From NCBI GenBank assembly GCA_947258845.1, contig CAMYJZ010000038.1, positions 1 through 34,330 on the forward strand: a stretch of DNA of 34,330 bases, read 5' to 3'. Position 1 is the stretch's first letter, and each line of letters opens with the position of its first letter. Made by a program: the position numbers and the translations under genes. The notes beneath the pieces are model-generated. The model was given only the letters and a program-made list of their open reading frames with translations, was not told the origin of the DNA and made no database searches. Of this stretch, positions 1 through 34,330 are shown piece after piece. This DNA comes from an uncultured Ectothiorhodospiraceae bacterium. GTDB lineage: Bacteria > Pseudomonadota > Gammaproteobacteria > UBA9214.

Positions 1-1
1 C

Positions 2-1246
2 GGCGCCCCTAACCTGGCCGGCACCCATGACTGCCATGGCGCACCGCTGGGCGATGACGAGATCGCCGCCACCCGTGAAAACATCGGCTGGTCCCATGCT
101 CCCTTTGTGGTGCCGGACGATGTCTATGCCGGCTGGAATGCGAAAGACAAGGGCGCGCAGGCGGAACAGGAATGGAATGCCGCCTTTGCCGCCTACAGGG
201 AGGCCCATCCCGAGCTGGCAGCCGAGTTCGAACGCCGCATGGCGGGTGAACGGCCGGCCGATTGGGACAGCAAGGCCGCCGGGTTCATCGCTGCGGTGAA
301 TGACAAGGCCGAGACCATCGCCTCGCGCAAGGCCTCGCAGAACACCCTGAACGGCTATGGCCCGGTATTGCCGGAACTGCTGGGCGGTTCGGCCGACCTG
401 GCCGGTTCCAACCTGACCATCTGGTCGGGCTCGGAAGACATCAACAAGGGCAACGGCGGCAACTACATCTACTACGGTGTGCGCGAGTTCGGCATGTCCG
501 CCATCATGAACGGCATCACCCTGCACGGCGGTTTCATCCCCTACGGCGCGACCTTCCTGATGTTTTCGGAGTATGCCCGCAATGCCCTGCGCATGGCGGC
601 ACTGATGAAGGTGCAGAGCATCTTTGTCTACACCCATGACTCCATTGGTCTGGGAGAGGATGGTCCGACCCACCAGGCCGTCGAGCAGACGGCCACCCTG
701 CGCATGATTCCGCGCATGTCGGTCTGGCGTCCCTGCGACGCGGTCGAGTCGGCGGTGGCCTGGAAGGCGGCGATCGACAAGAAGGAAGGGCCCAGTTGCC
801 TGATCTTCTCGCGCCAGAACCTGCAGCATCAGGAGCGCACGGCGGACCAGATCGCAGGGATCGGGCGGGGTGCCTACATCCTGTCTGACTGCGACGGTAC
901 ACCGGAGGCCATCATCATTGGTACCGGTTCCGAAGTCGGCCTGGCCATGGAGGCCGCCGCGGCGCTGGCCGGGAAGGGCAAAAAGGTTCGCGTGGTATCC
1001 ATGCCGTCCACCGATGTGTTCGACGCCCAGGATTCGACCTACAGGGAATCCGTGCTGCCGGCCACGGTCACCGCACGGGTTGCCGTGGAAGCCGGTGTGA
1101 CCGATTACTGGCTCAAGTATGTCGGGCTCAACGGCAAGGTGATCGGCATCGACAGCTTTGGCGAGTCGGCGCCGGCGGGTGATGTCTACAGACACTTCGG
1201 CATAACCGCCGAGAACGTCGTCAAGGCGGTGGAGGAACTGCTGTAA
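2..1246 (+). CDS. tkt: Transketolase, C-terminal 414 residues (5' truncated by window edge)
   Basis: Transketolase moves two-carbon ketol units between sugar phosphates with thiamine diphosphate, in the Calvin cycle and the non-oxidative pentose phosphate pathway. The frame is open from base 2 and no start codon is in the window. About 250 N-terminal residues of the usual 660-670 are missing, which is most of the diphosphate-binding domain. The visible part opens with the family motif [11 protein letters not shown]. It continues through the pyrimidine-binding domain, with GSADLAGSN and the [18 protein letters not shown] loop, which contributes catalytic and cofactor residues. It ends in the C-terminal domain ([15 protein letters not shown]). 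It is the first gene of a same-strand cluster and stops 74 bases before gap, so co-transcription is likely. The family is certain; only the upstream extent is unknown. Confidence 0.97.
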
Positions 1247-1308
1247 ACACCGCAGCGATTCCCCGGAAGCAACAGAATTGTTAATCGATTATCAAATGCA
1301 ACTATTAA

Positions 1309-2319
<1,011 letters not shown>

Positions 2320-2340
2320 TACGGCTTGCGGCAGTCAGCT

Positions 2341-2392
2341 ATCAGCGTTCAGCTATTTGTAAAACATCACGATAGCTGATGGCTGATGGCTG
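2341..2392. repeat. Imperfect inverted repeat built from 7-bp units between gap and pgk
   Basis: Bases 2341-2356 and 2372-2387 pair as an inverted repeat with 14 of 16 positions matching and a 15-base loop. The right arm contains two and a half tandem copies of the heptamer GCTGATG (2375-2392). The left arm carries the complementary TCAGC-rich units. This looks like an intergenic heptamer or REP-like palindrome. It could act as a transcript-stabilising or attenuating hairpin between gap and pgk, but no T-tract follows, so it is not a standard terminator. Confidence 0.6.
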
Positions 2393-2420
2393 TTCCAAAA
2401 CAAACTGAAGCGGAGTAGTT

Positions 2421-3599
2421 ATGTCTGTACTCAAGATGACCGATCTCGATCTTCACGGCAAGCGCGTGTTGATACGCCAGGATCTGAACGTACCCGTCAA
2501 GGATGGCAAGGTTACCAGCGACAAGCGCATTCTTGCCAGCCTCCCGACCATCGAGCATGCCATGAACGCCGGTGCCAAAGTCATGGTGATGTCTCACCTG
2601 GGTCGTCCGACCGAAGGGAAATATGACGAGCAGTTCTCCATGATCCCGGTGGGTGAGCATATGGCCGCCCTGCTGGGCCATAATGTCGAGATGGTCAAGG
2701 ACTGGATCGACGGGGTCGGACCCATGAATATCGGTGATGTCGTGCTCTGCGAGAATGTCCGCTTCAACAAGGGCGAAAAGAGTAATGACGAGGCCCTGTC
2801 GAAGAAGATGGCGGCCCTGTGCGATATCTTTGTCATGGACGCCTTCGGCACCGCGCACCGTGCCCAGGCATCGACCCATGGTGTTGCCGGGTTCGCGCCT
2901 GTTGCCTGTGCCGGACCCCTGCTCGCAGGGGAACTCGAGGCGCTGGGCAAGGCGCTGGACAACCCGGCGCGCCCCATGGCCGCCATTGTCGGCGGCTCCA
3001 AGGTCTCGACCAAGCTCACCGTGCTTGAATCACTCTCCAGGGTGGTCGATCAGCTGATTCCCGGCGGCGGTATCGCCAATACCTTCATCGCGGCCAGTGG
3101 CTACAATGTCGGCAAATCCCTCTACGAGCAGGACCTGGTCCCCGAGGCCAAACGCCTGATGGAGGCCGCCAGTGCCAAGGGCGGCGAGATACCGGTCCCG
3201 ACCGACGTGGTGGTTGGCAAGGAGTTCTCCGAGTCCGCCGAGGCGGTCGTCAAGAAGGTCGAGGATGTGGCCGACGATGACATGATCTTCGATATCGGGC
3301 CGGAGACCGCGGCACGTTATGCGGGCATGATGAAGGACGCCGGCACCATCGTCTGGAACGGGCCGGTGGGCGTGTTCGAGTTTGACCAGTTCGGCGAGGG
3401 CACCCGGGTCCTGGGCGAGGCCATTGCCGCCTCGAACGCCTTCTCCATTGCCGGCGGCGGCGACACCCTGGCCGCGGTCGATAAATACAATATCGCCAGC
3501 AAGATTTCCTACATATCAACCGGGGGTGGTGCCTTCCTGGAATTTCTCGAAGGCAAGATACTTCCGGCCGTCGCCATGCTCGAGGAGCGGGCGAAATAA
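2421..3599 (+). CDS. pgk: Phosphoglycerate kinase
   Basis: Transfers phosphate between 1,3-bisphosphoglycerate and ADP. In autotrophs it runs in reverse to feed the Calvin cycle. The 392 residues are the normal bacterial length. Near the N-terminus are the substrate-binding motif RQDLNVPV and MSHLGRP. Further on are [11 protein letters not shown], the hinge and nucleotide-side segments [10 protein letters not shown] and GGGIANTF, and near the C-terminus the glycine-rich [11 protein letters not shown] with STGGGAFLE. The ATG follows CGGAG at 2411-2415 by five bases. It sits 101 bases after gap, the gap holding the inverted repeat, and 82 bases before pyk. Nothing about it is unusual. Confidence 0.98.
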
Positions 3600-3681
3600 G
3601 CTCCGGGCTGCCTGGCAACAGGCGTAAGGTTGCTGATTGTGCAAGCCACCGCCTGAGAGACACTTGAGAAACTGACGCTTT

Positions 3682-5127
3682 ATGCCAAGACGCACAAAAA
3701 TCGTCGCGACCCTGGGTCCGGCTACCGATGAAAAGCAGATCCTGGACGACATGATCCAGGCCGGGATGGACGTGGTCAGGGTCAATTTCTCCCACGGCGA
3801 TCCCGAAGAACATATCAAGCGTGCCGAGTGTGTGCGTAACCGGGCCCGCGCCCATGGCCACCAGGTGGGTGTGTTTGCCGACCTGCAGGGTCCGAAGATT
3901 CGCATTGAGCGCTTCCGGGAAGACAAGGTCAACCTGGTAAAGGACAGCCACTTCACCCTCGATACCGCGCTGGATCCGACGGCGGGGACCAACGAGCGCG
4001 TGGGTCTGGCCTACAAGGAACTGCCGAACGACGTCAATCGCGGTGACACCCTGTTGCTGGATGACGGCCGCCTGGTCCTGTGGGTGGAGGAGGTCGCCGG
4101 TACGGAGATCAAGTGCCGCGTGGTGGTCGGCGGTGAGCTGTCGAACAACAAGGGTATCAACCGGATGGGTGGCGGGCTGTCGGCGACTGCCATCACCGAC
4201 AAGGACCGTAATGACATCCAGGTGGCGGCGAAAATGGGCGCCGATTACGTCGCCGTCTCGTTTCCGCGTTCTGCGGATGACATCAACCTGGCCCGTGAAC
4301 TGCTGCGCGAGGCCGGTGGCCACGGGGGCATCGTGGCCAAGATCGAGCGCGCCGAGGCGCTTGATGCCCTGGAGGAAATCATCGAGGCGACCGATGTGGT
4401 CATGATCGCGCGCGGCGACCTGGGCGTCGAGATCGGTGATGCGGAATTGCCCGCGGTGCAGAAACGCATCATCCAGGTGGCCCGGTCGATGGACCGGGTG
4501 GTGATTACCGCTACCCAGATGATGCAGTCGATGATCGAAAGCCCGATACCGACGCGGGCCGAGGTCTTCGATGTCGCCAATGCCGTGATCGACGGTACCG
4601 ATGCCGTGATGCTCTCGGCGGAGACAGCCACCGGCAAGTACCCGGCCAAGGTGATCGAGGCCATGGACCGTATCTGCGCCGGGGCCGAGCGTCAGCGTGC
4701 GACCGTGGCCTCCGAGCGGCGTACCCGGCTGCGTTTCAGCCGGACGGATGAGGCCATTGCCAAGGCCGCCATGTATACAGCTAACCACTTGGGTGTAAAG
4801 GCAATTGCGGCATTGACCGAGTCCGGCGCAACCCCCCTGTGGATGTCGCGTATCAGCTCCGGCATACCGATTTATGCCTTGACGCGTCATGTCGAGACAC
4901 GTAGAAAGGTGACCCTTTACCGCGGTGTCTATCCGGTGAGCTTTGACGTCACCACCACCGACCATCCACAGGTCAACAAGGAGGCCATTGACGAATTGAT
5001 GCGGCGCGGTGCAGTGCGCGACGGGGATCTCGTCATTATAACCAAGGGTGACCTTGCCGGTGTGCTGGGTGGCACCAATGCCATGAAGATCATCCGCGTC
5101 GGTGAACACGAAATCGTCGAACAGTAG
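3682..5127 (+). CDS. pyk: Pyruvate kinase (PykA-like)
   Basis: Converts phosphoenolpyruvate and ADP to pyruvate and ATP, the exit from the lower glycolytic segment. The protein has 481 residues. RRTKIVATLGPATD opens the barrel, and VNFSHGDPEEH and DLQGPKIR are substrate and ATP site segments. The B domain follows. SNNKGINRMGGGLSA, IVAKIERAEAL, MIARGDLGVEIG and TATQMMQSMI carry the metal and catalytic residues. The C-terminal allosteric domain includes SAETATGKYP and LTESGATP. The overall pattern resembles E. coli PykA rather than PykF, which suggests activation by AMP or sugar phosphate rather than fructose bisphosphate (inference). No strong ribosome binding site precedes the ATG, but the N-terminus fits the family. 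It lies between pgk and fba on the same strand. Confidence 0.96.
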   Translation: MPRRTKIVATLGPATDEKQILDDMIQAGMDVVRVNFSHGDPEEHIKRAECVRNRARAHGHQVGVFADLQGPKIRIERFREDKVNLVKDSHFTLDTALDPTAGTNERVGLAYKELPNDVNRGDTLLLDDGRLVLWVEEVAGTEIKCRVVVGGELSNNKGINRMGGGLSATAITDKDRNDIQVAAKMGADYVAVSFPRSADDINLARELLREAGGHGGIVAKIERAEALDALEEIIEATDVVMIARGDLGVEIGDAELPAVQKRIIQVARSMDRVVITATQMMQSMIESPIPTRAEVFDVANAVIDGTDAVMLSAETATGKYPAKVIEAMDRICAGAERQRATVASERRTRLRFSRTDEAIAKAAMYTANHLGVKAIAALTESGATPLWMSRISSGIPIYALTRHVETRRKVTLYRGVYPVSFDVTTTDHPQVNKEAIDELMRRGAVRDGDLVIITKGDLAGVLGGTNAMKIIRVGEHEIVEQ

Positions 5128-5213
5128 TTTCTGTACAGGCGGGTTTCCAGCCCGTGATTTTAATTGAACATCCATCAAGTTAACGACAAACCTGAAAGTC
5201 TGAGGAGAGAACA

Positions 5214-6278
5214 ATGGCACTGATATCACTACGCCAGTTGCTGGACCACGCTGCCGAGCATGGCTATGGCGTGCCCGCCTACAATGTAAACAACATGGAA
5301 CAGATGCACGCTATCATGGAAGCGGCCGACGAGACCGATAGCCCGGTAATCTGCCAGGCCTCGGCCGGTGCACGATCCTATGCCGGCGCGCCGTTCCTGC
5401 GCCACCTGATCCAGGCGGCCATCGAGCAGTGGCCGCACATCCCGGTCGTGATGCACCAGGACCACGGGGCCTCACCGGCTGTTTGCCAGCGTTCCATCCA
5501 GCTGGGCTTCAGTTCGGTCATGATGGACGGCTCGCTGGGCGAGGACATGAAGACCCCGATGAGCTACGAGTACAACGCCGACGTTACGCGCCGCACGGTG
5601 GATATGGCACATGCCTGTGGCGTGTCTGTCGAAGGCGAGCTGGGTTGCCTGGGTTCGCTGGAGACCGGCATGGCCGGTGAAGAGGACGGTTCCGGCGCGG
5701 AAGGCGTGCTGTCGCACGATCAGTTGCTGACCGATCCGGAAGAGGCCGCCAAGTTCGTCGAGGACACCAAGGTCGACGCACTCGCCATAGCGATCGGCAC
5801 CAGCCACGGCGCCTACAAGTTCACGCGTCCGCCGACCGGCGACATCCTCGCCATCAACCGCATCAAGGAAATTCATGCGCGCATTCCCGACACCCACCTG
5901 GTGATGCACGGTTCCTCCTCCGTCCCGCAGGACTGGCTGAAGATTATCAACGAGCACGGCGGCGACATGGGCGAGACCTACGGCGTGCCGGTCGAGGAGA
6001 TCCAGGAAGGCATCAAGCACGGTGTGCGCAAGGTCAATATCGATACCGATCTGCGCATGGCCTCGACAGGCGCCATCCGCAAGCATCTGCACGACAATCC
6101 TTCCAATTTCGATCCGCGCAAGTACCTGAAAGCCGCCACCAATGGCATGAAGGACATCTGCAAGGCCCGTTACGAGGCCTTTGGTACCGCCGGGAACGCC
6201 TCCAGGATCAAGTCGATCAACCTGGAAGACATGTTCGCGCGTTACGCCAGCGGGGAGCTGGATCCACGGGTGAACTGA
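5214..6278 (+). CDS. fba: Fructose-bisphosphate aldolase, class II (CbbA type)
   Basis: Condenses dihydroxyacetone phosphate with glyceraldehyde-3-phosphate, and by family knowledge often erythrose-4-phosphate to give sedoheptulose bisphosphate. That makes it suited to the Calvin cycle. The protein has 354 residues. The metal and catalytic loop MHQDHGAS has H81, D83 and H84. [19 protein letters not shown] and MHGSSS supply the remaining zinc and phosphate contacts, and [10 protein letters not shown] closes the barrel. The length and motifs match the CbbA subgroup found in autotrophic proteobacteria. The start is fixed by GAGGAGAG at 5202-5209, four bases before the ATG. It is the last gene of the central-carbon cluster and is followed by a strong terminator. 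Confidence 0.97.
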
Positions 6279-6298
6279 CTGGCGCTTTGCCGCTCATG

Positions 6299-6325
6299 AA
6301 AAAGGCGGCCCCTGGCCGCCTTTTT
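6299..6325 (+). terminator. Rho-independent terminator after fba
   Basis: The stem GGCGGCC (6304-6310) pairs with GGCCGCC (6314-6320) around a three-base loop. It is flanked by an A-run and followed by TTTTTCTTT. The A-run and T-run also pair, so it can work in both directions. It ends the tkt-to-fba cluster and faces the convergent gene at 6353-6973. Confidence 0.9.
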
Positions 6326-6352
6326 CTTTGCTAGCCGTCCGGTCCTGCCCGG

Positions 6353-6973
6353 TCAGTTGCCCTGGTTCCGGTCGAAGGCCTCCATCTTTTCCGCCAGGCT
6401 GCCCCAGTTGCATTCTCTCAATACCTTGGCGATGCGGTGTATCGATCCTTCCCTGATCGCCTTGCGCCGCTCTGCCTTCTTTTCGATGCCATAAAACGGC
6501 AGGGTGACATCGAATGCCCGGTCGGTGTACGTCTTGATCGGCGTAAGCACGTCCTGGCGGCGCGTGTAGTAGGCGTCCTCTCCCTCTGCGCAGACCTTGT
6601 CAAATACATTGAACTGCCGGCAGGCCATGGGGCGCAGGGGATGTATCGAACAGGCATCGTCGATCAGGAAGGGGCAACCGGGTTGTTCTCGGTATTCCCT
6701 GAGTTGCTGTTGTAGCCGCGCGCGCTGATCGCCTTCCAGTTTCTCGGTGACATACCAGCTGATACCCACAAGCTCCAGCGGGTAGACGGGTATGGTGATG
6801 TGCGAGCGACAGCAGGCGGCGCAGCCTTTGGCGCAGGCGAGTATTCTGCCCTGCTCCGTCTCGCGGCGGATGCCCTCTGTCACGCCTTCGTCCGTGATGT
6901 GATAGGCCTCCAGCAGCCTGGACAGCCATGGATGGATGGCTTCGTCGGCGGGAAAGCTCAGGCGTTCGGACAT
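6353..6973 (-). CDS. YkgJ family cysteine cluster protein
   Basis: A 206-residue cytoplasmic protein of the YkgJ (UPF0153) family, which is thought to bind zinc or an iron-sulfur cluster; the cellular role is unknown. The diagnostic cysteines are C47, C51, C54 and C55 (CAKGCAACC). They are followed by C100 and C109 in GCPFLIDDACSIHPLRPMAC and by C118 and C128. The pattern C-x3-C-x2-CC with downstream HPLRPxxCR is typical of the family. The C-terminal 70 residues are charged and lack clear motifs. It is a single gene, convergent with fba and divergent from the membrane protein at 7182. The ATG at 6973 gives a sensible N-terminus, though I see no strong ribosome binding site. Confidence 0.88.
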   Translation of the reverse strand: MSERLSFPADEAIHPWLSRLLEAYHITDEGVTEGIRRETEQGRILACAKGCAACCRSHITIPVYPLELVGISWYVTEKLEGDQRARLQQQLREYREQPGCPFLIDDACSIHPLRPMACRQFNVFDKVCAEGEDAYYTRRQDVLTPIKTYTDRAFDVTLPFYGIEKKAERRKAIREGSIHRIAKVLRECNWGSLAEKMEAFDRNQGN

Positions 6974-7181
6974 GGCGCTGGCGGTGGGGAGGATTCACGC
7001 AGTAAGACGGGTACGATGAACGTTAACCCGTGCAGGAAGGTGGCGCAAGGCGCATGGGCCGGACAGACGGCAGTGGAATCCGGCGCTGCCCCGGGTTTCT
7101 GAACCGCCTACTTTACGGTACGGCAAACATGTAGTATCAACTGAATGCCGTGATTCACGGTCAGCCAGCCGGTCCCGTCCC

Positions 7182-7841
7182 ATGATCAAGCGCGTATTCG
7201 TATTACCTTTTCTCGGTGTCATCCTGCTGGCAGGTGTCTTTGTCCTGATGCTCACGGCAAACCTGTATACCTTTCATCGCCTCACCGATGAGTCTCCGGT
7301 TGCGGAACTCAGTTTCACGCCTGCGGGCGCCCGGCAGTACCAGGTCACTATCGCCTACGGTGATTTCTGCAAGCCGGAGCAGTACCTGCTGGAGGGAGAC
7401 CAGTGGCGCCTGGATGCCCTGTTCCTGAAATGGCATCCCTGGGCAAACCTGTTCGGGCTGGATTCGATGTATCGGATAGAACGGCTGAGCGGGCGTTACC
7501 GCGATCCTGTTGCGGAGAACACCAGGCCACATCGTGTCCACGAGCTGCATCCGGAACAGGGTATTGACCTGGTTTCGATCATTGAGCGGTACACGGGGTG
7601 GTTATCTCCCGTCGATACCTTGTACGGAAGTTCGGTCTATCACGATATGGACGGGATATTTGTTTACCGGGTCTACCGGGGTCAGTCAGGCCTGCTGGTG
7701 AGAAGAAGCCGGCAGGCAGCCCCGGGGGGCGAGCGCGGTGTGATCACCATCGACATCAACAAGACCTGCGGTCAACAGGCGGGTTGGTTGCAGCGCGCGC
7801 TTGCCTATACTGGCCGGCTGATCCAGGGCGGCCATCCATAA
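7182..7841 (+). CDS. Membrane-anchored protein of unknown function
   Basis: A 219-residue protein with one hydrophobic segment at about residues 5-27 (VLPFLGVILLAGVFVLMLTA), followed by a soluble, probably periplasmic domain. The domain is rich in aromatic and basic residues, with segments such as WRLDALFLKWHPWANLFGLD and YRIERLSGRY. I recall similar gammaproteobacterial proteins carrying the label cation/multidrug efflux pump. A single anchor and no pump fold make that label unconvincing here. It stands alone between the YkgJ gene and the c-di-GMP protein. No function can be assigned from the sequence. Confidence 0.75.
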   Translation: MIKRVFVLPFLGVILLAGVFVLMLTANLYTFHRLTDESPVAELSFTPAGARQYQVTIAYGDFCKPEQYLLEGDQWRLDALFLKWHPWANLFGLDSMYRIERLSGRYRDPVAENTRPHRVHELHPEQGIDLVSIIERYTGWLSPVDTLYGSSVYHDMDGIFVYRVYRGQSGLLVRRSRQAAPGGERGVITIDINKTCGQQAGWLQRALAYTGRLIQGGHP

Positions 7842-7870
7842 GACCTTCCGGCCACGGTTGTCGCGGGGGT

Positions 7871-7968
7871 AAATTAAAAAAATATAAACTTATCAATTAG
7901 ATATAAGCCGCACCAATCAGGTGCGGTGTTGCAGCCCCAGATCCGTCCGGGCCCGGATCCTTTGGGCT
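7871..7968 (+). other. AT-rich segment followed by two hairpins, upstream of the GGDEF/EAL gene
   Basis: Bases 7871-7906 are strikingly AT-rich compared with the surrounding GC-rich DNA. Two potential hairpins follow. In the first, CCGCACC (7908-7914) pairs with GGTGCGG (7920-7926). In the second, GATCCG (7940-7945) pairs with CGGATC (7954-7959), extended by AGCCC (7933-7937) with GGGCT (7964-7968). No long T-tract follows. It may be the end of the upstream transcript, or a promoter with a structured 5' leader for the gene at 8090. It does not match the c-di-GMP riboswitch patterns I know. Confidence 0.35.
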
Positions 7969-8089
7969 TAATAATCCCGCCGCGCTACCGATACCCCTTG
8001 TATGTAAAAAATATACTTCTTCCAAGGCCTTAGGTACGACTGGCAAACGCCATGGGCAGTTTGCCGGGGAGGCGAGGGACCACATCATT

Positions 8090-10906
8090 ATGGCGGGCAG
8101 CAAGTCACAGTCAGCGACACTGGATACCAGGACCCTCGACGAGGACGTCATCCCGCGGCTGGTGTCCTCGGGTATTGATATCCATAGCGAGCAAACTGAA
8201 CTCCTTTACACCCAGGCGCCCGTAGCCCTGCTGGCGGCAATGGCCGTGGCCGTGTTGCTTTCCGTCAGTCTCTGGGGCGTGGCCGATCAGCAACTGCTGC
8301 AGATGTGGCTCGGCGCGCAACTGCTACAGACGCTGGTCCGCTCCGTTCTGATTGTCTATTACCGGCGCACCTCGGTGCTGAAGCGGCGGAAGCCTCACTG
8401 GGCTGGCCTGTATCTCTCGGGCACCCTGGTCTCGGGCATTGTATGGGGATGCCTGGGACTGGTGATTGATTTCAGCTGGCCGGTAGAGTACCAGACGCTC
8501 GCCGTCATCGCTGTTGCCGGCATACTCGCCGGGGCGATCTCCTCGTACGCGGTCATGATGCCGGTCTATATTGCATTTCTTGTGCCGACCATCCTGATTA
8601 TTTCCCAGGCCATGCTGATACAGGCCGGCGAGTCAGCGAATCACATGGGGCTGCTGTTCATGGTGTTCGCTGCCGCACTGCTGGTTATCGCGCGCAACTA
8701 CAATCAGAGCGTGGTGAGCTCGCTGTCCCTGCGTCATGACAACATGGAACTATTGCAGCAGATGAAACAGGCGAATGCCTCACTGGAAGGCGAGGTTCAG
8801 GAACGCGAGCAGGTTGAGAACGAGCTCAGGCGCGAGCGGGATCTGTTTACCCAGGGGCCGGTCTCTGTCTATCGTGTGCGGGCGGAATCCGGATGGCCCA
8901 TTGAATACATGTCACAGGCGATTTCCCATTATGGTTATGACGCAGACCGGTTGATGCAGGAGCAGGCTCCGTTTGCGCGCCTGATTCATCCTGGTGACCT
9001 GCACCATGTCGAGAACAGCGAATCCCTCAGGGGCAGAAACGGATCGATGTATATAGGGCTCGACTACCGACTGACCAATGCTGACGGAGAGACCCGCTGG
9101 ATCTACGATTACACCATCCCGGTAAGATCCGAAGACGGGAAGATCAGCCACTATGCCGGGTATTTTCTCGACATCACAGAGCGCAAACAGGAGGAGTACG
9201 AACATCAGAGGGAGAAAGAACGTGCGCAGGTGACTTTGCACTCGATCGGTGATGCGGTCATTACAACCGACGTGAACGGCCAGATCGAGTACCTGAATCC
9301 GGTGGCGGAAGCGTTCACGGGCTGGGACAGTGGCCTGGCCCGCGGCCTTCCGATGGCGCGTATCTTCAGCCTGTTCGACGAGGCCAGCCGGCTGAGCATC
9401 GAGGGGCCCATCCATGCTGCTATAAAGGCAGGGGATGCCGTCCATTCAGATAGTGATTGCATTATGCAGCGCCCGGACGGAAGCAAGTCGACAATCCAGT
9501 ATTCTGCATCACCGATTATGAATAAAAATGGCGAACCACTGGGTGTGGTTCTGGTGTTCCGCGATATGACGGAAACCCGCAATATTGCCAGGCAGCTGAC
9601 GCACGAGAGCACCCACGATGCCTTGACAGACCTGATGAACAGGCGTGAGTTTGAGGTTTGTATGCAACAGCTGCTGGTAGATCTTCAAAACGATGAAAAT
9701 CATGTTCTCTGCCTGCTCGATCTTGACCAGTTCCAGGTCATCAATGACATCTGCGGGCATGCGGAGGGAGACACTCTGCTCAAGAGAATTGCCGAGCTCC
9801 TGGTGGAATGTCTGCGTGAAACCGATGTTCTGGCACGCATGGGCGGCGACGAATTCGGGATGTTGCTGAAAAACTGTTCGCTGGAAGATGCCCTCGTCAT
9901 CCTGGATGAGGTCATGTCGGTCCTCGATTCCTTCTACTTCGTCAGTCACGGCAAGACCTTTGATGTGGGGGCGAGTATAGGTGTCGCGCTGATAAACTCG
10001 GGTTCATCGGACGTGTTTGATGTGATGAGCGCGGCAGACCTGGCCTGTTATGCAGCCAAGGACATGGGTCGGGGACGGGTGCACATCTATGAGCCCAGCG
10101 ACCGTGAGCTTTCGCGTCGCCATGGCGAAATGCAGTGGGTCTCGCGCCTGACCGAGGCAATCAATATGGACCGCCTGGTGCTGTATTTCCAGGATATCGT
10201 TCCCGTGATTCCGGCGGCAGACGCCGGTCATCATTTCGAGGTCCTGGTCCGGATGATCGATGAAAGTGGCGGGCTGGTCGCACCCGGTCTGTTCATGCCG
10301 GCGGCAGAGAAATACAACCTGGCCCCGGCGCTTGACCGCTGGGTTGTTTCCAGGACTCTCGAATGGTACCGGGATACCGGCAGGCACCGGCCTGCACACG
10401 AACGTATGAAGATATCGATCAATCTGTCCGGTGCCTCGCTTGCCGATGCCGGTTTTCTTGCCTTTATCAAGGCCGACTTGATTCGAAACGATGTGCCGCC
10501 CGGGATCATCTGTTTTGAAATCACCGAAACAGCGGCGGTGAGCAACCTGGATATAGCTATCGACTTCATCAATGATCTGCGCGGTCTGGGTTGCAGTTTC
10601 GCCCTGGATGATTTCGGTACCGGCCTGAGTTCGTTTGCCTATCTCAAGAATCTGCCGGTCGATTACCTTAAAATCGACGGGAGTTTCGTCCGTGATGTCG
10701 ATACCAACCCGGTGAACCGTGAAATGGTCAAGTCGATTCACCAGGTTGGTCATGTCATGGGGCTCGAAACGATTGCCGAATTTGTTGAGAATGCCGCCAT
10801 CATCGAAGTGCTCGCCGATATCGGCGTCGATTATGCCCAGGGATACGGTATCGCTGTTCCCAGGGATATCAGCGATATTGACGCTGAGGAGCAGCAAACT
10901 GCCTGA
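8090..10906 (+). CDS. Membrane PAS-PAS-GGDEF-EAL protein (c-di-GMP synthesis/breakdown)
   Basis: A 938-residue inner-membrane protein likely to make and/or degrade cyclic di-GMP. Residues about 40-205 hold roughly five or six hydrophobic helices, probably a sensory membrane domain. A short coiled coil (about 215-250) leads into two PAS domains (about 248-365 and 376-497). The GGDEF domain (about 500-665) has an intact GGDEF at 585-589, the DLDQFQVIND and GHAEGD motifs, and an RETD inhibitory site five residues before GGDEF. The EAL domain (about 690-930) has EVL at 717-719 in place of EAL, with NLSGASL, ITETA, DDFGTGLSS and LKIDGSF intact. Both catalytic sites therefore look usable, with product inhibition of the cyclase. 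The start follows a GGGGAGGCGAGGG purine stretch. It is a single gene behind an AT-rich leader. Confidence 0.94.
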   Translation: MAGSKSQSATLDTRTLDEDVIPRLVSSGIDIHSEQTELLYTQAPVALLAAMAVAVLLSVSLWGVADQQLLQMWLGAQLLQTLVRSVLIVYYRRTSVLKRRKPHWAGLYLSGTLVSGIVWGCLGLVIDFSWPVEYQTLAVIAVAGILAGAISSYAVMMPVYIAFLVPTILIISQAMLIQAGESANHMGLLFMVFAAALLVIARNYNQSVVSSLSLRHDNMELLQQMKQANASLEGEVQEREQVENELRRERDLFTQGPVSVYRVRAESGWPIEYMSQAISHYGYDADRLMQEQAPFARLIHPGDLHHVENSESLRGRNGSMYIGLDYRLTNADGETRWIYDYTIPVRSEDGKISHYAGYFLDITERKQEEYEHQREKERAQVTLHSIGDAVITTDVNGQIEYLNPVAEAFTGWDSGLARGLPMARIFSLFDEASRLSIEGPIHAAIKAGDAVHSDSDCIMQRPDGSKSTIQYSASPIMNKNGEPLGVVLVFRDMTETRNIARQLTHESTHDALTDLMNRREFEVCMQQLLVDLQNDENHVLCLLDLDQFQVINDICGHAEGDTLLKRIAELLVECLRETDVLARMGGDEFGMLLKNCSLEDALVILDEVMSVLDSFYFVSHGKTFDVGASIGVALINSGSSDVFDVMSAADLACYAAKDMGRGRVHIYEPSDRELSRRHGEMQWVSRLTEAINMDRLVLYFQDIVPVIPAADAGHHFEVLVRMIDESGGLVAPGLFMPAAEKYNLAPALDRWVVSRTLEWYRDTGRHRPAHERMKISINLSGASLADAGFLAFIKADLIRNDVPPGIICFEITETAAVSNLDIAIDFINDLRGLGCSFALDDFGTGLSSFAYLKNLPVDYLKIDGSFVRDVDTNPVNREMVKSIHQVGHVMGLETIAEFVENAAIIEVLADIGVDYAQGYGIAVPRDISDIDAEEQQTA

Positions 10907-11122
10907 AGCCGGGCGTCCATAGTCTCGATCCTCCCTGGAATAGTCTCACCACCTGCAGTTCGCAGGATCCAGGCCAGTGAACGCCGTTGTACATTCCTGC
11001 CCGGCAAGTGCCTGACTCAGGTATACACCAGCTCTCATATCCCGGTGCATGGCATTCATACGCATTGCCGCACCCGGGTGCTATGCTTACAGGAAGGAAG
11101 CCCAGTCTGCGGGGAGTTTGCC

Positions 11123-11575
11123 ATGAGCGCGTACAGTCATATCCTGCTTGCAACCGATGGCTCGGAAGAGCATGAGGCCATCGGTGAGCATGCCAGGCGC
11201 CTGGCACATTCCTTTGATGCCCGTCTCAGCGTATTACGGGTCCTGGATCACCTGGCATTCGATTTCTCCTATGATCCGATGTTGCCGGATGAGGCGGACA
11301 AGATTCAGTGGTTCACTGAAAGTGCGCAGGATTCCCTGCGTACATTCGCTTTACATATCGGAATTGACACCGCCCAGACGCACGTCAGGGTTTCTCCGGG
11401 CCCGGCACAACGGGAGATCATCAGTTTCGCCAGGGAACATAATGTCGACCTTATCGTGGTCGGTGCGCGCGAGCGTCATGGACTGGCAATGTTCCGCGAG
11501 GACACCATGGACAAGCTGGCCCATAACGCGCCCTGTGATGTGCTCGTGGTGCATGTCGAGACCAGGATTCCCTGA
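11123..11575 (+). CDS. Universal stress protein, UspA-like
   Basis: A 150-residue single-domain Usp protein, a cytoplasmic stress-response fold. The N-terminus YSHILLATDGSEEHEAI and the C-terminal strand CDVLVVHV are typical. The helix LAHSFDARLSVLRVL and the strand VDLIVVGARERHG complete the fold. The usual ATP-binding pattern G-x2-G-x9-G-S/T is absent after VVGAR, so it resembles the non-nucleotide UspA class rather than the ATP-binding class (inference). An in-frame upstream ATG at 11045 exists. I chose 11123 because GGGGAG lies at 11111-11116 and because the added 26 residues look unlike Usp proteins. It is convergent with the NnrS gene. Confidence 0.92.
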   Translation: MSAYSHILLATDGSEEHEAIGEHARRLAHSFDARLSVLRVLDHLAFDFSYDPMLPDEADKIQWFTESAQDSLRTFALHIGIDTAQTHVRVSPGPAQREIISFAREHNVDLIVVGARERHGLAMFREDTMDKLAHNAPCDVLVVHVETRIP

Positions 11576-11621
11576 TTGGCGCACAAGGCAAGTCCCTCTC
11601 TGCAGCGCGTTCGGCCGGTCC

Positions 11622-12818
11622 CTAACCGTAACGGCCATCCACGCGCGGCTGCACCAGCATCGGCAGGCAGACGGCAAGGAACAGGCAGAACGCACCGATC
11701 CAGAATACCTGGGAAATGCCTATCCAGAGGGCATAATGGCCGGGGCCCAGTAACGGGGCCAGCACCCTGAATAGCACAGCACCGCAAAACGTCGCAAAGA
11801 TCCAGTTGAGGATGGCAGGCGGCGTGAAGACATCCCTGCCGGTGTGCCCGAGGGTGACACGGGACATCATACCCAGGGTGATCATGCCGACCCCGCCCAT
11901 GGCGAAGGCGTGCAGGGCGAGATACGGTGAAACACCGAAGAGATATACGGCTGCCTTGAGCGCGAATCCGATGACGATTGAGCCATAACCGACAAACAGT
12001 ACCCAGAGTAACGGCTTGCGCCAGATTCCGGCAGTGTGCCAGCCAGCCAGGCGGATGCCGTGCAGCACCAGCAACGCGATGGCAGCCAGGGCGACCGGCA
12101 GGGAATCGGGTTTCAGAATGTCTGCAAGCCAGAAGACGAGGAATACAAGCAGGCTGCTGACGTCGAGCCATTTCCGGTTCTTGAGCTGCACCTCGTAGCC
12201 GACACCCTTTTCGATGAAAAACGGCATGACCCGGCGGCCCATGACGAAAATCAGGGCGATCAGCAGGTAGAGACCTGAATACAGGCCGGCGCGGACACCG
12301 CCGTCGACCAGATTCATGGCGCCGGCATAGAACAGCAGGTTACTGGCGAATAACAGAACCAGCTTTGACAGGATGCCGAACTGTTTCCACTGCTTCACCT
12401 TTACGATCGGCAGGCTGATCGCGATGGTCAGTAATGCGGAAAACAGGCAGTCGACAAACCCGGTTACCGCCAGGGGAACGGTTTCCCCGAGCAGAACCAG
12501 AACCCGCCCGGCAAGCCAGAGCAGAAACAGCAACAACAAGGGTGTGCGGTGCAGCGTCTGCACGCCGGTCCAGTTCTTTACGGCAGTGAGCAGGAAGCCG
12601 GCCACCACGGCCATGCCATAGCCGTAGATCATTTCGTGGGCATGCCAGACGACTGGTGACGGTCCGGTATAGGGCCACTGCCATTCAAAGGCAGTCAGGG
12701 CCATCCATATCAGCATGGCCACAAGGGAGTAGATCGCCGCGCCCGAGAAGAAGGGGCGGAACCCGAGGTTAAGCAGGGCAGGGCCGGTGGCCACGTTATT
12801 GTTTTCAATGCCGATCAT
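11622..12818 (-). CDS. nnrS: NnrS family membrane protein (nitric oxide stress/denitrification)
   Basis: A 398-residue polytopic inner-membrane protein with about 12 hydrophobic helices. NnrS proteins are heme- and copper-containing membrane proteins expressed with denitrification genes; by family knowledge they lower nitric oxide toxicity. The N-terminal LNLGFRPFFSGAAIYS and the histidine-rich WHAHEMIYGYGMAVVAGFL are family hallmarks, with later histidines in LHAFAMGGVG, TLGHTGR and GPGHY. The gene follows a DoxX-like gene by 75 bases on the same strand and probably shares its transcript. No strong ribosome binding site is visible, and the start fits the family N-terminus. No nitric oxide reductase or nitrite reductase gene is in the window. 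Confidence 0.93.
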   Translation of the reverse strand: MIGIENNNVATGPALLNLGFRPFFSGAAIYSLVAMLIWMALTAFEWQWPYTGPSPVVWHAHEMIYGYGMAVVAGFLLTAVKNWTGVQTLHRTPLLLLFLLWLAGRVLVLLGETVPLAVTGFVDCLFSALLTIAISLPIVKVKQWKQFGILSKLVLLFASNLLFYAGAMNLVDGGVRAGLYSGLYLLIALIFVMGRRVMPFFIEKGVGYEVQLKNRKWLDVSSLLVFLVFWLADILKPDSLPVALAAIALLVLHGIRLAGWHTAGIWRKPLLWVLFVGYGSIVIGFALKAAVYLFGVSPYLALHAFAMGGVGMITLGMMSRVTLGHTGRDVFTPPAILNWIFATFCGAVLFRVLAPLLGPGHYALWIGISQVFWIGAFCLFLAVCLPMLVQPRVDGRYG

Positions 12819-12893
12819 TCAGCGCACACCATCATGGTTGTTATGTAAGGGTCGGGCGGGTCGGCAGTGTATGGCTGGCGCAACTTGTACCGG

Positions 12894-13304
12894 TCATTCC
12901 CCCGCCTTGAGTGAAAGCAGTGTATCCCGGTCTCGCAGCAGGTAGAGTGCAATGCAAGCGGCCAGCATCGGCCAGGCAGCAAAGAACAGGATGTTGGTGC
13001 CATCGTAGGGTGCCAGGTACTGCTTGTAGGATGAAAAAGTGGATATCGCGTGCAATGCCAGGACCGTCCCGTAGGTGAGGCGCTTCCATGCACCGCAAAC
13101 GAATCCGGCGAGAATGATCAGCTCGATGATTCCGATCGCGTACATGACCTCCCTGCCGAGCCCGCCGATCAGGTAGAACTTTTCATACACGGCAGCGGCA
13201 TGCCCCGGGTTGATGAACTTGTCCAGTGTCCAGACCAGCATGACAACAAACACGCCGATCCTCAGTAACAGTAGTGAAACACCGATTCGATCTGTTTCAG
13301 TCAT
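12894..13304 (-). CDS. DoxX-like membrane protein
   Basis: A 136-residue protein with four hydrophobic helices: LLLLRIGVFVVMLVWTL, VMYAIGIIELIILAGFVCG, a third around residues 80-95, and ILFFAAWPMLAACIALYLL. The helix count, the segment WTLDKFINPGHAAAVYEKFY and the glycine and glutamate placement in GIIELIILAG fit the DoxX superfamily, loosely linked to redox or thiosulfate/quinone processes. The start is set by AGGAG upstream of the ATG at 13304. This ATG lies inside the 3' end of the GNAT gene (8-base overlap ATGACTGA), implying translational coupling. The longer frame back to 13460 overlaps the acetyltransferase and is not needed. Confidence 0.87.
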   Translation of the reverse strand: MTETDRIGVSLLLLRIGVFVVMLVWTLDKFINPGHAAAVYEKFYLIGGLGREVMYAIGIIELIILAGFVCGAWKRLTYGTVLALHAISTFSSYKQYLAPYDGTNILFFAAWPMLAACIALYLLRDRDTLLSLKAGE

Positions 13305-13881
13305 GATACGTCTCCTCTTCGGGTTGAGGGTATGCAGAACCGGTAGCGGTCCGGGTGATGTCGAGCTCGATATGGATAACTGCAGATTCTGTTCGTGAGG
13401 CAATAGCGAAACCGCTATTCCTGAATATGTCGAGCATCTTTTTGTTGGCTGTGTGGACATCCGCGAGCAGCCGGGTAAAGTCCTGTGATTGCGCTATCCC
13501 GACGATGTGCTCGAACAGCACCGTGCCGGTGCCGAGGTTCTGGTATTTATCCTCGACTGCGAAAGCGATGTCGGCGACACGATCGTTCGGTCCGTCCTTT
13601 ATTTCGATCAGTCTGCCCACGCCGATCGGTTGTTCGCCTGACGGGCCCTGGAGGGCGGCGACGATGGCAATGTGGTGTCTGAAATCGATTTCAGTGAAAT
13701 ATCTCAGGTCCTCCGGACCAAGTTCCTGACGGGGCCCCATGAATCGGAAGTAGACCGAGCGGCCTGACAGGCGGTTAAACCCGTCCAGCAGTTGCTGTTT
13801 GTCATCCGGGCGAATCGCGCGCAACTGCAGGGGGGTGCCGTCACGTAGCTGGTCTGTAGCGGAATACTTTGATAGATCCAT
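13297..13881 (-). CDS. GNAT family N-acetyltransferase
   Basis: A 194-residue acetyl-CoA-dependent acetyltransferase. The N-terminal LRDGTPLQLRAIRPDDKQQL and the following segment LSGRSVYFRFM resemble the GNAT domain attached to Pat-type protein lysine acetyltransferases. Here the domain stands alone, without the acyl-CoA synthetase-like part. The cofactor loop falls around VEDKYQNLGTGTVLFEHIV, with the Q/R-x-x-G-x-G/A pattern as QNLGTG. Substrate unknown; a protein or small amine is possible. The ATG at 13881 is preceded by AGGAG about 13 bases away, a long spacing, so the start is probable but not certain. The stop overlaps the DoxX start, tying the two together. Confidence 0.88.
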   Translation of the reverse strand: MDLSKYSATDQLRDGTPLQLRAIRPDDKQQLLDGFNRLSGRSVYFRFMGPRQELGPEDLRYFTEIDFRHHIAIVAALQGPSGEQPIGVGRLIEIKDGPNDRVADIAFAVEDKYQNLGTGTVLFEHIVGIAQSQDFTRLLADVHTANKKMLDIFRNSGFAIASRTESAVIHIELDITRTATGSAYPQPEEETYHD

Positions 13882-13951
13882 GGGTGGTGCCGGGCTCCTG
13901 CTACCATCCGGTTGCCGCGCACGGTCCGGACGGAAGCTATGTCCCTGAAGT

Positions 13952-14947
13952 CTAGACAGAAAGCGCTGCTTCATCCAGCAGCCCGGCCTGTTCCCGCAAG
14001 GCCAGGATGTGCTCTTCCCAGTAGCGCGGGCTGTCAAACCAGGGGAACGCCAGCGGGAAGGCAGGGTCCTCCCAGCGCCGCGCCAGCCAGGCCGCATAGT
14101 GAATGATGCGCAGCGTGCGCAGCGCCTCGATCAGTTGCAGCTCGCGGTAGTCGAGGTCATGAAACTGCAGGTAGCCCTCGATGATATCGGCCAGCTGGGC
14201 CTGCATTTCATCGCGGCTGCCCGATATCAGCATCCAGAGGTCCTGCATGGCGGGCCCCGTACGGCAGTCATCCAGGTCGACGAAGTGCGGTCCCTTGTCG
14301 GTCCACAGCACGTTGCCGGGGTGGCAATCACCGTGCAGGCGAATTTGTTGAACAGCGCCCGCACTGTCAAAACGGCCGCTCACCTGCTGCAGCAGATCCT
14401 CGACGAGGGTCCGGTAGGCCAGCTCGATGTGGGCGGGGATGAAACCCTGCTCGAGCAGGAACCGGTAGGAGCGGGTACCGAAACTGTCGATGTCCAGCGT
14501 TGGCCGGTGGTGGAAGGGTCGTGTTGAACCTGCCGCGTGGATGCGACCGATAAAGCGGCCCATCCACAGGCGATCCTCGCGCAGGTTCAGTTCCGGCCAG
14601 CGGCCACCCTGGCGGGGGAAGAGCGCAAAGCGATAGCCCCGGTGACTGTGCAGGCTGGTGTCGCCAATGACCAGTGGCGCCACCACCGGGATCTCCTCTG
14701 CGGCCAGTTCCAGGGCAAAACCATGTTCCTCGAGAATCGACTCATTCGACCAGCGTCCCGGCCGGTAGAACTTGGCAATCAGCGGCAGGCCCTCGTCGAG
14801 GCCCACCTGGTAGACACGATTCTCGTAACTGTTGAGCGCCAGGAACTGGCCGCTGGTTTGAAAGCCGCAACTGTCCACCGCGTCCAGCAGGGTGTCGGGC
14901 GTCAGGCCGGCGTAGTCGGCGGGATCAGTTGCGGTTTGGTCGTTCAC
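13952..14947 (-). CDS. srkA: Stress response kinase A (SrkA/YihE/RdoA family)
   Basis: A 331-residue Ser/Thr protein kinase of the choline-kinase-like fold. E. coli SrkA protects cells from envelope and oxidative stress and is part of the Cpx response. The family segments are LNSYENRVYQVG, IAKFYRPGRWSNESILEEH, the catalytic loop RLHGDCHPGNVLW and the metal-binding HFVDLDDCRTGPAMQDLWML, ending in WFDSPRYWEEH. I chose the GTG at 14947 because the product then matches the E. coli length (328). An in-frame GTG at 14998 adds 17 residues, and neither has a good ribosome binding site. It is first in a same-strand series with the GNAT gene, 70 bases upstream of it. Confidence 0.92.
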   Translation of the reverse strand: MNDQTATDPADYAGLTPDTLLDAVDSCGFQTSGQFLALNSYENRVYQVGLDEGLPLIAKFYRPGRWSNESILEEHGFALELAAEEIPVVAPLVIGDTSLHSHRGYRFALFPRQGGRWPELNLREDRLWMGRFIGRIHAAGSTRPFHHRPTLDIDSFGTRSYRFLLEQGFIPAHIELAYRTLVEDLLQQVSGRFDSAGAVQQIRLHGDCHPGNVLWTDKGPHFVDLDDCRTGPAMQDLWMLISGSRDEMQAQLADIIEGYLQFHDLDYRELQLIEALRTLRIIHYAAWLARRWEDPAFPLAFPWFDSPRYWEEHILALREQAGLLDEAALSV

Positions 14948-15164
14948 GGGTATGGATGCAATGCGGAATGTCGCAGGGTCCTGTGGTAACGGAATCACCT
15001 AGTGTAGAGATAAAGCCATCTGCTCCCTAATTATTTTCAAGTAATCAGTGAGTTTGGGAACCCTCGGCCGTTATTCGTCAATATATTGTCGCCACTGAGG
15101 GGTGCAATGACTTATAGTTAATCCAGCAGAGTCTCTGTTCGGAAGGATGGCAAACAGGTGAGCA

Positions 15165-17162
15165 ATGCAGCGATTGACTAAAAGGTTTTCAGGCAGCCTG
15201 TCTGTGTTGCTCGCGCTACTGAGCGCAGTATCGCTGTATGCCGCGCAACCGGCTGCGCCGGCTGACCTGGCAGAGATCCGGGTGGCCGGGCCGCTGCCAA
15301 CATCCGTGCCCTGGGGTGCGGATGTCAGGGCCCGCGTTCCGCGGTTTGCGCCGGATCGTCTGCTGGTGAAATTCCGCCCGGGGACGGCAGCAGCAGAAAT
15401 CGCACGGATGCATCGGAAAAATGCGGCCAAACCATTACGTGAGATCCCGGGTATTGGCGTGCATGTGTTGCAGGTGCCCAGGGGCAGCGTGCGCAAGAAG
15501 CAGGCCCGGTACCGTGCCAATCCGAATGTCGAATACGCCGAGCCGGACTATTACCGGGTGCTGGTGATCCCGGACGAGGGCAATGATCCAGGGCCGGATG
15601 CGGGTGGGGTGTTTACCGGCAGGGAATACTTTGAAGAACAGTGGGGGCTGAACAATGCCGGGCAGGATCATACCTCTTTTGATCTTTTTGGTAATCCGAT
15701 ACAGGTATCCGGTGTACCCGATGCCGACATCGATGCGCCCGAGGGCTGGGATATCACGACCGGGAACCCGGCAGTCAAGATCGCCATTCTCGATACCGGA
15801 ATCGATTGCGACAGTATTGAACATACCGGCAAGTGTGTCGAGGAAATCAGTTTCGTCGGGGATTACAGCGATTACCTTGATGATCCCGGAGACTACGTGG
15901 GGCACGGAACCCATGTGGCCGGCATTGCCGCCGTACATACCAATAACGGTATTGGTGTTTCCGGTGTTGGCTGGAATTCATCCCTTGGCAATCTCAAGAC
16001 CTGTTTCGCATATCAATTGGAAATAATCCCGCACGTCATCAACATGAGTTATGGCAGTGACCAGCTGGATGAAAACAATGATCCAGTCGGCCCGCCGGTC
16101 CAGCCCAATACGGAAACAGCTGCTATTGCCTACGCCTGGAGCCGGGGCGTGGTGCTGGTCGCCGCCGCGGGTAACGATAATAATTCGGTCCGTATCTATC
16201 CGGCAGCCAATGATGATGTGATCGCAGTCGCTGCAACGGACCATATTGATGACCGGGCATCCTTTTCAACATTTTCGATACCAGGTGATCACTGGGTGTC
16301 GCTGATGGCACCAGGTGTAGATACCCTGTCTACCAATCCAGTTTTCGATTGTATTTTTCTTGCCGACTTGCTTGGCTTCCCTTTTGACCCGCTCACAGAG
16401 AGCTGTCTTACCTGGAAATCCGGCACCTCGATGGCCAGCCCCCATGTCGCCGGGGCGGCGGCACTGGTCTGGGCCCACCTGTTTCCTGGAGAGTTACCAC
16501 AGTCCTGCATAAACCCGTCCGGGGTGTCCTGTAACGTTGTCGTTCGCAATCACCTGGAGGCAGGTGCCGACACGGTCGGGGCGCTGGGCCAGAATTTCCT
16601 CGCGTGGTCCCAATACGGGCGATTGAACCTCCATGGCGCACTCGCCTTCGCGGATAACGATGCCGATGGCATCCCGGATGCAACAGACCCCGATGATGAC
16701 AATGACGGCCTGTCGGATCTTGATGAGATCAATGACATCGGTACCGACCCCCTGGTTGCGGACAGCGATGGCGACGGTCTGCTGGATGGTTTCGAGGTCA
16801 ACTACAAACCAAACCCGGCCGATACCTACACCCCGGGCCAGGACCTCAACCCACTGGCAGCCGACACCGACACCGATGGCTTCAATGACGGCATGGAACT
16901 GGCGGCCGGTTATGACCCGCTGGATGAAGCCGATTTCCCGGTCTGGGGGGACATCAACGATGACCGGGTCGTCGATACGATTGATGTGCTGCTGGCTGCC
17001 CGTGCAGTCCTGGGCCTGCTTGTCCTGGACAGTGCCCAGCAGGCGCGCGGCAATGTGGCGCCGCTTGAGGCCGGCATACCCAATCCGCCGCTCGTTGATG
17101 AATTCAACCTGGCCGACCAGCTATTGATTATGCGCAAAGCCATGGGCAGCACCAGTTACTGA
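15165..17162 (+). CDS. Secreted subtilisin-like serine peptidase (S8) with type 3 calcium repeats and dockerin-like tail
   Basis: A 665-residue exported protease. A signal peptide (about 1-27, ending SLYAA) is followed by an inhibitor-like propeptide (about 60-130, with PDRLLVKFRPGTA and NVEYAEPDYYR). The S8 domain is about 150-490. It has catalytic D210 in LDTGID, H247 in GHGTHVAG, oxyanion N337 in AAGND and nucleophile S422 in GTSMASPHVAG, all intact. The tail carries thrombospondin type 3-like acidic repeats (DNDADGIPDATDPDDDNDG, DSDGDGLLDG, DTDTDGFNDG). It closes with a two-part dockerin-like module, GDINDDRVVDTIDVLLAARAV and then FNLADQLLIMRKAMG. No LPXTG or PEP-CTERM sorting signal is seen. 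AGGTGAG at 15153-15159 supports the start. A second subtilase of the same architecture lies at 19023-20774. Confidence 0.95.
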   Translation: MQRLTKRFSGSLSVLLALLSAVSLYAAQPAAPADLAEIRVAGPLPTSVPWGADVRARVPRFAPDRLLVKFRPGTAAAEIARMHRKNAAKPLREIPGIGVHVLQVPRGSVRKKQARYRANPNVEYAEPDYYRVLVIPDEGNDPGPDAGGVFTGREYFEEQWGLNNAGQDHTSFDLFGNPIQVSGVPDADIDAPEGWDITTGNPAVKIAILDTGIDCDSIEHTGKCVEEISFVGDYSDYLDDPGDYVGHGTHVAGIAAVHTNNGIGVSGVGWNSSLGNLKTCFAYQLEIIPHVINMSYGSDQLDENNDPVGPPVQPNTETAAIAYAWSRGVVLVAAAGNDNNSVRIYPAANDDVIAVAATDHIDDRASFSTFSIPGDHWVSLMAPGVDTLSTNPVFDCIFLADLLGFPFDPLTESCLTWKSGTSMASPHVAGAAALVWAHLFPGELPQSCINPSGVSCNVVVRNHLEAGADTVGALGQNFLAWSQYGRLNLHGALAFADNDADGIPDATDPDDDNDGLSDLDEINDIGTDPLVADSDGDGLLDGFEVNYKPNPADTYTPGQDLNPLAADTDTDGFNDGMELAAGYDPLDEADFPVWGDINDDRVVDTIDVLLAARAVLGLLVLDSAQQARGNVAPLEAGIPNPPLVDEFNLADQLLIMRKAMGSTSY

Positions 17163-17421
17163 TCTCCCCTGCAGTTCCAGCTTCCTGCCGACATTTCTCT
17201 TGCATGCTGCGCTGGTCTGGCACGCCAGCGCCGGCCATGGTTTACAAATGTTCACATTCATCTGCCTCGATGATGCCTATACTCCTGCCTTAAGTTGAAA
17301 GCCGATAACGGCGGCCGAGGAGTCGTGGGGACTGTGGGATGCCGTTTCGGAATCTAAAACAAATCACGGCACATAACCGCCGTCGTTGAGAAAAAACGTT
17401 GCTGCTGAGGGGAAAGTTCAA

Positions 17422-18879
17422 ATGGACATATCTGCGCTGCTCGATTCTATTTTAACTACGCTGGGCGAATTCCTGCCCAAGATAGCCGGGGCGCTTGGCA
17501 TTCTCATCGTTGGCTGGCTGGTCGCGGTGATTGTTCGCGCGGCGATACGCAAGGGTCTGTCCCTGGCCGGTCTGAATGAGAAGGTCGGCAAGGACAGCGA
17601 GAAAAAGATGGACCTTGAAGGCGGTATCGCCAAGGGCGGCTACTGGATTGTCATCATCATGACCCTGATCGCCGTGTTCAACGTGCTTGACCTGGAGCTG
17701 GTATCGCGGCCGCTGGAGAATATGGTGGGCCAGGTGCTGGATTATCTACCGCGCATTATCGGTGGCGGTGCACTCCTGCTCATAGCCTGGCTGCTTGCTA
17801 CCGGGGCGCGCACGCTATCCAGCAAGGCGCTGGCCGCCACCACGCTCGATGACAAGCTCTCCGCCGAGGCGGGCATGACACCCCCAAGCGACAATATCAG
17901 CAATGTCGTCTACTGGCTGATCCTGTTGCTGTTCCTGCCGGCGGTGCTGGGCGCCTTCCAGCTGGGCGGGCTGCTGGACCCGGTGCAGGGCATGGTCGAC
18001 AAGATCCTCAACATGCTGCCGAATATCTTCGCCGCTGCCGTAATCGGCCTGGTCGGCTGGTTCGTGGCCAAAATCCTGCGCGACCTGGTCAGCAACCTAC
18101 TGGCGGCCGCCGGGGCGGACGGCATCGGCGAGAAGGCCGGGCTGCAGGGTGCGGTGAGCGTTTCGTACCTGGTCGGAACGGTGGTGTTTATTTTCGTGTT
18201 TATCCCGGCGCTGATCGCGGCGCTCAATGCCCTGCAGATCGAGAGTATCTCGCAGCCTGCCACCGAGATGCTCGGCCTGATGATGGCGGCCATACCGAAC
18301 ATCTTCGCGGCGGCCATTATCCTCGGTATCGCCTGGTTCGTGGCGCGCCTGGTTGCAAACCTGCTGAGCAACCTGCTCGATGGCATGGGCTTTAACCGGC
18401 TGCCGGAAAAAGTGGGTCTGGCGGATGCCTTCACCAGCGACTTCACGGCCTCGAAACTGGTAGGCAGCATTATCATTTTCTTCGCCATGCTGTTTGCCAC
18501 TGCCGAGGCGGCCAACCGCCTGGGCTTCAGTCAGGTGAACGAACTGGTCGCGATGTTCATCGAGTTCGGCGGCCAGATCATTCTCGGTACGGTCATTCTC
18601 TCAGTCGGATTCTGGCTGGCAAATCTGGTCTACCAGGGTATCAGCAAGGTGGGCGGTGCCAACTCGGCTGCGATGGCGAATATTGCCCGTATCGCCATCC
18701 TTGGCCTGGTCACGGCCATGGGCCTGCGTGCGATGGGAATCGCCAACGATATCGTCAACATGGCCTTTGCATTGACGCTGGGTTCTGTTGCGGTTGCCGT
18801 GGCCCTGTCATTCGGGCTTGGGGGGCGTGAGGCCGCCGGCAAACAAATGGAATACTGGCTGGCAAAAACAAGGGACTGA
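17422..18879 (+). CDS. MscS/CmpX-like membrane channel protein with repeated conserved TM helices
   Basis: A 485-residue inner-membrane protein of the conserved-TM-helix (CmpX-like, mechanosensitive channel-related) family. Five copies of a membrane motif P/G-x-I-x3-hydrophobic-GW-hydrophobic are visible: FLPKIAGALGILIVGWLVA, YLPRIIGGGALLLIAWLLA, MLPNIFAAAVIGLVGWFVA, AIPNIFAAAIILGIAWFVA and FGGQIILGTVILSVGFWLA. They are separated by polar stretches such as LNEKVG, LDDKLS, IGEKAG and LPEKVGLADAF. A glycine-alanine-rich C-terminal helix (LTLGSVAVAVALSFGLGG) resembles the MscS pore helix. The ATG at 17422 has GAGGGGA at 17407-17413. A TTG at 17386 would add 12 residues but has no support. By family it responds to membrane tension or envelope stress. 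A clear terminator follows. Confidence 0.9.
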   Translation: MDISALLDSILTTLGEFLPKIAGALGILIVGWLVAVIVRAAIRKGLSLAGLNEKVGKDSEKKMDLEGGIAKGGYWIVIIMTLIAVFNVLDLELVSRPLENMVGQVLDYLPRIIGGGALLLIAWLLATGARTLSSKALAATTLDDKLSAEAGMTPPSDNISNVVYWLILLLFLPAVLGAFQLGGLLDPVQGMVDKILNMLPNIFAAAVIGLVGWFVAKILRDLVSNLLAAAGADGIGEKAGLQGAVSVSYLVGTVVFIFVFIPALIAALNALQIESISQPATEMLGLMMAAIPNIFAAAIILGIAWFVARLVANLLSNLLDGMGFNRLPEKVGLADAFTSDFTASKLVGSIIIFFAMLFATAEAANRLGFSQVNELVAMFIEFGGQIILGTVILSVGFWLANLVYQGISKVGGANSAAMANIARIAILGLVTAMGLRAMGIANDIVNMAFALTLGSVAVAVALSFGLGGREAAGKQMEYWLAKTRD

Positions 18880-18908
18880 CAACCAACAGGCTTCGGGCGG
18901 CAAGCATT

Positions 18909-18938
18909 GCGGGGGCGAAGTTGGCCCCCGCCTTTTTA
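18909..18938 (+). terminator. Rho-independent terminator after the MscS/CmpX-like gene
   Basis: GCGGGGGC (18909-18916) pairs perfectly with GCCCCCGC (18924-18931) around a seven-base loop, followed by CTTTTTATTT. It ends the transcript of the channel gene, ahead of the convergent subtilase. Confidence 0.92.
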
Positions 18939-19022
18939 TTTGCGATCCCACTGACAAAGGCCTGCACAGGTACCGGTGACATACCGGTTTGTTGATCTTC
19001 TCCAGTGCCCCTCGACAGCTGA

Positions 19023-20774
19023 CTACTGCTGAACCAGTTTCAGCAACAGGATTACGTCCTGCAGGTTGATCACGCCGTCAGGTGCGCCCGGTGGATAGAG
19101 GTCACCATGGGCGAGTGCATGGGTGGTCACGGGGCGCTGTCCAGTGGCGATCTGCAGGGCAACCAGGTAATCCGCGGCATTGACGTTGTCGTCTGATACC
19201 CCGGCGGGCGCGAGGTCACCATCATCCGCATTGAAGACCAGGGGTATCGGGTCACTGGCATCGCCATGGCTGTCATCATCAGTGTCGCTGTCGTTCGGGT
19301 CAAGGTCCTGCCCAGGCGTATAGGCTCCCGGATCACCATCCCAGGCCACCTCGTCGAGGTCTGTTAGCCCGTCGCCGTCGCTATCCGCAAGCAAAGGGTT
19401 GGTCCCGATAGAGTCCTCGAACTCATCTGACAGGCCGTCACCGTCATCGTCGCTGTCACAGGCATTGCCTGTCCCGTCTTCGTCGGTATCCACTTGGCCA
19501 CAGACCGACAGCAGGGGTTCCTGGAGGCCGTCCGGGTCGTCGTCACATGTGCCATCTATGGTGGCGCAGGGTGCCGGGTCTCCCAGTGCCACCAGGACGG
19601 TCTTCACCCCGACCGGCGTGCTGCCCGGGTTGTCGGCCCGATACAGGGCCGCGGCACCGGCCACGTGCGGGCTGGCCATGCTGGTGCCACTGATGCTGTT
19701 GGTGCCGCCTGGCCAAGTGGAGAGGATGAGTAGACCCGGCGCCATGATGTCAACGCCCGAACCGTAATTGCTGAAACAAGCGAAACTGTCGTCGTCGCTC
19801 TCGGTGCAGCTGGAGAAACCGACCGTGTCGTCAGTGAGTCCGCCAGGAGCGCCGTCAAAATCGGCCAGCGCCGAGACCGTGATCACGTCCGGGTGCCCGC
19901 CAGGTGATACCTGGCTCACGTCGACGCGATCATTGCCGGCGGCCACTACATACACCACGCCGGCGGCGACCGCAGTGGTCAGCGCGTCATCCAGAATGAC
20001 GCTGATACCGCTGAAGCCCAGGCTCATGTTGGCTACCTCAATTTCGCCAGCATGCGCGGTGACGTGGTCGATACCGGCGAGGATCCAGTTGAGGTAACCG
20101 CTGCCCCGGTTATCAAGTACCTTGACCACCCACAGCCGGGCGCCGGGCGCCACGCCGACCACGCCGCTATCGTTGTCGAGGGCGGCGATGGTGCCAGCGA
20201 CGTGGGTGCCATGCCCATCGCCGTCATTGGCGCCGCTGTCATTGTCGCTGCAGGTGGTATTGAAGGGGCCCTGCCTGGCGCAATTCGTGTAACGATAAAT
20301 ATTCAGGTCCGGGTGGTCGAGGTCGGCACCGGTATCCAGTACCGCCACATCGACATCGACGCGGTCATCGATGCCGTCGACGCGTGTCGTCGGGTGCAGT
20401 TCGGCGTCGATGCGGTCGATCCCCGTCGGCAGCGTCTGCGCAAAGGCCCGCACCCGTCGGTTTGGCTCCACCCGCAGGATCCGCGGGTCCTGCGGCAGTG
20501 CCTGCAGGCGTCCAGGCGGTACCACGGCCGCCATGCCCTGCAGGGCGTGACGGTAGACAGACCGCATCGACAGTCCATGTTCATTGGCAATGTCCGCGGC
20601 CGTTGGCCCGGCAGCCAGGTCTGGTTTGAACTGGATGATATGCGTGGCAGGCGCCTGGTCCATCGCGGGTGGCGCAGCCACAGTGATTGTACTTATACAG
20701 GCAAGCAACAGTGTTGCCGCGATAACGCGGTGAATCTTCCAGGTACGGGCAATGACCCAGTGTTGGCGTGACAT
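19023..20774 (-). CDS. Second secreted subtilisin-like serine peptidase (S8) with type 3 calcium repeats and dockerin-like tail
   Basis: A 583-residue exported protease paralogous in architecture to the one at 15165. The ATG at 20774 gives a standard signal peptide (basic start, then VIAATLLLACISTITVAA). The frame opens further to a TTG at 20843, which would bury the signal. A short propeptide-like region (about 40-115) precedes the S8 domain, with D147 in VLDTGAD, H188 in GHGTHVAG, N281 in AAGND and S365 in GTSMASPHVAG. The C-terminal third has acidic repeats (DTDEDGTGNACDSDDDGDG, DSDGDGLTDLDE, DSDTDDDSHGDA). It ends with a dockerin-like pair, VNAADYLVALQIATG and GVINLQDVILLLKLV. Its propeptide is shorter than that of the first subtilase. 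Exported, calcium-stabilised, substrate unknown. Confidence 0.94.
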   Translation of the reverse strand: MSRQHWVIARTWKIHRVIAATLLLACISTITVAAPPAMDQAPATHIIQFKPDLAAGPTAADIANEHGLSMRSVYRHALQGMAAVVPPGRLQALPQDPRILRVEPNRRVRAFAQTLPTGIDRIDAELHPTTRVDGIDDRVDVDVAVLDTGADLDHPDLNIYRYTNCARQGPFNTTCSDNDSGANDGDGHGTHVAGTIAALDNDSGVVGVAPGARLWVVKVLDNRGSGYLNWILAGIDHVTAHAGEIEVANMSLGFSGISVILDDALTTAVAAGVVYVVAAGNDRVDVSQVSPGGHPDVITVSALADFDGAPGGLTDDTVGFSSCTESDDDSFACFSNYGSGVDIMAPGLLILSTWPGGTNSISGTSMASPHVAGAAALYRADNPGSTPVGVKTVLVALGDPAPCATIDGTCDDDPDGLQEPLLSVCGQVDTDEDGTGNACDSDDDGDGLSDEFEDSIGTNPLLADSDGDGLTDLDEVAWDGDPGAYTPGQDLDPNDSDTDDDSHGDASDPIPLVFNADDGDLAPAGVSDDNVNAADYLVALQIATGQRPVTTHALAHGDLYPPGAPDGVINLQDVILLLKLVQQ

Positions 20775-20998
20775 GATAAGAGTAGTCTGATTCAGCGGCT
20801 GCGACCCCGCTTGCGTAGCGCTTATATTGTTATTGATAACCAAAGGTAACCCAGAACCCGGCGCAAGGGTATCTGTTCATGGGTCACAGGCAAGCCAGGC
20901 GCCGATGTCCGTTATTGATTGTGTAGATTTTACATAGAGTTATAACATTGCTGATTTGCGCCGGGAGGCGGTCGAGAGTGTTGGCGGCCAGGTAATGC

Positions 20999-21988
20999 TC
21001 ACGGTTGTTGTCCGAGGTCATTGCATGCGGGATCGACCTGTGCGCCTGGCGCGCGCTGGCGCTGCAGGACCTCCCGATACGTTTCCAGTAATGTCCCGCG
21101 CAGGGAATCATCCGGTCGTGTGAGCTCGAGTGCCTGCTCCAGGGTGGCAAGCGCGGCCGGGTAGCAGCCGCGTCTCGCGAGCAGCATGGCCAGGTTGTTG
21201 TAGGCCGCCAGGTAGCCGGGATCGGCGCGCAGGGCCTGGCGGTAAGCGTGTTCGGCAACCTCGAGTTCACCCAGGTGATAGTGGGTATTGCCCAGGCCAA
21301 ACCAGGCGGTCGCGTTGTCCGGCCAGTGCGCCGTGGCCGCTGCATAGGCCTCGCCGGCGGCCCGGGTCTGGCCGACCGACTCCAGGTCGGCGGCGGCCCT
21401 GATATAGGTGCCGGGGTCGACCCGGGCCGGCAGTTCCCCGGGTCGCAGGACCAGCAGACCCCAGGCCCCTGCGTTTTCCCAGGTCCTCATGAATCTGGAT
21501 GCGTCCATGAGTTTGCGGCGCGTGGTCCCCGAGCGCAGGATGATTTCATCGGCCTCCGGCCGATAGCCGACCGCCACGGCGTAGTGCCAGACGGGATGGC
21601 TGCGCAGGCCCAGATTCTGCAGTACCAGGACCGGCCGGCCGGCCCGCAGCTCCTCCAGCAATACTGAAATTAGCGGCTCAATGACATAGGGCAGGCGGCC
21701 ATGACGTCGCGTGGCCGCGATCAGTTCAAGTTGCAGGCTGCCCTGTCGGGCGGGCAGGTAGACCGCAGGCACCAGGTCGGTCGGCGTGACACGACTGCCG
21801 GCAGCCTGCAGCAGCATGGCCAGTGCGGCCGGCCCGCACTGGTAGTCGGTCTGGGCAACAAAGGGTGTGGCCCCGAGTTCGACTACCGCCTCGCTGCTTC
21901 CCGCCGGCAGCAGTGGCGAGATGACCGGTCCGGTGCCGGCGCAACCGGTCAGCGCCAGCACCAGCAGGATGCCGGCGAATCTCGACAC
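20999..21988 (-). CDS. PA2778 family cysteine peptidase (C39-like lipoprotein with TPRs)
   Basis: A 329-residue lipoprotein: signal peptide with lipobox LTGC (C16), so it is probably anchored in an outer or inner membrane leaflet facing the periplasm. Residues about 35-180 form a C39-like papain-fold peptidase, with C51 in TDYQCGPAALAMLL and H135 in HPVWHYAVAVGY. C39 domains often cut leader peptides after double glycine, but the substrate of this family is unknown. Residues about 190-300 hold tetratricopeptide repeats (AWFGLGNTHYHLGELEVAEHAYRQAL read in two pieces, then YNNLAMLLARRGCYPAALATLEQAL). It lies 18 bases downstream of the PA2779-like gene, so the two are almost certainly one operon. 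Adjacent pairing of these families is known from Pseudomonas. Confidence 0.9.
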   Translation of the reverse strand: MSRFAGILLVLALTGCAGTGPVISPLLPAGSSEAVVELGATPFVAQTDYQCGPAALAMLLQAAGSRVTPTDLVPAVYLPARQGSLQLELIAATRRHGRLPYVIEPLISVLLEELRAGRPVLVLQNLGLRSHPVWHYAVAVGYRPEADEIILRSGTTRRKLMDASRFMRTWENAGAWGLLVLRPGELPARVDPGTYIRAAADLESVGQTRAAGEAYAAATAHWPDNATAWFGLGNTHYHLGELEVAEHAYRQALRADPGYLAAYNNLAMLLARRGCYPAALATLEQALELTRPDDSLRGTLLETYREVLQRQRAPGAQVDPACNDLGQQP

Positions 21989-22006
21989 GGTCTGCGAAAG
22001 CGGTGG

Positions 22007-22390
22007 CTAGAACTTCGAGAAGATATTGGTGACGCCCACCAGCTCCAGGATCAGCAGGACCACAAACACCACGCCAATGACTTCGAGTACGCCGGCACCG
22101 GCCGGCAGATTGTCGATGCGGTGGTTGAGTTGGGCGATCTCGGCATCCGTGAGTACGGCAATGCGCTCGAGGGCCATGGCGGGATCGACACCCAGCTCGA
22201 CCAGCTGCTGTTGCACATCCTCCCGCGCCACTGCCTCGCTGAGTTGTTGGCGTGACAGCTCGTGTTGCTGGGTGGCGATCGCCTCCGGCGTCTGGATCAG
22301 ACCGGCCAGGGCCATCGGGGGGAAGGTGGCGATGGCAAACTGGAGTATCAGGGCATAGAGGCCCGCTTTTCCTGTTAACTTGCTGTTCAT
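22007..22390 (-). CDS. PA2779 family protein, small membrane protein
   Basis: A 127-residue protein matching the uncharacterised PA2779 family. It has a hydrophobic N-terminal segment (ALILQFAIATFPPMALAG) that may be a signal peptide. A central helical region of about 60 residues (STARTS-like polar helix from QTPEAIATQQ to LNHRIDNLPAG) includes VDPAMALERIAVLTDAEIAQL. A C-terminal transmembrane helix (VIGVVFVVLLILELVGV) is followed by the short tail TNIFSKF. GAGGA precedes the ATG. It is first in the two-gene unit with the C39-like peptidase. A role as partner or substrate of that peptidase is inference from position only. Confidence 0.88.
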   Translation of the reverse strand: MNSKLTGKAGLYALILQFAIATFPPMALAGLIQTPEAIATQQHELSRQQLSEAVAREDVQQQLVELGVDPAMALERIAVLTDAEIAQLNHRIDNLPAGAGVLEVIGVVFVVLLILELVGVTNIFSKF

Positions 22391-22483
22391 GGGATTCCTC
22401 GTTATTACGGGTTTCGGACCCGGTCGATTCTAGTGCATTCCCGTGCGCAGGTCGCCGTCAGGAAGGAAGAACGCCGCCATTTT

Positions 22484-22512
22484 TTTACTGTTGTTCCCGG
22501 AATAGGTAATAT
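22484..22512 (+). promoter_or_regulatory. Candidate sigma-70 promoter for the DUF1538-P-II-CBS operon
   Basis: TTTACT (22484-22489) and TAATAT (22507-22512) are separated by 17 bases. Transcription would start near 22519, about 60 bases before the preferred start of the first DUF1538 gene. The divergent PA2779 gene begins at 22390. This is a match by eye only. Confidence 0.4.
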
Positions 22513-22578
22513 GCCGGTTGGTTTTGGGCGGCTGCCTTGTCGGTCGTAAAAAATCATGAAATTCATCGGAGTAGGCCT

Positions 22579-23313
22579 TTGTGGAAGCAGATCGCAGACT
22601 TCTGGCACGTACTGAGGGGCAGTATCCGGGACCTGGCGCCAATTATCCTGGTAATCGGGTTCTTCCAGCTGGTCGTGTTGCGTCAGCCCATCCCCAATCT
22701 GGGCGACCTGGTCATGGGCACCCTGTTGGTGTTGCTGGGCCTGACCCTGTTCGTGCGCGGGCTGGATATGGGCCTGTTCCCGATCGGCGAGTCCATGGCG
22801 TTTTCCTTCGCTCGCAAGGGGAGCCTGTTCTGGCTGCTGTTATTCGCATTCGCACTTGGTTTCGGTACCACTGTCGCTGAACCGGCGCTGATCGCCGTGG
22901 CCAATGAGGCGGCTTCCGTAGCGGCCGATGCGCAAATCATCGCGTCGAGCGAATCCGCGCGCGGGGCCTATGCACTGGGTCTGCGACTGACCGTGGCGCT
23001 TTCCGTCGGAGTCGCCATTCTGCTGGGGGTGTTCCGCATCATCAAGGGCTGGCCATTGCATTACATGATCATGGTTGGCTATCTCGGGGTGGTGGTGATG
23101 ACACCACTGGCACCGAAGGAAATTATCGGCATCGCCTACGATTCGGGCGGGGTCACCACCTCGACCATTACCGTGCCGCTGGTGACGGCACTCGGTGTGG
23201 GGCTGGCGATGTCCATCGAGGGACGTAACCCTATGGTGGACGGTTTCGGCCTGATCGCGTTTGCCTCGCTGACCCCGATCATTTTCGTGCTCGGCTACGG
23301 GATGCTGTTCTGA
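22579..23313 (+). CDS. DUF1538 membrane protein, first copy
   Basis: A 244-residue polytopic membrane protein of the uncharacterised DUF1538 family with about six or seven hydrophobic helices. The key conserved segments are [19 protein letters not shown] (about 95-113) and [20 protein letters not shown] (about 195-215), both shared with the next gene. These short polar breaks within helices look like substrate- or ion-binding elements of a transporter (inference). I chose the TTG at 22579 because GGAG lies at 22568-22571 and because the N-terminus then aligns with the second copy. An in-frame TTG at 22537 would add 14 residues without a better site. Its stop overlaps the next start by one base. 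Confidence 0.9.
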
Positions 23314-24101
23314 TGGAGACCCTGTCCCTGTATCTCGACATCCTGCTGGGAACGATCCGTGATGTGCTGCCGATCGCGGCCATCCTGTTCGGCTTCCAGA
23401 TCTTCGTGTTGCGCCGCCCGGTTCCCCAACTCAAGCGCGTGCTGACCGGTTTTGTCTATGTCCTGCTGGGCATGGTGCTGTTTCTCCAGGGGCTCGAGCA
23501 GGCCCTGTTTCCGCTGGGCCGGCTGATGGCTGCCCAGCTGACCGATCCGGCCTTTATCCTTGGTGATGGCGCCGTCGCCCGTGTCCTGTCCTGGACCGAC
23601 TACGGCTGGGTCTACCTGTTCGGCGCACTGTTGGGTTTTTCCACCGCCCTCGCGGAACCCGCCCTGATCGCCGTGGCGATGAAGGCGCGCGAGGTCTCCG
23701 CTGGATCCATCGGCGTCTGGGGTCTGCGGGTGGCAGTGGCCCTCGGTGTGGCGGTGGGGGTCATGCTGGGGACGTTCCGCATTGTCACCGGCACGCCCCT
23801 GCATTACTACATTATCGCCGCTTACATTATTGTAATCGTACAGACCGCGTTTGCACCGCGTATTATTATCCCGCTGGCCTATGATTCGGGTGGTGTAACC
23901 ACCTCAACGGTGACGGTGCCACTGGTCATGGCACTGGGCCTGGGCCTGGCCAACACGGTCCCGGGCAGCAGTCCACTTCTGGACGGCTTCGGGATGATTG
24001 CGTTGGCCTGTCTGTTCCCGATTATGGCGGTCATGACCTATGCACAGCTCAGTGAATGGCGGGCGCGACGCAGACACGATCGTGAAACCGGCCAGGATTG
24101 A
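23313..24101 (+). CDS. DUF1538 membrane protein, second copy
   Basis: A 262-residue paralogue of the preceding gene, starting on the last base of its stop (TGATG), so translation is coupled. It has the same layout. The opening LLGTIRDVLPIAAILFGFQIFVLRRP parallels IRDLAP...[10 protein letters not shown] in copy one. [19 protein letters not shown] and [20 protein letters not shown] recur in the same order. It carries an extra loop of about 15 residues around 70-85 and a basic C-terminal tail (EWRARRRHDRETGQD) that should face the cytoplasm. Two half-size homologous proteins made in equal amounts suggest a heterodimer. The substrate is unknown. Confidence 0.9.
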   Translation: METLSLYLDILLGTIRDVLPIAAILFGFQIFVLRRPVPQLKRVLTGFVYVLLGMVLFLQGLEQALFPLGRLMAAQLTDPAFILGDGAVARVLSWTDYGWVYLFGALLGFSTALAEPALIAVAMKAREVSAGSIGVWGLRVAVALGVAVGVMLGTFRIVTGTPLHYYIIAAYIIVIVQTAFAPRIIIPLAYDSGGVTTSTVTVPLVMALGLGLANTVPGSSPLLDGFGMIALACLFPIMAVMTYAQLSEWRARRRHDRETGQD

Positions 24102-24122
24102 TGTATCAGGAGGGTTGGAATT

Positions 24123-24473
24123 ATGCATTTCAAGCTGATTATTACCTTTGTAGAGGATGATAAAACGGACGCCGTTCTTAAGGCGGCGCGGGACGCCGGT
24201 GCCACGGGCTGCACCGTGGTGACCAGCGCGCGCGGTGAAGGTGCCGAGCTTTCAAAGACATTTTTCGGCCTCACCCTGGAGACGCAGCGGGATGTGCTGC
24301 TATTCCTGGTTGAGGAGCATATGAGCCGCTTCATTCTGGAACGGATCAGCGAGGTGGGCGAGTTCGAGAGCAAGCCCGGTACCGGTATCGCGCTGCAGAT
24401 TGATGTGGAAGATGCCGTGGGCGTGGCTCACCAGATTGAACGGCTGTCAGAGGCCGTGGAGGAAAAGCTATGA
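24123..24473 (+). CDS. Divergent P-II (GlnB-like) signalling protein
   Basis: A 116-residue cytoplasmic P-II superfamily protein. P-II trimers bind ATP/ADP and often 2-oxoglutarate, and control transporters and enzymes through a flexible T-loop. The N-terminal strand HFKLIITFVED and helix DAVLKAARDAGATGCTVV match the fold. The T-loop region (about 37-56, RGEGAELSKTFFGLTLETQR) differs from GlnB. The B-loop is SKPGTG at 83-88. The protein contains no tyrosine, so uridylylation at the usual Tyr51 is impossible. AGGAGGG at 24108-24114 gives a strong start, 21 bases after the second DUF1538 gene. It overlaps the CBS gene by four bases (ATGA). The likely target is the DUF1538 pair (inference). Confidence 0.88.
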   Translation: MHFKLIITFVEDDKTDAVLKAARDAGATGCTVVTSARGEGAELSKTFFGLTLETQRDVLLFLVEEHMSRFILERISEVGEFESKPGTGIALQIDVEDAVGVAHQIERLSEAVEEKL

Positions 24474-24874
24474 ATGATGAACAGATCATCAGGGTCCGCG
24501 AGGTAATGAAAAGCAATTTTGACCAGGTCGATGGTATGACCACGGTTACAGAGGCAATCAACTACATGAAGCACAAGGAGAACAAGTCACTGATTGTCAA
24601 AAAGCGACATCCCGATGATGAATACGGGATATTGCTGATATCCGATATCGCGCGCCGGGTACTGGGCGAGGGACGCTCGCCCGACCGTGTCAATGTCTAT
24701 GAGGTGATGGCCAAACCGGTGATTACGGTTCACCCGGACATGGATATCCGCTATTGCGCGCAATTGTTCGAGCGCTTCGAATTATCCCGGGCGCCGGTAG
24801 TTCAACGGGGCGAGGTAGTCGGTATTGTCAGTCTGACCGACCTGGTCCTTAAAGGGCTCTGCAGGACAATGTAA
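24470..24874 (+). CDS. CBS domain pair protein
   Basis: A 134-residue protein made almost entirely of two CBS motifs (about 8-65 and 72-130), forming one Bateman module that typically binds AMP, ATP or other adenosyl ligands. Characteristic segments are VREVMKSNFDQVDGMTTVTEAINYM, LLISDIARRVLGEG, VYEVMAKPVITVHPDMDIRYC and GEVVGIVSLTDLVLKGL. No enzymatic or DNA-binding domain is attached. The ATGA overlap with the P-II gene implies coupled translation. Together they place two adenine-nucleotide sensors in one operon with two membrane proteins. Its direct partner is not shown by sequence. Confidence 0.9.
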   Translation: MNDEQIIRVREVMKSNFDQVDGMTTVTEAINYMKHKENKSLIVKKRHPDDEYGILLISDIARRVLGEGRSPDRVNVYEVMAKPVITVHPDMDIRYCAQLFERFELSRAPVVQRGEVVGIVSLTDLVLKGLCRTM

Positions 24875-24968
24875 CAAAGGGGTACACCGGTTTTCCCTGC
24901 GGCGAAGGAATCCAGGTGGGTGTGGCGGGCGGTCACTGCCGGCCAGTGCCGCATCGCAGGCCTCTAAA

Positions 24969-25068
24969 CGAGTAGAACAACACTCGCTTGCGTGGTAATG
25001 CGAGACCGGGCCCCGCTACGGATGAGATAACCAAGGCGGGGCGAAGACAGAACCGGGTTGCTATAGCT
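24969..25068 (+). other. Structured intergenic region (possible leader RNA or small RNA)
   Basis: Three hairpins lie in order. CGAGT/ACTCG is at 24969-24973 and 24982-24986. Immediately after it, CTTGCG/TGCGAG is at 24987-24992 and 24999-25004, with one G-U at each of two positions. GCCCCGC/GCGGGGC is at 25010-25016 and 25036-25042, with a 19-base loop. The palindrome GCTATAGC follows near 25059, then an A-run and the start of the 123-aa gene. No open reading frame of note covers it. It matches no RNA family I can name with confidence. An untranslated leader of the downstream gene or an independent RNA are both possible. Confidence 0.3.
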
Positions 25069-25097
25069 ATGCGGCTGGTGCAAAAAAAGGCAAGTCA

Positions 25098-25469
25098 ATG
25101 GAAATAGTGGGATATATCGCCTACGCGAGTCTTGTAATCCTGGCGATAGTCTGGACGGCCGGGGTTCGTACTGACCTGGGTGCGGAATCGCATGTAACCC
25201 TGCGGGCTGTTTATTTTGTCTCCAGCGCTGTCATCATACCGGCCCTCGGCGTGAATATGGCGCATTCCCTGTGGGTGGTCCCGCTCGGTTGCGCGTTCTC
25301 AAGGATCATCGCACCGATGCTGGTAAGGACACCCGTCGTATCGATACCTTTTGTATTTGTTGCAGCTGTCTTTGAGCGCATTGTGCGTGTCGGTATACCA
25401 CGTCACAAGATCCAGGAAGCCCGGGCCACCGCAATAAGCGCTTGTGATATTAAAGACGAATCTGACTGA
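25098..25469 (+). CDS. Small membrane protein of unknown function
   Basis: A 123-residue protein with three hydrophobic segments: IAYASLVILAIVWTAGV, LRAVYFVSSAVIIPALGV and SIPFVFVAAVFERIV. It ends in a polar tail containing HKIQEARATAISACDIKDESD. No motif of a known family is recognisable. A weak AAGGCAAG purine stretch precedes the ATG. It begins 223 bases after the CBS gene, behind a structured region, and converges with pgm. Length, hydrophobic pattern and codon use favour a real gene, but its function is open. Confidence 0.65.
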   Translation: MEIVGYIAYASLVILAIVWTAGVRTDLGAESHVTLRAVYFVSSAVIIPALGVNMAHSLWVVPLGCAFSRIIAPMLVRTPVVSIPFVFVAAVFERIVRVGIPRHKIQEARATAISACDIKDESD

Positions 25470-25536
25470 TGCCAGGCTACGACGCAGAGCGCAGGCGCGA
25501 AACGGAATAGCCGGATCAGACCGGGAACAGGGATGA

Positions 25537-27252
<1,716 letters not shown>

Positions 27253-27353
27253 TCAGGGCAGGTCGATGTAACGCGGCGGACACTTATACCTTTCCGGTGA
27301 CTCGAATCTCAGTCGATGTTACCGGCCGGGTGTGCACCGGATGTGCGGTGACT

Positions 27354-27860
27354 TCATTCCTTGCAACTGGCGAAGAATTCCCTGTCCCTGTCGGCCTTCA
27401 GGCACTGGCCGCTGGTGTAGGTCATCAGGTTGGGATTGCTGCTGGCCTCGCGCTCTTCACGCTCCATGCTGAGTAATTGCTGTGACGGGTTGCAGCCCAT
27501 AAAATCAACACACCGGCCTGCTTTCCCGCAGACCCGGCGCACCAGTTTTTCGCAGGGCGAGTAGCCGATAATGGGGGCGTCCTCCCACTCCGATGGCTCC
27601 GGTAGCGGCAATTCGCGGGATTCCAGGATGGTCTTGTTCGGCACCGCGATCCCGTTGCGTATGATAAGAACGGAACCATCCTGCAGGCGATGGGTGCCTT
27701 CCCAAAGCTGGGTGGAGACGCCGTCTACGGTTACCGTGGCGCGGTTGGTGCCGGGATCCACCACGACTTCGTTGCCGTTGAGCATCCGCCCACTCCAGTT
27801 GCCGGCCTCTGCCGTGAATGCGCCTGCTGCCAGAATGGCAATAATGATCGAGCGTGCCAT
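27354..27860 (-). CDS. Secreted cysteine-rich protein of unknown function
   Basis: A 168-residue exported protein with a short signal peptide (SIIIAILAAGAFTAEA). The N-terminal half is probably beta-rich (GNWSGRMLNGNEVVVDPGTN, then a segment of short strands to NKTILESREL). The C-terminal half carries six cysteines: C in SPCEKL, VRRVCGK, GRCVDF, MGCNPS, GQCLKA and FASCKE. These are likely paired as disulfides in the periplasm or outside the cell. AGGAG precedes the ATG at a good distance. The gene is divergent from the FMN reductase at 28030. No family is recognised. Confidence 0.75.
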   Translation of the reverse strand: MARSIIIAILAAGAFTAEAGNWSGRMLNGNEVVVDPGTNRATVTVDGVSTQLWEGTHRLQDGSVLIIRNGIAVPNKTILESRELPLPEPSEWEDAPIIGYSPCEKLVRRVCGKAGRCVDFMGCNPSQQLLSMEREEREASSNPNLMTYTSGQCLKADRDREFFASCKE

Positions 27861-27969
27861 TTGAATACTCCTGATGCCTGGATTCGGACGTTTGCCTGAT
27901 TATGGATCCAATAGCAACAATTGACCACTGCCCAGTGGGCTGGTCCGGTCCGACCGTATTGAGCGGCCG

Positions 27970-27997
27970 TTGGGCCTTCTGCAAACACTGTTACAAT
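27970..27997 (+). promoter_or_regulatory. Candidate sigma-70 promoter for the FMN reductase gene
   Basis: TTGGGC (27970-27975) and TACAAT (27992-27997) are spaced by 16 bases, placing a start about 25 bases before the ATG at 28030. Found by eye only. Confidence 0.4.
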
Positions 27998-28029
27998 AAG
28001 CGACTGGATATCATGAAGAGAGTCACCGA

Positions 28030-28650
28030 ATGAAGATCACCATCATCAGCGGCAGTCACCGGGAAAATTCGCAAAGCGAGAAAGTGGCGCGTTACATCGA
28101 AAAAACCCTCAAGGAGCAGGGGGTCTGCGATGAAACCTGGCTGTTCAGCCTTGCCGCTAATCCACTTCCGCTCTGGGACGAGGGTATCTGGAACGAGGAC
28201 CCGCACTGGGACGAACTGCTCGGGCCGATATCCGCGCAACTGAAGTCAAGCGACGGCTTTGTTGTGGTCTCCCCTGAATGGCATGGCCAGGTGCCTGCCG
28301 GGCTGAAGAACTTCTTCCTGATGTGGACCTCCAAGGGGGCCGAGCTGGCACACAAGCCGGCACTGATCGTGACGGTGTCATCGGCCGATGGCGGCGCCTA
28401 CCCGGTGGCGGAGTTGCGCATGAGCAGCTACAAGAACAGCCGCCTTTGCTACATCCCCGAACATGTCATCTTGCGTAATGTCGAATCGGTCCTGAACAGC
28501 AATCCGGATGATAACAATGCCGGTGCTGATGAATATTTCCGCAACCGGATCCTCTATGCCCTGAAGATACTGCGCGAGTACGCCCTTGCCCTGGGGCAGG
28601 TCCGTGCCAGCGGGGCCGCGGATCTGTCCATCTATCGCAACGGAATGTGA
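28030..28650 (+). CDS. NAD(P)H-dependent FMN reductase family flavoprotein
   Basis: A 206-residue flavodoxin-like oxidoreductase. The FMN phosphate loop GSHRENSQS is at residues 8-16. The isoalloxazine-contacting motif is SPEWHGQVPAGLKNF, corresponding to the SPEYNGSIPGxLKN signature of the family, and VSSADGGAYPVAELR follows. Family members reduce FMN, quinones, azo dyes or chromate with NAD(P)H; the physiological substrate here is unknown. The C-terminal 50 residues are helical. The start fits the family N-terminus MKITIISGS, and the SD-like GAAGAGAG lies close upstream. It is a single gene behind a plausible promoter. Confidence 0.92.
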   Translation: MKITIISGSHRENSQSEKVARYIEKTLKEQGVCDETWLFSLAANPLPLWDEGIWNEDPHWDELLGPISAQLKSSDGFVVVSPEWHGQVPAGLKNFFLMWTSKGAELAHKPALIVTVSSADGGAYPVAELRMSSYKNSRLCYIPEHVILRNVESVLNSNPDDNNAGADEYFRNRILYALKILREYALALGQVRASGAADLSIYRNGM

Positions 28651-28819
28651 TCGCCTGAAGCGGCCCTGCCGCAGCTGTCAGGTGCTGTGAACAATTGTGA
28701 ATAATCACCCGTGCAGGCCCCTGTTCCGGTGCGGGCAGGCTAGTATTCGTCTTAATCGAAACTGCCCGGAGGGCGGCGCGGATTATCAGGGAAGTAGCTG
28801 GAATATAAGGAGGTTTGCC

Positions 28820-29035
28820 ATGGGATCTGGAGACCGGATTATTACCGATATTACTGCCTGGGACTGGTACCAGCAGCGTTACGAGAGGTGCCTCGAGCGC
28901 TACGGGCCGGATAGCGTGCTTACCCAGGGATTCAAGGACGTGCTGGAGCGAATTGATCGACACCATATCGAGGAGAAGACCCTCAGTGTGCACTATGCCA
29001 CCGAATACAGCCGGCCGCAGGACACCAGTGCCTAG
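28820..29035 (+). CDS. Small 71-residue protein of unknown function
   Basis: A charged soluble protein with a predicted helical middle (WDWYQQRYERCLERYGPD, then TQGFKDVLERIDRHHIEEKTLSV). It has one cysteine and no signal peptide. The start is set by an ideal AAGGAGGT at 28807-28814, five bases before the ATG. The frame also opens back to 28697 without any start signal. A strong hairpin follows its stop. A near-perfect ribosome binding site on a 71-codon gene suggests high expression. I do not recognise a family. Confidence 0.7.
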   Translation: MGSGDRIITDITAWDWYQQRYERCLERYGPDSVLTQGFKDVLERIDRHHIEEKTLSVHYATEYSRPQDTSA

Positions 29036-29054
29036 CCCATAGCCTGCCCTGACT

Positions 29055-29085
29055 ACAGAACCCGCCAGTCGGCGGGTTCGCTGTT
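29055..29085 (+). terminator. Probable terminator after the 71-residue protein gene
   Basis: GAACCCGCC (29058-29066) pairs with GGCGGGTTC (29071-29079) around the tetraloop AGTC, extended by ACAG/CTGT with a bulge. Only a weak GTTTCC follows, so the stem is strong but the T-tract poor. It also stands downstream of the minus-strand gene at 29119 and could serve both. Confidence 0.65.
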
Positions 29086-29118
29086 TCCGAAACGGGCTTT
29101 CCCGGGCGGTACCCGGCT

Positions 29119-29328
29119 TCAGGCAATGAGCAGTGTGAATACCAGGTAGGCTGCGCTGACAATCGACAGGCCCGAGCCCAAGATGCTGAGCCAGTAATGC
29201 CTGCTGCGTATGCCGGCGACGACGAAACCGATTCCCAGCAGAAAGCTGAATACGGCAGCGCCGATAAATGCACCTTGTCCTATGGGTGGCCCCAGTTCAT
29301 TTGGCGAGTCGCCGATACGGTAGCGCAT
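29119..29328 (-). CDS. Tiny two-helix membrane protein
   Basis: A 69-residue protein with two hydrophobic helices (GAFIGAAVFSFLLGIGFVVAG and WLSILGSGLSIVSAAYLVFTL) joined by a basic turn RSRHY. The frame is open back to 29559, but that part overlaps the Sel1 gene and has no membrane-protein character. The ATG at 29328 with the polar start MRYRIGDSPNELGPPIG is therefore preferred. The ribosome binding site is weak. It converges with the 71-residue gene and is divergent from the Sel1 gene. Function unknown. Confidence 0.6.
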   Translation of the reverse strand: MRYRIGDSPNELGPPIGQGAFIGAAVFSFLLGIGFVVAGIRSRHYWLSILGSGLSIVSAAYLVFTLLIA

Positions 29329-29444
29329 GGTTTGTAGCAGGTTCCGGTCAACGCTGTATGATGCAACTGGCCGGCTGTGCGGCCGGGGTGTATTAGACCG
29401 GTTCGTTGCCAGCGACGTCAATGCACGATAAACGACCATGGTGG

Positions 29445-29472
29445 ATGACCTGTGGGTGAAAATACCTATAAT
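29445..29472 (+). promoter_or_regulatory. Candidate sigma-70 promoter for the Sel1-repeat gene
   Basis: ATGACC (29445-29450) and a consensus TATAAT (29467-29472) lie 16 bases apart. A transcript would start near 29479. That lies downstream of the ATG at 29438 and supports translation from the TTG at 29504. Confidence 0.35.
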
Positions 29473-29503
29473 TGACGCTGACTCACACGAGAGCGACGCG
29501 ATA

Positions 29504-30949
29504 TTGCTCAAGACCGTTCCCTTGCTGTTGCTTGGACTCAGCCTGTTTGCAGGGTTCACACCCGCCTGGAGCGGATGGGATGAAGGCGAGAGCGCTTACC
29601 TTCGCGGGGAATATGCCGCGGCCTTCAGGCAGTGGCAGTCATTGGCGGAAAACGGCGATGCCGGGGCCCAATACGATATCGGGGTGATGTTGCACCAGGG
29701 CCTGGGTGTCACCCGGGACGACGCCACGGCCGTGCACTGGTTCAGGCAGTCCGCGGAACAGGGTTATCCCCTGGCGAACTTTGGCCTGGGCTACCTGTAT
29801 CAGACGGGACACGGTGTACCACAAGACATCCAAAAGGCCATGAAGTGGTACCGCCATGCCGCGGAGCAGGGCCTTGCCCGGGCCCGGTTCAACCTGGGCG
29901 TGATCTACCTGCAGGGTTCCGGCACCGGAACAGACCTCGCCGAGGCCCTGAAGTGGCTTACACTGGCCGCGGAACAGGGCCTGGCAGAGGCGCAGTTCCA
30001 GCTGGGACACCTTTATGCCGAGGGCGGTGCTGTGCCGCAGGACTATCGCGAGGCCATGAAGTGGTACCGGGAGGCGGCCGAGAGCGGTCTGATCGAGGCC
30101 CAGTTCAATCTCGGTGTGCTCAACACGCAGGCCCAGGTCCACTCCGAGGCGCTGCAATGGTATCGCCGGGCCGCCGCGAAAGGTCATGAAAAAGCTCAAT
30201 ATAATCTGGGGGTTATGTATTCAGAGGGGCAAGGGATCGCGGCGGACCCGGATCAGGCCCTGCGCTGGTACCGGGAGGCGGCGGAACAGGGGTTCGCGCG
30301 GGCTCAATATGCCCTGGGTCGCCTCCACGAACACGGCATCGCTGTCCCGCAGGACACCACGACGGCCCTGGGCTGGTACCGGCAGGCTGCCCAGCAGGGC
30401 GATGTCAGGGCGCAGTTGCGGCTCGGACAGATCTATAAAGAGGGCCGCGGCGTCTCGAAGGACGGCGACCAGGCGCTGGTGTGGCTCAAGCAGGCCGCAA
30501 TGCAGGGTGATGCCGAGGCCCAGTTCGAACTGGGCGTGATGTACAAACAGGGGATCGGTACACCGCAGGATATGGCCGAAGCGGCCCGCTGGTACCGCGC
30601 GGCGGCCGAGCAGGGGTATGCCAGGGCGCAGAATAATCTCGGTTATATGTACGGGACGGGGAGTGGCGTTCCCCAGGATTACGTGCTTGCGCACATGTGG
30701 TACAACCAGGCCGGGGCGAACGGTATTGCGCTGGGCATCAAAAATCGGGACAAACTCGCCAGGGAGATGACGCCCGATCAAATCGCCGAGGCCCAGCGGC
30801 TGGTGCGGGAGTGGTTGAAACGCTGTGAGGGTACCGGTCGCCAGCGTCTGGCCACCACGCCGACTGCACCAAACGCCGCGTCCATAGTCGGTTCCGCTAT
30901 ACAGTCTGCACCGCCGGCTGCCGGCCCGGACACGCAAAACCGGCCATGA
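29504..30949 (+). CDS. Exported Sel1-like repeat protein
   Basis: A 481-residue protein made of about ten Sel1-like (TPR-related) repeats of about 36 residues. Recurring elements are AxxxLGxxYxxGxGVPQD, AMKWYRxAAEQG and ARAQxNLG. Such solenoids act as protein-protein scaffolds, often in the envelope. The frame also has an ATG at 29438, but the first 22 residues from it are acidic and would precede a good signal peptide (LLKTVPLLLLGLSLFAGFTPAWS). A TATAAT box also lies inside that stretch. The TTG at 29504 therefore fits better. The C-terminal 60 residues are low-complexity, rich in alanine, proline and threonine. It is followed after 243 bases by a SPOR protein. The exact start is uncertain; the family is clear. 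Confidence 0.9.
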   Translation: MLKTVPLLLLGLSLFAGFTPAWSGWDEGESAYLRGEYAAAFRQWQSLAENGDAGAQYDIGVMLHQGLGVTRDDATAVHWFRQSAEQGYPLANFGLGYLYQTGHGVPQDIQKAMKWYRHAAEQGLARARFNLGVIYLQGSGTGTDLAEALKWLTLAAEQGLAEAQFQLGHLYAEGGAVPQDYREAMKWYREAAESGLIEAQFNLGVLNTQAQVHSEALQWYRRAAAKGHEKAQYNLGVMYSEGQGIAADPDQALRWYREAAEQGFARAQYALGRLHEHGIAVPQDTTTALGWYRQAAQQGDVRAQLRLGQIYKEGRGVSKDGDQALVWLKQAAMQGDAEAQFELGVMYKQGIGTPQDMAEAARWYRAAAEQGYARAQNNLGYMYGTGSGVPQDYVLAHMWYNQAGANGIALGIKNRDKLAREMTPDQIAEAQRLVREWLKRCEGTGRQRLATTPTAPNAASIVGSAIQSAPPAAGPDTQNRP

Positions 30950-31192
30950 CAGCCGCGTATTTACGGGACGCAGACGGAGAAAGCGGGTCCGCTCGCTTGC
31001 CTGGCCCGGGTGCAATCACGCAGGTGGACGTCCGCCCGGGCAGGTGTCGGTATCAGCGGGCCCACGATTTGAACACAAGCTGTTGTCACGGACCGCGTTC
31101 CCTGTTTCAATATCCCGCATGACACGCTCGATGAAGATCTGTGTTACCGGGGCTGGAAGGTTCACTGCGGCTGATCAGAAAAGGAAATTGCA

Positions 31193-32248
31193 TTGTCCCG
31201 CGTCACTGCCAGAAAACTGAAAAACTTCATGCGAAAAATGAAGGATGAGGGTACCGAAGGCTTCGCGGCCGGTCCCTGGTCAGGCGATGGAGTCCAGGCC
31301 TCCCCCGCCGTGGACAGGCGCCCGCGGTCGTTGTGGCCGTCGGCGAACAGCATTGTCGCTGCACTGGCCCTGGTGCTGATTATCACCGGGGTGGTGGGTG
31401 CCTATCTTTCCAACAAGTCGAAGCGCGAGGCCGTCATCGCGCAGGTCGACGCCATTTTGACTGAACCCCTGAACAATCCGAAGGCGGGACGCCTGCAGGA
31501 CCTCGAGGCCCGGCTGGCAAACAGCCTTACCCCTTATCAAAAACGCCTGCGGGACCTGGAGCTGGAATTGACGCAGACACGTGCCTATTATGACGAGCGT
31601 CTGCAGGACCTGGAACAGCGGCTGGTTCATGCCAGCGGGCCCTACGACGAGCGTCTGGACAAGCTGGAGAACATGCTGGTCAGCGCGAGTGACCCCTACA
31701 AGGAGAAATTGCACGGGATCGAGCAGCGGCTGGTGCATACCACCAATCGCCTGGATGAACTGTCTGCCGTAATGGCATCGCTGACGAGCAGCGCCGAGGC
31801 GATTGTTGCAGCGAACGTGGCCATGATGACCGACCCGCCCGGGGCACTGCCGCTCAGGCCTGCTGTCGTATCCCGTGACAATATCGCGCTGCCGCGGAAG
31901 GAGCCGGCGCCACCGGCCGTTACCCGGCAGGCACCCGCCGGACCGGCAGTGCCGGCCGTTGCCCTGCAGACACCCGCCGGGCCGGTAAGCGATCTGCCGG
32001 GCCCGGGCAAAACCGGCCCCTGGGTAATCAATATCGGTTCCTACGCTAAGGAGTCCATGGCCATCCGCAAGCAGGCCGCGTTCCAGAAGAAGGGTGTCGA
32101 GACGGAACAGGTGGCCGCAAGGGTGGGAGACCGGACCCTGTATCGCCTGCATGTTGCCGGCTTCAACAGCCGCAAGGAGGCCAGCGCCCATGCCAGGACA
32201 ATCGAGCAGCAGCTGGGACTGAAGGAAACCTGGATCAAGCGTCGCTAA
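31193..32248 (+). CDS. SPOR domain membrane protein with 18-residue repeats
   Basis: A 351-residue single-pass inner-membrane protein. The cytoplasmic N-terminus (about 1-50) is basic, followed by one transmembrane helix (IVAALALVLIITGVVGAYL, about 54-72). Residues 96-185 hold five consecutive 18-residue repeats with pattern P-Y-x-E-R-L-x-D-L-E-x-x-L-V-x-A-S-x. A proline/alanine-rich linker (about 220-275) leads to a C-terminal SPOR domain (about 277-350, WVINIGSYAKESMAIRKQAA through YRLHVAGFNSRKEASAHA). SPOR domains bind glycan strands lacking stem peptides at division septa, so a role in cell division or envelope remodelling is likely. AAGGA seven bases upstream supports the TTG start. Confidence 0.9.
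   Translation: MSRVTARKLKNFMRKMKDEGTEGFAAGPWSGDGVQASPAVDRRPRSLWPSANSIVAALALVLIITGVVGAYLSNKSKREAVIAQVDAILTEPLNNPKAGRLQDLEARLANSLTPYQKRLRDLELELTQTRAYYDERLQDLEQRLVHASGPYDERLDKLENMLVSASDPYKEKLHGIEQRLVHTTNRLDELSAVMASLTSSAEAIVAANVAMMTDPPGALPLRPAVVSRDNIALPRKEPAPPAVTRQAPAGPAVPAVALQTPAGPVSDLPGPGKTGPWVINIGSYAKESMAIRKQAAFQKKGVETEQVAARVGDRTLYRLHVAGFNSRKEASAHARTIEQQLGLKETWIKRR
31478..31747 (+). repeat. Five in-register 54-bp (18-codon) repeats within the SPOR gene
   Basis: Repeats begin at residues 96, 114, 132, 150 and 168 of the SPOR protein, each exactly 18 residues. Conserved positions are P/Y at 1, R/K at 5, L at 6, L/I at 9, E at 10 and L at 13. The protein-level match is good while the DNA has diverged, so the array looks old. 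An 18-residue period (7+11) fits an extended, nearly straight coiled coil. Confidence 0.85.
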
Positions 32249-32348
32249 CCGGCCTGCTGTCTTTCCCGCAATTCACCTCGTACCGCCCTGTCCCGCCCGG
32301 GATGCGCCATAATTAAAACAAGGCGTGACCAGACCACAGGGGCGTGAT

Positions 32349-33788
32349 GTGACCGATCACAAGCACGAAAGCATGTCATTCCGTGAGGGAGTGGACCTCA
32401 TGGTTGACCGCGCCACCCTGGCGGCCGGCCTCGATCCTGATGCCGCTTGTGTCATCAAGGCCTGTGATGCCGTGCTGCAGATCAAGTTCCCGGTCAGGCT
32501 GCGCGGCTCCATCCAGGTGTTCACCGGCTGGTGGGCGGTACACAGCGCGCATCGCCTGCCGGCAAAGGGCGGCCTGCGGTTTGCACCCCAGGTAAGCCAG
32601 GATGAAACCGAGGGCCTGTCTGCCCTGATGAGCTACAAGTGTGCCATTGCCGATATCCCGTTCGGCGGGGCCAAGGGCGGCCTGGTCATCGATCCGGCAA
32701 AATACCAGATCGACGAACTGGCCGAGATCACCCGCCGTTTTGCCCGGGAACTGGCGCGCCGCGACCTGCTCAATCCGGCCACCAACGTTCCGGCCCCGGA
32801 CATGGGGACCTCTTCCCGGGAGATGGCATGGATAGCGGATACCTACAAGACCCTGTTCCCGGAGGATGTCAACCAGGATGCCTGTGTGACCGGCAAGCCG
32901 GTCAGCCGGGGCGGTATCCCGGGACGCACCGAGGCGGTCGGCAAGGGTGTGCAGTTTGCCTTGCAGGAATTTTTCCGCCATCCCGAGGAACTGGAGAAGG
33001 CCGGCCTCAGCGACGGCCTGTCCGGGCAGCGCGCGGTCATACAGGGGCTTGGCAATGTGGGTTACCACACCGCCAAGTATCTTTCCGAGGAGGACCAGGT
33101 CAAGGTCATCGCCATCATCGAGCGTGACGGCGTGGTGTTCAGCGATGACGGCCTGAACGTCCATGACGTGCGCCAGCATCTTGCCGAACATGGCGAACTC
33201 AAGGGCTTCCAGAAAGCGGAATACAGCCCGCAGGGCAGCGAGGCACTGGAGCTGGAGTGCGACATCCTGATCCCCGCGGCGCTGGAATCGCAGATTCATG
33301 CGGGCAATGCCATGAATATCAGGGCCAGCCTCATTGTCGAGGCGGCCAACGGTCCGGTGACCTATGAGGCAGACGAGATCCTGCAGCGCCGCGGCGTGGT
33401 AATCCTTCCGGATATTTATATCAATGCCGGTGGTGTGACCGTGTCCTATTTTGAATGGGCACGGAACATTTCCCACATGCGCTTCGGACGCCTGCAGCGC
33501 CGCTATGAGGAGTTGCGCGGTACCAGTTACCTAGCGGCGCTGGAGAATATGACCGGTAAAGAGGTGCCACGGGATCTGCGTACCGAGATCGTGCGCGGCG
33601 CCAGTGAGCTCGACCTGGTGCGTTCGGGCCTGGACGACACCATGCGTGCCGCCTTCCAGGATATCCGCGATGCCATGAAGCACAATGCCAATATCCATGA
33701 CTACCGTACCGCGGCCTATGTCATCGCCATCCAGAAGCTGGCACGGTCCTACTACGACATGGGCCTGGTGAACCCGCCGGAGGAGTAG
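32349..33788 (+). CDS. Glu/Leu/Phe/Val family amino acid dehydrogenase (likely glutamate dehydrogenase)
   Basis: A 479-residue NAD(P)-dependent dehydrogenase interconverting an amino acid and its 2-oxo acid plus ammonia, with glutamate as the most likely substrate. The catalytic domain shows KGGLRFAPQVSQDE, SYKCAIADIPFGGAKGG (K97 substrate-binding, K109 catalytic) and PAPDMGTSSREMAWIADTY. The Rossmann domain has VIQGLGNVGYHTAKYL, and ADEILQRRGVVILPDIYINAGG completes the active site. I chose the GTG at 32349, preceded by AGGGGCG. An upstream GTG at 32325 adds eight residues, and an ATG at 32373 would shorten it. It stands alone on the plus strand, convergent with the DUF6498 gene. The NAD or NADP choice cannot be read safely. 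Confidence 0.92.
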   Translation: MTDHKHESMSFREGVDLMVDRATLAAGLDPDAACVIKACDAVLQIKFPVRLRGSIQVFTGWWAVHSAHRLPAKGGLRFAPQVSQDETEGLSALMSYKCAIADIPFGGAKGGLVIDPAKYQIDELAEITRRFARELARRDLLNPATNVPAPDMGTSSREMAWIADTYKTLFPEDVNQDACVTGKPVSRGGIPGRTEAVGKGVQFALQEFFRHPEELEKAGLSDGLSGQRAVIQGLGNVGYHTAKYLSEEDQVKVIAIIERDGVVFSDDGLNVHDVRQHLAEHGELKGFQKAEYSPQGSEALELECDILIPAALESQIHAGNAMNIRASLIVEAANGPVTYEADEILQRRGVVILPDIYINAGGVTVSYFEWARNISHMRFGRLQRRYEELRGTSYLAALENMTGKEVPRDLRTEIVRGASELDLVRSGLDDTMRAAFQDIRDAMKHNANIHDYRTAAYVIAIQKLARSYYDMGLVNPPEE

Positions 33789-33876
33789 CCAGCATTTCTC
33801 GCTGGGATATCGCTTTATAACTATGGGAACATTCCGGTTTTAATTGAAACCAGCGTATGCAGGTGGGTGAAACAAT

Positions 33877-34330
33877 TCAAAAACCAGAATGTCCCCTTTT
33901 TTCCTGGTCTGTTTCCCTTTCAGCAATACCCGTCAGCCCGGTTTTTCCGGCGCGACTGTGTTCGATGACATGCATGGCCATGTCGGCCAGTGTTTTAAGT
34001 ACCAGGAACATGACCAGCCGGGCCGTCGAGTCGCCGGCGAAATGACTGCCCGCCAGGATCATGGTGTGCATGGGGATGATGCGGACATAGGGAAAGAACA
34101 TGATGAAGCCGAGGTTCGGTTTGCGAGCGGCATCCCGTTCCCGGTTATAGCCGTACGAGTAGCGGTGATTGAAGAAAAATATCAATACGCATGCCGCGAC
34201 GCCGGCGCTGGCGATACCGGAGTCGATGCTGTTTTCGGCGAACAGGAAGACCAGGTAGGCAAAATGAAAAAAGCCGTAGTGCACGGCAAAGAAGAACGCG
34301 GTCTGCCGCTGGGTCTTGCGCGTCGGTTCT
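33877..34330 (-). CDS. DUF6498-like membrane protein, C-terminal part (5' truncated by window edge)
   Basis: The frame stays open to the right edge, so the beginning of the gene is outside the window. About 150 residues are visible, starting EPTRKTQRQTAFFFAVHYG. They include two or three hydrophobic helices (FFHFAYLVFLFAE, IASAGVAACVLIFFFNH, LVMFLVLKTLADMAMHVI). The motif PYVRIIPMHTMILAG and the ending KTLADMAMHVIEHS resemble DUF6498 membrane proteins, whose function is unknown. The GTG at 34284 is an internal codon rather than the start, because the family sequence continues upstream of it. Confidence 0.8.
   Translation of the reverse strand, partial: EPTRKTQRQTAFFFAVHYGFFHFAYLVFLFAENSIDSGIASAGVAACVLIFFFNHRYSYGYNRERDAARKPNLGFIMFFPYVRIIPMHTMILAGSHFAGDSTARLVMFLVLKTLADMAMHVIEHSRAGKTGLTGIAERETDQEKRGHSGF

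Follow-up and report, generated by a model that had tools for sequence, protein, structure and literature searches.

This locus raises the question of why two exported subtilases, lying on either side of a channel gene, should both end in a dockerin-like tail. The window, by which we mean the whole stretch of 34,330 nucleotides that was analysed, encodes the first of them, S8a, on the plus strand at 15165..17162 (665 residues, from the open reading frame and Pfam). Behind its signal, S8a has a Fervidolysin_NPro-like propeptide (residues 60-128, 15342..15548), a Peptidase_S8 domain (residues 203-442, 15771..16490, E 2e-35), three TSP3_bac repeats between 16692 and 16925 (16692-16760, 16761-16823 and 16863-16925) and the tail at 16935..17159. 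The second, S8b, is encoded on the minus strand at 19023..20774 (583 residues counted from ATG, with an in-frame alternative TTG at 20843). In S8b the propeptide is represented by an Inhibitor_I9 match of residues 68-109 that stays, at 19.2 bits, under the Pfam cut-off of 21.2, and is followed by the Peptidase_S8 domain (residues 141-395, 19590..20354, E 4.1e-46), two TSP3_bac stretches, the better at 19389..19451, and the tail at 19026..19235. TSP3_bac scores 40.8 and 31.1 bits in the two proteases against a cut-off of 25. The Asp/His/Ser motifs are present in both, DTGID in S8a and DTGAD in S8b, with GHGTHVAG and GTSMASPHV shared, and with the S8 domain of S8a starting about 60 residues further in than that of S8b, the difference in propeptide length is real. 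Between them, at 17386..18879 on the plus strand, lies a gene for a PF05552 MscS/CmpX-like membrane protein of 497 residues (five stretches of Pfam MS_channel_1st_1 and NCBIfam NF033912), and since S8a and S8b flank it on opposite strands, the proteases are convergent. The layout given by the initial annotation, two exported proteases with a full catalytic set, a common order of signal, propeptide, S8, TSP3 and tail, propeptides of unequal length and convergence around an MscS/CmpX-like gene, is thus borne out in full.

The dockerin likeness of the tails, about 70 residues each, had been proposed from the letters alone. A whole-protein Pfam scan of S8a and S8b gave no Dockerin_1 match at E <= 1, nor did the S8b tail by itself at E <= 0.01, and only one tail of the own genome, that of a PLD protein, exceeds the Dockerin_1 cut-off. 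The family profile and the structure models of both tails nevertheless agree with the proposal. A profile of 70 related tails searched against the PDB returned only dockerin or cellulosomal-enzyme chains as its nine best matches, with type-I dockerins at the head (E 7.7e-12), and the earliest clearly unrelated name came in row 26 with E 0.0072; Dockerin_1 is the sole Pfam family matched by 53 of the 70 tails when isolated (E <= 0.01). The AlphaFold2 model of the S8b tail (pLDDT 92.3, pTM 0.81; mean pLDDT over the five models 92.3, 91.5, 71.2, 70.5 and 64.1) has helices at residues 20-30, 38-44 and 58-69, and that of the S8a tail (pLDDT 81.9, pTM 0.71) is the best of five that range down to 50.7. 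In a re-comparison restricted to Foldseek's own matches, the S8b model superposes on 2ccl_B with Z 9.8 (rmsd 1.5 over 60 residues) and the S8a model on 8x39_A with Z 10.4 (rmsd 1.6 over 65 residues), the latter tied with 2ccl_B at Z 10.3; among the matches listed, both tails find dockerin or cohesin-dockerin entries. By profile and predicted fold, the S8a and S8b tails are dockerin-fold modules, and the 70-tail alignment together with the S8b model places a duplicated calcium-loop/helix segment within some 60-70 residues.

EF-hand-like dockerin loops hold their ligands at positions 1, 3, 5, 9 and 12. Over the 68 of 72 tails that could be matched to the alignment, the ligand columns of the first half read D in 99%, D in 90%, N/D in 97% and D in 100%, and those of the second half D in 90%, D in 93%, N/D in 78% and D in 100%. 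Positions 1, 5, 9 and 12 are therefore conserved in both halves, while the position 3 ligand is not preserved in extended loops, where the calcium geometry is for that reason only putative. Loop 2 is usually lengthened by an insert with an invariant Pro, and two tail types were told apart by a text rule, which left 10 of 72 tails unassigned: type B, as in S8a, with a canonical loop 1, an extended loop 2 and an aromatic last residue, and type A, as in S8b, with both loops extended. Conservation is not confined to ligands, since R/K/Q occupies residue 28 of the S8b tail in 98% and H or R occupies residue 43 in 90%. Both features on which the initial annotation had made its proposal depend, dockerin similarity by profile and a conserved calcium-ligand pattern, are present, the former along with the predicted fold.

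The tail is not peculiar to these two proteases. The own genome encodes seven tail proteins, S8a and S8b among them, the others being the PLD protein, PhoD, a purple acid phosphatase, a GH16 protein and a di-haem oxidoreductase (DHOR). Of the 23 genomes of the bacterial family, 22 have a tail match, with up to ten matches in one genome. Altogether 83 distinct tail proteins were collected, of which 72 (at least 33 bits) served for position, 70 for the alignment and 59 (200 to 1500 residues) for the Pfam tally. Of the 72, the tail is C-terminal in 54, N-terminal in eight, internal in one (26 residues from the end) and unplaceable in nine, which makes 62 of 63 terminal; the N-terminal tails on GH16 and DHOR proteins adjoin the signal peptide. 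At E 0.001, a stricter limit than the 0.01 used for isolated tails, the heads among the 59 proteins include S8 domains (18), lactonase-like proteins (5), multicopper oxidases (4), GDSL lipases (4), matrixins (3), purple acid phosphatases (3) and DHOR (3); 41 of the 59 carry TSP3_bac. Judged by a crude hydropathy criterion, 46 of the 53 tail proteins whose 5' end is closed have a signal-like segment; two lipobox-like matches (L080, L060) looked incidental by eye.

Tails and heads do not seem to have travelled together. S8a and its orthologue in L077 are identical at 220 of 250 S8 residues (88%) and at 28 of 73 tail residues (38%), whereas S8a and the subtilase of L118 share only 87 of 247 S8 residues (35%) and as many as 44 of 75 tail residues (59%), a reversal which, judged from these alignments, indicates that tails have been swapped between heads. 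The tail is a terminal module spread over the whole genome and exchanged between proteins, something that a single window could not reveal. Within a genome, tails on unrelated heads did not clearly resemble one another more than tails from different genomes do (743 of 5000 shuffles reached the observed difference), so that nothing here suggests tails co-evolving with a receptor peculiar to each genome.

Is there a cohesin for these tails to bind? The initial annotation had suggested either a cohesin-like partner or self-stabilisation by calcium, and its premise of dockerin likeness stands, while a search for the cohesin-like partner in the family genomes found none and either role may still apply. 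PF00963 was matched in none of the 23 family genomes at E <= 0.1, and a lineage-tuned profile built on 16 cohesins of the class yielded no more than two weak, fragmentary matches, one at E 0.36 and one at E 0.39, in two of the 23. Neither the own genome nor the 23 thus yielded a cohesin-bearing scaffoldin, although these drafts are 64-100% complete and may have gaps, so that absence from any single genome is weak and the claim rests on the 23 together. Across the class, PF00963 passes its cut-off in 18 of 369 genomes and in none of the 18 that are tail-positive (1/18 at E <= 0.01). With presence set at E <= 0.01 and counted by hand, genomes with Dockerin_1 and no tail had a cohesin in 7 of 27 cases, in six of the seven at most 5 kb from the dockerin on the same contig, compared with 20/324 genomes with neither module (p 0.0022), 1/36 of all tail-positive genomes (p 0.017) and 1/18 of the tail-positive genomes of the class draw (p 0.12). 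As 22 of the 36 tail-positive genomes belong to one bacterial family, these genome-level p-values overstate independence, and counted by family the contrast of 7/24 with 1/11 is not significant (p 0.39). The cohesin rate in tail-positive genomes is no lower than in those with neither module (1/18 against 20/324, p 1.0), which indicates a lack of association, not avoidance.

We lean, at somewhat short of an even chance, towards reading the tails as a docking tag, at the N- or C-terminus of exported enzymes, that is received by something other than a recognisable cohesin. This reading builds on what the analysis establishes: dockerin homology, the predicted fold, terminality, head diversity, swapping and the lack of a recognisable cohesin. 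Sec and type II secretion would carry the enzymes out of the cell, GspD being over cut-off in the own genome; the tail would then fold on outside calcium, the TSP3 repeats could form a spacer stiffened by calcium, and the tail, once folded, might dock its enzyme to a receptor in the matrix or on the cell surface. S8a and S8b would be two passengers of the tag, one with type B and one with type A. More tentatively still, this may amount to a cohesin-free docking system, a swappable address label with extended calcium loops, tag types A and B and a receptor of another fold, extending to scattered other families of Gammaproteobacteria. Against a docking tag stands the failure to find any receptor, be it a cohesin, a partner-like recurrent neighbour or a genome-specific tail similarity. 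The failure to find a cohesin and the lack of a clear same-genome likeness of tails also suit the main rival, a cap that folds on calcium by itself, needs no partner, closes off the TSP3 rod at its end and guards exported enzymes against proteolysis where calcium is plentiful. The ligands are among the best conserved tail positions and most tail proteins carry TSP3_bac, as a cap would have it, but positions 28 and 43, which are not ligands, are conserved too, the N-terminal tails of GH16 and DHOR proteins adjoin the signal peptide and not a C-terminal rod end, and a cap alone leaves terminal placement on unrelated heads unexplained; we consider it unlikely, if worth keeping in mind.

Two further explanations keep the tail in a more familiar role. 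The tails could be ordinary dockerins, bound by cohesins that the searches missed or that neighbouring organisms make, as their profile and predicted fold match type-I dockerins. In the S8-protease double dockerin of C. thermocellum, dDoc_0689 (8x39, 8x3a; Chen et al. 2024), the first dockerin is reported to prefer the cell-bound ScaD cohesin, and the second is described as functionally ambiguous (PMC12484212). Among its fold matches, the S8a tail scores best against residues 73-137 of this module, which we take to be the second dockerin. We nonetheless regard ordinary dockerins as improbable, for the tail-positive genomes show no association with PF00963, the class profile does no better than E 0.36 in the family, and Dockerin_1-only genomes of the same class show cohesins more often, mostly near the dockerin, even if that contrast is not significant by family. 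Least probable, in our view, is that the tail marks enzymes for recognition by the type II export system rather than for docking outside. Its terminal position and the signal-like segments agree with such a role, as do GspD in the own genome and, in L132, a cohesin domain fused to a secretin-like protein; L132, however, is a tail-negative class genome, and GspD-type secretins are common with or without tails (55 of 57 genomes at E <= 0.001, a limit that also detects related secretins, and 38 of 57 over the GspD cut-off). Type II substrates are not known to require a module in common.

Terminal sorting domains such as the type IX C-terminal domains, whose fold is unrelated to dockerin, offer the precedent of one exchangeable end module shared by a wide range of unrelated exported enzymes, but for the tails described here no dedicated export or anchoring machine was found. 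Archaeal and other bacterial dockerins that lie outside cellulosomes were reportedly treated by Peer et al. in 2009. The tails resemble the type-I cellulosomal dockerins (1ohz_B, 2ccl_B), which are their best profile matches and among their best fold matches, in the duplicated calcium-loop/helix, the three-helix order and the terminal position on exported enzymes. They differ from the clostridial ones in having no detected cohesin, a loop 2 that is usually extended with an invariant Pro, and TSP3 spacers; unlike in clostridial cellulosomes, the heads are mostly proteases, oxidases, esterases and phosphatases among the 25 of 55 families listed. With dDoc_0689 they share a dockerin-bearing subtilase and the closest fold (Z 10.4), yet that module is a tandem of two complete dockerins in a cellulosome host with cohesins, whereas here a single dockerin stands without a cohesin being found. 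ANME genomes pair non-cellulosomal dockerins with cohesins (PMC9012536), Halobacterium has dockerins on a subtilase, Subt-(Dockerin_1)2 (PMC2605481), and Saccharophagus has two dockerin-like ORFs and distant cohesin-like modules (PMC2386152). Dockerins outside cellulosomes, including on subtilases, are thus already known; what sets the present tails apart is that genomes carry several copies, that loops are extended and that tails are swapped, with no cohesin detected. No earlier account of the tail family appeared among the titles listed by the literature searches, mostly outside subscription journals. Because dockerins are understood mostly through cohesins, a lineage with several tails per genome, nearly always terminal and swapped between heads, and with no cohesin detected points either to a new Gram-negative dockerin receptor or to a partner-free job of the fold; either answer would help to explain the orphan dockerins in databases, and the tail could provide a tag for enzyme display on Gram-negative cells.

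The setting of the two proteases, by contrast, seems to be without special meaning, and the channel gene between them incidental, as nothing was found that ties the MscS/CmpX-like neighbour to the tail system. The genus mate L084 partly retains the order S8a-channel-S8b, with channel-gene DNA 89% identical, though the S8b body is absent and S8a is without the stretch bearing the catalytic serine; an assembly fault could in principle explain this damage, but as it stands, a channel gene kept beside two damaged protease genes argues against a special role for it. A terminator-like hairpin of eight pairs, all G-C, follows the channel gene at 18909..18931 on the plus strand, in a scan whose six hits are near chance (shuffled mean 4.4). 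A partner encoded beside the tail genes was likewise rejected: after clustering 447 ORFs of at least 120 residues from 76 loci (a hand count) and excluding tail proteins, no partner-like recurrent neighbour appeared among the 25 largest clusters, and the largest, of 11 proteins, was taken as generic from its one scanned member, a GGDEF/EAL regulator in the window. As a separate observation, subtilase-tail genes have a PF01636 kinase-like gene nearby in the window, in L107 and in L118, as does the truncated one in L079.

The two exported subtilases of the window, S8a (15165-17162, +) and S8b (19023-20774, -), are complete, each with three catalytic motifs, and face each other across the MscS/CmpX-like channel gene (PF05552, 17386-18879, +), as the initial annotation had described. 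In both proteins TSP3_bac repeats lead into a terminal stretch of ~70 residues, the tail, to which a whole-protein Pfam scan gave no name. Used as sole query, the last 170 residues of S8a matched dockerins weakly (E 0.75). A profile built from the seven tails of the same genome ranks cellulosomal dockerins first (E 1.1e-6), as does one built from 70 tails (E 7.7e-12), and 53 of these 70 matched Dockerin_1 at E <= 0.01 when scanned alone, with no other Pfam family matched. AlphaFold2 models, whose confidence varies among the five models made for each tail, have the dockerin three-helix order (pLDDT 92.3 for S8b, 81.9 for S8a). Over 60 residues the S8b model aligns with 2ccl_B at an rmsd of 1.5 (Z 9.8). 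The S8a model aligns with residues 73-137 of 8x39_A, which belong to the double dockerin found in an S8 protease from C. thermocellum, at an rmsd of 1.6 over 65 residues (Z 10.4), with 2ccl_B level at Z 10.3. Foldseek E-values for the S8b model are weak (best 0.016, none <= 0.001); the first 23 rows are dockerin or cohesin-dockerin entries. The proposal that the tails are dockerin-like is thus borne out by profile search and predicted structures, which indicate a dockerin-fold module that we do not file as a cohesin-binding dockerin.

An EF-hand loop has 12 residues. Each half of the tail conserves loop positions 1, 5, 9 and 12, so that the calcium-ligand pattern on which the initial annotation depended appears to be kept at these positions in both. 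Many loops exceed 12 residues: between ligands 1 and 5, roughly nine of every ten second halves and four of every ten first halves hold an inserted stretch in which a proline is invariant. A text rule applied to 72 tails assigned 31 to each of two subtypes and left 10 over. Type A, which includes S8b, carries HGDLYPxGxPDGxIN and ends shortly past the last helix; type B, which includes S8a, has a canonical first loop, a second loop like VAPLxxGxPxPDG and often an aromatic residue at the end. As judged by eye, L079:4052-5143 (-, genome G010) encodes a subtilase whose catalytic domain seems truncated and passes directly into a type A tail, with no TSP3 repeats between them.

The search for further dockerin-bearing proteins in the same genome yielded five beside the subtilases, making seven. 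The tail is C-terminal in S8a, S8b, a PLD protein, PhoD and a purple acid phosphatase, and N-terminal, after the signal, in a divergently arranged GH16 protein and di-haem oxidoreductase (L008:4099-5772, -, and L008:6467-10294, +). Over the tail and the ~200 residues after it these last two are 77% identical, which probably reflects a partial duplication that is joined to a different enzyme in each. Tail matches occur in 22 of 23 genomes of the same family versus none of 34 from other families (relatives set, 57 genomes), and in 18 of 369 genomes, from 11 families, in a class-wide draw. Carriers with names, from 20 loci, include the strain Litorirhabdus singularis IMCC14734 and MAGs under the labels Ectothiorhodospiraceae and Thiogranum; one Planctomycetota and one Marinimicrobia record match weakly. 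Position was C-terminal in 54 of 72 tails, N-terminal in 8, internal in 1 and not placeable in 9. TSP3_bac was found in 41 of 59 tail proteins and S8 in 18, the remaining heads (the enzyme domains that carry tails) being varied. Two of the 59 match MtrC/MtrF-like outer-membrane cytochrome domains, and the tag may therefore also reach electron-transfer proteins.

S8a and L077 are identical at 220/250 positions in the S8 domain and 28/73 in the tail, versus 87/247 and 44/75 for S8a and L118; the tails of the S8a orthologues L077, L102 and L103 differ as well. Ten other pairs with head identity of 77-79% keep 59-79% tail identity, and the S8a case therefore does not come from fast drift alone. 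Mean tail identity between unrelated heads is 42% (300 sampled pairs). These alignments indicate that tails are swapped between heads.

Because one module is nearly always terminal, sits on unrelated exported enzymes and is exchanged between them, it is more readily read as an address label than as a structural element belonging to each enzyme. Tail enzymes would leave by Sec and then type II secretion (suggested by GspD over the cut-off), the tail would fold on outside calcium, the TSP3 stretch would serve as spacer, and the tail would dock the enzyme to a receptor, other than a recognisable cohesin, at the surface or in the matrix. We advance this scheme as a whole only tentatively, at a little short of an even chance. 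Its main rival, that the tail is a calcium cap without a partner, we consider less likely. The cohesin-like partner suggested initially was not found: PF00963 detected none in the same genome and none in the 23 family genomes at E <= 0.1, where a profile of 16 class cohesins gave fragments alone (E 0.36 and 0.39, in 2 of 23). As a control, cohesins exceeded the cut-off in 18 of 369 genomes of the class draw, none of them tail-positive. At E <= 0.01, cohesins occur in 7 of 27 genomes with Dockerin_1 but no tail versus 20 of 324 with neither (p 0.0022), and six of the seven have cohesin and dockerin on one contig, <5 kb apart. Tail-positive genomes have a cohesin at the background rate (1 of 18; G159, E 0.008, on a contig without a listed dockerin); the difference between these and the Dockerin_1-without-tail genomes is not significant when counted by family. 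In genome G039, which lacks these tails, a Pfam cohesin domain forms the C-terminus of a secretin-like protein (L132, minus-strand frame 1432-3327). At L131 (genome G044) a cohesin protein adjoins an Rhs-like fragment with a dockerin-like loop; the loop, the Rhs likeness and the protein's TSP3-like repeats were judged by eye.

Earlier reports describe dockerins outside cellulosomes, some of them borne by subtilases (PMC2386152, PMC2605481, PMC9012536), and the present tail resembles them in both respects. It differs in the number and variety of its carriers, its extended loops and its swapping, and in that no cohesins were detected here across one bacterial family. For the double dockerin of the C. 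thermocellum S8 protease, the preferred partner is a cohesin bound to the cell, and the first of the two dockerins makes the contact (PMC12484212).

With its 34,330 bases the window makes up the whole of contig C38 in a draft genome of 2.35 Mb, and the scanned neighbours of the subtilases are ordinary: GGDEF/EAL, NnrS, GNAT and PF01636 kinase-like genes upstream, and C39-TPR, a DUF1538 pair, phosphoglucomutase, Sel1, SPOR and a Glu/Leu-dehydrogenase type downstream. Set against 15165-20985 of the window, the same locus in a genus mate (L084 of genome G002) retains the channel and C39-TPR genes, but S8b is reduced there to a tail remnant and S8a lacks a stretch that includes the catalytic serine, through either true decay or an assembly fault. 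Since both proteases are damaged there, the pair is not a strictly conserved unit. The DUF1538 genes are adjacent, in tandem (22537-24098, +), and of unknown function. The PF01636 (APH) kinase-like gene (13952-14998, -) has homologues near a subtilase-tail gene in three further genomes (L107, L118 and L079), including cases in which the subtilases themselves are no more than distant relatives.
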